DNA of 64,000 bases, from positions 16,002 to 80,001 of the forward strand of contig JAFVIB010000008.1 in the NCBI GenBank assembly GCA_017474235.1, written 5' to 3'. How positions within the stretch are numbered: position 1 is the stretch's first letter; each line of letters begins with the position of its first letter. The notes beneath the pieces were generated by a model, which saw nothing but the letters and a program-made list of their open reading frames with translations, was not told the DNA's origin and did not search any database. Positions 1-64,000 of the stretch are shown here, in pieces. Made by a program: the position numbers and the translations under genes. This DNA is from Alistipes sp. (GTDB taxonomy: Bacteria; Bacteroidota; Bacteroidia; Bacteroidales; Rikenellaceae).

Positions 1-2
1 TG

Positions 3-353
3 CCCGTATCTATATTTATCTTCTTCCTCGTCGGTGCGCCATTGGGTGCAATTATCCGCAAGGGAGGACTCGGTATGCCGATTGTTATCTCTGTGATATT
101 CTTTGTCATCTACTACATCATCAGTATCTCAGGCGAGAAGATGGCAAAAGAGGGTAGCTGGAGCTCACTGCTCGGTATGTGGATATCGTCTATCGTGCTA
201 TTCCCGCTTGCCGTCTATCTGACCCATAAGGCGACAAATGACTCTGCTCTGCTCGATTTTGATTGGTATATAGGCAAATACAAGCACTATAAAGAGATTA
301 TTGTCGCAAAGTTGCCGCAATCTTGGCAGGATAAACTCAATAAGAAGAAGTAG
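3..353 (+). CDS. LptF/LptG (YjgP/YjgQ) family permease, C-terminal part
   Basis: The 5' end lies outside the window; the frame is open from base 3 and ends at TAG 351-353, leaving about 116 residues. The visible part has the motif GAPLGAIIRKGGLG followed by two hydrophobic segments (about residues 20-38 and 48-65) and a basic tail, the usual C-terminal end of Bacteroidetes LptF/LptG permeases. These inner-membrane subunits work with LptB to extract lipopolysaccharide and pass it to LptC. Only one base separates its stop from fmt, so the two are probably cotranscribed. Which of LptF or LptG it is cannot be decided from this fragment. Confidence 0.85.
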   Translation, partial: PVSIFIFFLVGAPLGAIIRKGGLGMPIVISVIFFVIYYIISISGEKMAKEGSWSSLLGMWISSIVLFPLAVYLTHKATNDSALLDFDWYIGKYKHYKEIIVAKLPQSWQDKLNKKK

Positions 354-354
354 T

Positions 355-1320
355 ATGAATCCAAAGGATATTCGCATAGTATTTATGGGTACGCCCGAGT
401 TTGCTGTACCCTCACTTAAAGCCCTTGTGGAGGGCGGATATAATGTTGTCGGCGTAGTTACCACTCCCGACCGTCAAGCAGGTCGAGGGTTGAAAGTTCA
501 CGAGTGCGATGTCAAGGTGGCAGCAAGAGAGTTGGGTATTCAGACCATTCTCCAGCCTGAAAAGTTGCGCGATGAGGAGTTTTTGGCGGCTCTGCGCGAG
601 CTAAACCCCGATTTAGGTATCGTTATCGCCTTCCGTATGCTGCCCGAGGTGGTGTGGGGTATGCCTCGCTTTGGTACATTTAACCTCCACGCATCACTAC
701 TGCCTCAATATCGCGGTGCAGCCCCTATAAATTGGGCTATTATCAATGGCGATACCCAGACCGGCGTTACAACATTTTTGCTCAACCACGAGATAGACAA
801 GGGTGCTATAATCGGTCAGGTACGCGAGAAAATCGCCGACACAGACACCGTAGGCTCGCTCTATGACCGACTGATGACCGTTGGCGCAGACCTTGTTCTT
901 GATAGCGTAAACCGCATTGCAGAGGGAGATATAACACCTATAGAGCAACCGCAGAGTGATGACAACCTGCGCCCTGCACCAAAGATTTTTAAGGATGATT
1001 GCATAATAGATTGGCGCAAAAATGGAGCTGACATCGTAAACTTCGTGCGCGGACTCTCTCCATACCCCGCAGCGTGGAGCCGACTTACTAAAGATGGTGC
1101 AGAGGCGGGTAGCGCAAAGATTTTTGAGGTACGATTCGAGCCTAAAGAGGGTATTACAGAGGTTGGCAGGGTAGTTACCGATGGTAAAAAATATATGGGT
1201 GTTACCTGCGCCGATGGAGTTGTCTATATCGAAGATATCCAAATCGCCGGCAAAAAACGCCTTAAAATCAAAGAACTCCTCCTCGGCTTCCGAAGCGCAG
1301 AGGAGTATATCTTTGAGTAG
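355..1320 (+). CDS. fmt: Methionyl-tRNA formyltransferase
   Basis: Encodes 322 residues, the usual size. It transfers a formyl group from 10-formyl-tetrahydrofolate to Met-tRNAfMet for initiation. The N-terminal Rossmann-like formyltransferase domain starts with RIVFMGTPEFAVP, and the catalytic stretch NLHASLLPQYRGAAPINWAI lies around residues 109-128. The C-terminal OB-like domain with NFVRGLSPYPAAW follows. I use ATG 355; an upstream in-frame TTG at 301 would extend into the permease gene and is not needed. A strong hairpin follows the stop. Confidence 0.97.
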   Translation: MNPKDIRIVFMGTPEFAVPSLKALVEGGYNVVGVVTTPDRQAGRGLKVHECDVKVAARELGIQTILQPEKLRDEEFLAALRELNPDLGIVIAFRMLPEVVWGMPRFGTFNLHASLLPQYRGAAPINWAIINGDTQTGVTTFLLNHEIDKGAIIGQVREKIADTDTVGSLYDRLMTVGADLVLDSVNRIAEGDITPIEQPQSDDNLRPAPKIFKDDCIIDWRKNGADIVNFVRGLSPYPAAWSRLTKDGAEAGSAKIFEVRFEPKEGITEVGRVVTDGKKYMGVTCADGVVYIEDIQIAGKKRLKIKELLLGFRSAEEYIFE

Positions 1321-1335
1321 AAATTTCTATGAGAC

Positions 1336-1369
1336 AAAAGAGCGAGAATGCAAATTTTCTCGCTCTTTT
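1336..1369. terminator. Bidirectional intrinsic terminator after fmt
   Basis: A 13-bp stem (AAAAGAGCGAGAA against its complement) with an 8-base loop is flanked by an A run on one side and TTTT on the other, so it can end fmt on the plus strand and the convergent lipoprotein gene on the minus strand. Confidence 0.85.
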
Positions 1370-1375
1370 ATTAAA

Positions 1376-1807
1376 CTATATAGGATTGTATTCGCTTATA
1401 CGACAAGTACCATCTATCTTTATTTGCATATTATTCTCAAGATAATAAACTTGGGCAATGAAATAATCCTGTTTGGCAGTTTTTCCATTCGCCGTTGCCG
1501 TTACCTCAATATAAACAACCATTTTTGTCGCCAATTTATGCGCAGTCAGGCGTTTTGTAGCATTATCCTTAACATTATACCAGTTTTGTATATTGATTCT
1601 CTCATTTTTGTCATTATACTCCATAAATACAACATTCAATGTAGCTGTAGCACCATATTTACTTGCCATCTCACTTAGACCTATATTCACATTAACTGTG
1701 TAAACAAGTTCTTTCGTTTGATTATTCCCTGCATTAGGGACTTCAATAGGAGAACAGCTAACAAACATTGTTGCGCACAGTAACATCAATCTAAAAAATC
1801 TTTTCAT
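1376..1807 (-). CDS. Small hypothetical lipoprotein
   Basis: 143 residues. Residues 1-18 form a signal peptide with lipobox FVSC, so Cys18 is the likely lipidated residue. The rest is a single small domain of alternating hydrophobic residues that reads like a beta-sandwich (VYTVNVNIGLSEMASKYG early, VVYIEVTATANGKTAKQDYF later). I do not recognise a family. It is convergent with fmt and stands alone; no clear TAnnTTTG box was found upstream. Probably exposed on the outer membrane or facing the periplasm. Confidence 0.7.
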   Translation of the reverse strand: MKRFFRLMLLCATMFVSCSPIEVPNAGNNQTKELVYTVNVNIGLSEMASKYGATATLNVVFMEYNDKNERINIQNWYNVKDNATKRLTAHKLATKMVVYIEVTATANGKTAKQDYFIAQVYYLENNMQIKIDGTCRISEYNPI

Positions 1808-1870
1808 AATACTTTTAATTTTAAGTTAAACAATAAGTGTCAATGCTGTCAGATAGCAACCGTTTAACTC

Positions 1871-2065
1871 AAAAAAAGAGAAACGCGGGTCACGCTTAAT
1901 ACTGAAGGTACGACCAAGCACCTGTACACATAAGCACAACCCACGCCGTATATACGAGCGTGAGCATTTAGCGTGCCTATTGCTTGTGTACTTAATAAAT
2001 TGGTCGTTTTTTCAGTAAAGCAACAGCCTAAATGCCATCTAAAGAACTGCATATTTTGCAATCCC
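1871..2065 (-). ncRNA. Putative structured ncRNA, long rod with terminal hairpin, 6S-like
   Basis: A TTTG-N18-TATATTTG promoter (2099-2070) fires leftward into a gene-free stretch that ends in a run of seven T (minus strand, 1877-1871). The transcript of about 190 nt folds as one long interrupted helix: 1894-1897 with 2018-2021, TACTGAA 1900-1906 with 2011-2017, CGACCAA 1911-1917 with 2000-2006, GTACACA 1924-1930 with 1985-1991, and an inner CACGC/GCGTG stem (1942-1946 with 1958-1962) capped by the palindrome CGTATATACG. Length, isolation and rod shape fit 6S RNA, the RNA polymerase-binding regulator, but sequence alone does not prove it. Eight bases near the 5' end (GCATTTAG) could also pair with CTAAATGC in the upper part. 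Confidence 0.5.
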
Positions 2066-2069
2066 AGCA

Positions 2070-2099
2070 CAAATATAGCAAAATTAGTTTATTAACAAA
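2070..2099 (-). promoter_or_regulatory. Promoter of the putative ncRNA
   Basis: Minus-strand TTTG (2099-2096), 18 bp, then TATATTTG (2077-2070), a close match to the Bacteroidetes primary sigma consensus. Predicted start near 2065. Confidence 0.6.
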
Positions 2100-2159
2100 A
2101 ATAATAAAACAAAAAATCGCCCCATCCGGAGCGATGTTATTATTATATATAGGTATAGC

Positions 2160-2365
2160 CTATTTTGTAATCAAAAGGTAGTAGCACATCAATCTAATCG
2201 TCAGAGTGTGGCAGATACAACGCAACACCACCAACTATTTTGTAATCAAAAGGTAGTAGTAGGTGTGCATCGTGAAAAATCCCCGGATGGGACATACTAT
2301 GCGTATTTCCCATTCGGGGAGTTGAGGGATGTGCAGCTAATGCTGCCTTTTCATTACAAAATTAG
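2160..2365. repeat. 25-bp hairpin-forming repeat, two direct copies and one decayed inverted copy
   Basis: An identical 25-bp unit occupies 2160-2184 and 2235-2259. Its core TTTTG-TAAT-CAAAA is a small hairpin. A third copy with about three changes lies inverted at 2341-2365 and overlaps the stop codon of the neighbouring dehydrogenase gene. The sequence between the copies (around 2199-2226) resembles the left end of the inverted-repeat elements at 17.5 and 34.4 kb. Confidence 0.6.
2275..2319 (-). terminator. Intrinsic terminator of the dehydrogenase gene
   Basis: Read on the minus strand: a CCCCG/CGGGG hairpin of about 12 bp with one mismatch (2319-2308 with 2292-2281), followed by ATTTTT. 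Confidence 0.75.
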
Positions 2366-3702
2366 ATTTCGAGGGCACCACCCTGACCAAATACCTTACC
2401 TACGAGGGTATCGAAGGTCTGAGTACGCTTAGCAAGGTCGAAGAGGTTTACTCTCCAGCGCATAAGCTGTACAAAGTTGGTCATATTCTTCCACTGAGCG
2501 CGAGAAACACCAATCTGCTCAGGTGCAACAGGTGCGCCGGCAGTTACGAAGAGGTCGCGCATCTTCTCGAATGAATATACCTGATTGCGGAGCTTCTGGC
2601 TGAACTCGGACCAAGTTGCCTTTACGCGGTTAAGCTGCTCGCGTACCTCCTCAGGGCTCTGCCACTTCTTAGCAATCTCAGTAGGACCGAGCTCAGGTAC
2701 AGGGAAGTTCTTAAAGAGCTCTGTTGCGCGTGCAACCTCTGACTCCTTTGTAGGCCAAGCGGCAACGCAAGCATCTACATCGAGCTTTGAGAGGTCAAGC
2801 TTGAGCAACTCATCGAAGAATGCACACATAGTTACAGTACCAACAGATACCTGGAAGCCGTGGAGTACCATACGGTCCTCAAATGTGTGGTGAGTCATAT
2901 CGAGGTAGTGGCTAAAGAGGTGCTCGGCGCAAGAGAGCGGACGAGTATCGTTTGCAATCTGCATAGCCACACCTGAGAGGGTAAGACCTGCGAATACATT
3001 CTCAACTGCGCGTGGAGTGCGGTCTGCAATACCCTGAGCATCAGCAAGAACCTCTGGAAGCATATCGTGGATAACATGCCAAGCGTCGTCACGGATAGGC
3101 TCTGTGCCAAACAGGTCGGCAATCATCCACTCGCCACCTGCAGGAACCTTTGCAGCGAGGTCAGCATAACCTGCGGTAGTGAGGCGTGCAGGAGCATTAC
3201 AAAGCACATTAGAGTCACCGATAATTACCAGCGGAGCAGGGCAGGTGAAGGTCTGCTTTGCGCCATCCTTAACGATTGCAGAGCCTGAAGCCGAGTAACC
3301 GTCAGCAGATGCAGCAGATGCGATACAGATGTAACGCTGACCAAGACGGTGTGAAGCGAGCTTACAAACATCGTTGATAACGCCTGAGCCTACTGCGATA
3401 GCGATAGCGTCATACTGCTTCATTACCTCCTCAATCATCTCGACATACTTCCACTCTGCGTGGAAGCTCTTGTCAGGAATAATGAACTTCTCGCACTCAA
3501 CGCCCTCAGCGTTCATAATGTTGTAAACATCCTCTCCGGCAGCTGTCCATACGAAGTGGTCGGTAATAACCACAGCCTTTCTGCCCGGGAAGAACTTCTT
3601 GAACAGAACAGGGGTACTCTTAAGCGCACCCTGCGAAATCTCGGCACCCTTGGTCTGACCAGCCATCTCAAGTGCCTTGTCCATTCTTTGCTTAATTGTC
3701 AT
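2362..3702 (-). CDS. Glycerol-1-phosphate dehydrogenase family protein (AraM/EgsA-like)
   Basis: 446 residues, an iron-containing-alcohol-dehydrogenase-fold enzyme. The dinucleotide-binding GSGVINDVCKLASHRLG is followed by SAASADGYSASGSA, the segment TTAGYADLAAKVPAGGEWMI with its metal-ligand Asp, and histidine-bearing SCAEHLFSHYLDMTHH and MVLHG segments that complete the metal site. The family reduces dihydroxyacetone phosphate to sn-glycerol-1-phosphate with NAD(P)H; in bacteria its products feed unusual glycerolipids or sugar-related glycerol phosphates. The C-terminal ~100 residues (after KNFPVPELGPTEIAKKW) are helical. A minus-strand TACCTTTG box lies at 3753-3746, about 45 bp before the start. 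Confidence 0.8.
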   Translation of the reverse strand: MTIKQRMDKALEMAGQTKGAEISQGALKSTPVLFKKFFPGRKAVVITDHFVWTAAGEDVYNIMNAEGVECEKFIIPDKSFHAEWKYVEMIEEVMKQYDAIAIAVGSGVINDVCKLASHRLGQRYICIASAASADGYSASGSAIVKDGAKQTFTCPAPLVIIGDSNVLCNAPARLTTAGYADLAAKVPAGGEWMIADLFGTEPIRDDAWHVIHDMLPEVLADAQGIADRTPRAVENVFAGLTLSGVAMQIANDTRPLSCAEHLFSHYLDMTHHTFEDRMVLHGFQVSVGTVTMCAFFDELLKLDLSKLDVDACVAAWPTKESEVARATELFKNFPVPELGPTEIAKKWQSPEEVREQLNRVKATWSEFSQKLRNQVYSFEKMRDLFVTAGAPVAPEQIGVSRAQWKNMTNFVQLMRWRVNLFDLAKRTQTFDTLVGKVFGQGGALEI

Positions 3703-3745
3703 AGCTTTTTATGTTTTAGATGAAACAAATTTTCCATTATCCTTA

Positions 3746-3753
3746 CAAAGGTA
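3746..3753 (-). promoter_or_regulatory. -7 box of the dehydrogenase promoter
   Basis: TACCTTTG on the minus strand, about 44 bp from the start codon; no good TTTG was seen at the expected distance upstream. Confidence 0.45.
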
Positions 3754-3790
3754 GTCATTTTTTAAATATGGTGTACCGATTGGACCATTT

Positions 3791-5116
3791 TTATTTTGCA
3801 CCCCACTTTTCGCCCTGCAAAACCACTCTCTGCGCCACTGAGCGGAGATATTCTGCTGTTTTGGCATCCAACTTACCATTTGCAGCACCACTGCTGAACG
3901 GCTCGCCATAGATGGCAAGATAAGCCACCGCCGCCGACAGATAAGAGCCTGCATAGGACTGATGGTGGTTGTCAGAGTGGTATAGATTGATGTCGGGACG
4001 CTCGTGCATCACAATCTGCCACGCATAGCCAAGCGGATGGAGCGATATGCCGCACTGCTCAGCCTCGGCAGTGATGTTTTTGATAAGCTGACCCTGCATC
4101 GCGTCGTAATCGGCAAATAGATGAGGGTACTTGTCGGCATACTGCTCATAATTGCCTAAATTATTGTTACCAAAGCGTCTGCCCCAAGTTATCTCAATAA
4201 AAACTTTAGATGTCGGCGAGTGCTTTTTAACCCTCTCGACCATCTTCTGCAAGTTCTCCGCAGAGGCTGCATCGTCGGCTGTTCCATTCAGCACGGGTTG
4301 TACACTTTGGTCCTGCAACATCACATAGTCATAGCCACCCATATCGACCAACTCGACAGAGTGCGGATTGGCAAGATGCTGCGCCATATTGTAGCCGCCC
4401 GAAATGAAGATTTTGCAATCTGCATAGTGACCCTCGCTCCACGCTAACTCTTTGAAAATCACAGGATAAGTGTGATAGTATGTGTAACTGTTTCCGAGGA
4501 ACAACATCTTTACTGTGTCGCGCACCGGAGCGTTGTTGTAGATGACAATCTGCGGCTGCTGACCACGCAACGACGGGCAGGCAACAGTAAACTCGACATC
4601 TGCCTTCTCGGCTTGACGCAGACGCAACATTATATGCCCCTTGCCGACAATCGGCTGCTTTAGCACAACCGTATGCCACAGACGGCGCAGGTGCTTGTGC
4701 GAGGTTGTCGAGGTAATCTCAACCGCCGAGAGCCACTTTTTGCCGTCACGATACTCAAGCGTAAAGCTGTTGTTCTCGCCCTCGTTGCCCGTAAATGGCA
4801 GAAAAACATCTATCGCAGTGCCCGCAGCAATAGACTCCACAGGCAGCTCAAAGAGCCAATAATCGCCCTTTACGGAGTGCGCAGTGGGAAAACCCTTGCT
4901 GTCAAGCTGCGCCTTTATCAGCCTGCCGCGATGATGAAACGAGAGCGTTGCACCCTCAATGCCGACCTTGTTAGGGTAGCGACCCGACTCTGTAAATTGC
5001 TGAGCCAAAGCCGATTGCTTCTTACCAAAATGCCACTCGGCACGACCGCCAAAACCCTCGGCATAGAGAGCCAACGGGACAAAAAGTAACGCGATACAGA
5101 GAATAAATCGTTTCAT
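3791..5116 (-). CDS. Secreted SGNH/GDSL-type hydrolase (DUF4886-like)
   Basis: 441 residues with a Sec signal peptide (cleavage near ALYAEG, residue 19-20). Residues about 20-200 form a beta-rich accessory domain. From about residue 204 the SGNH domain begins with KMLFLGNSYTYYHTYP, where Ser in GNSYT is the likely nucleophile. DYVMLQDQSVQP follows and, near the C terminus, YHSDNHHQSYAGSYL supplies the Asp/His pair. The family includes carbohydrate and ester hydrolases; the substrate is unknown. Transcribed away from the surface-protein locus at 5.3 kb. Confidence 0.8.
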   Translation of the reverse strand: MKRFILCIALLFVPLALYAEGFGGRAEWHFGKKQSALAQQFTESGRYPNKVGIEGATLSFHHRGRLIKAQLDSKGFPTAHSVKGDYWLFELPVESIAAGTAIDVFLPFTGNEGENNSFTLEYRDGKKWLSAVEITSTTSHKHLRRLWHTVVLKQPIVGKGHIMLRLRQAEKADVEFTVACPSLRGQQPQIVIYNNAPVRDTVKMLFLGNSYTYYHTYPVIFKELAWSEGHYADCKIFISGGYNMAQHLANPHSVELVDMGGYDYVMLQDQSVQPVLNGTADDAASAENLQKMVERVKKHSPTSKVFIEITWGRRFGNNNLGNYEQYADKYPHLFADYDAMQGQLIKNITAEAEQCGISLHPLGYAWQIVMHERPDINLYHSDNHHQSYAGSYLSAAVAYLAIYGEPFSSGAANGKLDAKTAEYLRSVAQRVVLQGEKWGAK

Positions 5117-5211
5117 AGTAAGTTAATTTGATATTATTGACTTCAAATTTAATATTTTCTGCTAAAAAACTAAAATTTCCACACAAAAATTTCGACAAAA
5201 TCACTTAACAT

Positions 5212-5243
5212 ATTGTTTATTAACAATAAAGTCGCTACATTTG
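5212..5243 (+). promoter_or_regulatory. Promoter of the peptide/lipoprotein/nuclease locus
   Basis: ATTG (5212-5215), 20 bp, TACATTTG (5236-5243). Predicted start near 5249, giving a leader of about 78 nt before ATG 5327. Confidence 0.6.
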
Positions 5244-5326
5244 TGAGAGTTTGTACTATTACAAGCGGAGAAATTTAATATAATCCTTAAACCAATTTAA
5301 TATTACTTAATTTTTTTACTAAATTT

Positions 5327-5473
5327 ATGAAGAATTTAATTTCTGCAAGGGGGGGGGTTTATACCGCACCCGAACTTGAGCTCTACGCAGCAGCTGTGGA
5401 GAGCGGTTTTCAGACCAGCCTTGAGGGCGCATTTATTGAGGATGCAACTATTGAAAATTGGGAAAATCTTTAA
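5327..5473 (+). CDS. 48-residue peptide with an in-frame 9-G tract
   Basis: ATG 5327 to TAA 5473. After a basic start (MKNLISARGG) comes YTAPELELYAAAVESGF, then an acidic tail ending ENWENL. Short proteins with a Y-x-APE-x-E-x...GF motif commonly precede fimbrillin-like lipoprotein genes in Bacteroidales; their role is not known to me. The codons for Arg8-Gly-Gly-Val come from nine consecutive G at 5349-5357. One G more stops translation soon after; one G fewer keeps a frame open to a TGA that overlaps the next start codon. The lipoprotein starts 12 nt after the stop. Confidence 0.7.
   Translation: MKNLISARGGVYTAPELELYAAAVESGFQTSLEGAFIEDATIENWENL
5349..5357 (+). repeat. Homopolymeric G9 tract inside the 48-codon ORF
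   Basis: Nine G in a row within codons 8-11. Such tracts change length by slipped-strand mispairing, so the reading frame may be phase variable. Confidence 0.75.
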
Positions 5474-5485
5474 TCTTTGTGCGCT

Positions 5486-7582
5486 ATGAAAAACTTGTTT
5501 AAATCAATGATGGCTATTGCTGTAGCAGCAATGTCATTCACAGCTTGCTCAAACGATCTTACAGAGGATGTAACCCCTTCACAGGAGTTCACCGTGCAGA
5601 TTAATGCAGTTGAGAACCTCTCTCGTACACACTTTGGCGACCTCAACGAGGGCAAATACCCAACTCTTTGGGATGCGACTGATAAGGTTAAGGCGTCTTT
5701 GAATATGACCTCTGCCAAGAACTCTACAGAGACAACTATTGCAGATGACGGTACTACCGCATCTTTCAAGCTCAGCCTTAACGAGTCAACAGCTCCATAT
5801 ACTATCTATGCAATCAGCCCAGCAAATGTAGCGAGCAGCATTAGCAATCAATACTGCAACTGGACTATTACTATTCCTGATTCTCAGGAGCCTTCTGCTA
5901 CATCTTGCGACCCTGCAGCTCAGGTTGTAGTTGGTCAGACTGAAGCTTTGGAGACTCTGCCTTCAAGCGTAGATATGAAATTTGAGCATCTTACAGCTTA
6001 TGCAAAGATTAATTTCACAAATGTAACTCTTGGCGAGGCTGTAGTAAACTCTATCACTATCACTGCAGATCAGTATATCGCTGGTAAGCATTATTATCAG
6101 GTTGCTGATTATGATAGCTATACAGCAGGTAAGTTGAGAAGTGCAAGCGGTGCTGTAAAGAGCATTACTACTACTACCTCTGAACTTAATAATGTATGGG
6201 TTGCTCTTGCTCCTGTTGCTGTGTCAGAGCTGACATTTACTATCAACACAGACAAGGGTGCTATCACTAAGGAGGTTGCTGTGAATAAGGAGTTTAAGAG
6301 CGGTGTTGTAGCTACATTCAATGTAGATATGACAGGTAAGACTATCGCTACACCTGATGTATATACACTCGTTACCGACCTCTCTGTACTTGCAGAGGGT
6401 GACAATGTAATTATCGCATCTGCTGATGAGGACTATGCAATCAGTACAGATAATAGTGGATATAACCGTCCTGCTACTGCTATCACAAAGGATGGTAACA
6501 CCATTATTCCAACAACAACCGTAGGTATCTTTACAGTACACGATGCCGGCACAAACCTCTATGCATTTAAGGATGCTTCTAACGACGATGCATATCTTTA
6601 TGATTCATCAACCGGTACTTATAATAACCTTGCTACTCAGGCTACTAACGATGCTAATGGCTACTGGGATATCACTATCACAGATACAACAACCGGTGCA
6701 GCAAAGGTAGTTTCTCAGGGTACAAGTAAAGTTATGCAGTACAACTACAACAATGGCAATACTCCTCGATTTGCTTGCTATGCCGGCACTCAAAAGGATG
6801 TAGCTCTCTACTACAAGTCTAATGGTGGCGCAAAGATTGCTATCGAGCCTCAGATTATCGCTTCTGATATCAGTAACATCTCAGATGCTGGCGTAACTGA
6901 TGCGACTGCAAATATTGTAGTAAGAGGTATTGCATCTGTTACTGCTACTCCTGATGGTTCTGTTGTAACTGCTGCATCTGTTAGCGGCAATGTTCTTACC
7001 TACACAGTAGCTGCAAACAGCGGCGAGGCTCGCGAGGGCTCTATCACACTTGAGGGTGGCAGCGTCGAGGTAAAGATTACAGTCTCTCAAGACGCTGTTG
7101 TTAGCGGAAGCTCTAAGTTGTACAGAAAGGTCAATACTATTACAAGCGGTAAGAAATATATTATCACAGGAGGTGGTCTAAATAAAGCATTAGTTCCTGC
7201 AAGCATATCCGGTAAAAAGCTTGCAAGTGCAGATGTTACTATTACTGAGAATGGTATAGTATCAACCTCTACCATTGACAAATATGCTGTTACTATATCA
7301 GCAAGCGGTTCTACATACGCAATAAGTTATACTATAGATGACACCCTTTACTACTTGTATTATTCAAGTAGCACTAACTTATCTACCACTACTTCTGCAA
7401 AAAATACTTGGAACATAACAACCACTGCACAGTATGGCTCATTTGCTATTACAGACACAACCACCACTGACAGAGGTTTATTATTTAGAAGCAATGATTA
7501 CAATCAGTTTGGAGGATATAAGACATCTAATTTAAATGGTACAGAGTACTATTATGTAGACTTATACGAGTATACAGAGTGA
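5486..7582 (+). CDS. Fimbrillin/BACON-like surface lipoprotein, possibly the front part of a TGA-interrupted nuclease fusion
   Basis: I start at ATG 5486 (the in-frame start at 5477 gives MCAM first). Signal peptide with lipobox SFTAC, Cys about residue 20. Residues ~30-270 resemble fimbrillin-type beta domains. Residues ~275-440 form a domain beginning YTLVTDLSVLAEGDNVIIAS. Residues ~455-540 look like a BACON domain (GEAREGSITLEGGSVEVKIT). Residues ~548-698 are a second copy of the preceding domain type (KLYRKVNTITSGKKYIITGG). The frame ends at TGA 7580-7582 and continues open into the nuclease region, so this may be the N-terminal two thirds of one protein of about 972 residues. Likely displayed on the outer membrane. 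Confidence 0.75.
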   Translation: MKNLFKSMMAIAVAAMSFTACSNDLTEDVTPSQEFTVQINAVENLSRTHFGDLNEGKYPTLWDATDKVKASLNMTSAKNSTETTIADDGTTASFKLSLNESTAPYTIYAISPANVASSISNQYCNWTITIPDSQEPSATSCDPAAQVVVGQTEALETLPSSVDMKFEHLTAYAKINFTNVTLGEAVVNSITITADQYIAGKHYYQVADYDSYTAGKLRSASGAVKSITTTTSELNNVWVALAPVAVSELTFTINTDKGAITKEVAVNKEFKSGVVATFNVDMTGKTIATPDVYTLVTDLSVLAEGDNVIIASADEDYAISTDNSGYNRPATAITKDGNTIIPTTTVGIFTVHDAGTNLYAFKDASNDDAYLYDSSTGTYNNLATQATNDANGYWDITITDTTTGAAKVVSQGTSKVMQYNYNNGNTPRFACYAGTQKDVALYYKSNGGAKIAIEPQIIASDISNISDAGVTDATANIVVRGIASVTATPDGSVVTAASVSGNVLTYTVAANSGEAREGSITLEGGSVEVKITVSQDAVVSGSSKLYRKVNTITSGKKYIITGGGLNKALVPASISGKKLASADVTITENGIVSTSTIDKYAVTISASGSTYAISYTIDDTLYYLYYSSSTNLSTTTSAKNTWNITTTAQYGSFAITDTTTTDRGLLFRSNDYNQFGGYKTSNLNGTEYYYVDLYEYTE

Positions 7583-8404
7583 GCTCCATCTACTCCAACA
7601 GTAACACCCGCTTTTGGGAAGCCGTGGGCAGAGTTGCCTGCGGCTACCAAAGAGGGTAGTTGGACCGAGGAGGAGGCTAAGTGTGTGAAGATTATAACCG
7701 ATGCGGCGAAAGGCAGCAATGGTTATTATCCGCGAAACTACTCGTTCTGTTACGATGCAACGCATTATGTTGCCCGTTGGGTAGCATATCCGATGCACAG
7801 TTATTACACATCGGGAAGTTATAACGATGCTGAGTTCTACCAAGACCCGTCATTTACGACTGACGAGCAGATAGGCTGGACATTCAGCTACGATGTTGAT
7901 ACAGGCAATGGCACTACGACAGACTACGACCGTGGTCATCAGATAGCCAAAGCGCAGCGCACAGTGACCGATCTTGCCCGCAAGCAGACAAACTACTATA
8001 CCAATATGACACCACAATATTGGTCGCTAAATCAGCAGAATTGGCAGCAGCTTGAGGCAAAGGAGCGCGGAGAGTGGATGTGTAACGATACATTATATAT
8101 GGTATCGGGCTGTCACTTTGACAACTACGACTTCACTATTCCAAACCGCGACGGCAAGACCTGTCCCGTGCCGACCCACTACTTCAAAGTAATGCTTCGC
8201 ACAAAGAGTGGCAATACGGGTAAAAAGGTGCAGGAGTGCAGCGCAGACGAGCTTATATGTGCCGGATATTGGGTGACAAACAGCTCCAAAGCCGTGCCAC
8301 AGATAAAGTCAGTTGCCGAGATAGAACAACTCACAGGCTTTACATTCTTTGTGAATGTGCCAAATGCGCCGAAGAGTACTTACACCGCCTCCGACTGGGA
8401 GTAA
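7583..8404 (+). pseudogene. DNA/RNA non-specific endonuclease (NUC1/EndoG-type) module, same frame as the upstream lipoprotein after one TGA
   Basis: The frame after the TGA reads a proline/threonine linker (APSTPTVTPAFGKPWAELPA) and then a full nuclease domain with YDRGHQIAKAQRT, the DRGH catalytic motif of the beta-beta-alpha-metal family, and downstream NMTPQYWSLNQQNWQQLEA supplying the metal-binding Asn. It has no signal peptide and no convincing start; the first plausible codon is a TTG at 7634 inside the linker. I therefore read it as the C-terminal part of the upstream lipoprotein, separated by a nonsense codon, a recoded TGA or a sequencing error. If expressed it would be a secreted, surface-tethered nuclease. 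Confidence 0.65.
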
Positions 8405-8410
8405 AAAAAT

Positions 8411-8442
8411 AAAGTCTCGCAGATTTGCGAGACTTTGTTTTT
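8411..8442. terminator. Bidirectional terminator between nuclease and yggS
   Basis: Perfect 11-bp stem AAAGTCTCGCA (8411-8421 with 8426-8436), 4-base loop, then GTTTTT; it serves both convergent genes. Confidence 0.9.
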
Positions 8443-9100
8443 AATAGGTGCGCTCTCCAAAGATGCGCGAGCCAACCCTCACCATCGTTGAACCACACTC
8501 AACAGCGATAGGGTAGTCGTCCGACATTCCCATAGAGAGGATATTAAAGTCGGCGTCAAACATCGGCTCAAGTTCGCGTTTAAGAGCCGCCAAAGCCTCA
8601 AAATCGGCGCGAATAACGGAGGTATCGTCTGTGTAGGTCGCCATACCCATAATGCCGCGAATACGGACATTTTTCAGCGCGCTCAAAGCCCCCGAAGCCA
8701 AATAATCACGCAGAGCATCTATCTCCCAGCCGCTCTTGCTCTCGTCCGACGACACATGCACCTCCAAAAGGCAGTCGATAACCCTGTCACAGCGGGCTGC
8801 CTCGCTATTGATACACTCTATAAGTCGCTGACTATCAACAGACTGCACAAGTGACACAAACGGAGCAATGGTACGCACCTTATTAGTCTGAAGGTGACCT
8901 ATCATATGCCACTCTATATCTTTTGGCAGGCTCTGAGCCTTCAATTTCAGCTCCTGCACGCGGCTCTCGCCAAAGATGCGCTGACCTGTGTCGTAAGCCT
9001 CCAAAATAGCCTCAGCAGGATGAAATTTCGAGACAGCAACAAGCTCCACGCCCGCAGGCAGCGAGGCTCGTATATCCAATATTTGCGATGCAACAGACAT
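8441..9100 (-). CDS. YggS/PLPBP family pyridoxal-phosphate homeostasis protein
   Basis: 219 residues, standard size for this single-domain TIM-barrel PLP-binding protein. Lys24 in LVAVSKFHP is the expected PLP lysine. Other family signatures are GESRVQEL, WHMIGHLQTNKV, LLEVHVSSDESKSG, RGIMGMATYTDD and SMGMSDDYPIAVECGSTMVRVGSRIFGER near the C terminus. It buffers PLP and affects amino-acid pools; no enzyme activity is known. A TATCTTTG box on the minus strand at 9128-9121 lies about 20 bp before the start, divergent from the dipeptidase promoter. Confidence 0.95.
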   Translation of the reverse strand: MSVASQILDIRASLPAGVELVAVSKFHPAEAILEAYDTGQRIFGESRVQELKLKAQSLPKDIEWHMIGHLQTNKVRTIAPFVSLVQSVDSQRLIECINSEAARCDRVIDCLLEVHVSSDESKSGWEIDALRDYLASGALSALKNVRIRGIMGMATYTDDTSVIRADFEALAALKRELEPMFDADFNILSMGMSDDYPIAVECGSTMVRVGSRIFGERTY

Positions 9101-9120
9101 AATTTCAAACTTTTGTACGA

Positions 9121-9178
9121 CAAAGATAGCTCAAACTCCGCGCCGATGCAAAATTTTCAAAGAAAATTATTATCTTTG
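9121..9178. promoter_or_regulatory. Divergent promoter pair for yggS and the dipeptidase
   Basis: Minus-strand TATCTTTG at 9128-9121 for yggS and plus-strand TATCTTTG at 9171-9178 for the dipeptidase; their -33 elements are not obvious. Confidence 0.5.
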
Positions 9179-9205
9179 TACAATAAGAACAAAACTAAAC
9201 GAGAT

Positions 9206-10828
9206 ATGAAAAAACTGATTCTTACACTTGCCTTTGCAGTCGGAGCGATAACCGCCTATGCCTGCACAAACTTTATCGTAACAAAGGGCGCATCGACAGA
9301 TGGCTCGGTAATGGTTACCTATGCCGCCGACTCGCATCAGCTCTATGGCGCACTATACTTTATCCCAAAGGGCAACTTCAAGCCCGGAACAATGTTGCGC
9401 GTGGATGAATGGGATACCGGCAAATATTTGGGTGACATTCCACAGATTCCTACAACTTACACTACCGTGGGTAATATGAACGAGCACTCGCTCATCATCA
9501 CAGAGACAACATACGGAGGTCGTGCAGAGTTAGAGGATGCCAATGGCGTAATGGACTATGGCTCACTAATTTACATCACTCTTCAGCGTGCAAAGACCGC
9601 CCGCGAGGCTATTGCTGTAATTGCAGACCTTACTGCCACTTACGGTTATGCCTCAAGCGGCGAGAGCTTCTCTATTGCCGATGCTGACGAGGCGTGGATT
9701 ATGGAGCTGATTAGCAAAGGTAAGTACGGCAAGGGTATTGTTTGGGTGGCGCGTCGTATTCCTGACGGATATGTCTCTGCACACGCAAATCAGGCACGAA
9801 TTACCACATTCCCGCTCAACGACCCTGAGAACTGTCTCTACTCAGAGGATGTTATCTCTTTTGCTCGCGAGAGGGGTTATTTCAGCGGTAGCGACGAGGA
9901 GTTCAGCTTCTGCGATGCCTATGCACCGATTGATTTCGGCGGTATGCGTGGCTGCGAGGCGCGTGTATGGAGCTTCTTCCGCACTGTTGCTGACGGTATG
10001 GACAAGTATATCGACTTTGCTATGGGCGTAAACCCTCAGAACAAGATGCCGCTATGGGTTAAGCCACGCACAAAGGTCTCTCCAAAGGTTCTCTTCGACG
10101 CAATGCGCGACCACTACGAGGGTACTCCGATAGATATGACAACCGATATTGGCGCAGGTGGTCACGCCCTGCCTTACCGTTGGCGTCCGATGTACTTTAC
10201 CGTAGATGGCGTAGAGTACTGCAACGAGCGCGCAACAGCTACACAGCAGACCGGTTTTTGGCTCTGCGGTCAGGCTCGCAAGGATAAGGTGGGTATTCTG
10301 TGGTTTGGCACAGATGATGCTGCTACATCGGCTCTGACACCTATATATGTAAATACAACCGAGTGTCCGTGGTGCCTGAGCGAGGAGAATGGCTCAATGC
10401 TCAAGTACTCAGATACATCAATGTTTTGGATTACAAACCGCGTGGCTCAGTTCGCATACCTCAGATACGATATTATCGGCAAGAAGGTGCGCGAGAATGT
10501 TGACGCTTGGGAGAACAATATGCTTAAGGATGTCGAGAGTGTCGATAATGCTATCGCTACTGCTCCTAACGCAAAGAAAAAGGCTAAAATTGCCACAAAA
10601 TATACGCTCAATCGTGCGCAACAACTCTTCGACAAGTGGGTAGAACTCGATAAATATCTGATGATAAAATACATCGACGGCAATGTCAAGAGCGAGGACA
10701 ATAACGGCTTTATCGACAACGGCAATGGCAAGGATATTCCTGACAAAATCCAGCAGCCGGGTTACAGCGAGAAGTGGAAGAGAGCTGTTGCAGCAGACAA
10801 TGGCAGAATACTTGAAGTAGTTAAATAA
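9206..10828 (+). CDS. Secreted C69 family dipeptidase
   Basis: I start at ATG 9206, giving MKKLILTLAFAVGAITAYA followed directly by CTNFIV; an earlier in-frame start would read through yggS. In this N-terminal-nucleophile family the cysteine of CTNF becomes the catalytic residue once the leader is removed, which fits a signal peptide ending just before it. DGSVMVTYAADSH, TETTYGGRAEL, EAWIMELISKGKYGKGIVWVARR and ISAHANQARIT-like segments match the family. 540 residues. It probably trims dipeptides in the periplasm. lpdA follows 20 bp downstream and may be cotranscribed. Confidence 0.9.
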   Translation: MKKLILTLAFAVGAITAYACTNFIVTKGASTDGSVMVTYAADSHQLYGALYFIPKGNFKPGTMLRVDEWDTGKYLGDIPQIPTTYTTVGNMNEHSLIITETTYGGRAELEDANGVMDYGSLIYITLQRAKTAREAIAVIADLTATYGYASSGESFSIADADEAWIMELISKGKYGKGIVWVARRIPDGYVSAHANQARITTFPLNDPENCLYSEDVISFARERGYFSGSDEEFSFCDAYAPIDFGGMRGCEARVWSFFRTVADGMDKYIDFAMGVNPQNKMPLWVKPRTKVSPKVLFDAMRDHYEGTPIDMTTDIGAGGHALPYRWRPMYFTVDGVEYCNERATATQQTGFWLCGQARKDKVGILWFGTDDAATSALTPIYVNTTECPWCLSEENGSMLKYSDTSMFWITNRVAQFAYLRYDIIGKKVRENVDAWENNMLKDVESVDNAIATAPNAKKKAKIATKYTLNRAQQLFDKWVELDKYLMIKYIDGNVKSEDNNGFIDNGNGKDIPDKIQQPGYSEKWKRAVAADNGRILEVVK

Positions 10829-10848
10829 CAAGACAATACAACGATTAT

Positions 10849-12222
10849 ATGAAGTACGACTTGATAATCATCGGCAGTGGTCCGGGCGGTTATGTTGGAG
10901 CTGTAAGAGCTTCACAACTTGGCAAAAAAGTGGCTCTTGTAGAGAGGGCTGAGGCTGGCGGCACTTGCCTTAATTGGGGATGTATTCCGACAAAGGCTCT
11001 GCTCAAGAGTGCGCAGGTGTTCAGCTACTGCAAGAGTGCTGCAAATTACGGCGTCGATATGGAGTGCGAACCGAAGGCTGACTTGGCAAAAATCGTTGCC
11101 CGCTCACGCACCGTTGCAAGCAATATGAACAAGGGTGTACAGCTGTTGCTCAAGCGCAACAATGTCGATATTTTGGCAGGTTTTGGTCGCCTTGTATCTC
11201 CTACCGAGGTGGATGTGGATGGCACTCTATATCAGGCAGATAACATCATTCTCGCAACAGGTGCTCGTCCTCGCGAGATGGCGTTTATGCCCGTTGACCA
11301 CACCCATATCATCAACTCAAAAGATGCTCTGTCGCTCGAGAAGTTGCCCGAGACAATGGTCGTTGTGGGTTCGGGTGCTATCGGCAGCGAGTTTGCATTT
11401 TTCTACGCCTCGTTGGGTGTAAAAGTGACCGTTATCGAGTATATGCCACAGCTTATGCCGCTTGAGGATGAAGAGGTTGCAAAGTGTATGGAGCGCGTGT
11501 TCCGCCGTCTGAGAATTGGCGTTATGACCGCTACAACAGTCAAGAGTGTAACGGTGGTGGATGACAAGTGTCAGATTGAGATTGAGGGCAAGAAGGGGGC
11601 TGAGACCCTTACAGCAGATGTTGTACTCTCGGCGGTCGGCATTAAGTCCAACATCGAGAATATCGGTCTTGAGCAGCTCGGCATAGCGGTTGAACGCGAT
11701 AAAGTCGTGGTAGATAGCACATTCCGAACAACCGTTCCGACTGTCTATGCCATCGGCGACATTATTGCCACTCCGGCACTTGCACATATAGCCTCAGCTG
11801 AGGCTGTGCGCTGTGTAGAGGGCATTTGCGGGCTTAATCCTGAGCCAATGGACTACTCAACAATACCTTCCTGCATCTTCACCACTCCGGAGGTTGCCTC
11901 TGTGGGTATCACCGAGAAGCAGGCAGTGGAGCAGGGTATAGAACACACCGTCGGCAGATACCAATTTGCAGCCTCGGGCAAGGCTATGGCTGCGGGTGAC
12001 CGCGACGGCTTTGTCAAGATTATCTTCGACGCAGAAAAACGCGTTATTGGCGCACATATCGTCGGTGCAAATATAGTTGAAATGTTAGGTGAGGTAACAC
12101 TTGCTAAACAGCTGGGTATCACCGCAAAACAGATTGCGCACACCATCCACGCACACCCTGCAATGTACGAAGGCATCGCCGAAGCTGCCGAACAGGCTCT
12201 CGGCTGCGCAATACACGCATAG
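10849..12222 (+). CDS. lpdA: Dihydrolipoyl dehydrogenase
   Basis: 457 residues. FAD-binding IIGSGPGGYVGAVRASQLG, redox-active disulfide in GGTCLNWGCIPTKALLKSA (about residues 39-57), NAD-binding VVGSGAIGSEFAFFYASLG, second FAD motif TVYAIGDI, and the C-terminal dimer-interface HAHPAMYEGIAEAAEQ with the catalytic His/Glu. It reoxidises the lipoamide of 2-oxoacid dehydrogenase or glycine-cleavage complexes. No partner E1/E2 genes lie nearby, so which complex it serves is not visible. Confidence 0.96.
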   Translation: MKYDLIIIGSGPGGYVGAVRASQLGKKVALVERAEAGGTCLNWGCIPTKALLKSAQVFSYCKSAANYGVDMECEPKADLAKIVARSRTVASNMNKGVQLLLKRNNVDILAGFGRLVSPTEVDVDGTLYQADNIILATGARPREMAFMPVDHTHIINSKDALSLEKLPETMVVVGSGAIGSEFAFFYASLGVKVTVIEYMPQLMPLEDEEVAKCMERVFRRLRIGVMTATTVKSVTVVDDKCQIEIEGKKGAETLTADVVLSAVGIKSNIENIGLEQLGIAVERDKVVVDSTFRTTVPTVYAIGDIIATPALAHIASAEAVRCVEGICGLNPEPMDYSTIPSCIFTTPEVASVGITEKQAVEQGIEHTVGRYQFAASGKAMAAGDRDGFVKIIFDAEKRVIGAHIVGANIVEMLGEVTLAKQLGITAKQIAHTIHAHPAMYEGIAEAAEQALGCAIHA

Positions 12223-12243
12223 TAAAACAAAATATTCATGATG

Positions 12244-12275
12244 TAGTCCTCGGATCAATTCTGAGGGCTATTTTT
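12244..12275 (+). terminator. Intrinsic terminator of lpdA
   Basis: TAGTCCTC pairs with GAGGGCTA (12244-12251 with 12263-12270, one G-T pair), followed by TTTTTA. It faces the tracrRNA terminator at 12284-12308. Confidence 0.75.
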
Positions 12276-12283
12276 ATATAAAT

Positions 12284-12363
12284 AAAAAAGGCGAGGATGT
12301 ACCCCACCTTGCATGTTTTCACAACGGAAAAAATCCTTATCGTGATTTGCTTTTAAATTTGTA
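12284..12363 (-). ncRNA. tracrRNA of the type II-C CRISPR-Cas9 locus
   Basis: On the minus strand a perfect TTTG-N20-TACTTTTG promoter is followed about 4 nt later by an anti-repeat (12364-12341) giving 22 uninterrupted pairs with the CRISPR repeat (repeat positions 4-25). Then comes a small stem (AAGGATTTTTTCC), a linker, and a 7-bp hairpin (12308-12290: GGTGGGG against CCTCGCC) with TTTTTT (12289-12284), a good intrinsic terminator. Predicted length is about 78-80 nt, compact for a tracrRNA. It is divergent from cas9 and convergent with lpdA. The exact 5' end is inferred. Confidence 0.85.
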
Positions 12364-12366
12364 CTG

Positions 12367-12398
12367 CAAAAGTATAAAATAATTAGTTAAAGTCCAAA
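12367..12398 (-). promoter_or_regulatory. tracrRNA promoter
   Basis: TTTG (12398-12395), 20 bp, TACTTTTG (12374-12367) on the minus strand, both boxes perfect. Confidence 0.8.
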
Positions 12399-12406
12399 CT
12401 TTTTTA

Positions 12407-12414
12407 TAAATTTG
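12407..12414 (+). promoter_or_regulatory. Likely cas9 -7 box
   Basis: TAAATTTG matches TAnnTTTG; predicted start near 12420, leaving a leader of about 20 nt. No strong -33 box is seen (TTAG at about the right distance). A second TAAATTTG (12426-12433) is too close to the ATG for a normal leader and is part of the repeat mimic. Confidence 0.5.
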
Positions 12415-12421
12415 TAATACT

Positions 12422-12436
12422 CTTTTAAATTTGTAC
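12422..12436 (+). promoter_or_regulatory. CRISPR-repeat mimic in the cas9 leader
   Basis: Fifteen bases (CTTTTAAATTTGTAC) identical to 12350-12364, the DNA encoding the tracrRNA anti-repeat; 14 of them match repeat positions 12-25. In the cas9 mRNA they would be perfectly complementary to the 5' end of tracrRNA. They end four bases before the cas9 ATG. Confidence 0.7.
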
Positions 12437-12440
12437 ATAT

Positions 12441-15400
12441 ATGAAACGAATTCTTGGCATTGATTTAGGCTCCTCAAGTATCGGTTGGGCTATCGTTGAT
12501 GAATATAGTGAGGAAATAACGAGCAATGAAAATATCCTTAGTCCTAATCAGGATAAAATAGTCGCGATTGGCAGTCGTGTTATACCTCTCTCAACCGAAG
12601 AGAGCACTCAATTTTCAAAAGGTCAAGCTATTTCAAAAAATGCGGATAGAACAGCCAAACGAACTCAACGCAAAGGCTATGATCGCTATCAACTACGCAG
12701 ATACACACTGCAAAATAAGTTGAGAAATTTAGGCATGTACAATGGTACAACACTCCATTGTTCTAAATTAAAATTATGGGAATTAAGGTCAAAATCCGTT
12801 TCCGAGCAGATTTCTCTGCTTGAACTTGGTCGTGTACTATGTCATATTAATCAGAAGAGAGGTTATCGTACAGCAAAATCTGATTACGGAGATAAGAAGC
12901 TTGGTGCATATGTGGGTAAAGTTATATCAAATCACGCTCAACTGCATGATTTGGGGATGACTGTAGGTCAATACCTATATAGTAATCTAAAAAATAACAT
13001 AGCTTTTCGATGTAAAGATATTGTATATCCTCGCAATGCATACATAGAAGAATTTGACGCAATTTTATCTTGCCAGAAAAGATTCTATCCGAATATTCTG
13101 ACAGATGAAACTATTGATTATATTCGTAATAATATCATCTTTCACCAACGACCTCTCAAGTCATGTAAACATTTAGTTGGCAAATGTGAATTGGAGCGTC
13201 ATAATGTAACTATTGGTAGTAAAATTATTAATTGTGGTCCAAAAGTTGCTCCACGCAGCTCCCCATTATCCCAAGTTTGTAAAATATGGGAGAGTATTAA
13301 CAATATCAAGGTCAAAAATAAAACCAATGACACTCTTTTTATATCATTGGAACAGAAACAAGCAATATTTAAGTATCTAAACACCAATGATAAATTAAAC
13401 GCAACTACTTTAAAAACGCTCCTTGGCATAAAAGGAAAAGAGTGGTTATTTAGCAAGGCTGTGGGGGCTGGAATTCAAGGCAATACAACCTATTGTGCAA
13501 TAAATCAGGCTCTTGGCAATTACCCTAAAAAGGAGGAATTGTTAAAATTTAAAATAACTACAACTGACGGTCTTGTTAATCCCGATACAGGCGAGTTATT
13601 TAAAATAATAGACGAATCATTTGAACAACAACCACTATATACACTTTGGCATACACTATACTCTATTTCAAATATAGAAGAGTTGCAAAAAGTTCTAAAA
13701 AAGAATTTTGGTATAAACGATGATGAGGTTATCAATCGTCTCTGCCAAATAGATTTTGTAAAGAGCGGATACAGCAATAAATCCTCGCGTGCCATGCGCA
13801 AAATATTACCATACCTACAGGATGGAGAGCAATACTATGATGCAAAATTGGCTGCTGGCTATAATGATATAACTCCAACTAAAGCGCAGAATGAGGCTCG
13901 AGAGCTTGTAGAACGACTTCAGCCAATACAAAAAGGTGAATTGCGTCAGCCCGTTGTCGAAAAGGTTATCAATCAGTTGGTCAACCTAGTTAATGCTTTG
14001 ATGGAGGAGTATGGTCGCTTCGATGAAATTAGAGTGGAACTTGCCCGTGAACTAAAGCAAAATCAGAAGGAGCGTGAATTTGCCACAAAAGCCATAAGTA
14101 ACAATAATAAGAAAAATGAGAGAGCAGCTGGGAAAATAAAAGAACTTGGCTTTACGCCAACCCGTTCCCGCATACAAAAGTATCGATTATGGGATGAGTC
14201 TAAAAATACATGTGTCTATTGTGGTAAAACGGTTAATATAGCAGAATTCTTGTTGGGTTTTGGCGTTGAGCGAGAGCATATAATTCCTCGTTCCGTATTG
14301 TTTGACGATAGTTTTTCAAATAAGGTGTGTGCCTGCCGAGAGTGTAACAAGGAAAAAGATAATAACACGGCATATGATTACATGAAGAGTAAAGGAGATA
14401 AAGCGTATAACGATTACATTGAGCGTATTAATCAGTTAGCCGAGGCGTATAATCCAAAACTAGACTACGATTGTGGAATATCTAAAACTAAGCGTGACAA
14501 GCTGCTTATGTCTGCTAGTGAACTGCCTACAGACTTTATTGCAAGACAGCTCAAAGAGAGTCAATACATAGCAAAAAAAGCAAAAGATATGCTACAATCA
14601 ATATGTCATAATGTCTATTCGACAAGTGGCAGCATCACCGATTTTATCCGCCACATTTGGGGCTGGGACGAAGTATTACATTCGCTAAATTTCCAACGCT
14701 ACAAAAATGCCGGTCTTACCGAAATGGTAGAACGAGATGTAAACGGTAAGAAGGTTAAGGTAGAACGAATCAAAGATTGGTCTAAGCGAATGGATAACCG
14801 TCATCATGCTGTTGATGCACTTACTATTGCTTGCACCAAACAGGGATATATCCAGCGTATCAATAACCTCAATTCTTTAAAACAGGTGTCATTCATCTCC
14901 TTTAAAGATACAAAGCAAAGTGAAGATACCATACAAAAGCTAACTCGTTTGGAACGATATATCAAAATGCAACCACATTTCTCAATAGCAGAAGTGGAAA
15001 AGGCTGTTTCTAGTATTGTCGTATCATTTAAAAGCGGTAAACGCTCTGCGACGATAGGTAAAAGATATATACACAAAAACGGTAAGCGAATCTGTGTACA
15101 GCGCGATATTATCATCCCTCGTGGAGCCTTAAGCGAGGAGAGTATATACGGTCGTATTCCTCGCAAAGAAGAGGATGAGACTAAACAATTCTATGTTATA
15201 AAATATCCATTATCTGCATTTGTTGATGGCAAATCTCCAAAGAAACCTGATATTATTATTGACAAAAACATCAGAGAAAGAGTCATCATGAGATTGGAGC
15301 AATATAAGGGGAAGTTGAAGGAGGCTTTCGCAGAGCCGTTACTCGACCATCAAGGATGCAAGATTTGTAGTGTACGATGCAAGACGGGATTAAAAACATT

Positions 15401-15944
15401 AGAGCCTCTGCACTATAATGAGGATGGGAAAGCTATTGCCTTTGCTAAACCTGGTAACAATCATCATGCTGCAATCTATGAAGATAAAAATGGCAAGTGG
15501 CAAGAAAACATCGTAACTCTATGGCATGCTGTTGAGCGTAAAAAGTATGGAATTGATGTCATTATTAAGAATTGTGAGAAAGCTTGGGATAGAGTGCCCG
15601 AAAGTATGCCTAAGAAGTTTGTCGATCAACTACCAAAATCCACTTGGCAATTTAAGTTCTCGCTACAACAAAATGAGATGTTTATCCTCGGCATGGAGGA
15701 GGTGTTGTATCAAGATGCTATGAGCCATAACGATTATGCTCTGTTGAGTAAGTATTTGTATAGAGTGCAGAAGATTGCAGCGGGAGATTATTATTTCCGC
15801 CATCATTTGGAAACAACTGTTGATGACAATTCAAGTATTGCTAAAGATATGGGTAAAATGAAGCGTTTAAGTAAAAAATCTTTATTTGAGAATAACCCCC
15901 ATAAAGTTCATATTAGCATAACTGGTAAAATTACAGAGATATGA
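12441..15944 (+). CDS. cas9: Type II-C CRISPR-associated endonuclease Cas9
   Basis: 1167 residues. RuvC-I starts at the N terminus (ILGIDLGSSSIGWAIVDE, Asp8). An arginine-rich bridge helix follows (RTAKRTQRKGYDRYQLRR, about residues 72-92). RuvC-II has IRVELARELKQ with Glu533. The HNH domain has EHIIPRS with His613, FSNKV with Asn627, and CVYC/CREC cysteine pairs that may bind zinc. RuvC-III has DNRHHAVDA (His789, Asp792). All nuclease residues are present, so it should cut both strands. The C-terminal ~350 residues are the PAM-interacting part. It is more AT-rich and uses GAA, AAA and TTA more than its neighbours, suggesting transfer. Its TGA overlaps the ATG of a truncated cas1. Confidence 0.96.
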   Translation: MKRILGIDLGSSSIGWAIVDEYSEEITSNENILSPNQDKIVAIGSRVIPLSTEESTQFSKGQAISKNADRTAKRTQRKGYDRYQLRRYTLQNKLRNLGMYNGTTLHCSKLKLWELRSKSVSEQISLLELGRVLCHINQKRGYRTAKSDYGDKKLGAYVGKVISNHAQLHDLGMTVGQYLYSNLKNNIAFRCKDIVYPRNAYIEEFDAILSCQKRFYPNILTDETIDYIRNNIIFHQRPLKSCKHLVGKCELERHNVTIGSKIINCGPKVAPRSSPLSQVCKIWESINNIKVKNKTNDTLFISLEQKQAIFKYLNTNDKLNATTLKTLLGIKGKEWLFSKAVGAGIQGNTTYCAINQALGNYPKKEELLKFKITTTDGLVNPDTGELFKIIDESFEQQPLYTLWHTLYSISNIEELQKVLKKNFGINDDEVINRLCQIDFVKSGYSNKSSRAMRKILPYLQDGEQYYDAKLAAGYNDITPTKAQNEARELVERLQPIQKGELRQPVVEKVINQLVNLVNALMEEYGRFDEIRVELARELKQNQKEREFATKAISNNNKKNERAAGKIKELGFTPTRSRIQKYRLWDESKNTCVYCGKTVNIAEFLLGFGVEREHIIPRSVLFDDSFSNKVCACRECNKEKDNNTAYDYMKSKGDKAYNDYIERINQLAEAYNPKLDYDCGISKTKRDKLLMSASELPTDFIARQLKESQYIAKKAKDMLQSICHNVYSTSGSITDFIRHIWGWDEVLHSLNFQRYKNAGLTEMVERDVNGKKVKVERIKDWSKRMDNRHHAVDALTIACTKQGYIQRINNLNSLKQVSFISFKDTKQSEDTIQKLTRLERYIKMQPHFSIAEVEKAVSSIVVSFKSGKRSATIGKRYIHKNGKRICVQRDIIIPRGALSEESIYGRIPRKEEDETKQFYVIKYPLSAFVDGKSPKKPDIIIDKNIRERVIMRLEQYKGKLKEAFAEPLLDHQGCKICSVRCKTGLKTLEPLHYNEDGKAIAFAKPGNNHHAAIYEDKNGKWQENIVTLWHAVERKKYGIDVIIKNCEKAWDRVPESMPKKFVDQLPKSTWQFKFSLQQNEMFILGMEEVLYQDAMSHNDYALLSKYLYRVQKIAAGDYYFRHHLETTVDDNSSIAKDMGKMKRLSKKSLFENNPHKVHISITGKITEI

Positions 15945-15994
15945 TTAAGAGAACTCTCTACTTCGGCAATCCCGCATATTTTAACTGTATTTGA
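15941..15994 (+). pseudogene. cas1: cas1 remnant, 14 codons
   Basis: ATG 15941 overlaps the cas9 stop in the ATGA arrangement typical of intact cas9-cas1 operons. The codons read MIKRTLYFGNPAYF, the usual opening of type II-C Cas1, and then run into the first CRISPR repeat at 15984, stopping at TGA 15992-15994. The remaining ~280 codons of cas1 and all of cas2 are absent from the window. The break falls exactly at the repeat edge. Confidence 0.85.
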
Positions 15995-16260
15995 TATGTC
16001 AAAGATACAAATTTAAAAGCAAATCACAACATTGATGAACTCAAGGCTGCTGCCATCAATACTGTATTTGATATGTCAAAGGTACAAATTTAAAAGCAAA
16101 TCACAACTACGGTATTTCGGTTGTAGATCTGTAGGTTACTGTATTTGATATGTCAAAGATACAAATTTAAAAGCAAATCACAACTGATATTCATAAACAT
16201 TGTTTACGAGAGCAACTGTATTTGATATGTCAAAGATACAAATTAAAAGTAAGTCACAAC
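15984..16260 (-). CRISPR. Three-spacer type II-C CRISPR array, 47-bp repeats
   Basis: Repeats at 15984-16030, 16061-16107 (one A-to-G change), 16138-16184 and 16215-16260 (46 bp, one deletion and two substitutions). Spacers of exactly 30 bp at 16031-16060, 16108-16137 and 16185-16214. The crRNA strand is the minus strand, since repeats begin GTTGTGATTTGC there and match the tracrRNA anti-repeat. The degenerate repeat is thus the first transcribed. Each repeat holds GTTG-N19-TATCTTTG on that strand, an internal promoter (N18 in the degenerate copy, TACCTTTG in the second). Spacer 16031-16060 has 7-bp inverted ends. Confidence 0.97.
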
Positions 16261-16302
16261 TTTATCCCAATCTCCTCCAAAGCGAAAATATTGTTACAAA
16301 GA

Positions 16303-16331
16303 CTACCCGAGCCTGACTTCAAGCTCGGGAG
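16303..16331. terminator. Hairpin between CRISPR array and small membrane protein gene
   Basis: Stem CCCGAGC (16306-16312) with GCTCGGG (16323-16329), extended by flanking pairs. It lies just past the stop of the minus-strand gene, though its T run is weak on that strand. Confidence 0.5.
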
Positions 16332-16352
16332 TTTTGCGTAAATGGGGTTGTT

Positions 16353-16535
16353 TTAGTTTAGCTTGTTGCGCAGGTAGTAGTAGTAGATAAGAACGCCGAC
16401 AAAGTTTGTGCAGAAGATAAGCAGCGTTACCAAAATCTTAATTACCAAATCGGTTGCGGGCTTCTTTGTAAACAGGTCATACGCGCAATAGACGCCCCAG
16501 CAGAAAAATACGACTCCAATTAACCAAGCAATCAT
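16353..16535 (-). CDS. Small two-helix membrane protein
   Basis: 60 residues with two hydrophobic segments: residues 3-22 (WLIGVVFFCWGVYCAYDLF) and about 32-53 (ILVTLLIFCTNFVGVLIYYY), joined by a short polar TKKPATD loop and ending in a basic tail. The layout resembles the N-terminal domain found alone in small PLDc_N-type proteins, but I cannot assign a function. Its start codon lies 21 bp from the end of truA on the same strand, so the pair may be one transcript. Confidence 0.65.
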   Translation of the reverse strand: MIAWLIGVVFFCWGVYCAYDLFTKKPATDLVIKILVTLLIFCTNFVGVLIYYYYLRNKLN

Positions 16536-16556
16536 AATTGTAAATGTTTTAAAGTG

Positions 16557-17318
16557 TTAATTATCAGTTATTTTGATAAAAGTTTCATCATTATAGACCA
16601 CATCGCTCAGAAACAGACCCTCAGCAGGAGCACCGGCACTTGAGCGTGACAAATCTCGCGCCTCAACGATGTGGCAGAACTCCTCGACCGTATATCGCCC
16701 ACGACCAACATCAACAAGCGTTCCGACAATCGAGCGCACCATATTTCGCAAAAATCTATCGGCTCTAATCGTAAATCGCAACACACCGTCACCCTCGACC
16801 CGCCAATGGGCATCCATAATGCGGCAGATATTGGTTTTGTTATTCGAATTGAGCTTTGCAAACGATGTAAAGTCGCTATAAGTCAGCAACTTAGCCGCTG
16901 CCTGATTCATCTTCTCGACATCGAGTGGCACATAGTAGAGCCACGCTGAGTAGCGACGGAACGGATTCTTTGTCTGCGAGATAAAGTAGGTGTACTCCCT
17001 CTCTCGTGCATCAAATCGCGCGTGTGCATCTGCCGAAACAGGGGTAATGGAGAGTATCGCAATATCCTTTGGCAGCATCATATTGAGCTTGTAGAGCAGC
17101 TGCGCGATATCAAACTCCGTATCACTATCAAAGTGTGCCACATAGTACGAAGCATTCACGCCCGTATCGGTACGACCCGCCCCGACAATCTCGGTAGAGG
17201 TACGCAACAACCGTGTCAGCGCATCCTCAATAGTCTGCTGCACCGTAGGCATATCGGGCTGACGCTGCCACCCGCAGTATGCACAACCATCATATCTGAG
17301 TTCGACAAAATATCGCAT
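16557..17318 (-). CDS. truA: tRNA pseudouridine(38-40) synthase
   Basis: 253 residues from ATG 17318; an upstream TTG at 17324 lies inside the promoter. It converts uridines 38-40 of many tRNAs to pseudouridine. The catalytic Asp is in GAGRTDTGVNA (about residues 46-56); RYFVELRYDGCAYCGWQRQ at the N terminus and RADRFLRNMVRSIVGTLVDVG near residue 190-210 are family signatures. The TTTG-N19-TACCTTTG promoter ends only three bases before the ATG, so the mRNA may be leaderless. Confidence 0.95.
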   Translation of the reverse strand: MRYFVELRYDGCAYCGWQRQPDMPTVQQTIEDALTRLLRTSTEIVGAGRTDTGVNASYYVAHFDSDTEFDIAQLLYKLNMMLPKDIAILSITPVSADAHARFDAREREYTYFISQTKNPFRRYSAWLYYVPLDVEKMNQAAAKLLTYSDFTSFAKLNSNNKTNICRIMDAHWRVEGDGVLRFTIRADRFLRNMVRSIVGTLVDVGRGRYTVEEFCHIVEARDLSRSSAGAPAEGLFLSDVVYNDETFIKITDN

Positions 17319-17321
17319 ACA

Positions 17322-17352
17322 CAAAGGTACAAATTAAAACGCAAACTACAAA
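17322..17352 (-). promoter_or_regulatory. truA promoter abutting the start codon
   Basis: TTTG (17352-17349), 19 bp, TACCTTTG (17329-17322) on the minus strand, then TGT and ATG. The predicted start falls at or next to the AUG. Confidence 0.7.
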
Positions 17353-17460
17353 ATCTTTACGACGGCAGGTGGCCGGACGGACGGATTGCTAGTGTTTCGT
17401 CCGTCCTGTGGTGCAGTTGCGGTGCATCGTAAAAAAACAGCGAAGGGCTGTACTTGCACC

Positions 17461-17588
17461 GTTTTATTGTCAGAGTGGTGCATTTACAACGCTCGGCGTT
17501 TTTCGAGTCGATGGGCTGTACTTACGGTACTGCCCATTGAGGAGAAAAAGGTTAGCGGCAGGAAATGCACCACTATCACAATAAAAAT
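17461..17588. repeat. Inverted-repeat element, copy A
   Basis: About 128 bp with long imperfect terminal inverted repeats: TTTTATTGT plus GTGGTGCATTT (17462-17485) pair with 17563-17586. Inside, ATGGGC and TGTAC pair with GTAC and GCCCAT, and TTTTTC pairs with GAAAAA, making one long branched hairpin. The family recurs at 34414-34540. No coding capacity. It sits in the ~330-bp space between truA and dapB, and TTG of the dapB -33 box lies at its right edge. A partial duplicate of its centre precedes it (17431-17460). Confidence 0.7.
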
Positions 17589-17618
17589 TGGAAGTTTATA
17601 CTTTTTAAAGTATATTTG
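17588..17618 (+). promoter_or_regulatory. Promoter of the dapB operon
   Basis: TTG (17588-17590), 20 bp, TATATTTG (17611-17618). Predicted start about 17624, leader about 25 nt. Confidence 0.65.
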
Positions 17619-17648
17619 CGGGTTGATAACAAAATAAACCGACAAATT

Positions 17649-18386
17649 ATGAATGTAGCAATTATAGGTTACGGCAAAATGGGTCACGAGATTGAGAAGG
17701 TCCTCGTGCAGAGAGGGCATACTGTGAGCCTGATTATAGACCAAGATAATATCGCCGACCTGAACAGCGAGAAGTTGGCAGGTATTGATGTAGCAATAGA
17801 GTTTACCACACCACAGACTGCATACAATAACATCCGCACCTGCATAGAGGCGGGGGTGGCTATTGTCAGTGGCACAACGGGTTGGACAGAGCGTCTGCCT
17901 GAGCTTGAGCAGCTGTGCGTAGAGAGGGGTAGCGCGATGATATACTCGTCAAACTACTCTCTGGGTGTAAATATCGCCTTTCGCATAAATCGTCGCCTTG
18001 CGGAGCTGATGAACGGCTGTAACAACTACGATGTACGCATTGAGGAGATTCACCACACTCAGAAGAAGGATGCTCCGAGCGGCACAGCCATTACGCTTGC
18101 TCAGGATGCTATTGCCCGCCTTGACCGCAAGACGCGCTGGAACTGCATAGAGCCACAGAAGGGGGAGCAGAGTCAGGCGACCGCCGAGAGCATCGAGATT
18201 ACATCGCTGCGTGAGGGTACTGTTCCGGGTACTCACACCGTCACTTACGAGTCTGCGGACGATACGCTGGTGCTCAAGCATACGCTCAAGAGCCGCAGTG
18301 CGCTTGCAACGGGTGCGGTTATTGCAGCCGAGTTTATATGCGGCAAGCGTGGTGTATTTACTATGGATGACCTATTCAAGGAGTAA
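17649..18386 (+). CDS. dapB: 4-hydroxy-tetrahydrodipicolinate reductase
   Basis: 245 residues from ATG 17649 (an upstream in-frame start would begin in the promoter). Lysine/diaminopimelate pathway, reducing hydroxy-tetrahydrodipicolinate with NAD(P)H. Rossmann motif [30 protein letters not shown], and the catalytic [19 protein letters not shown] with its His and Lys are all present. It heads a close-packed run of six genes; lepB starts 3 bp after its stop. Confidence 0.95.
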
Positions 18387-18388
18387 TT

Positions 18389-19735
18389 ATGAGAGAGTTT
18401 TGGAGCAATAAGTGGGTTAAGTTCTCTGTTGTAACGGTGCTGTACATACTGCTGTGCGTGGTATGGACGGGCAACTTGTGGATGCTCTTCGGTGTGCCGA
18501 TTATCTACGACATCTACATCTCACGCCTCTTCTACAAGTATGTTTGGCACTATAACGACGAGCTGTGTGAGCGTTTTCCGCTCTACAAGAGCATTTGGGG
18601 CTGGATAGATGCGATATTGTGGGCTACGGTGGCTGCGACGCTGCTGCATCTGTTTGTCTTTCAGCTCTATAAGGTGCCGACCTCCTCTATGGAGAAGACT
18701 ATCCTTATCGGTGACTACCTCTATGTGAGCAAGGTCACCTATGGTCCGCAGGTGCCTAACACACCTATCGCGATGCCGTTTGTCTTTAACACTATGCCGT
18801 GGTCTGACACTCAGAAGTCCTACTGCGAGGCTATACAGTGGGATTACCACCGCCTGAAGGGTATCAGAGGCATTGAGCGTGGCGATGTTGTGGTGTTCAA
18901 CTACCCCGAGGGAGATACCGTACTCCAAGCCAAGCGTCTCTATCCCGCTCCCGGGGCGAGCTACTATGACGCCCTGCGCAGCTATCAGCAGAGTTACGGC
19001 AAGGCAGAGGGTCGCAAGCGTCTTTATGAGGACTATAAGGTCGTGGCACACCCTGTAGATAAGCGCGAGAACTACATCAAGCGTTGTGTAGCCATTCCGG
19101 GCGACACTCTTCAGATTGTAGGCACACAGCTCTATGTGAACGGCACAGAGCAGGCGACACTCCCGACACAGCAGTACATCTACTTCGTGCAGACCACAGC
19201 TCCGCTGACAGAGTATGCGATGAATAGAGCCGGTGTGAGAGAGTGGGGCGGAAATGCGCCTTACTACTACCTGACAATGACTGACGAGGCTGCTGCTGCG
19301 GTTGAGAAGATGCAGATTGTCTCCTCTGTGGTCAAGTATGACAACCAGCAGGGCGGCAGTGAGTTCTACCCGAATAGCGATGGCTATAATTGGACTCAGG
19401 ATAACTTTGGCAAGCTGTGGATTCCGGCAAAGGGTGCTACAGTAGAGCTCACTTTAGAAAACCTGCCACTCTATCGCCGCATAATCGAGAAGTACGAGGG
19501 TCACAAGCTCGAAGTAGCTGATAATCAGATTATTATTGACAGCAAACCGAGCGACACCTACACCTTTGCGATGGACTACTATTGGATGATGGGTGACAAC
19601 CGCCACAACTCTGCTGACAGTCGTTTTTGGGGCTTTGTTCCTGAGGACCACATTGTCGGCAAGGCATCGTTTATCGCCTTCTCGAAGGATGAGAACGGTA
19701 TTCGTTGGAACAGATTGTTCAAAAAGATAAGATAA
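18389..19735 (+). CDS. lepB: Signal peptidase I
   Basis: 448 residues, long as in other Bacteroidetes. Two N-terminal transmembrane segments (about residues 10-50 and 72-92) precede the catalytic [20 protein letters not shown], with the nucleophile Ser near residue 100, and [14 protein letters not shown] with the general-base Lys near residue 231. Between them is a large insertion. [27 protein letters not shown] near the C terminus is box E. It cleaves Sec signal peptides at the inner membrane. Confidence 0.95.
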
Positions 19736-19739
19736 CGCT

Positions 19740-20360
19740 GTGGAGGAGTTAAAAGATAGCTATCTGACTATCTCTGCACCGGCAGAGTGTGCTATGCGTG
19801 AGCGCAGTAGCAAGTTTCTCTCGTATGCCTATCCCGTGACAAATGAGGAGCAGATACGAGCGCACCTTGACACCCTGCACAAGCAGTACTACGACGCCAC
19901 ACACCACTGCTACGCTTGGCGTTTAGGTCCCCACGGCGAGCATTTTCGCGCCAACGACGACGGAGAGCCTTCGGGCACTGCCGGCAAGCCGATTTTGGGT
20001 CAGCTGCTGTCAAACGATATTACAGATTGCCTGATTGTTGTCGTGAGGTACTTTGGCGGCACGAAGTTGGGCGTTTCGGGACTTATTCAGGCGTACAAGG
20101 AGGCTGCGGCAGATGTTATTGCAGTGAGCGATGTTATCGAAAAGACGGTCGATACGGTTCTGCGCGTAGATTTCTCGTATATGGTTATGAACGACATTAT
20201 GCGCATAATCAAGGATGAGAATCCTCAAATCCGCGAACAGATATTTGACAACCTCTGCTCAATGACCCTCGCAATCAGACAGAGCAAAGCCCAGACGCTT
20301 ATCGGCAAGTTGAGCAAGGTCAGTGGTGCGACAATAGAAGTAATTGAGAATGAACTATAA
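19740..20360 (+). CDS. YigZ/IMPACT family protein
   Basis: 206 residues, read from GTG 19740, four bases after the lepB stop. The N-terminal UPF0029 domain contains HHCYAWRLG, NDDGEPSGTAGKPILGQL and VVVRYFGGTKLGVSGLIQAYKEAA, the signature of the family. The C-terminal EF-G-like domain follows. The biochemical role is not settled. The end overlaps the uvrA start by 11 bp. Confidence 0.9.
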   Translation: MEELKDSYLTISAPAECAMRERSSKFLSYAYPVTNEEQIRAHLDTLHKQYYDATHHCYAWRLGPHGEHFRANDDGEPSGTAGKPILGQLLSNDITDCLIVVVRYFGGTKLGVSGLIQAYKEAAADVIAVSDVIEKTVDTVLRVDFSYMVMNDIMRIIKDENPQIREQIFDNLCSMTLAIRQSKAQTLIGKLSKVSGATIEVIENEL

Positions 20361-23142
20361 GTCAATCTACATAAAGGGGGCGAGAGTCCACAATCTCAAG
20401 AATATAGAGCTTGATATTCCGCATAACAAGCTCGTTGTTGTCACGGGTCTCTCCGGCTCGGGCAAGAGTACCCTTGCCTTTGATACCATCTTTGCCGAGG
20501 GTCAGAGAAGATATGTAGAGTCACTCTCGTCATACGCTCGTCAGTTCTTGGGCAGGATGAGTAAGCCCGAGGTCGATATTATTACGGGCATTGCTCCGGC
20601 TGTGGCTATCGAGCAGAAGGTGAGCAGTCGCAACCCTCGCTCTACGGTTGGCACTACAACGGAGATTTACGACTACCTGCGACTTCTCTACTCCCGTATC
20701 GGCAAGACTATCTCGCCTGTATCGGGGATGGAGATTAAGTGCTACACGACCGATGATGTTGTCGAGTATATCACAGCACTTGGCGAGGGTAGTAGGGTAT
20801 ATATCGCCGTGCCGCTCCGCCTCAAGAGTGGTCAGGGTCTGATTGATAAGCTGTTACAGCTCGTTGCCGACGGTATTTTGCGACTCTATATTGGCGGGGA
20901 GCTTGTTCTACTTGAGGATTTTATCCCTACCGTTACAGAGAGTACCTCTACGGCTGATACATACATTGTTATCGACAGATTGAAGGTCGCAACAGATGAT
21001 GATACTCTCAACCGCTTGCGAGAGTCTGTTTCGGGTGCATTTGGCTACGGCACTAACAGTTGTGTTGTGATAGCAGATGGCAAACTCGTTGAGTTTTCAG
21101 CCCTTATGAGTGCCGACGGCATCGAGTTTGAGCATCTTTCAGAGCATCTCTTCGGCTTTAACAACCCACTTGGAGCCTGCCCCGTATGCGAAGGTTTCGG
21201 CAGAATTACGGGTATTGACGAGAATCTTGTTGTTCCCGATAAGTCGCGCTCGATATTTGACAACGCCATAGCCTGCTGGCGCGGTGAGTCTATGAGCCGA
21301 TTTCGCAATCAGCTTGTTCAGAACGCCTACAAGTTCGATTTTCCTATTCACGAGCCATACTATAAGCTCACAGAGGAGCAGCGACGCCTGCTGTGGACGG
21401 GAAATGAGTACTTCGATGGTCTGAATGCCTTTTTTGACTACTTGGAGCGCGAGAAGAAGAGACATAAGACGCAGTTCAGCATCCTCAAAGCGCGCTATAC
21501 CGGCAAGACGCTCTGTCCCGCTTGTAACGGTGCAAGGTTACGCCCTGAGGCTCTCTATGTCAAGGTTGGCGGTAAAGATATTGCCCAATTGGCTGCAATG
21601 ACGGTCGATTCTCTCATTGAGTTTTTCGATACACTCTCCCTTGACGAGCACGACACCACAACGGCACAGCGCATACTTGTCGAGATTAAAAACCGACTGC
21701 AATATCTGAGCGATGTAGGCTTAGGCTACCTTACACTCAACCGTCTCAGCTCTACGCTCTCAGGAGGCGAGAGTCAGCGCATAAACCTCTCGACCTCTTT
21801 GGGTAGCAACCTTACCGGCTCACTCTACATCTTGGACGAGCCGAGCATCGGTCTGCACCCGAGAGATACTGCCCGTCTGATAACAGTCCTCAAGCAGTTA
21901 CGAGATTTGGGTAACACGGTCATTGTCGTAGAGCACGAGGAGGAGATTATCCGCGCAGCCGACTATATTGTCGATATAGGTCCTCAGGCGGGCGAGAATG
22001 GCGGTAAAGTTGTCTATAGTGGCGATTATGACAAGCTGTGCAAAGCCACAGAGAGCCTTACGGCAGACTATCTGTGTGGCAGAAAGAGCATTTTGGCTCC
22101 ACAGTTTGTTCGTCCGTGGAGCAACTACATCTGCATAAACGGTGCGAGGGTAAACAATCTGAAGAATATATCGGTCAAAATCCCGCTCGGTGTTATGACC
22201 TGCATTACAGGTGTCAGTGGCTCGGGTAAGAGTTCGCTTGTGAAGGGTATATTGTATCCTGCACTTCGCAGAGCTATTATGGAGACGGGCGAGAATCCGG
22301 GCGACTTTGACGGCATGAGTGGCGATATGAAGATGATTAGGGGTATTGAGCTGGTAGATCAGAATCCTATTGGTAAATCTTCCCGCTCAAATCCTGTGAC
22401 ATACATCAAGGCATACGACGAAATCAGACGCCTCTATGCCGACCAGCCATACGCACAGCGCACAAATATACAGCCGAGCCACTTCTCGTTCAATATGGTA
22501 GGAGGTCGCTGCGAGCAGTGTCAGGGCGAGGGTACTATCAAAATCGGTATGCAGTTTATGGCAGATGTGACCCTCACTTGTGATGCCTGCAACGGCAGAC
22601 GATTTAAGCAAGAGATTCTCGATATAAAGTACCGTGACAAGGATATTTGCGATGTTCTCGATATGAGCATTGACCAGGCTATCGAGTTCTTCGGTGCAGA
22701 TAGCAAGAGCAATAACACCTGCCGTCGCATTGTCGATAGGCTAAAGCCGCTGCAAGATGTCGGTCTTGGGTATGTCAAACTCGGACAGTCCTCCTCAACA
22801 CTCTCAGGCGGAGAGAGCCAGCGCGTCAAGCTCGCCTCATTCCTTACAAAGGATACAGGTCGAGGCAGTATTGTCTTTATCTTCGATGAGCCGACAACGG
22901 GTCTGCACTTCCACGATATAAAACGACTTTTGGCGGCATTTGATGCCCTGATTGCCAATGGTCATACGGTGGTTATTGTCGAGCATAATATGGATATTAT
23001 CAAGTGCGCAGACCATATTATCGACTTAGGTCCTGAGGCGGGATATGACGGTGGCGAGGTTGTCTTTGAGGGTACACCAAAAGATTTAATAGACTGCAAG
23101 TCAAGCTATACAGGCAGTTATCTAAAACAACACTTGAAGTAA
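20350..23142 (+). CDS. uvrA: Excinuclease ABC subunit A
   Basis: 930 residues from ATG 20350; a TTG two codons upstream is the only alternative. DNA-damage sensor of nucleotide excision repair. Two ABC ATPase modules: Walker [13 protein letters not shown] and [13 protein letters not shown], signatures [12 protein letters not shown] and [12 protein letters not shown], Walker [13 protein letters not shown] and [12 protein letters not shown]. Zinc modules CPVC near residue 278, CPAC near 388 and CEQC...CDAC near 720-745. Overlaps both neighbours. Confidence 0.97.
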
Positions 23143-24362
23143 TGAAAGAGGAATTCTATACATATACTCTCCCAAACGGCATCCGAGGTATTCACCGCAA
23201 GGTCAAGAGCGGTGCAGCGCGATGTGCTGTAATAATTGGTGCCGGAAGTCGTGATGAGTTACCGACAGAGTATGGCATTGCCCACTTTGCCGAGCATGGG
23301 CTGTTTAAGGGTACAGAGCATCGCAAGGCGTATCAGGTAAACTGCCGATTAGAGAATTTGGGTGGCGAGTTAAATGCCTTCACCACAAAGGAGGACACTA
23401 CTGTCCACGCAACGGTCCTGCGCAGTGACTTTACCAAGGCTGTTGAGCTACTCTCTGATGTTGTTTTTCACTCTACATTTCCGGATAAGGAGCTTGACAA
23501 AGAGCGCGAAGTTATTGTAGATGAGATAAATACCTACAAAGACTCGCCAATGGATATGATTTACGACACCTTTGAGGATATGCTCTTTGAGGGCTCTGAG
23601 TTGGGGCATAATATTTTGGGTCGCAAGAGAGATTTGATGCGTCATAACAGTCAGGCTATGCACCGCTTTGTAAATCGCACCCATACCACAGACCAAATGG
23701 TCTTTGCCTCTATCGGAAATATCTCTGACAGCCGCATTGAGCAGATTGCACATCGCTATTTTGCATCCCAGCCAGCCTCAACGCGCAGCTATATACGCAC
23801 CGCACCAAAGGCATACAGCCAATTTGACCGCGAGGTTATAAAGCACACGCATCAGGCGCACTGCATAATCGGCAACCGTGCATACGGCATTACTGAGGAC
23901 AAGCGACTTCCATTCTCGCTGCTTATCAACATTTTAGGTGGTCCTTGCGCCAACTCTCGCCTTAATGTCAATGTTCGAGAGCGCAACGGCTTATCATACA
24001 ATATTGAGGCGAGTTACACACCGTATTCCGACTGCGGTATGGCTGTAATATACTTCAGTTCAGAGCATTGCAATACCGACCACTGCCGAGAGATTATCGA
24101 CAACGAGATACGCAAGCTCCAACAGACAGCACTATCTACCCGAGCCCTTGCAATGGCAAAGCGACAGTATATTGCCCAAATGACAATCTCCACTGAGGGT
24201 AACGAGGGTTATATGCTCGGTGTAGGTCGCAGTCTGCTTGTACACGGCGAAGTAGATACTCTTGAGGAGGCTTACAAGAAGATAAACGCTGTAACGGCAA
24301 GTCAGATACTTGAGGTTGCAAACGAGATTTTTACAAACAATTCAACACTTATCTACCGATGA
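23142..24362 (+). CDS. M16 family zinc peptidase
   Basis: 406 residues. The inverted zinc motif HFAEH (about residues 48-52 in YGIAHFAEHGLFKG) and the downstream Glu in EREVIVDEINTYKDSP match mitochondrial-processing-peptidase-like M16 enzymes. No signal peptide is seen, so it is probably cytoplasmic. Its ATG overlaps the uvrA stop (TAATG) and its TGA overlaps the next start (ATGA), so it is translationally linked in the operon. Confidence 0.9.
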   Translation: MKEEFYTYTLPNGIRGIHRKVKSGAARCAVIIGAGSRDELPTEYGIAHFAEHGLFKGTEHRKAYQVNCRLENLGGELNAFTTKEDTTVHATVLRSDFTKAVELLSDVVFHSTFPDKELDKEREVIVDEINTYKDSPMDMIYDTFEDMLFEGSELGHNILGRKRDLMRHNSQAMHRFVNRTHTTDQMVFASIGNISDSRIEQIAHRYFASQPASTRSYIRTAPKAYSQFDREVIKHTHQAHCIIGNRAYGITEDKRLPFSLLINILGGPCANSRLNVNVRERNGLSYNIEASYTPYSDCGMAVIYFSSEHCNTDHCREIIDNEIRKLQQTALSTRALAMAKRQYIAQMTISTEGNEGYMLGVGRSLLVHGEVDTLEEAYKKINAVTASQILEVANEIFTNNSTLIYR

Positions 24363-24994
24363 GCGCATTAGACCAATATATCGAGGCTCTCTCCTCTCCG
24401 GAGGATGCTCTACTGCACGAACTTGAGCGTGAGACCTATCTGCGAGTACTCAATCCCCGTATGATTTCGGGGCATATTCAGGGAAAACTCCTTGAGATGA
24501 TTGTCCGTATGATTCGCCCACAACGAGTGCTTGAGATTGGCACTTTTACCGGATACTCTGCACTCTCGATGGCTGCCGGACTGCCTGAAGGGGGAGTGAT
24601 TGACACCTGCGAGGTGGATGATGAGTTAGAGATGATGATTCTCGACTTCTTCTCCCGTTCAGCATACGCAGAGCGTCTCAGACTCCATATCGGCTCGGCT
24701 TTGGAGATTGCTCCGCAGTTAGGCGAACTCTATGACCTTGTCTTTATAGATGGCGACAAGAGGGAGTACACAGCCTACTATAATATGCTCTTTGACAACA
24801 ACTTAGTGAAGAGCGGCAGTTGGATTATGGCTGACAATATTCTCTGGTACGGCAAGGTTGTAGAGCCTGTGGCAAAGGGAGATAAACAGACACAGGCAAT
24901 TATCGACTTTAATGCTGCTGTCTGTGCCGATCCGCGTGTTGAGAATGTAATTTTGCCTATTCGAGACGGCATAAACCTTATAAGAGTAAAATAA
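24359..24994 (+). CDS. O-methyltransferase (class I SAM, caffeoyl-CoA type)
   Basis: 211 residues. SAM-binding VLEIGTFTGYSALSMAAGLP (about residues 58-77), acidic CEVDDE, and DLVFIDGDKREYTAYY with the metal-ligand Asp, then IMADNILWYGKVVEP. This is the metal-dependent O-methyltransferase fold; the substrate is unknown. Last gene of the dapB run, overlapping the peptidase gene by 4 bp; an LRR lipoprotein starts 7 bp later. Confidence 0.88.
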   Translation: MSALDQYIEALSSPEDALLHELERETYLRVLNPRMISGHIQGKLLEMIVRMIRPQRVLEIGTFTGYSALSMAAGLPEGGVIDTCEVDDELEMMILDFFSRSAYAERLRLHIGSALEIAPQLGELYDLVFIDGDKREYTAYYNMLFDNNLVKSGSWIMADNILWYGKVVEPVAKGDKQTQAIIDFNAAVCADPRVENVILPIRDGINLIRVK

Positions 24995-25001
24995 CCATTC
25001 T

Positions 25002-26702
25002 ATGAATAGATTTTTCATTATAGCCATTGTAGCGATACTTCTCAATATCGGCTGTACCAACTATATTGACAACTATCTGAGCAAGCGCGACGAGCAGATT
25101 GCCAAGTTGGAGGAGTTGTGCAAAGAGATGAACAGCGATATAGAGTCGTTGCAGGCTCTTATCAGTGCCTTGCAGAAGAGTGACACCGTGACCTCGGTAA
25201 CGCCGATTATTATTGATGGGGTAGAGGTGGGCTATACAATGACCTTTACGCAGAGTGAGCCTATAACCATCTACCACGGTGCAAATGGAGAAGATGGCGA
25301 CAGCTTCTTCTCGGCAGTAACAGAAGATGAACAGTTTGTATATCTCACTCTTACAGACGGGAGTGTGATAACCATTTCAAAGGGGGAGAAGTTGCTGCAC
25401 AACAAGTTGTACTACACAACTACCAACGGCAGCAAGCTCTTTCCTCAGACAACCGAGCCTGCTCTGTTTGGCGCAATTCTTATCTCTAACACCTATCGTG
25501 ACGGTCAGGGCGTGATGACATTTGACGATAACATCACAGTAATCGGAGAGTCACTCTTTTATGGTTGTTTGGAGCTGAAGAGTATAACTATCCCTGACAG
25601 CGTTACAGAGATTGACACAAACGCCTTTCGTGGTTGCTCAAACCTTACCGAGGTCACTTTAGGTCGTGGAGTCAAGACTATTCACCAGAGCGCATTTCAA
25701 GACTGCGTAAGTATCAGAAGTATCACTATCCCGAGCAGTGTCAAGAACTTTGGTGCAGCAGCATTCTACAACTGCAACAGCCTCAACGCTGTTCATATCG
25801 AAGATTTGGCAGAGTGGTGTAGTAATAAGTTCTCTGAGTCTAATGCCAATCCGCTCAGCAATGGCGGCAGACTCTTTATCGGGGATAATGAGGTAACACA
25901 TCTTATTGTGCCTGAGGGGGTTACTGAGATAAACAGCTTTGTACTCGATGGCTGCACGAGTGTCAATAATATCACTATCGGTAGCAGTGTTAAGCGTATT
26001 CATCAGTACGCCTTTTACTACTGCGCAAATCTGGAGAGCATAACCATTCCGCAGAGTGTAGCTCAGATTGACGACCTTGCATTTGTGGGTTGCAGCAAAT
26101 TGAACTCCTTTGACAGCCCTTTTGCTTCGACAGATTCGCGTTGTCTTATTATGGACAACACTATTATCGCCTTTGCCCCTGCTGCGATTAGAGAATATAC
26201 CCTTCCGGAGGGCATCACCACAATTGGCGACTTTGTATTCTGCCTATGCAACGAGTTGGAGCATATCACACTCAGCAACACTCTCACCACAATCGGAGAC
26301 CAAGCATTCTTTGCTTGTGAATCGCTGAAAGAGATTGCAATGCCTGATAGTGTAACAAATATCGGCTTCTCTGCTTTCTATGGCTGCCAAAGTCTTGAAA
26401 ATGTATCATTTGGCAGAGTACGCATCATTGACAGCAACGCTTTTAATGGTTGTAGCAGCCTAAAAACCATAGACTTACCTATGTATGTAGAGTCTATCGG
26501 CGCAGCTGCTTTTAGTGGCTGTAGTGCCCTTGAGAGTGTATATTGTCACCCAACAGTACCACCTGTTGTGGCAGCAGACAGTTTTAGTGACAACGCTCCA
26601 AACCGCACCTTCTATGTTCCGCGCACCTCTGAGGCTGTATATGAGCAGGCTTTAGGTTGGAGTGGCTATGCCTCGGCTATTGAACCGTACGACTTTGAGT
26701 AA
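25002..26702 (+). CDS. DUF4988-like plus leucine-rich-repeat (BspA type) lipoprotein
   Basis: 566 residues. Lipobox LNIGC (Cys18). A coiled coil follows (residues ~25-58, YLSKRDEQIAKLEELCKEMN...IESLQALISALQ), then SVTPIIIDGVEVGYTMTFT...ITIYHGANGEDG, the pattern of the N-terminal domain often seen before surface LRR or glycan-binding modules. From about residue 160 come about a dozen BspA-type repeats (FYGC-L-SITIPDSVTEI-AF-GC-L). The last ~40 residues are a typical cap (YVPRTSEAVYEQALGWSGY). Probably an outer-surface adhesin-like protein. Confidence 0.85.
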   Translation: MNRFFIIAIVAILLNIGCTNYIDNYLSKRDEQIAKLEELCKEMNSDIESLQALISALQKSDTVTSVTPIIIDGVEVGYTMTFTQSEPITIYHGANGEDGDSFFSAVTEDEQFVYLTLTDGSVITISKGEKLLHNKLYYTTTNGSKLFPQTTEPALFGAILISNTYRDGQGVMTFDDNITVIGESLFYGCLELKSITIPDSVTEIDTNAFRGCSNLTEVTLGRGVKTIHQSAFQDCVSIRSITIPSSVKNFGAAAFYNCNSLNAVHIEDLAEWCSNKFSESNANPLSNGGRLFIGDNEVTHLIVPEGVTEINSFVLDGCTSVNNITIGSSVKRIHQYAFYYCANLESITIPQSVAQIDDLAFVGCSKLNSFDSPFASTDSRCLIMDNTIIAFAPAAIREYTLPEGITTIGDFVFCLCNELEHITLSNTLTTIGDQAFFACESLKEIAMPDSVTNIGFSAFYGCQSLENVSFGRVRIIDSNAFNGCSSLKTIDLPMYVESIGAAAFSGCSALESVYCHPTVPPVVAADSFSDNAPNRTFYVPRTSEAVYEQALGWSGYASAIEPYDFE

Positions 26703-26718
26703 TTACATACAATCTGTT

Positions 26719-26934
26719 ATGGCAATCGTTATAAACCTTGATCTGATGCTTGCGCGACGCAAGATGACCCTTTCAGAACTTGCCGAGAGGGTAGATATAT
26801 CCATAGTAAACCTGTCGGTACTCAAGACAGGCAAGGCACGAGCTGTGCGCTTCTCGACCCTTGATGCCATTTGCGAGGCATTAGACTGTCAGCCCGGGGA
26901 TATTATAGAACATCGTAAGGGTATCAGCCTATGA
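26719..26934 (+). CDS. Small XRE-family regulator (YozG-like)
   Basis: 71 residues from ATG 26719. The whole protein is one helix-turn-helix: LDLMLARRKMTLSELAERVD, ISIVNLSVLKTGKARAVRFSTLDAICEAL, DCQPGDIIEH. This compact Cro/C1-type family usually acts as a DNA-binding repressor. It lies between two surface-protein genes and its stop overlaps the phosphoesterase start (ATGA 26931-26934). Confidence 0.85.
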   Translation: MAIVINLDLMLARRKMTLSELAERVDISIVNLSVLKTGKARAVRFSTLDAICEALDCQPGDIIEHRKGISL

Positions 26935-28769
26935 AACGACTAATTTTATATATAGCCGCACTATGCTCTATATCAGTCGTTTACGCACAAGATAAGCCCC
27001 TAAAAGTGGCTCTGCTTGCCGACCTGCATATCTCGCCGGAGAATTACAACGACTCCATAATGCCGACCCTTGTAGATGATGTAAATAGCGAGAAGTACGA
27101 CCTTGTAGTCGTTGCAGGAGATATTACCAATATGGGTAGCGATGAGGAGTTAAAGTGCGCCCATAACCACCTAAAAGGCATAATTCATCGCCAGCTTGTC
27201 ACACACGGAAATCACGAAACCACTTGGAGCCAAAGTGGTGGTAAAGATTTTGAGAAGTATTGGGGTCACAACGGTTGCACAACCGCATCGGTAGGAGGAT
27301 ACCTCTTTGTAGCATACCCTGCCGGACCATTCGTCAAGATGGCTGATGGCACTGCGCAAGATGGGCAACGCCTTGCTTGGGTCGAAAAACAGCTCAAAAA
27401 GGGTGGCAAAAAGGGTATTATCTCGGTATGTCACTATCCACTCAATGATGATTTGACAAACCGACAAGAGATTGTATCTCTACTCAAGCAATATGGTGTA
27501 AGTGCCTCACTTGCCGGACATTACCACGAGCCGCGACTGATGAATTGCGACTCTCTGCCGTGCATTGTAGGGCGCAGTCTTATGCTGCCAAAGGGCAAGG
27601 AGCGCAATTACGGATATACGGTGCTGACACTCAAAAACGACTCGATTTTTGTTGCCGAAAAACTCATCGGTCAGCGCGCCACCGATTGCTACGCCATTTC
27701 TCAGCGCACAGACAGCCGTGTGAATAGCTTGGAGTGCGACCCACTGCCCGAGCCACTATCCGAAGGGGAGTTCAAGGCAGAGCGCGTAATATCAGACAAT
27801 GCAGCCATATACACCGCCGCACAAGTGGTCGATAGAGTGCTATACTACGGAAATTCTGCCGGCGAGGTCAAGGCTTACAACACTGATACTAAGGAGTTTA
27901 TATGGACAAAACTATTTAAAGACCCAATATACTCGACACCGGTAATAGATGGCAGTCTTATCATTGTAGCTACGCTCAGTCAAGGCATCGTGGCTCTAAA
28001 TAGAGAGAACGGCAGGGTAGTGTGGCGCAATAACGACAGCAACAGCTACATCGGCAACGGCATTGTGGAGGACCACTATTTATATATAGGTACGCAGGGG
28101 GTAATGCGCAAGATAGATTGCATCAACGGCAAAACCGTGTGGAAATTTGCTTTCTCTGACCAACATCCTCAAGGCAGACCGACAGTGGCTGAGGGCAAAT
28201 TACTCTTCGGTGCGTGGGATTGTCACCTATATTGTGTTGATTGTCAGAGTGGTAAAGAGTTATGGCGTTGGAATAACGGCTCTCAAAACAAGCTCTTCTC
28301 CCCCGGTCATATCATACCAAGAGTAGCCGACGGAAGAGTGATGATTGTTGCACCGGATAGATATATGACCAATATTGACCTTGCTACGGGCAAGACAATT
28401 TGGCGAATAAAGCAGCGTAAAGTTCGTGAAAGTACAGGTTTAAGTAGCGACGGTAAAATATTCTATGCCAAGACAATGGATGGTGAGATGATTGCTGTGC
28501 CGATGACCGCAAACAGCTACACGGAGCAGTGGTGCAAGGATGTTGGTTGGGGTTATGACCACAACTTCTGTCCTCTGACGGTTAGCGATGGCATTGTCTA
28601 TATGGCAAATCGTCGTGGCAAGGTTGCTGCAGTGACCGAGAGTGGTGAAAGAGTGGGTGTCGGCAAATTTGCCAATTCGGCAGCAAATGACCTGCGAGCC
28701 GACAGTGATGGCGATATATGGGTCAGCTTTATAGAGGGTGTCATTTGGCGATTGAAACCCAAAAAGTAG
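26931..28769 (+). CDS. Secreted metallophosphoesterase fused to a PQQ-like beta-propeller
   Basis: 612 residues. Signal peptide ends at VVYAQD (residue ~20). Residues 25-250 carry the calcineurin-type metal motifs LLADLHIS, VVVAGDIT, THGNHE, VCHYPLNDD and LAGHYHEPR. Residues ~280-610 contain repeated PQQ-like blades (YYGNSAGEVKAYNTDTKEFIW, GIVALNRENGRVVWR, LYCVDCQSGKELWRW, MTNIDLATGKTIWRI, EGVIWRLKP). The propeller probably binds a ligand or the envelope; substrate unknown. It overlaps the XRE gene by 4 bp. Confidence 0.88.
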   Translation: MKRLILYIAALCSISVVYAQDKPLKVALLADLHISPENYNDSIMPTLVDDVNSEKYDLVVVAGDITNMGSDEELKCAHNHLKGIIHRQLVTHGNHETTWSQSGGKDFEKYWGHNGCTTASVGGYLFVAYPAGPFVKMADGTAQDGQRLAWVEKQLKKGGKKGIISVCHYPLNDDLTNRQEIVSLLKQYGVSASLAGHYHEPRLMNCDSLPCIVGRSLMLPKGKERNYGYTVLTLKNDSIFVAEKLIGQRATDCYAISQRTDSRVNSLECDPLPEPLSEGEFKAERVISDNAAIYTAAQVVDRVLYYGNSAGEVKAYNTDTKEFIWTKLFKDPIYSTPVIDGSLIIVATLSQGIVALNRENGRVVWRNNDSNSYIGNGIVEDHYLYIGTQGVMRKIDCINGKTVWKFAFSDQHPQGRPTVAEGKLLFGAWDCHLYCVDCQSGKELWRWNNGSQNKLFSPGHIIPRVADGRVMIVAPDRYMTNIDLATGKTIWRIKQRKVRESTGLSSDGKIFYAKTMDGEMIAVPMTANSYTEQWCKDVGWGYDHNFCPLTVSDGIVYMANRRGKVAAVTESGERVGVGKFANSAANDLRADSDGDIWVSFIEGVIWRLKPKK

Positions 28770-28833
28770 CCATTTGGTCAATAAAATGTCAATAAAAATC
28801 GCTCTTTGCGGTACAACAAATAGAGAAAAAGAG

Positions 28834-28841
28834 TAATTTTG
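28834..28841 (+). promoter_or_regulatory. -7 box of gdhA
   Basis: TAATTTTG, about 26 bp before ATG 28868. A TTTG lies upstream at 28805-28808, but the spacing of 25 bp is too long to be convincing. Confidence 0.4.
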
Positions 28842-28867
28842 TAGCGTCGAAAAATTTTTGGTTAGTT

Positions 28868-30223
28868 ATGGAGAGACAAGCAAAAGAGTATGTTGAGAAT
28901 TTCATGGCGCAGATTATCGCCAGAAATCCAAATGAGCCGGAGTTTCATCAGGCTGTACGCGAGGTTGCAGAGTCGCTGGCACCGTATATTGTTGCAGATC
29001 CTGCCCTCCAGCAGCTTAAGATTTTAGAGCGCATCGCAGAGCCGGAGCGTGTGATTATCTTCCGCGTGCCGTGGCTCAATGACCGTGGAGAGATAGAGAT
29101 TAACCGCGGTTTCCGTGTGCAGATGAATAGCGCGTTGGGTCCATATAAGGGCGGTATTCGTTTCCACACCTCTGTAAATCTGAGTATTATGAAGTTCCTT
29201 GCTTTCGAGCAGACATTCAAAAACAGCCTTACAACCCTGCCTATGGGTGGCGGAAAGGGTGGCTCGGACTTCAATCCAAAGGGTCGCTCAGATAACGAGG
29301 TAATGCGTTTCTGCCAGTCCTTTATGACAGAGCTGTATCGTCATATCGGTCAAGATACAGATGTTCCTGCAGGAGATATTGGCGTTGGCGGTCGTGAAAT
29401 TGGCTATATGTTTGGTCAATACAAGCGTCTGCGCGATGAGTTTACAGGCACATTTACAGGCAAGGGTCTTGGATGGGGCGGCTCACTGCTTCGTCCCGAG
29501 GCTACGGGATATGGTCTGTGCTACTTCACACAGCAGATGCTCGCAACTCGCGGCGAGAGTTTTGAGGGCAAGAGAGTGTGTGTATCGGGCTCCGGAAATG
29601 TTGCACAGCACGCAGCCGAGAAGGCTATGCGCTTAGGTGCAAAGGTTGTAACTCTCTCAGACTCTTCAGGTTACATATATGACTCCGATGGATTTACCGA
29701 GGAGAAGATTCAGTATGTAAAACTACTTAAGAATGTATATCGCGGCAGAATTAAGGAGTATGCAGACAAGTATCCTGCAGCTCAGTACTTTGCCGGTGAG
29801 CGTCCTTGGTCAGTAAAGTGTGACATCGCTCTGCCTTGTGCAACTCAAAATGAGTTGAATGGCGAGGAGGCGCAAACTCTTGTAAACAATGGTTGTTTCT
29901 GCGTTGCCGAGGGCGCAAATATGCCATCTACACCTGAGGCTATCGAGGTATTCTTAACACATAAGCTCCTCTATGCTCCGGGTAAGGCTTCAAATGCGGG
30001 CGGTGTTGCCACTTCGGGTCTTGAGATGTCACAGAACTCTATGCGTATCAAGTGGACAGCCGAGGAGGTTGATGAGAAGCTGCACTCTATTATGCAGAAT
30101 ATCCACGAGGTTTGTACAAAATATGGTACAGAGGAGGATGGATATGTAAACTATGTCAAGGGTGCAAATATCGGAGGCTTTATGAAGGTTGCCGAGGCTA
30201 TGATGGCTCAGGGTTGCGTATAG
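28868..30223 (+). CDS. gdhA: Glutamate dehydrogenase, hexameric type
   Basis: 451 residues. Interconverts 2-oxoglutarate plus ammonium and glutamate. N-terminal RVPWLNDRGEIEINRGFRVQMNSALGPYKGGIRFH, catalytic LPMGGGKGGSDFNPKGRS with the active-site lysine near residue 130, DVPAGDIGVGGREIGYMFGQY, and the coenzyme-binding CVSGSGNVAQHAAEKAMRLG. The length and FNPKGRSD segment resemble NADP-type enzymes, but specificity was not tested. Relevant to the ammonia-dependent carbamoyl phosphate idea later in the window. Confidence 0.95.
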   Translation: MERQAKEYVENFMAQIIARNPNEPEFHQAVREVAESLAPYIVADPALQQLKILERIAEPERVIIFRVPWLNDRGEIEINRGFRVQMNSALGPYKGGIRFHTSVNLSIMKFLAFEQTFKNSLTTLPMGGGKGGSDFNPKGRSDNEVMRFCQSFMTELYRHIGQDTDVPAGDIGVGGREIGYMFGQYKRLRDEFTGTFTGKGLGWGGSLLRPEATGYGLCYFTQQMLATRGESFEGKRVCVSGSGNVAQHAAEKAMRLGAKVVTLSDSSGYIYDSDGFTEEKIQYVKLLKNVYRGRIKEYADKYPAAQYFAGERPWSVKCDIALPCATQNELNGEEAQTLVNNGCFCVAEGANMPSTPEAIEVFLTHKLLYAPGKASNAGGVATSGLEMSQNSMRIKWTAEEVDEKLHSIMQNIHEVCTKYGTEEDGYVNYVKGANIGGFMKVAEAMMAQGCV

Positions 30224-30250
30224 CAAAGCTACGACATACTAAAAACAACA

Positions 30251-30287
30251 AAAGCAAACAATCTTTTTTACGATTGTTTGCTTTTTT
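30251..30287 (+). terminator. Intrinsic terminator of gdhA, overlapping the next promoter
   Basis: 13-bp stem AAAGCAAACAATC (30251-30263 with 30272-30284), T-rich loop, then CTTTTTT. The TTTG in its 3' arm (30277-30280) is also the -33 box of the MBL operon. Confidence 0.9.
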
Positions 30288-30308
30288 AATATCTTTTGCA
30301 TACTTTTG
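30277..30308 (+). promoter_or_regulatory. Promoter of the MBL lipoprotein operon
   Basis: TTTG (30277-30280), 20 bp, TACTTTTG (30301-30308); leader about 23 nt to ATG 30337. Confidence 0.75.
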
Positions 30309-30336
30309 CATTATACAAAACCTAAAAACAATCGTT

Positions 30337-31596
30337 ATGAAAAAATTTACATTCTATCTGTCACTCATTGCTCTGCTGGTCACCTCCTGCGACAATGAAG
30401 GCAAAGGGGCTTACAACGGTCCGGGAATTGGCGGCGATGACACCGAGAAGGTAAAAGTCGGAGAGCAACTACCTGCTTGGGAAGAGGGTTGCTTTGACAT
30501 TCACTTTATCAACACTGCCCGAGGCGAATGTTGTTTCTACATCCTTCCAGATGGCACAACTCTGCTCGTAGATGCCGGAGAGGTTGAAGGCGATAGTGCT
30601 ATGAATCTAACTCCAAACAAGGAGACACGCCCATACATCACCTATGCCAACTACATCAAGCACTTTATGCCGAAGGGTAAGACAGCTATCGACTACTGCG
30701 CCCCTTCGCACTTCCACACCGACCATATAGGTAGCAAGGATATGGTTACAGAGACAGCTCCTGCCGGATACAGAAAGTCAGGACTTACGGCTCTCTACGA
30801 TTTAGTGCCGTATAACCATATTTTAGACCGTGCATATCCGGACTATCCTACAGATGACAAACACGAGACAGTTCCTCGAATTGACGGTCAGTTGGCTGTA
30901 GATTGGGGTAAATTTGTTAAGTGGGGCGTAAAAGAGAAGGAGTTTACCGCAGAGCGTTTTACTCCGGGCGAGAAGCAGATTGTTATGGTAAACAATCCGA
31001 GCAAGTACAGCGACTTCTCTATTCTCAATATCTGTGCAAATGGTTTTGTTGTAGGCAAAGACAGCAATGGCAAAAATATCATATTGGGAAAGAAATCCGG
31101 TGTTGGTAATGCTGCATCGTGTGGTTTCCATGTGAAATATGGAAAGTTTGACTATATTGCTTGCGGTGACTTGGTAAGCACTGCTCAGAACTTGGTTGCC
31201 AGATATTTCAGAGATTTTATCGGTGATGGTAATTTGGACTCTTTCAAGTGTCACCACCACTTAGCATCAAATGGCTGGGGCTCAGAGATGCAAGAGCTCA
31301 ACTTCAATCCTCGATTTATCTTAAATCACTGTTTTTCAACAGTTAAGCCGGATGTAGGACAGCTGCTCTATGTACTGCCTATCAAGAATGGATTTTTTGC
31401 AACCAACCTCCATCCGGAGATTGTGGCAAACAGCGACTTTGTTAGCAATAACCTTATTAAGCAGATTAATGGCTATGACGGTCACATCGTTCTTCGTGTA
31501 GAAGCAGGTGGCAGTAGCTTTAGTATCTATATGCTCGACGATAGTGACTTTGAGTATCGCGTAAAATCCACTCACGGACCTTATAAATCTAAATAA
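30337..31596 (+). CDS. MBL-fold lipoprotein 1 of 3 (ComEC/Rec2-like hydrolase)
   Basis: 419 residues from ATG 30337; lipobox LVTSC (Cys18). After a glycine-rich linker comes LPAWEEGCFDIHFINTARGECCFYILPDGTTLLVDAGE, the opening of ComEC-like metallo-beta-lactamase domains. The metal motif is SHFHTDHIGS (near residues 123-132), later IACGDLVS and FKCHHHLASNGWG supply an Asp and further His. The metal site looks complete, so hydrolysis, perhaps of phosphodiesters, is plausible; the substrate is unknown. First of three tandem paralogues, 11 bp before the next. Confidence 0.8.
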   Translation: MKKFTFYLSLIALLVTSCDNEGKGAYNGPGIGGDDTEKVKVGEQLPAWEEGCFDIHFINTARGECCFYILPDGTTLLVDAGEVEGDSAMNLTPNKETRPYITYANYIKHFMPKGKTAIDYCAPSHFHTDHIGSKDMVTETAPAGYRKSGLTALYDLVPYNHILDRAYPDYPTDDKHETVPRIDGQLAVDWGKFVKWGVKEKEFTAERFTPGEKQIVMVNNPSKYSDFSILNICANGFVVGKDSNGKNIILGKKSGVGNAASCGFHVKYGKFDYIACGDLVSTAQNLVARYFRDFIGDGNLDSFKCHHHLASNGWGSEMQELNFNPRFILNHCFSTVKPDVGQLLYVLPIKNGFFATNLHPEIVANSDFVSNNLIKQINGYDGHIVLRVEAGGSSFSIYMLDDSDFEYRVKSTHGPYKSK

Positions 31597-31607
31597 CCAT
31601 AAACACT

Positions 31608-32852
31608 ATGAAAAGAGTAACTATTTTTCTTTCTCTATGTGCTTTACTGTGCATATCTTGTATCAATAACAGCCGCACAGCGACTGACAATAACAGACCA
31701 ACCCTTGCCGTTACTGTAGATCAGACTCTTCCGGCTTGGAGTGAGGGTTGTCTTGACATCCACTTTATCAACACAGGTCGTGGCGAGTGCTGTTTCTACA
31801 TTCTTCCCGACGGAACAACCCTTTTGGTAGATGCCGGCGAGGTTGTTGAGGATGATATTACCGTCGAGCAGCGTCCAAACAAAGAGACTCGACCATATAT
31901 CACATTTGCAAAGTATATCAAGCACTTTTTACCGGAGGGCAAGAGTGCAGTTGACTACTGTTCACCTTCACACTTCCATATCGACCATATCGGAAGCAAG
32001 GATGCAGCAACCGAGACCTCTCCTGTGGGCTATCGCAAGTCAGGATTGTTGGCTCTCTACGATTTAGTGCCATACAACCACATTCTCGACAGAGCATACC
32101 CAACCTACGCAGAGGATGACAAAACTCCGTCACTCAGCGGCGAGCTGTCACAAGATTGGGCTACATTTGTCACTTGGGGCGTAAAAGAGGGTAAGTTTAC
32201 AGCCGATCGCTTCACTGCAGGCAAGGAGCAGATTGTTATGCTCAACAATGCCGAGAAGTACAATAACTTCTCTATCCTCAACATCTGCGCAAATGGTTTT
32301 GTTGTAGGCAAGGATAAGGAGGGTAACACTGCTGTACTCGGCTCGAAGCAAAAGAGTGGCGGTAACTCCTCTTCTTGTGGTTTCCATATCAACTATGGTA
32401 ATTTTGACTATATTGCTTGCGGTGATTTGGTAGGCTCTCCACAGAACCGTTTGGCTTACTACTTCCGTGACTTTATCGGAGATGGTAATCTCGACGCTTT
32501 CAAGTGCAACCACCACTTAGCAGGCAACTCTTGGGGTACACAGATGCAGCAGTGCAACTTCAACCCACGAATTATTCTAAACCACTGCTTTACAAACAAC
32601 AAGCCTCATGTCGATAGACTTAAGCATGTTCTTACCTTTACAGAGGGTTTCTATGCAACGAACATACACCCTGACATCTTTGTAAATGAAGATGTCAAAG
32701 CAAATAAGCTGATAGATAAAATGACCGCATTTAATGGTCATGTAGTCCTCAGAGTGGCTCCCGGGGGCGAGAAGTTCTATGTCTATATGCTCGATGACAG
32801 CGACTTCGAGTACAAAGTCAAATTTGTTTGCGGACCTTATATCTCTAAATAA
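31608..32852 (+). CDS. MBL-fold lipoprotein 2 of 3
   Basis: 414 residues, lipobox LLCISC (Cys18). Very similar to its upstream neighbour through the whole domain: GCLDIHFINTGRGECCFYIL, SPSHFHIDHIGSKD (HxHxDH kept although the x is Ile), YNHILDRAYPTY, FVTWGVKEGKFTADRFT, ACGDLVG and FKCNHHLAGNSWG. It differs mostly in the leader and the loop around residues 85-95 (VVEDDITVEQR). Evidently arose by tandem duplication. The third copy begins 14 bp after its stop. Confidence 0.8.
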   Translation: MKRVTIFLSLCALLCISCINNSRTATDNNRPTLAVTVDQTLPAWSEGCLDIHFINTGRGECCFYILPDGTTLLVDAGEVVEDDITVEQRPNKETRPYITFAKYIKHFLPEGKSAVDYCSPSHFHIDHIGSKDAATETSPVGYRKSGLLALYDLVPYNHILDRAYPTYAEDDKTPSLSGELSQDWATFVTWGVKEGKFTADRFTAGKEQIVMLNNAEKYNNFSILNICANGFVVGKDKEGNTAVLGSKQKSGGNSSSCGFHINYGNFDYIACGDLVGSPQNRLAYYFRDFIGDGNLDAFKCNHHLAGNSWGTQMQQCNFNPRIILNHCFTNNKPHVDRLKHVLTFTEGFYATNIHPDIFVNEDVKANKLIDKMTAFNGHVVLRVAPGGEKFYVYMLDDSDFEYKVKFVCGPYISK

Positions 32853-32866
32853 TCAGACTTACAATT

Positions 32867-34069
32867 ATGAAAAAATATATTCTCATTTTACCTCTTATTG
32901 CACTACTCAGTGTTGCTTGTAATAACAAGAGTTTTGATACTCAAGTAGGTCAGACACTCCCCGCTTGGAGTGAGGGTTGCCTCGATATTCATTTTATCAA
33001 TTCCGGCAAAGGAGAGTGTTGTTTTTACATACTCCCAGACGGCACAACTCTGCTCGTTGATGCAGGCGAGGTAATCGACAAGAACAAGGGTGTGGCACAG
33101 CGTCCAAACAGAGAGACTCGCCCATATATCACATACACAAAGTATATCAAGCACTTTTTACCTAATGGTGCAGAAGCAATTGATTACTGCCTTCCGACAC
33201 ACCTCCATACTGACCATATCGGCAGCAGTGTGAATGTATCAGGAGTAGCACCGGCTGGTTATCGTAAGTCAGGTCTTACAGCCATCTATGACCAAATTGC
33301 ATACAAGCACATCCTCGACCGAGCATACCCAACATATACAGAGGATAGCGTAACCCCAAAGCTAGAGGGTCAGCTCTCAAAAGATTGGGCTACATTTGTC
33401 ACTTGGGGTGTCAATGAGGGTAAGTTTACCGCAGAGCGTTTTACCCCGGGAAAGGAGCAGATTGTTCTTCTTAACAATGCCGACAAGTATGATAACTTCT
33501 CTGTATTTAATATCTGCGCTAACGGCTTTGCGTGGGGTAAAGATAATGCCGGCAACGGAATGTTAATCGGCGGTAAGCCATACAGAGGTGGTAATCCTGC
33601 ATCTTGCGGTTTCCATCTTAAGTACGGCAAGTTTGACTATGTGGCTTGTGGCGATGTTTCGTGGACATCACAAGATATGACAGCCTTCTATTTCCGTGAC
33701 TATATCGGTAATAACGCTCTCGATGTCTGCAAAACTAACCACCACTTAGCTCACAACGGCTGGGGAAAGATGATGCGCACATTCAACTTCGACCCACAAG
33801 TTGTTTTGAGCCATAGTTTTGCAAGCAACAAGCCTTATCCGGAGCCACTTGCATACATTTTACCTCGTATCAAGGCTTTCTTTGCAACCAATATCCATCC
33901 CGATATTGCAGCGGAACACAAGGAGCTTATCGACCAAATTACCGACTATGGCGGTCATCTCGTACTCAGAGTAGCCCCCGGAGGTAATAAGTTCTATGTC
34001 TATATGCTTGACGATGGCGACTTTGAGTATCGTGTAAAATCAATTCACGGACCTTACACATCAAGATAG
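32867..34069 (+). CDS. MBL-fold lipoprotein 3 of 3
   Basis: 400 residues, lipobox LLSVAC (Cys18) with the shortest linker of the three. Metal motif LPTHLHTDHIGS, later VACGDVSW and KTNHHLAHNGWG. It is the most divergent copy (IYDQIAYKHILDRAYP; FAWGKDNAGNGMLIGGKPYRG) but keeps all candidate metal ligands, so the three are probably all active and may differ in substrate. A strong terminator follows. Confidence 0.8.
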   Translation: MKKYILILPLIALLSVACNNKSFDTQVGQTLPAWSEGCLDIHFINSGKGECCFYILPDGTTLLVDAGEVIDKNKGVAQRPNRETRPYITYTKYIKHFLPNGAEAIDYCLPTHLHTDHIGSSVNVSGVAPAGYRKSGLTAIYDQIAYKHILDRAYPTYTEDSVTPKLEGQLSKDWATFVTWGVNEGKFTAERFTPGKEQIVLLNNADKYDNFSVFNICANGFAWGKDNAGNGMLIGGKPYRGGNPASCGFHLKYGKFDYVACGDVSWTSQDMTAFYFRDYIGNNALDVCKTNHHLAHNGWGKMMRTFNFDPQVVLSHSFASNKPYPEPLAYILPRIKAFFATNIHPDIAAEHKELIDQITDYGGHLVLRVAPGGNKFYVYMLDDGDFEYRVKSIHGPYTSR

Positions 34070-34073
34070 CAAG

Positions 34074-34110
34074 ATATGGGCTGTAGTGTACTACAGCCCA
34101 TATTTTTTTT
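34074..34110 (+). terminator. Intrinsic terminator of the MBL operon
   Basis: Perfect inverted repeat ATATGGGCTGTAGT (34074-34087 with 34090-34103), then eight T. Confidence 0.92.
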
Positions 34111-34413
34111 GCACTCCGCCCATTCCTTGCACCATTTTATCGTCAGGATTTGCACTCCGCTCATAGTTTGCACTATTTTATCGTCAGAGTGGGGCATTTA
34201 CAACGCTGCGATTAAGCCGAGGGAGCAGCAGTCGCACACCGTAGGTGCAAAAGACGAGAATTGAAAACGGGAGCTTGCTCACTGATTTTCAATTTCGACT
34301 TTTGAAGTGCTTGCACTGCGACTGATATTACCGAGGCGTAGCAGTGAAGGGTCATCAAAGATGAGCCAAGGCTCGATAATTTTCCGAATTGTACTACGCC
34401 CATTCCTTGCACA
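34111..34413. repeat. Nested fragments of inverted-repeat elements
   Basis: Gene-free. Partial left ends of the element family recur at about 34121-34147 and 34165-34209 (ATTTTATCGTCAG core). Between 34231 and 34323 lies a different large inverted repeat: GTCGCAC, GTGCAAAAG and AATTGAAAA on the left pair with TTTTCAATT, CTTTTG-GTGC and GCGAC on the right. This looks like repeated insertion of small hairpin elements into one site. Confidence 0.55.
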
Positions 34414-34540
34414 ATTTTATCGTCAGAGTGGGGTATTTACAAGGCTCGGCTAAAAAGACAACGAAGGGCTGTACTAATCGTACTGCCCTTTGTTGGATTT
34501 TTAGTTAGCCGATGGAAATGCGCCACTATCACGATAAAAT
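34414..34540. repeat. Inverted-repeat element, copy B
   Basis: About 127 bp. Left end ATTTTATCGT plus GTGGGGTATTT (34414-34437) pairs with AAATGCGCCACT and ACGATAAAAT at the right end (34516-34540). GGCTCGGCTAA pairs with TTAGCCG, and AGGGCTGTAC with GTACTGCCCT in the centre. Same architecture and shared sequence with copy A at 17461-17588. Its right end touches the stop codon of the mutase gene. Confidence 0.7.
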
Positions 34541-36282
34541 TACAGATTGAGTTCCGCCTTAATAGCCTCAAACTTAGCATCAAGCGCAGCCTGAACCTCA
34601 TCAAACTGCTCAACAGATGGCAGGGTAGCCTTAACACCGAAGTAGAACTTAATCTTTGGCTCAGTACCTGATGGACGAACAGAGACCTTTGTTCCGTCGG
34701 CAGTTACCCACTGGAGAACATTGCTCTTATCCTCGATACCCTCGATAGGAGACTTAACGCCTGATACGGTATCAAGCACCTCAAGGGTCTTATAATCATA
34801 GACCTGAACAACAGGAGAACCGAGAATAGTCTTTGGAGGGTTAGCACGGAACTCAACCATCATATTCTGAATCTGCTCTGCGCCATCCTTGCCCTTACGA
34901 ACAACATTTACAAGGCTCTCACGGTAGAAACCGAACTTAACATAGAGATCCTGCAACCACTCGTAGAGTGTCATACCCTTTGTATCGCGGCACCAAGCTG
35001 CAGCCTCGGCAGCAAGCGAACAAGCAGAAACACCATCCTTATCGCGTACATAAGAGCCACCAAGATAACCGAATGACTCCTCGCCACCACCAATATAGGT
35101 GTGCTTACCCTCCTGCTCGCGGATAATCTTTGCAATATACTTAAAGCCTGTAAGACAGTTGTAGCACTTAACGCCATAGTGTGCAGCCACAGCATCAGGC
35201 ATCATAGAGGTAACGATAGTCTTAACAACATAGTCGCCCTCCTTAATGAGTCCGAGCTCTGCCCAACGAGTGAGCTGATAGCACATAATGAGCACCAAAG
35301 TCTGATTACCATTAAGAAGTACATAGTCACCCTTACCTGTCTTAAGAGCCACACCAAGACGGTCAGAATCAGGGTCGGTAGCAAGTACGAGGTCTGCATT
35401 CTGTGCCTGTGCAAGGTCGATAGCCATCTGCATAGTCTTGCGCTCCTCAGGATTTGGAGAGGCTACAGTAGGGAAGTTACCATCAAGAACACACTGCTCC
35501 TTAACTGTAATAACATTCTTAAAGCCGAAGTTTGCCAAAGATGCAGGAACAAGATTTACACCCGCACCGTGAAGTGGAGTATAGACAATCTTCATATCGG
35601 CATTATTTGCCACGCACTCAGGAGAGAGAGAAAGAGCCTTGATTGCTGCAAGGTAAATCTTATCAAACTCCTCACCCAAAATAGTGATATTCTCCGGATT
35701 ACCACCTGTAAGCACCTGACTTACCTCAGTAATCTTCTCAACCTCTTTAATAATATTGGTATCATGCGGAGAGGTAACCTGTGAGCCATCCTCCCAATAA
35801 GCCTTATAACCGTTGTACTCCTTCGGGTTGTGAGAAGCGGTAACCATAACACCTGACTGGCACTTCAACTCACGGATAGCGAAACTCAACTCCGGAGTTG
35901 GACGAAGCGCATCAAAGAGGAATACCTTAAAACCGTTTGCTGCAAAAATATCAGCAACACGCTCTGCAAAAGTACGCGAATTGTTTCGAGAATCGTGCGC
36001 AATAGCAACTCTAATCTCCTGACTTGGGAAATTGATTTTCAGATAGTTAGCCAATCCCTGAGTTGCAAAGCCCACGGTGTAGTTGTTCATACGGTTAGTA
36101 CCAACACCCATAATACCGCGCAGACCGCCTGTACCAAACTCAAGATCCTTATAGAAACTCTCAACCAACTCATTGTGGTCGTTCTCCATAAGATGACGCA
36201 CCTGCGCCTTTGTAGCCTCGTCGTAGTCTCCATCGAGCCACGCCTGAGCCTTACTCTGTACTAAAGAATCTAAATTACTCAT
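34540..36282 (-). CDS. Phospho-sugar mutase (alpha-phosphoglucomutase/phosphomannomutase family)
   Basis: 580 residues, the long form of the alpha-D-phosphohexomutase superfamily. GGLRGIMGVGTNRMN at the start of domain 1, phosphoserine loop VMVTASHNPKEYNGYKAYW (Ser near residue 145), metal loop ATDPDSDRLGVA, sugar loop GGGEESFGYLGG and phosphate loop RPSGTEPKIKFYF. Interconverts glucose or mannose 1- and 6-phosphates; the family cannot be narrowed further by eye. A minus-strand TATATTTG (36367-36360) is the likely -7 box. Confidence 0.92.
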   Translation of the reverse strand: MSNLDSLVQSKAQAWLDGDYDEATKAQVRHLMENDHNELVESFYKDLEFGTGGLRGIMGVGTNRMNNYTVGFATQGLANYLKINFPSQEIRVAIAHDSRNNSRTFAERVADIFAANGFKVFLFDALRPTPELSFAIRELKCQSGVMVTASHNPKEYNGYKAYWEDGSQVTSPHDTNIIKEVEKITEVSQVLTGGNPENITILGEEFDKIYLAAIKALSLSPECVANNADMKIVYTPLHGAGVNLVPASLANFGFKNVITVKEQCVLDGNFPTVASPNPEERKTMQMAIDLAQAQNADLVLATDPDSDRLGVALKTGKGDYVLLNGNQTLVLIMCYQLTRWAELGLIKEGDYVVKTIVTSMMPDAVAAHYGVKCYNCLTGFKYIAKIIREQEGKHTYIGGGEESFGYLGGSYVRDKDGVSACSLAAEAAAWCRDTKGMTLYEWLQDLYVKFGFYRESLVNVVRKGKDGAEQIQNMMVEFRANPPKTILGSPVVQVYDYKTLEVLDTVSGVKSPIEGIEDKSNVLQWVTADGTKVSVRPSGTEPKIKFYFGVKATLPSVEQFDEVQAALDAKFEAIKAELNL

Positions 36283-36583
36283 TTTAGGTTTTTGTTATTA
36301 ATTTTTATATAGGTTTTTCTTATAACGAAATGCTATGTTATATTTAATTTCTCTAAATGCAAATATAGTGAAAATTTTTCTATTATTCATTATCAGCGAG
36401 TTAAATTTTCAATCTAATTTTAGTTTTGCTTTTCTATAACATAAAATTTCAAATAAACAATAGGGCGGGCATTTTTTTTAATACAATTTTATTCACAACT
36501 TTGCAATGTCAAAACGAAAGCCGTGTTAATAAGCGGGGCGTCCGACACAAAACCCAAACTATAAAAGACTGATTATCAACAAC
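36283..36583. promoter_or_regulatory. AT-rich intergenic region between the mutase gene and dnaA
   Basis: About 300 bp, mostly AT-rich. It contains the mutase -7 box TATATTTG (minus, 36367-36360) and one DnaA-box-like TTATTCACA (36489-36497), with TTATCAACA close to the dnaA start. I find no cluster of DnaA boxes, so there is no basis to call this oriC. Confidence 0.4.
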
Positions 36584-37999
36584 ATGCTCGCTACTTCTGT
36601 TGCATACAAAGACGCTTGGCAAAATTGCCTCAGCCAGATACAGGCTCAAACATCTGCTGAAGAGTTCGCCAAGTGGTTTCTTCCCATCGTGCCTCTTGAG
36701 TTCGATGGTTCGAAGTTGCGTCTGCGTGTACCGAGCAAATCGTTTGTTGATAAGATTGAGAGTCACTACATAAATGTACTCCGTCCGCTTATCGCCGAGT
36801 CTTTTGGCTGTCAGACCCGTTTGTGCTATGCAGTGCCAAAGAGCGAGCAGCAGGCTATACCTTCAGCTGCCAATAGCGATGCGCAGAGTATCCCTACACG
36901 CATCGACCCTGCAAATATACAAAATCCCGGGCTAATTATCCCAGGTATTGTGCAGAAAATGACACCGCGCTTTGACCCACAGCTCAACCACAACTATACT
37001 TTTGAGAATTTTATTGAGGGAGAGTGCAATCGTCTTGTACGCTCGGCAAGTATGGCAGTAGCCATCAACCCGGGCAGCAGCACGCCGTTCAACCCTCTCT
37101 ATATATATGGTGATTCAGGTCTTGGTAAGACCCATGTTGCGCAGGCTATCGGAAACGAGATTAGCATGCGTCACCCCGAGCTTCAGGTTCTCTATGTCGC
37201 TATGAGCAAGTTCCAGTCGCAGTTTCAGGCAGCGACCATAGAGAAGAATATCCCGAACTTCATCCACTTCTATCAGGGTGTAGATGTGCTTATCCTCGAT
37301 GATATTCAGGAGCTTTCGGGCAAGCCGGGTACTCAGAACGCATTTTTCAACATCTTCAACCACCTTCAGATGTCGGGCAAGCAGCTCGTTCTTATCTCTG
37401 ATAAGCCACCTGTAGAGTTGAAGGATATAGAGGAGCGTCTGCTCACCCGTTTCAAGTGGGGTCTCTCTGCGCAGATTCACATTCCTGATTTCCAGACCAA
37501 GATTAAGATTATCAAGGCAAAAGCGGCTCGTTTAGGAGCTGAAATTCCAACCGATGTAATCAACTATCTTGCCGACAATATCTCTGCGAATATCCGCGAA
37601 ATTGAGGGTGCAATATCTTCGCTTGTTGCCAACACCTCATTTATGGGCAAGAGAATTACAATATCGCTTGCAAAAGATATTCTGAAGGGATATATATCTC
37701 TCTATCAGAAGGAGATAACTATTGAGCATATCATCGACACTGTCTGCCGAGAGATGAATATCGACAAGGAGCGTCTGAACTCTTCGGAGCGTACACGCGA
37801 GGTTGCAATTGCACGACAGTTGGCTATGTATCTTGCTAAGCAGCTGACAAAGATACCGCTCACAGCTATCGGTGCCGCGATAGGCAATCGTAACCACGCA
37901 ACGGTACTGCACTCGTGCAAGACGATATCCAATCTTATGGAGACAGACAAGGCGTTCAAACTCCAAGTAGAAGAGCTCGAGAGAGTTGTATCGGCATAG
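36584..37999 (+). CDS. dnaA: Chromosomal replication initiator DnaA
   Basis: 471 residues with all four domains. Domain I: AWQNCLSQIQAQTSAEEFAKWFLP. Linker to about residue 130. AAA+ domain: YGDSGLGKTHVAQAIGNE Walker A, VLILDDIQELSGK Walker B, LISDKPPVELKDIEERLLTRFKWG sensor region. Domain IV: GNRNHATVLHSCKTISNL, the DnaA-box-recognising signature. The stop codon is part of the terminator hairpin. Confidence 0.97.
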   Translation: MLATSVAYKDAWQNCLSQIQAQTSAEEFAKWFLPIVPLEFDGSKLRLRVPSKSFVDKIESHYINVLRPLIAESFGCQTRLCYAVPKSEQQAIPSAANSDAQSIPTRIDPANIQNPGLIIPGIVQKMTPRFDPQLNHNYTFENFIEGECNRLVRSASMAVAINPGSSTPFNPLYIYGDSGLGKTHVAQAIGNEISMRHPELQVLYVAMSKFQSQFQAATIEKNIPNFIHFYQGVDVLILDDIQELSGKPGTQNAFFNIFNHLQMSGKQLVLISDKPPVELKDIEERLLTRFKWGLSAQIHIPDFQTKIKIIKAKAARLGAEIPTDVINYLADNISANIREIEGAISSLVANTSFMGKRITISLAKDILKGYISLYQKEITIEHIIDTVCREMNIDKERLNSSERTREVAIARQLAMYLAKQLTKIPLTAIGAAIGNRNHATVLHSCKTISNLMETDKAFKLQVEELERVVSA

Positions 38000-38017
38000 G
38001 TTTCTATGCCGATTTTT
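37991..38017 (+). terminator. Intrinsic terminator of dnaA, overlapping the next promoter
   Basis: TCGGCATAG (37991-37999, including the dnaA stop) pairs with CTATGCCGA (38004-38012), followed by TTTTT; these T's and the next G form the -33 box of the regulator gene. Confidence 0.85.
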
Positions 38018-38045
38018 GTTTAATCTACAAAAATCACTACCTTTG
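38015..38045 (+). promoter_or_regulatory. Promoter of the WYL regulator/CotH operon
   Basis: TTTG (38015-38018), 19 bp, TACCTTTG (38038-38045). The ATG is at 38051, so the transcript should start at or next to the AUG. Confidence 0.75.
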
Positions 38046-38050
38046 TAGAT

Positions 38051-38953
38051 ATGGATCAGCCTAAAATTGAGAGATTATTGCGTCTGATGAAGATGCTCAC
38101 TGCCAATGTAGAGTACTCGGTAGATGATATTGCCGAGCGACTCGATATGTCGCGCAGAACTATATACAGATATATAGACACATTTCGCGATGCCGGCTTT
38201 GTTATCAAAAAGAGGGGTAACTGTATTCGATTAGACAAGGAGTCGCCTCATTTCAAAGATATTTCGCAGTTGGTACACTTCACAGAGGAGGAGGCTGTAA
38301 TTCTGCGTCGCGCGATTGAGAGTATTGACGACACAAACCTCCTCAAGCAGAACCTCAAACGCAAGCTATACTCGGTTTACGACAGTGGCACTCTTGCCGA
38401 CACTATTGTCAAGGGGCAAAACTCGAGCAATGTACACTCTCTTATCGAGGCTATTGAGAACCACAAGCAGGTAATTCTGCACAACTACCAATCATCTCAC
38501 TCTGTTCGTGACCGCATAGTCGAGCCATTTGCATTTACTACAAACTATGTAAATGTGTGGTGCTACGATATAGAGGACAACTGCTGCAAAATCTTCAAAA
38601 CAGCCCGTATTGGCAGCGTAGAGCTATCAGATATCGAGTGGCAACACCGCGAGCAACACAAAGAGAACTTTATCGATATTTTCCGTATGATTACAAGTTC
38701 CGACAGCGAACTAATTGCCGTAAAGCTCAAACTTGGTCGCCTATCTTACAACCTTATTATGGAGGAATATCCCCTTGCAGAGAGGTATATCAGTACGCTG
38801 GACAAAGACCATTGGCTGCTCAATACACAGGTTGCCAACCTGCAAGGAGTGGGGCGTTTTGTAATCGGGCTTATGGACGATATTGAGATTATAGAATCGC
38901 CTGAACTGAAAGATTATATATCAACTTACATTAAGCAATACTTTAAATGTTAA
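38051..38953 (+). CDS. HTH/WYL-type transcriptional regulator
   Basis: 300 residues. Winged helix at residues 8-60 (RLLRLMKMLTANVEYSVDDIAERLDMSRRTIYRYIDTFRDAGF), then a WYL-like domain from about residue 140 (IENHKQVILHNYQSS...RIVEPFAFTTNYVNVWCYDIEDNCCKIFKTARIGSVEL). The eponymous WYL triplet is WCY here. A C-terminal WCX-type extension follows. Such proteins sense nucleic-acid or nucleotide ligands and often control defence or stress genes. Four-codon-scale overlap with the CotH gene (ATG 38947 within its end) shows coupling. Confidence 0.85.
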   Translation: MDQPKIERLLRLMKMLTANVEYSVDDIAERLDMSRRTIYRYIDTFRDAGFVIKKRGNCIRLDKESPHFKDISQLVHFTEEEAVILRRAIESIDDTNLLKQNLKRKLYSVYDSGTLADTIVKGQNSSNVHSLIEAIENHKQVILHNYQSSHSVRDRIVEPFAFTTNYVNVWCYDIEDNCCKIFKTARIGSVELSDIEWQHREQHKENFIDIFRMITSSDSELIAVKLKLGRLSYNLIMEEYPLAERYISTLDKDHWLLNTQVANLQGVGRFVIGLMDDIEIIESPELKDYISTYIKQYFKC

Positions 38954-40356
38954 TCTCTTTTGTTTTTACACTAATTTTACTCCTCTGCTCTTGTAGTACA
39001 GACAATAAATCACAAGAGGACAATAAAGACAATACTGCCAAAGAGTGGGGTGACGAGCGTAGCTATGTATTCGATATGACCTCCGTGCCGGAGATTAGAA
39101 TGAGTATGTCTCTTGACGAGTGGAATCGTCTCTTGGCGGAGTTTGACCGTAATAACGACACAAATGAGTATTTTCACTGCGATGTAGATATAACCCTCAA
39201 GGGCGAAGAGTACTCAATTGCCGATGCCGGTGTGCGTCTGAAGGGCAACACCTCGCGCCGTCGTCCTGAAGCGGGCAGTGGTACACACATTAAGAATAAA
39301 GCTGATTGGCAACATTGCCACTTCCAATTCAACTTCCGCAAGTACAACAAAGATGAGGAGCATACACTGCGTGGCGTAAGAAAACTGCATCTTAAGTGGT
39401 TTAAGGACGATGCAGCATACTGCCGCGAGATATACAGCTACGATCTTTTCCGCCGTTTTGGTATCTGGACTGCTGCCGAGAGCTGCTATTGCCGCCTATG
39501 GATACACATCGAGGGCGACGACGAGCCGGCATATTACGGTGTATATGGAATGTATGAAACCATTGACGATACCTTCCTCAAGATGCGCAAAGATGGTTTT
39601 GAGAGCCACAAAGGCAATCTTTGGAAGTGTCGTTGGGGTGCGTCGCTAAACTACGACCGAGATAAAAATGCAGATATTGGCATTGATGACAATACGGTCG
39701 ATCACACCTACGAGCTTGAGGAGTCGGGCATCGACGACCTTAACAGTTCCAAAGCACAGTTACTACATTTTATGAAACAGCTCCGCGATTTGAAGGGCGA
39801 CAAGCTGCACGATTGGTTAGCGCAAACTATTGATATAGAGCTACTACTAAGAACATACGCAGTAAATGTCGCTGTCGGCATGTGGGATGATTATTGGAAC
39901 AATACAAACAACTACTACATCTACTTCAACTCTACCGATACAGAGAAATACAAGTTCTATCTGCTGCCGTACGACTATGATAACACTTTGGGAACAACCA
40001 ATAACTGCGGTGTTCAAACAGATGCCGGTCGCCACGACCCTCTAAAGTGGGGAGATGGTAGTGTTTCGCCACTGATTGCCAAAATTTTGCAGTTTGACGA
40101 CTTTAAGAAGATATATATCGACGCACTAAGCCAGCTCAGCTCAAGCACAAGTGACTTCCACTACACCAAATCTATCGCCCGCATCAAGGCTTGGCACGCA
40201 ATGATAGAGAGATATGTCGATAACGACACAGGCGAGGATTGTACAATTAAAGACCGACCTGCTTATTGGGGTAACCACTCGGAATATCGCCTTTGGGAGA
40301 GTACCGACAGTAATACCAATTGGTTTAGAGTTAGAGCTGCATCAATGCCAAAATAG
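38947..40356 (+). CDS. CotH kinase family lipoprotein
   Basis: 469 residues. Lipobox LLLCSC (Cys ~16). VPEIRMSMSLDEWNRLLAEF and DVDITLKGEEYSIADAGVRLKGNTSRRRPEAG open a CotH-type domain; KLHLKWFKDDAAYCREIYSYDLFRRFGI, PAYYGVYGMYETIDDTFLKM and KFYLLPYDYDNTLG (acidic metal-binding segment) complete it. CotH in spores is a protein kinase; bacterial lipoprotein homologues are uncharacterised. Coupled to the upstream regulator. Confidence 0.85.
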   Translation: MLISFVFTLILLLCSCSTDNKSQEDNKDNTAKEWGDERSYVFDMTSVPEIRMSMSLDEWNRLLAEFDRNNDTNEYFHCDVDITLKGEEYSIADAGVRLKGNTSRRRPEAGSGTHIKNKADWQHCHFQFNFRKYNKDEEHTLRGVRKLHLKWFKDDAAYCREIYSYDLFRRFGIWTAAESCYCRLWIHIEGDDEPAYYGVYGMYETIDDTFLKMRKDGFESHKGNLWKCRWGASLNYDRDKNADIGIDDNTVDHTYELEESGIDDLNSSKAQLLHFMKQLRDLKGDKLHDWLAQTIDIELLLRTYAVNVAVGMWDDYWNNTNNYYIYFNSTDTEKYKFYLLPYDYDNTLGTTNNCGVQTDAGRHDPLKWGDGSVSPLIAKILQFDDFKKIYIDALSQLSSSTSDFHYTKSIARIKAWHAMIERYVDNDTGEDCTIKDRPAYWGNHSEYRLWESTDSNTNWFRVRAASMPK

Positions 40357-40382
40357 AAAAAGTAAAGTTTACTTTACTCTTT

Positions 40383-40415
40383 TCCCCTGTAAAATTTGCT
40401 TTATAGGGGATTTTT
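40383..40415 (+). terminator. Terminator of the CotH gene, containing the next -33 box
   Basis: TCCCCT (40383-40388) pairs with AGGGGA (40405-40410), helped by TAAA/TTTA inside, followed by TTTTTATTT. The loop holds the TTTG used by the next promoter. Confidence 0.7.
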
Positions 40416-40426
40416 ATTTAGTTTTG
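40395..40426 (+). promoter_or_regulatory. Promoter of the rSAM/lipoprotein pair
   Basis: TTTG (40395-40398), 20 bp, TAGTTTTG (40419-40426); leader about 22 nt to ATG 40453. Confidence 0.7.
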
Positions 40427-40452
40427 TGGAAGATACTTAAATCTATACAACT

Positions 40453-40854
40453 ATGAAAGAGCCGCTCAAAGTCAAAATCAAGCGTGCAGCGATGTATCTG
40501 CTCGGCTTTTCAGCAACTCCAATGCTGACAGCTTGTTACGGTATGCCGTATCAAGACCCTATTGACAATGTCCCTTTTGACGGTATTAGCGGAGGTGTTT
40601 ATGATGCCAAAACAGGCGAGCCTATCGCGGGGATTAAAATTTTCGCAACTCCTGATGCTAATACAACCGTAAGCTCTACAACCAATAGCGAAGGTAGATA
40701 TTTTCTTGATTACCACTTTAACCGAGCCATAAAGGTTACTGCCAAAGATATAGATGGTACAGAAAATGGAGGTCTATATCTTAACTCATCAGCCTTTGTC
40801 ACAAGTCTTGACAATCACGACACGAACTTCACTTTGCGACAGAATGTATATTAA
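40453..40854 (+). CDS. Radical-SAM-associated putative lipoprotein
   Basis: 133 residues. An unusually long basic N-terminal region (MKEPLKVKIKRAAMYLLGFS) leads to ATPMLTACYGMPY, with the candidate lipidation Cys at about residue 28. The mature part begins YQDPIDNVPFDGISGGVYDAK and continues as one CNA-B/peptidase-regulatory-like beta sandwich (GEPIAGIKIFA, TNSEGRYFLDY). This matches the lipoprotein of the rSAM/lipoprotein system known from Bacteroidetes, whose modification is not known. Its stop overlaps the rSAM start (TAATG). Confidence 0.85.
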   Translation: MKEPLKVKIKRAAMYLLGFSATPMLTACYGMPYQDPIDNVPFDGISGGVYDAKTGEPIAGIKIFATPDANTTVSSTTNSEGRYFLDYHFNRAIKVTAKDIDGTENGGLYLNSSAFVTSLDNHDTNFTLRQNVY

Positions 40855-41927
40855 TGAGTGCTAAAATCTCACTGCGCAAGCGCATTGCTTTGGAGTTATT
40901 CCGCTCTGTGCGCAAAGATTTGGTACAGAGTCACGACCTGAAAGTACTCTTTTGGGAGTGTACACTGCGTTGTAACCTGAACTGCCGCCACTGCGGTAGT
41001 GATTGCCGCGCGGTCTCCGATGTAAAGGATATGCCGGCAGAGGATTTTTTGCGTGCAGTAGATACGCTCACTCCACACCTTAACCCACATCAAGTATTGG
41101 TTACGATAACAGGCGGAGAGGCATTGTTACGCAAAGACTTAGAGCAGATTGGAGCATCTTTGCATCAGCGCGGATATCAGTGGGGTATTGTGACTAACGG
41201 AATGTTACTTGACAAATCAAAGATGGAGTCGCTATGTCGTGCCGGAATTAATGCAATCACACTATCTCTTGACGGCTTTGAGGAGCAGCACAATGCCATC
41301 CGTCGCAACCCTCACAGCTTTCAGAATGCCATTCGCGCACTCCGTGCAATAGTAAGCAGCGGCATTCGTTACGATGTGGTCACCTGCGTAACACCTGACA
41401 ATTTTGACACTCTTTCAAATTTCAAGACTCTTCTTATAGATGAAGGTTGCAAGGCGTGGCGCATATTCACGGTCTTTCCTGTCGGCAGAGCTGCTGAGGA
41501 TGATAAATTACAGCTCTCCCCACAGCAATACCGCGAGTTGATGGAGTTTATTGCAGCAACCCGCAAAGAGGGCAAAATAGCCTGTTCATACGCCTGCGAG
41601 GGCTTTTTAGGCGGCTATGAGGCAGAGGTGCGCGATAATTTCTTCGGCTGTATGGCGGGCATAGGAATCGCGGGCATACGCATAGATGGCTCTATATCGG
41701 GCTGCACGAGTATCCGCTCAAACTTTGACCAAGGGAATATATACAAAGACAACCTTTGGGAGGTCTGGAACAATCGCTTTGAGAAGTACCGCGACCGCAG
41801 TTGGGCTCGAAAGGGCAGATGTGCCACCTGCTCATCGTGGCGATACTGCAACGGCAACGGAATGCACCTCTACGACAATAACGAATGTCTAATCCATTGC
41901 AACCTTGAACGATTAGAGAGAAAATAG
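40854..41927 (+). CDS. Radical SAM/SPASM protein of the rSAM/lipoprotein system
   Basis: 357 residues. Radical SAM cluster motif in FWECTLRCNLNCRHCGSDCR (CNLNCRHC, near residues 38-45), TITGGEALLRKDL, VTNGMLL, and a C-terminal SPASM-like cysteine set (GCMAG, SGCTSIRSN, RCATCSSWRYCNGNG, CLIHC). It probably modifies the overlapping lipoprotein or a peptide, by analogy with other SPASM maturases. No transporter or peptidase gene is adjacent. A clear terminator follows. Confidence 0.88.
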   Translation: MSAKISLRKRIALELFRSVRKDLVQSHDLKVLFWECTLRCNLNCRHCGSDCRAVSDVKDMPAEDFLRAVDTLTPHLNPHQVLVTITGGEALLRKDLEQIGASLHQRGYQWGIVTNGMLLDKSKMESLCRAGINAITLSLDGFEEQHNAIRRNPHSFQNAIRALRAIVSSGIRYDVVTCVTPDNFDTLSNFKTLLIDEGCKAWRIFTVFPVGRAAEDDKLQLSPQQYRELMEFIAATRKEGKIACSYACEGFLGGYEAEVRDNFFGCMAGIGIAGIRIDGSISGCTSIRSNFDQGNIYKDNLWEVWNNRFEKYRDRSWARKGRCATCSSWRYCNGNGMHLYDNNECLIHCNLERLERK

Positions 41928-41932
41928 AACAG

Positions 41933-41969
41933 AAAAATGTGCAACTCAAAAAAAGTTGCACATTTTTTT
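41933..41969 (+). terminator. Intrinsic terminator after the rSAM gene
   Basis: AAAAATGTGCAACT (41933-41946) pairs with AGTTGCACATTTTT (41954-41967), an A-rich loop, then more T. Confidence 0.9.
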
Positions 41970-42059
41970 GCACTCTTTTTATCTGTGTCACAACTTGTCA
42001 CAAAAGGGGTGTTACTTTGCACTCAGAAATGTAAAACAAACCAATAAAAAATTACAGCT

Positions 42060-42269
42060 ATGGGAGCAAGTTACAGTATTAAGTGTAAGAATTGTGGCAC
42101 ATCTTTTATGCACATTGCAGATGATGATTTTGGTGTTATTCGCGCCTGTGTAGGTTGCGAGTGCAACATTGACACAGAGGTAGCGATACTCTGTCCTGCG
42201 TGTATGACGCGCGTAAACCGCAATAGGGCGGAGTTTGAGTCGCAAATTGAGAGCGTAATGACTTGGTAA
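42060..42269 (+). CDS. Small zinc-ribbon protein
   Basis: 69 residues with three CxxC-type pairs: CKNC (residues 9-12), CVGCEC (30-35) and CPAC (45-48), spaced as in zinc ribbons. No membrane segment; acidic middle (ADDDFG) and a C-terminal helix. Function unknown. It is preceded by a strong terminator, so it needs its own promoter; I see only a poor TTACTTTG near 42013. Confidence 0.6.
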   Translation: MGASYSIKCKNCGTSFMHIADDDFGVIRACVGCECNIDTEVAILCPACMTRVNRNRAEFESQIESVMTW

Positions 42270-42293
42270 TTTAAGAAAAAATCATTAACTTTG
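42262..42293 (+). promoter_or_regulatory. Promoter of the recA operon
   Basis: CTTG (42262-42265), 20 bp, TAACTTTG (42286-42293); predicted start near 42299, three bases before the leader ORF. Confidence 0.6.
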
Positions 42294-42301
42294 AGTGCAA
42301 A

Positions 42302-42373
42302 ATGTTGTTTGTAATATTTTTCGGTTGCCTACTTATGGCAACACTTATTGGACAAGTATTTGAAATTGAATAA
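42302..42373 (+). CDS. 23-codon hydrophobic leader peptide upstream of recA
   Basis: ATG 42302 to TAA 42371-42373: MLFVIFFGCLLMATLIGQVF followed by EIE. It starts a few bases from the predicted transcript start and stops 12 bases before the recA ATG. It may be a small membrane peptide, a translational coupling device, or chance; codons are all sense and the hydrophobic run is continuous. Confidence 0.45.
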   Translation: MLFVIFFGCLLMATLIGQVFEIE

Positions 42374-42385
42374 AAATAGACTATT

Positions 42386-43384
42386 ATGGCAGAAGTTAAT
42401 CCAGAGAAATTAAAGGTTCTCAAGGCAGTAATGGACAAAATCGAGAAGGATTTTGGCAAAGGTTCCATTATGCGTATGAGCAGTGAGCAGGTAACTGATG
42501 TACCTGTAATCCCTTCAGGTTCAATCACTCTTGATGTTGCGCTCGGTGTTGGTGGTTATCCAAAGGGTCGTGTAATCGAGATTTATGGTCCTGAGTCATC
42601 AGGTAAGACCACTCTTGCAATTCATGCTATTGCAGAGGCTCAGAAGCAGGGCGGTATTGCTGCATTTATCGATGCAGAGCACGCTTTTGACAGCTATTAT
42701 GCTCAGAAGTTGGGCGTAGATGTAGATAATTTGCTCATTTCACAGCCTGACAATGGCGAGCAGGCTCTCGAAATAGCCGATTCACTTATTCGCTCAAGTG
42801 CTATCGATATTATTGTTATCGACTCTGTTGCCGCCCTTACTCCAAAGGCTGAGATTGAGGGCGAGATGGGTGACTCAAAGATGGGTTTGCAGGCTCGACT
42901 TATGTCTCAGGCACTCAGAAAGCTTACAGCAAGCATCTCAAAGACCAAGACTGTCTGCATCTTCATCAACCAGCTGCGTGACAAGATTGGCGTAGTTTAC
43001 GGCAACCCGGAGACTACAACAGGTGGTAATGCACTGAAGTTCTACGCCAGCGTAAGAATCGACATCCGCCGTACATCTGTAATTAAGGATGGCGAGGAGC
43101 AGCTCGGTACACGCGCACGCGTCAAGGTTGTAAAGAACAAGGTAGCACCTCCATTCAAGAAGGCAGAGTTTGACATCATGTTTGGCGAGGGAATCTCAAA
43201 ACTTGGCGAGATTATTGACCTTGCAGTGGACTACGGCATTATCAAGAAGTCCGGCTCTTGGTTCTCTTATGGCGACACAAAGATTGGACAGGGCAGGGAT
43301 GCCGTGAAGGATTTCCTCACTTCAAACGAAGAGATTTGCGCAGAGGTAGAGGCTAAAGTCCGCGAAACAATGATGGCAAAGTAG
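42386..43384 (+). CDS. recA: Recombinase RecA
   Basis: 332 residues. Strand exchange and SOS coprotease. Walker [20 protein letters not shown] (about residues 69-77), [29 protein letters not shown] Walker B, L2 region [32 protein letters not shown]. Shorter acidic C-terminal tail than in E. coli. I saw no LexA-type operator in front of it. Confidence 0.98.
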
Positions 43385-43406
43385 ATAAAGTATTACTTTA
43401 TGTAAT

Positions 43407-45608
43407 ATGAGTTATAGCAAAGAGGATGAAATACTTATTGATAAGGCTTGGCAAGATTTAAAGCTCTCTTGCAACAAGATTTGCAAAGGCGAAGATGACA
43501 GGCAAATCATCAATCGTGCATTCTTCCTTGCAAAAGAGGCACATCAGGGGGTAAGGCGCCGTTCAGGAGAGCCTTACCTTCTCCATCCCATTGCTGTAGC
43601 TAAAATCGTCATCGAAGAGATTGGTTTGGGCGTAAAGTCGGTTGTAGCGGCGTTACTGCACGATGTAGTAGAGGATACAGACTACACCGTAGAGGATATT
43701 GAGCGCATTTTCGGGCACAAAATAGCCTCTATGGTCGATGGACTGACAAAGATGTCTGGCGTATTTAATGCCGATACATCAGCTCAAGCCGAGTATTTCC
43801 GCAAGGTACTACTCACGCTCTCTGACGATGTGAGGGTAATCCTCATTAAAATTGCAGACCGACTCCACAATATGCGAACTTTGGGCTATATGCCTAAAGA
43901 TAAGCAGATTAAAATCACAGGAGAGACCATCCACCTATTTGCTCCTCTCGCCTACAGACTTGGACTATTCCCAATCAAGAGCGAGTTGGAGGACCTGTGT
44001 ATGAAGTATCGTTTCCCCGAGGAGTACAACGAAATACAACGAAAAATCGAGGAAACAGAACCCGAAAGACAGCTGTATATCAACAAGTTCTGCGCGCCAA
44101 TTCACGCAATACTTCAAAAGAACGGAATCGAATATGAGATATCCGGTAGGGTAAAGAGCGTATATTCGATTTGGTCAAAGATGCAGCGCAAGCAGATACC
44201 TTTTGAAGAGATATACGACCTTTTTGCCATTCGCATAGTGTTCAAAGCACTGCCTTTCCCTTCAGAAAAAACCCAGTGCTGGCAGATATACTCCTCAATA
44301 ACAGACATTTACACACCTAAGCCCGACCGTTTACGCGATTGGATAAGTATGCCCAAGGCAAATGGCTATGAGGCACTACATTCGACCGTAATGGGCGCAG
44401 ACGGCATTTGGGTAGAGGTACAAATTCGCACGCAGCGAATGGAGGAGATTGCCGACCACGGATTTGCCGCCCATTGGAAATATAAGCAAGCGACTCTTTC
44501 GCAAAACGAGGATGCTTTTGACAATTGGTTAAGCAAGATTAGAGAGGCTTTAAGTGGCTCAACAGAGAACGCAGTTGAGTTCTTGGATAACTTTAAGTTA
44601 TCGCTATATACATCTGAAATTACGGTATTTACACCAAAGGGTGAACAGCGAAAACTACCTTTTGGAGCAACCGCTTTAGATTTTGCATACGACATCCATA
44701 CCAAGATTGGTAACAAGGCTATCGGAGCCAAGATAAACCACAAAATCGAGCCGGTAACCAAGCAGATAAACTCAGGCGATCAAATCGAGATTATCACAGC
44801 CGACAACGCATCTCCAAAACCGGAATGGATTGATATTGTCGTCACCACAAAGGCAAAACAGGCTATTGCCAGCTATCTAAAACGAGAGCGTGAGGACAAT
44901 ATTAAGCACGGACAGGAGCTATTCGAGCAGAAGCTTGCTCAATTCGATATATCGCTCAGTGGCAGCATTTTACGCAAAGTTATGCAGGCACACGGCTGCC
45001 ATAATAAAGACGAATTGTACAGTAAAATCGGTGCCGGAATCATCTCTTTAGACAATATAGAGAAGATTATCAAGTCCAGCTCGGCAAGCAAAATGCTGAA
45101 ATTCTGGAAGTTATGGCGCGAACCAAAGCAAACCGAGGGGGATATTGATACCATCGAAGTCAAGCCGCAAGATGATCAATTTGTCATCGCAGGGTGCTGT
45201 AATCCACTTCCGGGAGATAGTGTTGTTGGCTTCAAAGACCCCACAACAGGGCGAATTATAGTACATAAAGCCTCTTGCAACGAGCTTAACCGCCTTGCAT
45301 CACTATTTGGCAAGAATATCATCAAAGACCAGATCAGGTGGTCGCAACACAAAGCCGTATCCTATCTATCGACGATAGAACTGCGCGGAATTGACCGTAT
45401 GGGGCTGCTTTTGGAGATTTCTCGCGTGGTTTCTGAGGACTTTAGTATAAACATACGCGAAGTGTCAATACGCAGCCACGATGGCATTTTTGAGGGAAAT
45501 ATAAGCATTTATGTACAAGATACCGAGTCTCTGAACGCCATTATGGATAAGTTCCGCAGCATCAGAGGCATCGAAAGTGTTAAACGAGGTATAGAAAATA
45601 GGGAGTAA
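43407..45608 (+). CDS. Bifunctional (p)ppGpp synthetase/hydrolase (Rel/SpoT homologue)
   Basis: 733 residues. HD hydrolase (LLHPIAVAKI, ALLHDVVEDTDY near residues 72-90), synthetase (IYDLFAIRIVF, KANGYEALHSTVMG, EIADHGFAAHWKYK), TGS (ITVFTPKGEQRKLPFGATALDFAYDIHT), zinc-finger-like (CCNPLPGDSVVGF) and C-terminal ACT (ELRGIDRMGLLLEISRVVSEDF). Both catalytic halves look intact, so it should make and degrade the alarmone. Follows recA by 22 bp. Confidence 0.95.
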   Translation: MSYSKEDEILIDKAWQDLKLSCNKICKGEDDRQIINRAFFLAKEAHQGVRRRSGEPYLLHPIAVAKIVIEEIGLGVKSVVAALLHDVVEDTDYTVEDIERIFGHKIASMVDGLTKMSGVFNADTSAQAEYFRKVLLTLSDDVRVILIKIADRLHNMRTLGYMPKDKQIKITGETIHLFAPLAYRLGLFPIKSELEDLCMKYRFPEEYNEIQRKIEETEPERQLYINKFCAPIHAILQKNGIEYEISGRVKSVYSIWSKMQRKQIPFEEIYDLFAIRIVFKALPFPSEKTQCWQIYSSITDIYTPKPDRLRDWISMPKANGYEALHSTVMGADGIWVEVQIRTQRMEEIADHGFAAHWKYKQATLSQNEDAFDNWLSKIREALSGSTENAVEFLDNFKLSLYTSEITVFTPKGEQRKLPFGATALDFAYDIHTKIGNKAIGAKINHKIEPVTKQINSGDQIEIITADNASPKPEWIDIVVTTKAKQAIASYLKREREDNIKHGQELFEQKLAQFDISLSGSILRKVMQAHGCHNKDELYSKIGAGIISLDNIEKIIKSSSASKMLKFWKLWREPKQTEGDIDTIEVKPQDDQFVIAGCCNPLPGDSVVGFKDPTTGRIIVHKASCNELNRLASLFGKNIIKDQIRWSQHKAVSYLSTIELRGIDRMGLLLEISRVVSEDFSINIREVSIRSHDGIFEGNISIYVQDTESLNAIMDKFRSIRGIESVKRGIENRE

Positions 45609-45610
45609 CT

Positions 45611-45964
45611 ATGGATGTTTCAGAGATTATATTCACAGCAATTATAGCTATTGCCGGCGTTACAAAGATTATAGACAGTGTAAAAGGCAAAAGCGAACAA
45701 ACACCTGAAATAGAGGGTAGTACACAAACTATGTCAAGTGATGGTTTATGTACTCACATTGAGGTTACACCTCCTGAAATTGCCAAACCGGTGCAGCAAC
45801 CTGTCCGCAAAGAGGTTAAGAAGGTAGCTACAATCACCCCTAAAAAGGCTAAAAACGGGGCTAAAATCAACTCGGATGATTCAGATGAGAATACATTCGA
45901 TCTCAGAAAAGCGGTCATATATTCAGAGATTTTAACCCCTAAATTCAAAGATGAAGAGTTTTAA
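45611..45964 (+). CDS. Hypothetical small membrane-anchored protein
   Basis: 117 residues. One N-terminal hydrophobic segment (residues 4-20, SEIIFTAIIAIAGVTKI), a low-complexity Lys/Pro/Ser-rich middle, and a C-terminal FDLRKAVIYSEILTPKFKDEEF motif that I recall as recurring in Bacteroidetes proteins of this sort. Function unknown. It follows the alarmone synthetase by 2 bp, so is cotranscribed. Confidence 0.75.
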   Translation: MDVSEIIFTAIIAIAGVTKIIDSVKGKSEQTPEIEGSTQTMSSDGLCTHIEVTPPEIAKPVQQPVRKEVKKVATITPKKAKNGAKINSDDSDENTFDLRKAVIYSEILTPKFKDEEF

Positions 45965-45981
45965 TCAATTATAAGACAATT

Positions 45982-46368
45982 ATGGCAACAATATTCTCAA
46001 GAATCATAGCAGGGGAGATTCCTTGCTATAAAGTGGCTGAAAACGACCGTTATTTCGCATTTTTGGACATAAATCCGCTTGCAAAGGGGCATACTCTTGT
46101 AGTTCCTAAGTGCGAAACAGACTATCTTTTCGATCTCGACGACGATACTTTAGCAGGCATGACCATTTTCGCCAAGCAGATTGCAGCCAAAATAAAGGAT
46201 TTTAGCGGATGTAAGAAGGTAGCAATGGTAGTTTTAGGTCTTGAAGTGCCACATGCACACATACATCTAATCCCAATGAACACCGAAAATGATGTGGATT
46301 TCCGCAAAGAAAAGCTCAAATTAACTCCAGAAGAGTTCTCTGAAATTGCATCACAACTCAACCGATAG
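45982..46368 (+). CDS. HIT family nucleotide hydrolase
   Basis: 128 residues. FSRIIAGEIPCYKVAENDRYFAFLDINPLAKGHTLVVPK at the start and the histidine triad VPHAHIHLIP (HxHxH, near residue 95-103) identify the HINT/Fhit-like family, which hydrolyses dinucleoside polyphosphates or aminoacyl-nucleotide phosphoramidates. Last gene of the recA operon; a terminator follows. Confidence 0.95.
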   Translation: MATIFSRIIAGEIPCYKVAENDRYFAFLDINPLAKGHTLVVPKCETDYLFDLDDDTLAGMTIFAKQIAAKIKDFSGCKKVAMVVLGLEVPHAHIHLIPMNTENDVDFRKEKLKLTPEEFSEIASQLNR

Positions 46369-46388
46369 GGGAGAGAGTGATAATTTGT

Positions 46389-46419
46389 AAAACCCTTATA
46401 TCCAATGATATAGGGGTTT
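46389..46419 (+). terminator. Terminator of the recA-HIT operon
   Basis: AAACCCTTATATC (46390-46402) pairs with GATATAGGGGTTT (46407-46419, one G-T pair), then ATTATTT. Confidence 0.75.
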
Positions 46420-46535
46420 ATTATTTGTTATTAACAATCAATATTTAACATAATATATCAAAATCTACGAAAAAGATGGCAAAAGGGGAGTAATCCTCTT
46501 CGGAATATCTCAAAATTTGTCAAAATTTCACTATT

Positions 46536-47013
46536 TTACAGTTGTAATTTACAAATGTAACACGAATCAAAGTGAGATATGTTTACTTTTGTAAATTTAG
46601 CACTCTTTGACAACTGTTAATAACTCAATTTTGAATACATCTGTAATTATTTTGAAGCTGTAAAAATTATCAATATTTCCGCTGTGATAATCGTGTTCAA
46701 ATGTTGTATTTTTAATCGTTTATTGCTGGTAATCAGCAATTTACATCTTTTATTGCAAATGGTTTTTAACTGTTTTGCAGGTGCCGGAGCTATAATTTGG
46801 TAATTGCGATTATTGAGGTTCAAAAGTGGGTTTTAGATACTAATTATCAGCTATTTATAGGTTGAAATCTCTGTTTTGCTTTAATTAAAACCGATTTCAA
46901 AATTTAACAAATAATCTATTGTTCACAATTGTAAACAATGTTAATAACTGTTAATAGTTATTAATTTTGGCAAAATCGTTGTTAGATTTGTAAATTTTGT
47001 TTACCTTTGTAAA
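46536..47013. promoter_or_regulatory. Palindrome-rich AT-rich control region of the XRE gene
   Basis: Two adjacent perfect 12-bp palindromes TTACA-N2-TGTAA (46536-46547 and 46549-46560). TTTAC-N4-GTAAA occurs at 46582-46595 and again at 47000-47013, both overlapping TAnnTTTG boxes (TACTTTTG 46584-46591; TACCTTTG 47002-47009). A 20-bp imperfect palindrome covers 46919-46938. The region 46420-47000 has no ORF of note. These look like operators for the downstream HTH protein (inference). Confidence 0.5.
46978..47009 (+). promoter_or_regulatory. Promoter of the XRE gene
   Basis: GTTG (46978-46981), 20 bp, TACCTTTG (47002-47009); ATG at 47024. Confidence 0.6.
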
Positions 47014-47023
47014 AATTGACAAA

Positions 47024-47458
47024 ATGAGGGAAAAATTAGCTATTTTGATGGAAGATACCGGACTTAGGGTCGGAGAGCTGGCTGCAAAGTTAGATGTGAA
47101 GGCTCCGGTAATTTCGCACATACTCAGTGGGCGAAACCAACCAAGTTTTGCGCTCACCTCAAAAATCATCTCCACCTTCAGGCAGTACAACCCTTACTGG
47201 TGGCTCGGCTCCTCGGAGATAAAGTTGGTGTCATCCTCTACCACCCCATCGATGGCGAATGAAAATTTATCATCGAGCCAAATAGAGAGTCCGGAGAAAA
47301 ATTTTCCAAATTTAAAAAATGGGTCGAGCTCTTTGGCTGACAACTCAGAGTTCACAGAGAGTCTGCCGATTCTTACCGAGAAGGCAAAGTCTGAAGTTGA
47401 GCGCGTGATTGTAATCTATAGCGACCAAAGTTTCGAAACTTTCACTCCTCGCAAATAA
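47024..47458 (+). CDS. XRE-family helix-turn-helix regulator
   Basis: 144 residues from ATG 47024 (an upstream in-frame start lies inside the promoter). HTH at residues 1-60: REKLAILMEDTGLRVGELAAKLDVKAPVISHILSGRNQPSFALTSKIISTF, then YNPYWWLGSSE, a serine-rich spacer (about residues 70-115) and a C-terminal VERVIVIYSDQSFETFTPRK motif typical of Bacteroidetes regulators of this class. Likely binds the palindromes upstream and controls itself; other targets unknown. Confidence 0.82.
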   Translation: MREKLAILMEDTGLRVGELAAKLDVKAPVISHILSGRNQPSFALTSKIISTFRQYNPYWWLGSSEIKLVSSSTTPSMANENLSSSQIESPEKNFPNLKNGSSSLADNSEFTESLPILTEKAKSEVERVIVIYSDQSFETFTPRK

Positions 47459-47485
47459 ATTCACATTTTGACCTTTATAGAGCCA

Positions 47486-47512
47486 AAAATCCCGACCAAC
47501 AATCGGGATTTT
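47486..47512 (+). terminator. Terminator of the XRE gene
   Basis: AAAATCCCGA (47486-47495) pairs with TCGGGATTTT (47503-47512), followed by CTGTTTTA. Confidence 0.85.
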
Positions 47513-47660
47513 CTGTTTTATTCAATTCTCAGAGGGTTAAAGCAATTGCAAAATAATGGTTATCTTACAATATATCAATATCTTACACGATTTTTACCCG
47601 ATATTTGCAATATCCCCTACCAGAAGAGTGATTTTAGAATTTTGATGTAATATGTACATT

Positions 47661-47759
47661 ATGTTAAATATTCACAAGCTATCTACATTGACATCTATTA
47701 TTTTATCCATTTTGTTAATTTTATTATGGAAAAGAGTTGCAGAAATTTCTAATAAATAA
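47661..47759 (+). CDS. Tiny membrane peptide 1 (32 residues)
   Basis: ATG 47661 to TAA 47759. A polar start (MLNIHKLSTLTS) is followed by a hydrophobic IILSILLILLW and then a charged end KRVAEISNK, the pattern of a single-pass peptide with a basic C-terminal flank. No homology recognised. First of three such ORFs in 450 bp between the XRE gene and znuA. Confidence 0.45.
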   Translation: MLNIHKLSTLTSIILSILLILLWKRVAEISNK

Positions 47760-47779
47760 TTTGTTTTAAAAAAAATGTT

Positions 47780-47787
47780 TACCTTTG
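47780..47787 (+). promoter_or_regulatory. -7 box just before tiny peptide 2
   Basis: TACCTTTG ends four bases before ATG 47792; TTTG lies at 47760-47763 but only 16 bp away. If used, the mRNA is almost leaderless. Confidence 0.5.
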
Positions 47788-47791
47788 TGCT

Positions 47792-47902
47792 ATGATTGCT
47801 ACACTTCTCTATATTTTGCTTATGTTTAGTGTTATGGTAGGTCTTTGTTGGCTACTTACACTCCCTTTGAGAATGTTCAGAGATTGGTTGGATCGTCATT
47901 AG
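47792..47902 (+). CDS. Tiny membrane peptide 2 (36 residues)
   Basis: ATG 47792 to TAG 47902. MIATLLYILLMFSVMVGLCW plus LLTLP is a single hydrophobic helix, followed by LRMFRDWLDRH. A perfect -7 box sits directly in front, which supports expression. Size and shape fit small regulatory membrane proteins or hydrophobic type I toxins; I see no antisense promoter to support the latter. Confidence 0.55.
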   Translation: MIATLLYILLMFSVMVGLCWLLTLPLRMFRDWLDRH

Positions 47903-48028
47903 CACTTTAACATAGTGTTGTTATATATCTTATAAGTGTTTAGGATACTTATAGGTTTCGATAATTTTATTGGATTTACCCCTTTAACTGTTAATTCTGT
48001 TTTTTATAAAAAGTATTACTTGTACGCT

Positions 48029-48115
48029 ATGGATCATTTGATAATGCTGTTTTCTATTTTGTTTGTGCTGTACTTTATGGTCAAAGTATGGCATAATATT
48101 ATCAATCGTGATTAG
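48029..48115 (+). CDS. Tiny membrane peptide 3 (28 residues)
   Basis: ATG 48029 to TAG 48115. Residues 3-18 (HLIMLFSILFVLYFMV) are hydrophobic, followed by KVWHNIINRD. Same plan as peptide 2 (hydrophobic helix, Trp, then N/D-R-H/D end). An inverted repeat, ATAAGT against ACTTAT (47931-47953), lies between the two. No clear promoter of its own. Confidence 0.45.
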   Translation: MDHLIMLFSILFVLYFMVKVWHNIINRD

Positions 48116-48217
48116 CTCTTTGACATACTGCGTCTCATTCTTGCTGAGGTAGATTAATTTGTAAATATACAATCAAAAAATATTGGTTATATATCTTATG
48201 TTAAAGAGATACAACCT

Positions 48218-48249
48218 ATTGGCGTTTTAGTAAATTTGCACTACCTTTG
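48218..48249 (+). promoter_or_regulatory. Promoter of znuA-znuC
   Basis: ATTG (48218-48221), 20 bp, TACCTTTG (48242-48249); ATG at 48267. No convincing Zur-type palindrome was seen. Confidence 0.6.
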
Positions 48250-48266
48250 TAGAAAGATTTTACTGT

Positions 48267-49115
48267 ATGAAAAAGTTCCTATACCTATTTATATATATAG
48301 CACTCGCTATAAGCTGCGCAAGCGACAAAAAAGTCAATTCAAATACAATCTATGTCTCCATAGCTCCAATAAAACCATTGGTTGAGGGGATTGTTGGCGA
48401 TGATTTTACTGTTGAGGTACTCGTTCCGGCTGGAGCATCTCCTGAGACATTCGAGCCGACGCCAAAACAGTTTGTCGAGCTGAACAACGCACGGCTTATC
48501 CTCGGAACAGGACTTTTGGAGTTTGAACAACAGCTTCTTTCACGCGTACATGACCAAAGTAAAGTCATAGATTTAAGTCACGGAATTAACACAATATCAG
48601 GCAGTTGCAGCCATGCGCATCATCACGCGCATTGTCATCACGGCATAGATCCGCATATATGGTGTTCGCCAAAAACTCTCGCCATAATGGCAAACAATAT
48701 CCACAGTGCAGTTGTTGCAGCAATGCCCGACTCTACACACTACACAACTCGCTACAATGCGCTTTGCGAGAGGCTTACATCGCTCGATAAAGATGTCGAA
48801 AAGATGTGCAGCAACAGCACTCTACCCTACTTTATAATCTACCATCCGGCATTGACCTACTTGGCTCGTGACTACGGTTTAGAGCAGGTTGCCATTGAGG
48901 ATGAAGGCAAGGAGGCAAGCGCAAAACGCATTGCTCAAATCATATCTCAAGCCCGCAAAGATGGTATAAAGAGGGTATTTTACCAGAGTGAGTTTCCGGA
49001 ATCAAGCGTCAGCGTAATTTGCGAGGATATTGGAGCTAATGCAGTAGAAATCAACCCTTTAAGTGAAGATATATTTACAAATATCCGCAATATTGTCAGC
49101 CTTATAACAGAGTAG
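48267..49115 (+). CDS. znuA: Zinc/manganese ABC transporter substrate-binding lipoprotein
   Basis: 282 residues. Lipobox AISC (Cys ~17). Cluster A-1 fold: VSIAPIKPLVEGIVGDDFTVEVLVPAGASPETFEPTPKQ with a metal-ligand His position replaced by PET at this site, then a histidine-rich loop CSHAHHHAHCHHGIDPHIWCSP (residues ~113-133), FIIYHPALTYLARDYGL, and SEFPESSVSVICEDIG. The His loop argues for zinc. ATG of the ATPase gene is one base after the stop. Confidence 0.88.
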   Translation: MKKFLYLFIYIALAISCASDKKVNSNTIYVSIAPIKPLVEGIVGDDFTVEVLVPAGASPETFEPTPKQFVELNNARLILGTGLLEFEQQLLSRVHDQSKVIDLSHGINTISGSCSHAHHHAHCHHGIDPHIWCSPKTLAIMANNIHSAVVAAMPDSTHYTTRYNALCERLTSLDKDVEKMCSNSTLPYFIIYHPALTYLARDYGLEQVAIEDEGKEASAKRIAQIISQARKDGIKRVFYQSEFPESSVSVICEDIGANAVEINPLSEDIFTNIRNIVSLITE

Positions 49116-49116
49116 T

Positions 49117-49812
49117 ATGAGCATTGTAAGTCTAAAAAATGTCACTGTAAAATACGGCAGTTATACAGCTATCGAGAGTGCCAATCTTGAGATTTTCGAG
49201 GGCGATTTTATAGGCATTATCGGTCCTAACGGGGGTGGTAAAACAACCCTTATCAAGACGATTCTCGGCAGTGTTCCATATAGCGGAGAGATTACTCTAT
49301 CCCCTACCCTATTTGACAACGGCAGGCGACTTATAGGATATTTACCACAACAGACAACTTTCGACAGACAATTCCCTATATCCGTTATAGAGGTTGTCCT
49401 TTCGGGTCTCCAAAGTCAAAAAGGTTTTAGTAGAAGATACAAAACAGCAGAGCGTAATAAAGCGCTACAACTACTTGATAATATGGGTATTAGTTCTATT
49501 GCTGACAGGCAAATTGGAGAGATTTCCGGAGGACAGATGCAACGCGTACTGCTCTGTCGTGCGATTATTGCCGAGCCAAAACTGCTAATACTTGATGAGC
49601 CGACAAACTTTGTAGATAAGCGTTTTGAAAGCGAACTTTACGACATTTTAAGAGAACTCAACAAGCAGATGACAATTGTCATGGTGTCGCACGATGTGCA
49701 TAACATTTCAAGTGCTGTAAAGAGCATTGCCTGTGTAAATCGGACAATTCACAGACACAACACTAATACCCTGAGCAGCAAAGAGTTAAATGATTACTGT
49801 TTTGTCCAATAG
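49117..49812 (+). CDS. znuC: Metal ABC transporter ATP-binding protein
   Basis: 231 residues. Walker A GPNGGGKTTLIKTILG (near residues 37-52), signature ISGGQMQRVLLCRAI, Walker B LLILDEPTNFVDK, and switch His in MVSHDVHNIS. Energises uptake with ZnuA. The expected membrane permease (ZnuB) is not next to it: the next gene is purA with its own promoter. Confidence 0.88.
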   Translation: MSIVSLKNVTVKYGSYTAIESANLEIFEGDFIGIIGPNGGGKTTLIKTILGSVPYSGEITLSPTLFDNGRRLIGYLPQQTTFDRQFPISVIEVVLSGLQSQKGFSRRYKTAERNKALQLLDNMGISSIADRQIGEISGGQMQRVLLCRAIIAEPKLLILDEPTNFVDKRFESELYDILRELNKQMTIVMVSHDVHNISSAVKSIACVNRTIHRHNTNTLSSKELNDYCFVQ

Positions 49813-49898
49813 CCTTTTGAGCCAAATAGAGCAAACAAGGCTATGCAGGATAAAATCGCCTCTTGTCAATAGATTGTTAAAAAAAATACACCCTATAT

Positions 49899-49929
49899 TT
49901 TGATGTTCACGAAAAGTGATGTACCTTTA
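49899..49929 (+). promoter_or_regulatory. purA promoter
   Basis: TTTG (49899-49902), 19 bp, TACCTTTA (49922-49929), one mismatch to consensus; leader about 30 nt. Confidence 0.6.
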
Positions 49930-49964
49930 CGGTCAGAAAAAAAGAATACAAAATATATCGATAT

Positions 49965-51230
49965 ATGAAGAAAGTTGATGTAGTACTCGGTCTTCAGTGG
50001 GGAGACGAGGGTAAAGGAAAGGTTGTTGATGTTTTGACACCTAACTATGATGTAATTGCGCGTTTTCAGGGCGGTCCAAATGCAGGTCACTCACTCCACT
50101 TTGGAGGCGAGAAGTTTGTCTTGCACACAGTCCCTTCAGGTATCTTCCGCGATGGCTCGATGAATATCATCGGTAATGGCGTGGTAATTGACCCTGTGAT
50201 TCTTGCAGAGGAGATTTCTCAGATTGAGGCTACCGGTATAGATGTTGTTTCAAGAATGAAAATCTCTAAGCGCGCCCACCTTATTCTGCCTACACACCGT
50301 GCTTTGGATGCAGCATCTGAGGCAGCAAAGGGCAAGACCAAGATTGGTTCGACTCTTAAGGGCATCGGTCCTGCATATATGGACAAGACTGGTCGTAATG
50401 GTCTGCGCGTAGGCGACATTCTTCTTCCGGACTTTATGGAGCGTTATCAGGCTCTCAAAGAGAAGCACTTCTTCCAGTTGCGTCAGTATGATTATCAGGT
50501 AGATACAACTGCATACGAGCAGGAGTGGTTCCGTGGTATTGAGTCTCTGAAGCGTTTTGAGTTTGTAGATAGCGAGATGGTTGTAAACAACTATCTTAAG
50601 CAGGATACGGCAATTCTTGCCGAGGGTGCTCAGGGCTCTCTGCTCGATATTGATTTCGGAACATACCCTTATGTAACATCATCAAACACCCTCTGCGCAG
50701 GTGTCTGCACAGGTCTTGGTGTTGCTCCTACACGCATTGGCGAGGTTTACGGAATCTTCAAGGCATACTGCACCCGCGTAGGTAGCGGTCCATTCCCAAC
50801 AGAGCTCTTTGATGCAACAGGCGAGACTCTTCGTCAGGTTGGCAACGAGTTTGGTGCAACTACAGGTCGCCCTCGTCGTTGCGGTTGGCTTGACCTTGTT
50901 GCTCTTAAGTACGCTGTGATGATGAATGGCGTTACTGCACTTATTATGATGAAGTCAGACATTCTCAACGACTTTGATATTATCAAGGTTGCTGTTGGCT
51001 ATGAGGTTAATGGTCAGAAGGTTGACTACTTCCCATACGAGGCTGACGAGAACATCACTCCGATTTACCGCGAGTTTGAGGGTTGGAATTGCGACATCTG
51101 CAATGTACGCGACTTCGAGCAGTTCCCGCAGCAGTTTAAGGACTATGTAGCCTTTATTGAGGCTGAGTGCGGTGTTCCGGTAAAGATTATCTCTGTTGGT
51201 CCGGACCGCGAGGAGACAATCGTAAGATAA
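49965..51230 (+). CDS. purA: Adenylosuccinate synthetase
   Basis: 421 residues. Joins IMP and aspartate with GTP on the way to AMP. P-loop GLQWGDEGKGKVVDVL with catalytic Asp and Lys, GGPNAGHS, GSTLKGIGPAYMDK, AEGAQGSLLDIDFGTYPYVTSSN, GVAPTRIGEVYGIFKAYCTRVGSGPFPTE and TGRPRRCGWLDLV are all present. A terminator separates it from purT. Confidence 0.97.
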   Translation: MKKVDVVLGLQWGDEGKGKVVDVLTPNYDVIARFQGGPNAGHSLHFGGEKFVLHTVPSGIFRDGSMNIIGNGVVIDPVILAEEISQIEATGIDVVSRMKISKRAHLILPTHRALDAASEAAKGKTKIGSTLKGIGPAYMDKTGRNGLRVGDILLPDFMERYQALKEKHFFQLRQYDYQVDTTAYEQEWFRGIESLKRFEFVDSEMVVNNYLKQDTAILAEGAQGSLLDIDFGTYPYVTSSNTLCAGVCTGLGVAPTRIGEVYGIFKAYCTRVGSGPFPTELFDATGETLRQVGNEFGATTGRPRRCGWLDLVALKYAVMMNGVTALIMMKSDILNDFDIIKVAVGYEVNGQKVDYFPYEADENITPIYREFEGWNCDICNVRDFEQFPQQFKDYVAFIEAECGVPVKIISVGPDREETIVR

Positions 51231-51251
51231 CATTATCAGAAATTATAACCA

Positions 51252-51284
51252 AACCGACTGAGGAACACTTCTCGGTCGGTTTTG
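51252..51284 (+). terminator. Terminator between purA and purT
   Basis: AACCGACTGAG (51252-51262) pairs with CTCGGTCGGTT (51271-51281, one wobble), then TTT. Confidence 0.7.
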
Positions 51285-51303
51285 ATACAAATATATTGAC
51301 ACT

Positions 51304-52494
51304 ATGATAGAGATTGGTACGCCGATGACATCTGTCGGCAAGAAGGCTTTACTTTGTGGCTCAGGCGAGCTTGGCAAAGAGGTGGCTATTGAGTTACAAA
51401 GATATGGTATCGAGGTCATTGCTTGCGACCGCTACCCTAACGCTCCTGCTATGCAGGTAGCCAATAAGAGTTATGTCTTCTCAATGCTTGATGGCGAGCG
51501 ACTTAGAGAGGTCATCGAGGCTGAGAAGCCGGACTATATTATCCCCGAGGTTGAGGCTATTGCGACCCCTACCCTTGTGGAGCTTGAGAAGGAGGGTTAT
51601 AGCGTAACTCCAACAGCAAAGGCAGCCCTGCTGACTATGAATCGCGAGGGCATCCGCCGCTTGGCAGCCGAGGAGTTGGGTCTGCCGACATCTTTCTACC
51701 GTTTTGCCGAGAGCCACGATGAGTTTACCAAAGCTGTTGCAGAGGTGGGTATTCCTTGCGTGGTAAAGCCAATTATGAGCTCTTCGGGTCACGGTCAGAG
51801 TACCGTAAAGTGTGAGGAAGATATTGAGCGTGCTTGGACTATCGCTCAGGAGGGTGGTAGAGCCGGTGCAGGTCGAGTTATTGTAGAGCGATTTGTAGAT
51901 TTTGATTATGAGATTACAATGCTCACAGTTCGCCACAGCGCAGGTACGACAATCCTTGAGCCTATCGGACACCATCAGGTAGATGGTGACTATCGCGAGT
52001 CGTGGCAGCCACAGCCTATGAGCGAGACAGCAAAGGCTCGCGCAAAGGAGATTGCACACAAAATTACAGGCGCACTTGGTGGCTACGGCATCTTCGGTGT
52101 CGAGATGTTTATCAAGGGCGATGAGGTTATCTTCAGCGAGGTATCTCCGCGTCCACATGATACCGGTATGGTCACGATGATTTCTCAGGATTTGAGCGAG
52201 TTTGCACTCCACGCACGCGCAGTGCTTGGTCTGCCAATTCCGAGTGTCAGATTCTTTGGTGCAAGCGCAAGTAAGGCAATTGTAGTTGAGGGCGATAGCG
52301 ATAAGGTTGTCTTTGAGAATTTAGACGCTGTACTTGCAGAGGAGGGTGTACAGATTCGCCTCTTCGGAAAGCCTGAAGTTGTTGGTCATCGCCGCTTTGG
52401 AGTCATCCTTGCAACTGATGAAACAGTTGAAAAGGCACTTGAAAAGGCAGAACGCGCCTATGCAAAGTTAAAATATCGTGTTTTACCGCGATAA
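51304..52494 (+). CDS. purT: Formate-dependent phosphoribosylglycinamide formyltransferase
   Basis: 396 residues, ATP-grasp enzyme that formylates GAR with formate and ATP instead of formyl-folate (PurN route). [20 protein letters not shown] at the N terminus, [33 protein letters not shown]-grasp loop, [20 protein letters not shown], and [18 protein letters not shown] near residue 280. Purine step three; it sits between purA and the pyrimidine operon. Confidence 0.97.
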
Positions 52495-52508
52495 AGTGTT
52501 AAAAACAC

Positions 52509-52539
52509 TTTGATAATTGACTATTTTTTACTAATTTTG
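52509..52539 (+). promoter_or_regulatory. Promoter of the pyrimidine operon
   Basis: TTTG (52509-52512), 19 bp, TAATTTTG (52532-52539). Predicted start near 52545, leaving a leader of about 138 nt before pyrC. Confidence 0.7.
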
Positions 52540-52564
52540 CACCCAATATGAGAGTAGGAAATCT

Positions 52565-52645
52565 ATGACACAGTTGCATAACATATTGTCAGGAGGTAAG
52601 CCTCAGCAGTGGGGTCATATGGTTTCTGTTTCCAATTTTGTTTAA
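52565..52645 (+). CDS. 26-residue leader peptide of the pyr operon (pyrL-like)
   Basis: ATG 52565 to TAA 52643-52645, encoding MTQLHNILSGGKPQQWGHM then VSVSNFV. The last codons come from a U-rich stretch (52622-52648, with TTTC, GTTT, TTTTG, GTTTAATT). The stop is five bases from the terminator hairpin, so a ribosome at the stop would cover its 5' arm. The arrangement is that of the E. coli pyrBI leader. Confidence 0.6.
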   Translation: MTQLHNILSGGKPQQWGHMVSVSNFV

Positions 52646-52650
52646 TTATC

Positions 52651-52677
52651 GGGCGACCTGCGGGTCGCCTGTTTTTT
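52651..52677 (+). terminator. Attenuator hairpin just before pyrC
   Basis: GGCGACC (52652-52658) pairs with GGTCGCC (52663-52669), then a TGTTTTTT run (52670-52677). It lies inside the operon leader, six bases before the pyrC ATG, so it acts on operon read-through rather than ending a gene. Confidence 0.8.
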
Positions 52678-52682
52678 GTCAT

Positions 52683-53948
52683 ATGAGTAAGATTTTAATT
52701 AAGGGAGGTACTGTAGTAGCCCGTGGCAGTAGTTATCAAGCAGATGTATTGGTATCTGACGGCATTATCGCCAATATCGCCTCAACCATTGATGCTGAGG
52801 CAGATACAGAGGTTTTTGATGCTTCAGGTGCTATCGTCACATACGGTTTAGCTGATGTTCATACACATATGCGCGAACCGGGTTTCTCAGAGAAGGAGAC
52901 CTTCGCAACAGGCACAGCAGCAGCAGCTCACGGTGGCGTGACTACTATACTCACTATGCCAAATCTCAACCCTGCGCCCGATAGTGTTGAGGGTATTACT
53001 GTTCAGCAGCAGATGATTGACAAGGGGGCTATTGTTGAGGTGCGCCCTATGGCTACCATAACCAAAAATCGTGAGGGTGTTGAGATTGCCGACATCGAGG
53101 CTCTTGCTCCGCTATGTGTTGCCTATTCTGATGATGGCTGCGGAGTTCAGAATGTAGAGGTTATGGAGGCTGCCATGAAGCGCATTGCAGCTGTAGATGG
53201 TATTATCGCTGCGCACTGCGAGGATGAGAGTCTGCTTAACGGTGGTTATATCCACGCCGGCGACTATGCTGCAATCCACGGTCACAAGGGCATCTGCACA
53301 CAGAGCGAGTATCTGCCGTTTGTGCGCGATATGGAGCTTGTTGCAAGAACAGGTTGCCGTTACCACTTCTGTCATATGTCTGCGGCGGGTAGTGTTAAGG
53401 CTCTGCGCAATGCAAAGAGCCTTGGGCTTAAAGTTTCAGGCGAGACTTGCCCTCACTACCTCACTATGACCGATATGGATATTGAGGAGGATGGTCGCTT
53501 TAAGATGAATCCGCCTATCCGTGGCGAGGCAGACCGTGCAGCACTTATCGAGGGTATTCTTGATGGCACTATCGAGGTTATCTCAACCGACCACGCACCA
53601 CACACAGCCGAGCAGAAGAGTAAGGGTCTATCTGGCAGCGCAATGGGTGTTGTAGGTCTTGAGACCTCTTTTGCCGTGGTCTATACACACCTTGTCCGCA
53701 CAGGAGTTATCACTATCGAGCACGCTATTGCGCTGATGAGCGAAAACCCTCGCAGAATCTTCGGTTTGGGCGGAGCTATGGCAATAGGTCAGCGTGCCGA
53801 TATTGCAGTCTTTGACACCACTACCCCATTTACGGTTGATAGCAGCAAGTTCCTTTCAAAGGGTAAGGCTACACCATTTGAGGGTTGGGAGTTGTTTGGT
53901 CGTTGCCGACTGACACTCTTTGGTGGCAAAGCAGTTTGGAGAGAGTAA
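52683..53948 (+). CDS. pyrC: Dihydroorotase (type I)
   Basis: 421 residues from ATG 52683; the longer in-frame start at 52638 overlaps the attenuator. Cyclises carbamoyl-aspartate to dihydroorotate. Metal motif DVHTHMREPGFSEKE (near residue 59-73), AAHCEDESLL, FCHMSAAGSVKALR, GETCPHYLTMTD and ISTDHAPHTAEQKSKG with the catalytic Asp. First gene of the UMP operon. Confidence 0.95.
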   Translation: MSKILIKGGTVVARGSSYQADVLVSDGIIANIASTIDAEADTEVFDASGAIVTYGLADVHTHMREPGFSEKETFATGTAAAAHGGVTTILTMPNLNPAPDSVEGITVQQQMIDKGAIVEVRPMATITKNREGVEIADIEALAPLCVAYSDDGCGVQNVEVMEAAMKRIAAVDGIIAAHCEDESLLNGGYIHAGDYAAIHGHKGICTQSEYLPFVRDMELVARTGCRYHFCHMSAAGSVKALRNAKSLGLKVSGETCPHYLTMTDMDIEEDGRFKMNPPIRGEADRAALIEGILDGTIEVISTDHAPHTAEQKSKGLSGSAMGVVGLETSFAVVYTHLVRTGVITIEHAIALMSENPRRIFGLGGAMAIGQRADIAVFDTTTPFTVDSSKFLSKGKATPFEGWELFGRCRLTLFGGKAVWRE

Positions 53949-53972
53949 GAGTAAATAATATATAATTTGACT

Positions 53973-55061
53973 ATGAAAGAGAGAAAACTTGTATTAAGCA
54001 GTGGCGAAGAGTTTGAGGGCTACGGTTTTGGAGCCGAGCGCACAGCTGTATGCACCATTGTTTTCAACACCTCTGTAGTTGGTTATCAGGAGATTATCTC
54101 CGACCCAAGCTACACAGACCAGATGATAGTTATGACCTATCCGGTTATTGGCAATTATGGTATTGCAGATGAGGACTTCGAGTCACGCACTGTCAGCATC
54201 GGAGCTCTTGTAGTGCGCGAGTACTGTACCACTCCGAGCAATTTCCGCTTTACCAAGACTATTGCTGAAGTATTGGAAGAGAACTCAATCCCGGGCATCT
54301 GCGGAGTTGATACCCGCGCTTTGACTCGCATTTTAAGAGACCGAGGCACTACTCGCGCAGCTATTGTTGATGCAGATATGAGCCTTGAGGATGCACTGAA
54401 ACTTATCGAGAACACCCCTGCTGAGGAGAATGTTGTTAGTAAGGTCAGCTGCCGCAAGCGTTGGTACTCACGCACACCAAATCACAAGTACGATGTTGTG
54501 GTTATCGACTGCGGTGTTAAGCGTACTATTATCGAGGAGCTCAACCGTCGCGGTTGCAATGTAATCATAGTTCCTTACAACACCCCAGCCGAGGAGATTA
54601 AGGCGTTTAACCCTCACGGCATCTTCGTTTCAAACGGTCCCGGCTCTCCTTATGCTGTTCCGGAGGTTGTCGAGCTTATCCGTGAATTGAAGGGCACTCT
54701 GCCAATTATGGGTATCAGCCTTGGTCACCACCTTATCGCTCTCTCATACGGGGCAAATGTTGTGGAGACAGTCGGTGGCAATCGCACAAGTGGTCGTCCG
54801 GTACGCAATCTTATCACAAAGCGCATCGAGACAACTGGTATGAGTATGGAGTATGTTGTTGAGCGTGCCAGCCTTGAGGGTACAGCTCTTGAGGTTACAC
54901 ACGAGGGTGTACTCGATGGTGCTGTTGCAGGTATCGAGTGTCGCAAAGATAAAGTTTTCTCTATTCAATATCATCCGGAGGGCGCACCGGGAGCAACAAA
55001 CGACAGCGCATATCTTTTTGACAAATTTATTAAACTGATGGAGGGTAACAGCAATGCCTAA
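53973..55061 (+). CDS. carA: Carbamoyl phosphate synthase small chain, glutaminase Cys replaced by Ser
   Basis: 362 residues from ATG 53973. N-terminal domain [59 protein letters not shown] is normal. The glutaminase domain is not: the nucleophile elbow, normally GICLGHQ, reads [16 protein letters not shown] with Ser249, and the conserved NHG segment that follows in other CarA proteins is replaced by GMSMEY. The His of YHPEG (His334) is kept. It should therefore be unable to hydrolyse glutamine, while still able to pair with CarB. It overlaps carB by 8 bp. Confidence 0.93.
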
Positions 55062-58000
55062 GAGAAGAGATATTAAGAAAGTTATGGTAATCGGCTCAGG
55101 TCCGATTGTCATTGGTCAGGCAGCAGAGTTTGACTACGCAGGAACACAAGCCTGCCTTGCTCTGAAAGAGGAGGGTTATGAGGTAATCTTGGTCAATTCC
55201 AACCCTGCAACCATTATGACCGACACCTTTATCGCTGATAAGGTATATATGGAGCCGCTTAAGCTGGAGTATGTTGCCAAAATCATCCGCTACGAGCGTC
55301 CTGATGCTATTGTCCCTGGGCTTGGTGGTCAGACAGGTCTTAACCTTGCCGTACAGCTGGCTAAGAAGGGTATTCTTGAGGAGTGTCAGGTTGAGATTTT
55401 GGGTACATCTTTCCAGAGTATTGAGCAGGCTGAGGACCGTGAGCTGTTTAAGGAGCTCTGTATCAAGCTCGGCGAGCCGGTTATTCCGTCAGAGATTGTC
55501 TATTCGGTTGAGGAGGCAGTTGAGGTAGCAAAGAAGATTACCTACCCTGTTGTTCTCCGCCCTGCATTTACCCTCGGAGGTTCAGGTGGTGGTTTTGCGG
55601 ATAATGAGCAGCAGTTGCGCGAGATGATGCGTAACGCCCTTGCTGTATCTCCTGTTCATCAGGTACTTGTCGAGAAGAGTATCAAGGGTTATAAGGAGAT
55701 TGAGTTCGAGGTTATGCGTGACAAGAACGATACTGCCATTGCTATTTGTAGTATGGAGAATGTCGATCCTGTAGGTATCCACACAGGCGATAGTATTGTT
55801 GTTGCTCCGGCTCAGACTCTGTCAAATAAGGAGTTCCAGATGCTCCGCGATAGCGCACTTAAGCTTATCCGCGCGCTCAAGATTGAGGGTGGCTGTAATG
55901 TACAGTTTGCCCTTGACCCACTCTCTTTCAAGTACTACATTATCGAGGTCAATCCACGAGTATCACGCTCATCTGCCCTTGCATCAAAGGCGAGTGGTTT
56001 CCCTATTGCACGCGTAACGGCAAAGGTTGCTGTAGGTATGACCCTTGATGAGATTCTTTTGGAGGGTACTCCTGCTTGCTGTGAGCCGGCTATCGACTAT
56101 ATCGTAACAAAGGTTGCCCGCTTCCCATTTGACAAGTTTAGCGAGGCATCAAATGAGCTGGGTACACAGATGAAGGCTACCGGCGAGGCTATGAGCATCG
56201 GTAGAACTATCGAGGAGAGCCTTTTGAAGGCACTGCGCTCACTTGAGACAGGTGTATGCCATATCCACAACAAGAAGTTTGACAATATGGCAACACAGGA
56301 GATGCTCTCTTATATCACACGAGGTACTGATGACCGCATCTACGCCATTGCAGAGCTTCTTCGCCGAGGTATCGACCGCTCGCTGATATACGACCGCACA
56401 AAGATTGATATGCTCTTCCTTGAGAAGTTCAAGAATATTGTGCGTATGGAGCGTCGCCTCTCTGATGCTGTGGGCGATAAGGCTGCACTCTACGAGGCAA
56501 AGCGTATGGGCTTTGGCGATAAGTTTATCGGTCAGCTTTGGGGTATGACTGAGCGCGAGGTGTTTGAGCTTCGTGAGAGCTTTGACATCAAGCCTGTATA
56601 TAAGATTATCGACTCTTGCTCTGGTGAGTTTGACCGTTATATTCCATACTTCTATTCAACATACGAGTCTGAAAATGAGTCTATTGTATCAGACCGTAAG
56701 AAGATTGTTGTGCTCGGTTCGGGTCCTATCCGTATCGGTCAGGGTGTGGAGTTCGACTACTCTACCGTTCACGCTATTTGGGCTATTCGCGAGGCTGGTT
56801 ATGAGGCTATTATTATCAATAATAACCCTGAGACCGTTTCGACAGACTATACAATCTCTGACAAGCTCTACTTTGAGCCTCTGACCGTAGAGAATGTTAT
56901 GAATATCATTCACCACGAGCAGCCTGAAGGTGTTATTGTCACTCTCGGAGGTCAGACAGCTATCAATCTTGCAAAGCCGCTTGTACAGATGGGTGTCAAG
57001 ATTATCGGCACCGACCTTGAGGCTATCGATAAGGCTGAGGACCGTAAGCTCTTTGAGGCAATTATGCGCGAGGTTGGTATTCCTCAGCCAAAGGCAAAGG
57101 CTGTGACTGAGATTGAGGATGGTGTTGCTGCTGCTGAGGCTATCGGCTACCCTGTTCTTGTTCGTCCGAGCTTCGTGCTTGGTGGTCGTGCAATGCAGAT
57201 TGTAGGAAATGAGCAGGCTCTGCGCCACTATCTGCACAATGCTGTTGAGATTAATGAGGACTCGCCTGTGCTTGTAGATAAGTACATTATGGGTAAGGAG
57301 GCTGAGGTTGATGCAATATGCGATGGTACAGATGTATTCATCCCGGGTATTATGGAGCATGTTGAGCGCACAGGTATCCACTCCGGAGATAGTATCAGCG
57401 TCTATCCTTCATTCAGCCTTAGCGATGCCGTTAAGCAGAAGATGATTGACTATACAGTGCGTCTTGGTAAGGCTATCGGCATTGTTGGTCTGTATAATAT
57501 CCAGTTTATTGTCGATAATGAGGATAAGGTATATGTTATCGAGGTTAATCCTCGTTCATCGCGTACCGTTCCGTTCCTCTCTAAGTCTTGCAATGTCCCT
57601 ATGGCAAAGATTGCGACCCGCGTAATGCTCGGTCACTCTCTTAAGGAGCAGGGTATTACAACGGTTTATGGCAAGGAGCGTAAGCGTTTCTTTGTCAAGA
57701 CCCCTGCATTCTCATTTGCAAAGATTAAGGGCATTGATACATACCTCTCTCCAGAGATGAAATCTACCGGAGAGGCTATCGGTTATGACAACTCAATGAC
57801 TCGCGCACTCTACAAGTCGCTTCAGGCGTCAGGTATGGAGGTAGTAAACTACGGAACTATCCTTGTAACCCTTGCAGATAAGGATAAGGCGGCTGCTCTG
57901 CCACTTATCGAGCGTTTCTACAACCTCGGTTTTAACATTGAGGCTACAAAGGGTACAGCAGATTTCCTCCGTACACACGGCATCCGTACTCGTAAGCTGA

Positions 58001-58245
58001 GCAAGCTCATTGAGGGTAGTGACGATATTCGTCGCTCACTGAGTCGTGGTCATGTAAACTATGTTATCAACACAATCGATCTTAATCAACATAGCGCACG
58101 CCTTGATGGTTATGAGATTCGTCGTGCAGCTGTTGAGAATAATGTTACCATCTTCACATCTCTTGAGACCGTAAGCGTACTGCTTCAGGTTCTTGAGGAG
58201 ATTACACTCGGAGTCTCGACTATTGACGCAGATTACGACAAATAG
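55054..58245 (+). CDS. carB: Carbamoyl phosphate synthase large chain
   Basis: 1063 residues, full length. Two ATP-grasp halves ([48 protein letters not shown]), [10 protein letters not shown] and [11 protein letters not shown] carbamate/bicarbonate loops, [14 protein letters not shown] and [16 protein letters not shown] loops, [16 protein letters not shown] and [15 protein letters not shown]. The C-terminal MGS-like regulatory domain runs from about residue 935. The catalytic machinery looks normal, which makes the inactive-looking glutaminase partner more striking. Confidence 0.97.
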
Positions 58246-58246
58246 T

Positions 58247-58984
58247 ATGAAAGAGGTTATTTTTGAGATAATAGAGAACCGACCACTCACACAGAGCATC
58301 TACCAAATGGTACTCCGTGGCGATTGTAGCGCAATTACACGCCCCGGACAGTTTGTAGAGCTCTCGCTGGAGGGTCTGTTTCTTCGCCGTCCAATCTCTG
58401 TATGCAACTATGAGAACAACGAGCTGACACTTATCTATAAGGTTGTAGGTAAGGGTACTGCGCAGATGGCAGAGCTTGCGGCAGGAACAAAGTTAAATGC
58501 ACTGACAGGTCTTGGTAACGGCTTTAACGATAGCGTAGATTGCTCTCGACCACTGCTCGTAGGTGGAGGTGTGGGTGTACCACCACTCTATCGCCTTGCT
58601 CGCAACCTTATTGCACAGGGCAAAGATGTTACTATGGTTTTGGGCTTTAATACCGCATCTGAGATATTCTACCGTGAGCAGTTTGAGGCTCTGGGTGCAA
58701 AGGTTTTCGTTGCCACAGCCGACGGAAGTGAGGGTTGCAAGGGCTTTGTGACTGATGCAATCGCACAGAGCGGCGTTGATGCCGACTACTTCTACTCTTG
58801 CGGACCTCTGCCAATGCTCCGTGCGCTGACTACTGCACTTGACATTGCGGGAGAGATAAGCCTTGAGGAGCGTATGGGTTGTGGTTTTGGTATCTGTATG
58901 GGTTGCTCTATACAGACTGCATCCGGTCCAAAGCGCGTATGTAAAGAGGGTCCTGTATTTAAAAAGGAGGAGATACTATGGTAA
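58247..58984 (+). CDS. pyrK: Dihydroorotate dehydrogenase electron-transfer subunit
   Basis: 245 residues from ATG 58247, one base after the carB stop. FAD/NAD reductase fold: RPGQFVELS, RRPISVCNYE, GNGFN, LLVGGGVGVPPLYRLARNL, and a C-terminal [2Fe-2S] site MGCGFGICMGCSIQT...RVC. It passes electrons from dihydroorotate (via PyrD) to NAD+. Overlaps pyrD by 7 bp. Confidence 0.95.
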   Translation: MKEVIFEIIENRPLTQSIYQMVLRGDCSAITRPGQFVELSLEGLFLRRPISVCNYENNELTLIYKVVGKGTAQMAELAAGTKLNALTGLGNGFNDSVDCSRPLLVGGGVGVPPLYRLARNLIAQGKDVTMVLGFNTASEIFYREQFEALGAKVFVATADGSEGCKGFVTDAIAQSGVDADYFYSCGPLPMLRALTTALDIAGEISLEERMGCGFGICMGCSIQTASGPKRVCKEGPVFKKEEILW

Positions 58985-59892
58985 GAGATTTATCAACAAC
59001 CCTTTGTGGTGTAGAGCTTGACAATCCGGTCATTCCGGCAAGTGGCACATTTGGTTTTGGTCTTGAGATGTCCGAGGTCTATGATATCAATATTCTCGGC
59101 TCAATATCTGTCAAGGGCACAACCCGTGAGGCTCGCTTTGGAAATCCTACACCGCGGATTGCAGAGTGCTCTTCGGGTATGATTAACTCTGTAGGTCTTC
59201 AAAATCCGGGCATTGACGCTGTTATCAGCCACGAACTTCCTCAGTTGCGTGAGCGTTTCCATAAGCCGATTATCGCCAATATTAGCGGTTTTTCTATCGA
59301 GGAGTACACTGAGTGCTGTCGTAAAATAGATAGCGAGGAGCAGGTTGAGATTATAGAGGTAAATGTCTCTTGCCCGAATGTACACAACGGCGGTATGGCA
59401 TTTGGTACATCGGCAGAGAGTGCTGCGGCAGTAACTGAGGCAGTCAAGGCTGTAACCACAAAGCCTGTATTTATCAAGCTCAGCCCTAATGTAACCGATA
59501 TTGTATCTATCGCGCGTGCCTGCGAGGATGCCGGAGCAGATGGTTTGACACTCATCAACACGATGCTCGGCATGAGGATAGATATTGCTCGCCGCCGCCC
59601 TGTTATTGCCAATAAGATGGGTGGTTTTTCGGGTCGCGCAATCTTCCCTGTAGCTGTAAGAATGGTCTATCAGGTGGCTAATGCTTGCTCGATACCGGTT
59701 ATCGGTTGTGGCGGTATAGCTACCGCAGAAGATGTTGTCGAGATGATGATGGCAGGTGCAAGTGCCGTTCAGGTGGGCGCAGAGAATTTACGCAATCCGT
59801 ACGCTTGCAAGCAGATTATTGAAGAGCTGCCTAAATTAATGGAGCGTCTCGGCATCGAGAAATTGAGAGATATTATTGGAATTGTAAAATAG
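58978..59892 (+). CDS. pyrD: Dihydroorotate dehydrogenase, catalytic subunit (class 1B)
   Basis: 304 residues. FMN TIM barrel: [54 protein letters not shown] with the catalytic Cys (near residue 130), [20 protein letters not shown] and [27 protein letters not shown]. The Cys base and adjacent pyrK place it in class 1B, NAD-linked. Confidence 0.96.
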
Positions 59893-59899
59893 AACAGAT

Positions 59900-60598
59900 A
59901 TGAGAGATGTAATTATCGCTTGTGACTTCTCAAGCAAAGAGCAGACCTTGGCGTTTCTTGACCGTTTTACAGGTCGCAAGCCATTTGTAAAGATTGGTAT
60001 GGAGCTTTTCTATGCCTGTGGACCGGATATTGTACGCGAGATTAAGGCTCGTGGTCATAAAATCTTCCTTGACCTCAAGTTGCACGATATTCCAAATACA
60101 GTTCGCAAGGCGATGAGTGTACTCTCACGCTTGGATGTCGATATGACCAATGTACACGCAGCAGGTACTGTAGATATGATGCGCGCAGCCCTTGAGGGTC
60201 TTACACGCCCTGACGGCACTCGCCCACTTCTTATTGCAGTAACCCAGCTTACATCGACCAGCGAGGAGCGTATGCAGCGTGAGCTTCTTATCGGCGCAAC
60301 TATCAATGAGACCATTGCTAAGTATGCCGAGAATGCAGCCGAGGCAGGTCTTGACGGTGTTGTCTGCTCGCCTCTTGAGGCACAGCTCGTTAAGGAGCAT
60401 TGCGGCGCAGAGTTTAAGACTATCACACCGGGCATCCGCTTTGCAGATGCTGCAGCAGACGATCAGGTACGCATTACCACCCCTGCCCGCGCACGCGAAA
60501 TTGGCTCTGACTTTATCGTTGTAGGTCGCCCTGTAACCGCAGCCGAGGACCCTGTAGCAGCTTATGAGCGTTGCTGCCGTGAGTTTATTGGAGAATAA
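59900..60598 (+). CDS. pyrF: Orotidine 5'-phosphate decarboxylase
   Basis: 232 residues, group I type. [36 protein letters not shown], catalytic [16 protein letters not shown] (Asp/Lys/Asp), [22 protein letters not shown], and phosphate-binding [18 protein letters not shown]. Last step to UMP. Confidence 0.96.
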
Positions 60599-60616
60599 CC
60601 TAAAAACAGAACAGAT

Positions 60617-61246
60617 ATGGAGAAAATTATTGCAAAAGAGTTGCTTAGTATCAGCGCAGTATTCCTTCGCCCTGAGCAGCCATTTACTTGGGCAAGCGGC
60701 ATTAAGAGCCCTATATATTGTGACAACCGACTTATTCTCACTGCTCCATCTGCACGCGAGAAGGTTGAGGCAGGTCTGGCAGAGCTTGTTCGCAAGCACT
60801 TCCCTGAGTGCGAGTGCCTTATGGGTACATCTACCGCAGGTATCGCTCACGCAGCAATTGTAGCGACAATTCTTGATATGCCTATGGGTTATGTGCGTAG
60901 TGGCGCAAAAGACCACGGTCGTACAAACCGCATCGAGGGTAAACTTGAGCCAGGAACAAAGGTTGTAGTTGTTGAGGACCTTATCTCAACAGGTGGCAGT
61001 TGTATTGAGGTTGTTGATGCTCTTCGTGAGGCTGGTGCAGAGGTACTCGGTATTGTAAGTATCTTTACTTATGGTATGAAGCGCGGTGTTGAGCGTATCG
61101 CAGCTGCAAATACTGTAAACTACTCACTCTCAAACCTCGATGCACTTGTTGAGGTTGCAGCAGAGGAGGGTTATATCGCACCTGAGTGGAAGGAGAGAAT
61201 TCTCGCTTTCCGCGACAACCCTTCAGACGAGTCTTGGATTAAGTAA
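60617..61246 (+). CDS. pyrE: Orotate phosphoribosyltransferase
   Basis: 209 residues. [56 protein letters not shown] with the mobile-loop Lys, and the PRPP motif [26 protein letters not shown]. Makes OMP from orotate and PRPP. A 185-bp gap with a structured hairpin follows before pyrB. Confidence 0.96.
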
Positions 61247-61292
61247 CTGATTTAAACTTATTTACTTCGTTCTTTAATACTGTTTTCGACAC

Positions 61293-61352
61293 TTTGTCGC
61301 CATAATTCTTGTTACATAGGACACCCTATGCGCCTCAAATTATAGCGACAAA
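61293..61352. promoter_or_regulatory. Large inverted repeat between pyrE and pyrB
   Basis: TTTGTCGC (61293-61300) pairs with GCGACAAA (61345-61352); ATAATT/AATTAT continue the stem; inside, CATAGG and CCTATG form a second stem with a 4-base loop. No T run, so not an obvious terminator, and no TAnnTTTG promoter seen. It may be a regulatory or processing structure in the operon mRNA. Confidence 0.55.
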
Positions 61353-61431
61353 TCGTCACAAAACAGCTATTAAATAATCTCGCAAACAAATTCAAATCAC
61401 TTACTAACAAATAATAAAAAACACAACCCAT

Positions 61432-62502
61432 ATGAGGCACCTAATTGACCCTACCGACCTGAGTCGCAAGGAGACCGATGATATTGTCGCTCTTGCGCTC
61501 GACATTATCGCCAATCGTGAGGCGTATAGTGAGAAGATGAAGGGTAAGAAGCTCGCTACCCTCTTCTACGAGCCCAGCACCCGTACTCGCCTGAGCTTTA
61601 CATCTGCAATGATGGAGCTTGGTGGCAATGTGCTTGGTTTTTCAGATGCTGCGTCGTCATCTGTAAGCAAGGGAGAGACTGTTGAGGATACAGTGCGTGT
61701 TGTTGGTTGTTTTGCCGACATTATCGCTATGCGCCACCATATCGAGGGCGCGCAGCTTGCTGCAACATCTGTATCTCCCGTGCCTATTATCAATGCTGGT
61801 GACGGTAGCCACTCTCATCCGACACAGACCCTTACCGACCTGCTGACAATTACCCGTGAGCTTGGTCATATAGACAATATCACAATCGGCTTCTGTGGCG
61901 ATTTGAAGTATGGTCGCACCGTTCACTCGCTCATTAAGGCACTTGTACGCTATACAGGCATTAAGATTGTGCTTATCTCTCCGGAGGAGCTTCGCCTGCC
62001 TGACTATATCAAGACCGACATCTGCGATAAGTACGGCATTGAGTACTCTGAGGCTGGCAGCATCGAGGAGGTTATGGGCGAGCTTGACATCCTCTATATG
62101 ACCCGCGTACAGAAGGAGCGTTTTACTGACGAGGCTGAGTATGAGAGAGTTAAGAACTGCTTTGTACTCGACGCCGAGCGTATGAGCCTTGCAAAAGAGC
62201 GTATGGCTGTCCTCCACCCACTGCCGCGCGTGAACGAAATTACCCGCGAGGTTGATGCCGACCCACGCGCCGCATACTTCCGTCAGGTTGAGAATGGTAA
62301 GTTTGTCCGTATGGCTCTTATCCTCTCTCTTATGCGCTGGAAGGGCGAGCAAATGGTCGAGCGCCACAAGAAAACAGAAGTTGAGGGTATGCGCTGCCCT
62401 AATCATAAGTGCATCACAAACAATGAGCCTATGGAGCGCTACTTCTACACTGCTGACAACGGCGTTCACCGCTGCTACTACTGCGACACAAAGGCAGAGT
62501 AA
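61432..62502 (+). CDS. pyrB: Aspartate carbamoyltransferase with a PyrI-like zinc tail
   Basis: 356 residues, about 45 longer than a standard catalytic chain. Carbamoyl phosphate loop YEPSTRTRLSFTSAMMELGG, VSKGETVEDT (mobile loop), MRHHIEGAQLA, GDGSHSHPTQTLTDLLTI, GDLKYGRTVHSL, YMTRVQKERF and VLHPLPRVNEI. After residue 318 comes GMRCPNHKCITNNEPMERYF...HRCYYCD, with Cys322, 327, 348 and 351, matching the four-cysteine zinc domain of the E. coli regulatory chain PyrI (spacing 5-24-3 there, 5-21-3 here). The nucleotide-binding allosteric domain of PyrI is absent. Confidence 0.95.
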   Translation: MRHLIDPTDLSRKETDDIVALALDIIANREAYSEKMKGKKLATLFYEPSTRTRLSFTSAMMELGGNVLGFSDAASSSVSKGETVEDTVRVVGCFADIIAMRHHIEGAQLAATSVSPVPIINAGDGSHSHPTQTLTDLLTITRELGHIDNITIGFCGDLKYGRTVHSLIKALVRYTGIKIVLISPEELRLPDYIKTDICDKYGIEYSEAGSIEEVMGELDILYMTRVQKERFTDEAEYERVKNCFVLDAERMSLAKERMAVLHPLPRVNEITREVDADPRAAYFRQVENGKFVRMALILSLMRWKGEQMVERHKKTEVEGMRCPNHKCITNNEPMERYFYTADNGVHRCYYCDTKAE

Positions 62503-62517
62503 CACTATGCAATTTAA

Positions 62518-62560
62518 ACCTACGCTGCTTACAATAGTAAGTGGCGTAGGTATCTTTATT
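62518..62560 (+). terminator. Probable terminator of the pyr operon
   Basis: ACCTACGC (62518-62525) and CTTAC (62528-62532) pair with GTAAG (62537-62541) and GCGTAGGT (62544-62551), a long nearly perfect stem, then ATCTTTATT. Confidence 0.7.
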
Positions 62561-62577
62561 ATATAAAGACAACCATT

Positions 62578-63216
62578 ATGAAGATAATTCTTACAGGAGC
62601 GACAGGATTTGTTGGCGAGGGAGTGCTACTTGCGTGCCTTGATAGAGAGGATATCGAAAAAGTGCTGAGTGTAAGCCGTCGTCCCTGCGAAATCTCACAC
62701 CCAAAGCTCGAAGAGTATATCGTGGGGGATTTTATGAGTTTGCCCACGAATGATCCGAAGTTACAGGGCTATGACGCCTGCTTCTTCTGTGCCGGTAAGA
62801 GTAATATCGGAATGTCGAAAGAGGATTACTACCACCTCTCATACGAGATAACGATGCACTTTGCTGCGGCTATCGGTCCGAAACGCGAGTTTGTCTTTAT
62901 CTATGTCAGCGGTGCTGGAACAAGCGAAACATCGCGCCAATTTTGGTCGCAGACAAAGGCAAAGACCGAGCGTGAACTATGCGAATTGCCATTCAAGGCG
63001 GCATACGGTTTTCGTCCTGCGGGTATGAAACCATACAAAGGTCAAAAGCGACTTCAAGGCTGGGGCAAATATCATTGGCTCTTCACTTGGATACCCGGTT
63101 TCTCAAACACTATCGAGGAGGTCGCCAAAGCAATGATAAGTTGCGCAAAACACGGTTATTCCAAACCTATTGTTGGCGTCAAAGATATTGACACGCTATC
63201 GAAGTGGTATAAATAA
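62578..63216 (+). CDS. NAD(P)-binding SDR-like protein
   Basis: 212 residues. N-terminal dinucleotide motif ILTGATGFVGEGVLLACL, then VLSVSRRP, CFFCAGKSN, YVSGAGTSETSRQFWSQTKAKTERELCEL with a YxxxK-like position replaced (FWSQTKAK), and a C-terminal KAMISCAKHGYSKPIVGVKDI. It belongs to the atypical short-chain dehydrogenase/NmrA-like group; substrate unknown and catalysis uncertain. Confidence 0.8.
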   Translation: MKIILTGATGFVGEGVLLACLDREDIEKVLSVSRRPCEISHPKLEEYIVGDFMSLPTNDPKLQGYDACFFCAGKSNIGMSKEDYYHLSYEITMHFAAAIGPKREFVFIYVSGAGTSETSRQFWSQTKAKTERELCELPFKAAYGFRPAGMKPYKGQKRLQGWGKYHWLFTWIPGFSNTIEEVAKAMISCAKHGYSKPIVGVKDIDTLSKWYK

Positions 63217-63250
63217 ATACTGCGCTACATCTCACTTTCTCATCCGAAAA

Positions 63251-63281
63251 TTTGGAAAATTCGTGGGGGGGGGTAAATTTG
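63251..63281 (+). promoter_or_regulatory. Promoter with a G9 tract in its spacer
   Basis: TTTG (63251-63254), 19 bp, TAAATTTG (63274-63281). The last nine spacer bases (63265-63273) are all G, so slippage would change the -33/-7 spacing. Leader about 23 nt to ATG 63310. Confidence 0.75.
63265..63273 (+). repeat. Homopolymeric G9 tract
   Basis: Nine G directly 5' of the -7 box; candidate simple-sequence contingency locus. Confidence 0.8.
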
Positions 63282-63309
63282 TAGGCGATTAACTAAAAAA
63301 TATAACGAT

Positions 63310-64000
63310 ATGAAGCATTTTATTCTATCCGCATTTTTTGCTCTAAGTTGTTGGAATATGGTTCTACAAGCACAAGAGGTCAACAATACAACTACATTGG
63401 CAGGTTCTTGGATTGGTAAACTCTCTTTCGGCTCTAGGGAATTAAATATTGGACTTAACATAGAACAACAAGACGGTTATGTAGTTTGTACTCTTGACAG
63501 TCCCGACCAAGGTGTAAAGGGAATTGGGTGCTACAAAAACCTCCTTACCGACGAGGCTATTAAGGTTACTGTGTCTGCTATCGGAGCTTCGTATGAAGCA
63601 GAGTTAATCAATGGTGAACTTATTGGAACTTTCTCTCAAAGCGGGCTGAAACTCCCGCTAACGCTTAAAAGAGGTGAGTATAAACCTCTAAGACCTCAAA
63701 CGCCCATAGAGCCTTTTGCTTACACAACAGAGGAGGTATCATTTACAAATGAAATCGAGGATGCCCAGCTATCGGGAACACTAACATATCCTGTAAATTA
63801 TGAAGGGTACAAGAGTGGTACGGTTCCTGTTGTCTTGATGGTTTCTGGAAGTGGTGACCAGAATCGTGATGAGGAACTCTTTGACCACAAACCTTTCCTG
63901 GTTATAGCAGATTTTCTTGCCAAAAATGGAGTGGCATCACTTAGATATGATGACAGAGGTGTGGGTAAATCGACAGGTCCCACAAAAAATACTACGACAG
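63310..64000 (+). CDS. Secreted alpha/beta hydrolase, 3' end outside the window
   Basis: Open from ATG 63310 to the edge (230 codons seen). Signal peptide to about residue 21 (ALSCWNMVLQAQE). Residues ~22-125 form a beta-rich N-terminal domain (GSWIGKLSFGSRELNIGLNI). The hydrolase domain begins at FTNEIEDAQLSGTLTYP, then VPVVLMVSGSGDQNRDEEL with the oxyanion region, and LRYDDRGVGKSTGPT. The nucleophile elbow lies beyond the window. Such proteins are esterases or peptidases of the periplasm. Expression may be phase variable. Confidence 0.82.
   Translation, partial: MKHFILSAFFALSCWNMVLQAQEVNNTTTLAGSWIGKLSFGSRELNIGLNIEQQDGYVVCTLDSPDQGVKGIGCYKNLLTDEAIKVTVSAIGASYEAELINGELIGTFSQSGLKLPLTLKRGEYKPLRPQTPIEPFAYTTEEVSFTNEIEDAQLSGTLTYPVNYEGYKSGTVPVVLMVSGSGDQNRDEELFDHKPFLVIADFLAKNGVASLRYDDRGVGKSTGPTKNTTT

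What the first reader, a model, noticed from the sequence alone, without database searches (positions are those of the whole stretch)
12341..12440. cas9 leader carries a crRNA-repeat mimic that can pair with tracrRNA next to the start codon
Seen: CTTTTAAATTTGTAC occurs twice within 90 bp, once in the tracrRNA anti-repeat DNA (12350-12364) and once in the cas9 leader (12422-12436), four bases before ATG. The cas9 mRNA thus has 15 nt complementary to the tracrRNA 5' end, in the same orientation as a crRNA repeat. Known: tracrRNA:repeat duplexes recruit Cas9 and RNase III, tracrRNA can make noncanonical crRNAs from mRNAs, and S. pyogenes uses a long tracrRNA to repress cas9. Inference: excess tracrRNA could block translation or cause cleavage of cas9 mRNA, a feedback loop by repeat mimicry unlike the known ones. 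Part of the match is AT-rich, so chance is possible.
Basis: partly seen in the sequence, partly recalled or inferred. Interest (0 to 1): 0.8.

Follow-up and report, generated by a model that had tools for sequence, protein, structure and literature searches.

The report
tracrRNA-binding site in cas9 leader
In a group of gut Alistipes-type bacteria, the start of the cas9 messenger RNA carries a conserved 12-letter stretch that can base-pair with the free front end of the small RNA (tracrRNA) that Cas9 needs, which suggests that the small RNA turns down production of its own partner enzyme when there is too much of it.

Summary
The repeat is real: exact copies of CTTTTAAATTTGT in this 1.97-Mb genome lie only in tracrRNA, the cas9 leader and three CRISPR repeats. 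Of 20 close relatives (window included), 9 keep the 12-mer exactly, 6-8 nt before the cas9 ATG, 2 keep a variant, 9 lack it. Among the 11 carriers, fourfold sites of cas9 are saturated (mean pairwise difference 0.64; 0 of 146 invariant), as are 8 of 9 bases beside the motif (0.60-0.76); the motif shows 0.06. One edge meets the predicted tracrRNA 5' end, the other lies where tracrRNA starts to fold on itself. In L066 the leader carries a change that restores pairing with its own altered tracrRNA (-10.8 versus -6.2 kcal/mol) although its CRISPR repeat is unchanged; in L060 a similar chance was not taken. A second-promoter reading fits worse but is not excluded. Best reading: the unprocessed tracrRNA 5' end pairs with cas9 mRNA and hinders translation. 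The noncanonical-crRNA branch is not supported. Pairing is inferred by comparison; transcription starts and direction of regulation are untested.

The parts
12441..15944 (+). cas9 (type II), 1167 aa, uninterrupted
   Evidence: TIGR01865 cas_Csn1, E 1.6e-147
12284..12362 (-). predicted tracrRNA, 79 nt; 5'-ACAAAUUUAAAAGCAAAUCAC...; terminator-like hairpin and U run at the 3' end
   Evidence: anti-repeat complementary to the array repeat; promoter; fold; both ends predicted, not measured
12350..12362 (-). tracrRNA nt 1-13, complementary to the cas9 leader; predicted 93% unpaired in the free RNA
12367..12374 (-). tracrRNA -7 box TACTTTTG; -33 TTTG at 12395-12398, spacing 20
   Evidence: TTTG at 19-21 nt in 19 of 20 loci (none in L124)
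12407..12414 (+). predicted cas9 -7 box TAAATTTG (weak -33 TTAG at 12383-12386)
   Evidence: exact TAnnTTTG in 17 of 20 loci, TAnnTTTA in L062, L066, L124; 22-34 nt before ATG in 19 of 20, 172 nt in L061; box at -12 to -5 per PMC6847099 and PMC9723704 (passages)
12419..12440 (+). predicted 5' UTR of cas9 mRNA, 22 nt, starting with A
   Evidence: inferred from the box
12422..12434 (+). tracrRNA-pairing motif CUUUUAAAUUUGU
15984..16260 (-). CRISPR array: 4 repeats (15984-16030, 16061-16107, 16138-16184, degenerate 16215-16260), 3 spacers
   Evidence: Rfam CRISPR-DR49, all four below its gathering score

Best explanation
The cas9 leader carries a binding site for the 5' end of tracrRNA. The primary, unprocessed tracrRNA starts with a single-stranded stretch (nt 1-13, the upper-stem part of the anti-repeat) that forms 12-13 base pairs with CUUUUAAAUUUG(U), which fills about half of the short 5' UTR and ends 6-8 nt before AUG. 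The duplex lies inside the ribosome-binding region and should lower translation of cas9 when free tracrRNA is in excess. The crRNA repeat pairs more strongly with the same tracrRNA (by about 11-19 kcal/mol in the 11 carriers) and would take it away, so that Cas9 synthesis follows guide supply. Shown by sequence comparison: the motif, its constraint, its edges relative to predicted RNA ends, one compensatory change. Inferred: transcription starts, pairing in the cell, repression, titration by crRNA.
For: Among 11 carriers (selected for bearing it) the 12 motif sites differ pairwise by 0.06, against 0.64 at 146 fourfold sites (0 invariant) and 0.60-0.76 at 8 of 9 neighbouring sites; the ninth, next to the motif (0.35), is T in 9 of 11 and can pair with tracrRNA nt 1. 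In the 13-row Cas9 clade (97/94; picked from the tree, motif or not) 9 of 13 leaders match 12/12 and one 10/12. The predicted tracrRNA 5' end (TTTG 19-20 nt before a TAnnTTTG box, then 4 nt, then A or G, in 11 of 11 carriers) coincides with the motif's 3' edge. In the carriers nt 1-13 are 80-98% unpaired in the free RNA, nt 14-22 26-45%. Duplex energy is -10.4 to -15.8 kcal/mol in the 9 exact loci and -10.8 in L066; 1-10 of 1001 values as low (1000 shuffles plus the real one). The L066 leader gives only -6.2 with the ordinary tracrRNA. The motif keeps its distance to ATG (6-8 nt) while that to the predicted start varies (2-11 nt). Control: of 85 more distant locus ids 62 could be tested; lowest p 0.023. 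Repeat:tracrRNA -26.3 to -26.6, leader:tracrRNA -7.4 to -15.8. Structure near the start codon lowers translation in Flavobacterium (PMC6847099, passages).
Against: 9 of 20 close relatives lack the motif. One compensatory change only; with two substitutions among 12 sites a chance hit at that site with that base is about 0.06 (my estimate), and L066's second substitution (last G to A) costs a pair. L060 goes the other way: its tracrRNA changed where an unchanged U would still have wobble-paired, and the leader changed to A, a mismatch; energy -7.4, p 0.055. L066's predicted cas9 box is imperfect (TATATTTA), so its predicted start is less sure. The duplex is AU-rich, and Bacteroides has no obvious Hfq or ProQ homologue (PMC7366714, passage). 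Tests among the 11 carriers are conditional on choosing carriers. No transcript data.
Confidence: 0.58

Rival explanations
1. The motif is a second, near-leaderless cas9 promoter: TAAATTTG fits the Bacteroidota -7 box TAnnTTTG, and the match to the repeat arises because both are AT-rich.
For: 12 of 219 ORFs sampled in this genome have TAnnTTTG 3-10 nt before ATG, but one of the 12 is the cas9 motif itself and another truA. A TTTG lies 19 nt (L058, L064) or 21 nt (L053, L054, L056) before the motif's box, 5 of 11 carriers.
Against: The six sites that a -7 box leaves free (CTTT and nn) are as conserved (0.06) as the six box sites; 0 of 1,000,000 draws of six fourfold sites reach that. L066 has TAAATCTA, not a box; L060 has TAAGTTTG, with G at -9, virtually absent from mapped F. 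johnsoniae boxes (PMC6847099, passage), though one predicted tracrRNA box here has a G at the neighbouring free position (L058, TAGTTTTG), so this point is soft. Another box lies 22-34 nt before ATG in 19 of 20 loci, with or without the motif. No TTTG at 19-21 nt from the motif's box in 6 of 11 carriers.
Confidence: 0.14
2. The motif is an operator: a DNA-binding repressor recognises CTTTTAAATTTG at the start of both divergent genes.
For: Copies lie just downstream of both predicted start sites; in L066 both share one change.
Against: The tracrRNA copy is already explained by pairing with the repeat. Spacing is kept to ATG rather than to the predicted start. The motif ends at the predicted RNA 5' end. 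No regulator gene was looked for.
Confidence: 0.12
3. tracrRNA pairs with the cas9 mRNA, but to help: it protects the 5' end or hands tracrRNA to nascent Cas9.
For: Same pairing evidence; the site is near the extreme 5' end of the predicted mRNA.
Against: A duplex 6-8 nt before AUG would be expected to hinder initiation (PMC6847099, passages).
Confidence: 0.12
4. The leader makes a noncanonical crRNA or an RNase III substrate with tracrRNA and Cas9.
For: tracrRNAs can be reprogrammed to other RNAs (PMC11246509, abstract start in listing).
Against: The lower-stem part of the repeat is not in the predicted mRNA, and only 2-11 nt lie 5' of the motif, too few for a guide.
Confidence: 0.04

Closest known systems
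tracr-L, the natural single guide of S. pyogenes type II-A (PMC11417352, passages)
   Same: A tracrRNA product lowers expression of cas genes: autoregulation by the system's own RNA.
   Different: [quoted passage not shown] Here no guide is seen; the ordinary tracrRNA 5' end is complementary to the cas9 mRNA leader.
Noncanonical crRNAs / reprogrammed tracrRNAs (PMC11246509, abstract start only; original work recalled)
   Same: tracrRNA anti-repeat pairs with an RNA that is not a crRNA.
   Different: Only the upper stem pairs, and there is no guide-length sequence 5' of it.
scaRNA of N. meningitidis type II-C on efeUOB (PMC13431127, abstract start and passages)
   Same: A CRISPR-linked small RNA acts on an mRNA 5' UTR.
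   Different: Different RNA and target; not cas9, not tracrRNA.
Small RNAs of B. thetaiotaomicron such as GibS (PMC7366714, passages)
   Same: AT-rich, unstructured seed, in a genus without an obvious Hfq or ProQ homologue.
   Different: Here the RNA is tracrRNA, whose main partner is crRNA.
Racr RNA anti-CRISPRs (PMC10651486, abstract start only)
   Same: Repeat mimicry.
   Different: [quoted passage not shown]

Membership tests
Type II-C CRISPR-Cas | Cas9 with a tracrRNA whose anti-repeat pairs with the repeat | tested here: met
   TIGR01865 (names type II, not the subtype); anti-repeat matches the repeat over 22 of 22 positions compared
Type II-C CRISPR-Cas | cas1 and cas2 beside cas9 | tested here: not met
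   Array follows cas9 directly in the window; no PF01867 (Cas1) match in the genome, 98.9% complete; control hits in 9 of 14 genomes. Cas2 not searched. In L052 two ORFs of Cas1 and Cas2 look follow cas9 (not family-scanned)
Type II-C CRISPR-Cas | promoter in each repeat | tested here: inconclusive
   Repeat holds TTG-N19-TATCTTTG (sequence); no transcripts. Stated for II-C in PMC12080349 (passages)
tracr-L autorepression | long tracrRNA with its own repeat-like part and a guide to the cas promoter | tested here: not met
   Motif (repeat sense, +) and anti-repeat (-) lie on opposite strands, so one RNA cannot hold both as a hairpin; other long forms not searched
Noncanonical crRNA | guide-length RNA 5' of the pairing part, lower-stem pairing | tested here: not met
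   2-11 nt 5' of the motif by predicted start sites
Antisense sRNA repression of translation | conserved complementarity overlapping the ribosome-binding region | tested here: met
   (in 11 of 20 loci, L060 weakly)
Antisense sRNA repression of translation | pairing in vivo and change of target protein | not testable with these tools
   needs experiments
Bacteroidota sigma-A promoter (second box) | TAHHTTTG box kept in all carriers | tested here: not met
   9 of 11 keep it; L066 TAAATCTA and L060 TAAGTTTG do not

The most novel reading that the evidence does not exclude
tracrRNA is a guide-supply sensor: its free, unprocessed 5' end is an antisense repressor of cas9 translation, and crRNA transcription (each repeat seems to hold a promoter) removes it, so Cas9 is made in step with the number of guides. 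tracrRNA would then have two separable jobs, and the upper stem of its anti-repeat would be kept in part for the second.
Probability: 0.4. Interest if true: 0.85.

Novelty: new variant of a known kind. Interest (0 to 1): 0.72.

Why it matters
A pairing site for tracrRNA in the cas9 leader would give a feedback that needs no regulator protein, matches nuclease to guide RNA, avoids idle Cas9 when arrays are small or silent, and gives a second reason for keeping the upper stem of the anti-repeat. It is testable with a reporter and two-sided mutations. It also suggests that tracrRNA dosage may feed back on cas9 when such loci are moved whole into other bacteria.

Tried and rejected
Rejected as the main reading: chance, second promoter, full repeat mimic with a guide. 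A full-repeat reading was tempting because TTGTGAT precedes the motif at the right spacing in several loci, but those bases overlap the promoter box and lie upstream of the predicted start site.

Led nowhere: viral-contig scan with Cas9 (one stretch, no relative); plasmid and phage DNA searches with 200 bp around the site (3 records and 1 record, none of the matches reaching the motif at 12422-12434); order-wide search for more close Cas9s (10 genomes besides the window's, 54-56% identity; 8 of 9 new loci gave a readable leader, none with the motif by eye). Association of motif loss with a changed tracrRNA upper stem: changed in 6 of 9 loci without the motif and 2 of 11 with it, Fisher p 0.065, not corrected for kinship.

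Dropped rows: the 20 close loci are 19 from the genome-contig scan (80 best of 150 relatives kept, 79 loci) plus the window's own. L062 and L065 have no array repeat readable and L057 one. L061 was left out of the folds and of the alignment. In one search, of 85 ids 12 had no start found, 7 no tracrRNA upstream, 1 too small a gap, 3 repeated leaders; 62 tested, 8 of them with no tracrRNA box found and the 5' end set at a fixed distance. In one search one missing base (L066) was counted as a difference. A script error stopped after 10 loci; the rest ran. The cas9 boxes used were picked by hand and rechecked.

Full report
What is there. The window holds a type II CRISPR locus of an Alistipes-type genome. 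cas9 (12441-15944, TIGR01865) is followed directly by an array of four repeats on the minus strand (15984-16260). The tracrRNA gene lies on the minus strand upstream of cas9; its anti-repeat matches the array repeat over all 22 positions compared. Of the 19 closest named records most are labelled Alistipes or Rikenellaceae, one each Tidjanibacter, Paludibacteraceae, Porphyromonadaceae and Muribaculaceae.

Observation. CTTTTAAATTTGTAC stands at 12350-12364 and 12422-12436 as described. In the 1.97-Mb genome the exact 13-mer CTTTTAAATTTGT is found only in tracrRNA, the cas9 leader and three array repeats; two more places have one mismatch. Among 221 ORF leaders from 297 kb of this genome cas9 alone has 12/12 matches, and two leaders have 10/12.

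Relatives. Searches of 200, 180 (genus) and 268 (family) genomes and one genome-contig scan gave 20 distinct close loci, counting the window's own (Cas9 about 59-70% identical to the window's). Nine keep CTTTTAAATTTG in the leader: the window (L041), L052, L053, L054, L056, L057, L058, L064, L067. Two keep a variant: L060 CTATTAAGTTTG and L066 CTTTTAAATCTA. Nine lack it: L055, L059, L061, L062, L063, L065, L068, L109, L124, whose best matches are 4-8 of 12. On the Cas9 tree the 9 exact carriers and L060 fall in a clade of 13 (97/94) with three non-carriers; L066 branches off before the other 19 (88/95). So the motif is either old and lost several times, or was gained at least twice; I cannot decide.

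Constraint. Among the 11 carriers mean pairwise difference is 0.64 at 146 shared fourfold sites of cas9, none invariant. It is 0.06 over the 12 motif sites, of which 8 are invariant. The three bases before the motif show 0.60-0.67; after it the first base shows 0.35 and the next five 0.60-0.76. In 1,000,000 resamplings of 12 fourfold sites none was as low. These rows were chosen because they bear the motif, which favours it; the 13-row clade, picked from the tree whatever its leaders, still has 9 exact and one 10/12.

Edges. Mapped Bacteroidota promoters have a -7 box TAHHTTTG at -12 to -5 (PMC6847099 and PMC9723704, passages). By this rule tracrRNA of the carriers starts with ACAAAUUUAAAAG (GCAAAUUUAAAAG in L058 and L064; one changed base each in L060 and L066), with a -33 TTTG 20 nt before the box in 10 of 11 and 19 nt in L066. 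For cas9 an exact TAnnTTTG box is found in 17 of 20 loci and TAnnTTTA in three (L062, L066, L124); its -33 element is weak. The predicted cas9 mRNA starts 2-11 nt before the motif in the carriers, with A in 17 of all 20 loci; predicted 5' UTRs are 18-30 nt in 19 of 20 (L061: 168). In B. thetaiotaomicron the commonest 5' UTR is 23 nt (PMC7366714, passage). The motif is thus the complement of tracrRNA nt 2-13, with a T opposite nt 1 in 9 of 11. In the carriers' free tracrRNA nt 1-13 are 80-98% unpaired and nt 14-22 only 26-45%, which fits the other edge.

Pairing. RNAduplex gives -10.4 to -15.8 kcal/mol in the nine exact loci, -10.8 in L066 and -7.4 in L060. Eight of the nine loci without the motif give -3.6 or weaker; L061, with a long leader, gives -8.4 (p 0.13). 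In L066 tracrRNA has A-to-G at one upper-stem position; the array repeat still has U there, but the leader has C. With the ordinary tracrRNA that leader gives -6.2. This is the one two-sided change, and it follows tracrRNA rather than the repeat; L066 also loses one pair at the motif's last base. L060 is a result against: its tracrRNA also changed, and the leader changed at the facing position to a base that does not pair. Outside this group 62 of 85 locus ids could be tested, lowest p 0.023, so the test does not fire at random and no such site was seen in the other Bacteroidota examined.

Mechanism. A 12-13 bp duplex ending 6-8 nt before AUG covers the initiation region. Translation in this phylum lacks Shine-Dalgarno sequences and is tuned by structure near the start (PMC6847099, abstract and passages), so repression is the likely outcome. 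The crRNA repeat pairs at about -26 kcal/mol with the same tracrRNA and should win, so free tracrRNA would be the signal. That step is inference. The distance of the motif to ATG stays at 6-8 nt while that to the predicted start ranges over 2-11, which points to translation rather than to a DNA operator or promoter; only a few insertion or deletion events underlie this.

Second promoter. The motif contains TAAATTTG, and boxes 3-10 nt before ATG occur in 12 of 219 sampled ORFs, the cas9 motif itself being one. A TTTG at 19-21 nt stands before the motif's box in 5 of 11 carriers and not in 6. Against it: the six positions that such a box leaves free are equally conserved, and both variant loci depart from the mapped box rule, although predicted boxes elsewhere in this set depart from it too (L058 tracrRNA TAGTTTTG, L066 cas9 TATATTTA). 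Another box stands 22-34 nt before ATG in 19 of 20 loci. I raised this rival from 0.12 to 0.14, and lowered the best reading from 0.60 to 0.58, after the recount.

Literature. Searches of the open library for tracrRNA acting on cas9 mRNA or its leader (listings seen, capped at 20 rows) and passages of a review on CRISPR regulation (PMC10013973) showed no such report. The library lacks most subscription papers, and one paper I remembered on CRISPR-derived regulatory RNAs is not held, so novelty is not settled.

Noticed in passing
window 17322-17351 (-): The truA leader/promoter (TTGTAGTTTGCGTTTTAATTTGTACCTTTG, then TGT ATG) matches the CRISPR repeat at 87% of 30 positions and is the second-best tracrRNA partner of 221 leaders. 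Shared promoter form or a stray repeat used as a promoter; not settled.
   Followed up: partly
window 15984-16260 (-) and array repeats of relatives: Repeats hold a Bacteroidota-type promoter, TTG-N19-TA(TC/CC/TA)TTTG, near their 3' end, so each spacer may have its own start site, as stated for II-C systems (PMC12080349, passages).
   Followed up: no
window 15944-15984; genome G000: No Cas1 match in the window's genome and no room for one between cas9 and the array, unlike L052; the system may no longer acquire spacers by itself yet keeps the leader motif.
   Followed up: partly
L013, L014, L016, L078, L081, L087, L088, L093, L098 and others: In these distant Bacteroidota the predicted tracrRNA start is only 36-41 nt from the cas9 ATG with no TAnnTTTG box between; the cas9 promoter may lie inside the tracrRNA gene, giving overlapping antisense transcripts.
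   Followed up: no
L109, about 6.4 kb after the cas9 ATG: A second tracrRNA-core-like sequence on the opposite strand beyond the array.
   Followed up: no
20 close loci: tracrRNA upper stems are changed in 6 of 9 loci without the motif and in 2 of 11 with it (Fisher p 0.065, kinship not corrected).
   Followed up: partly
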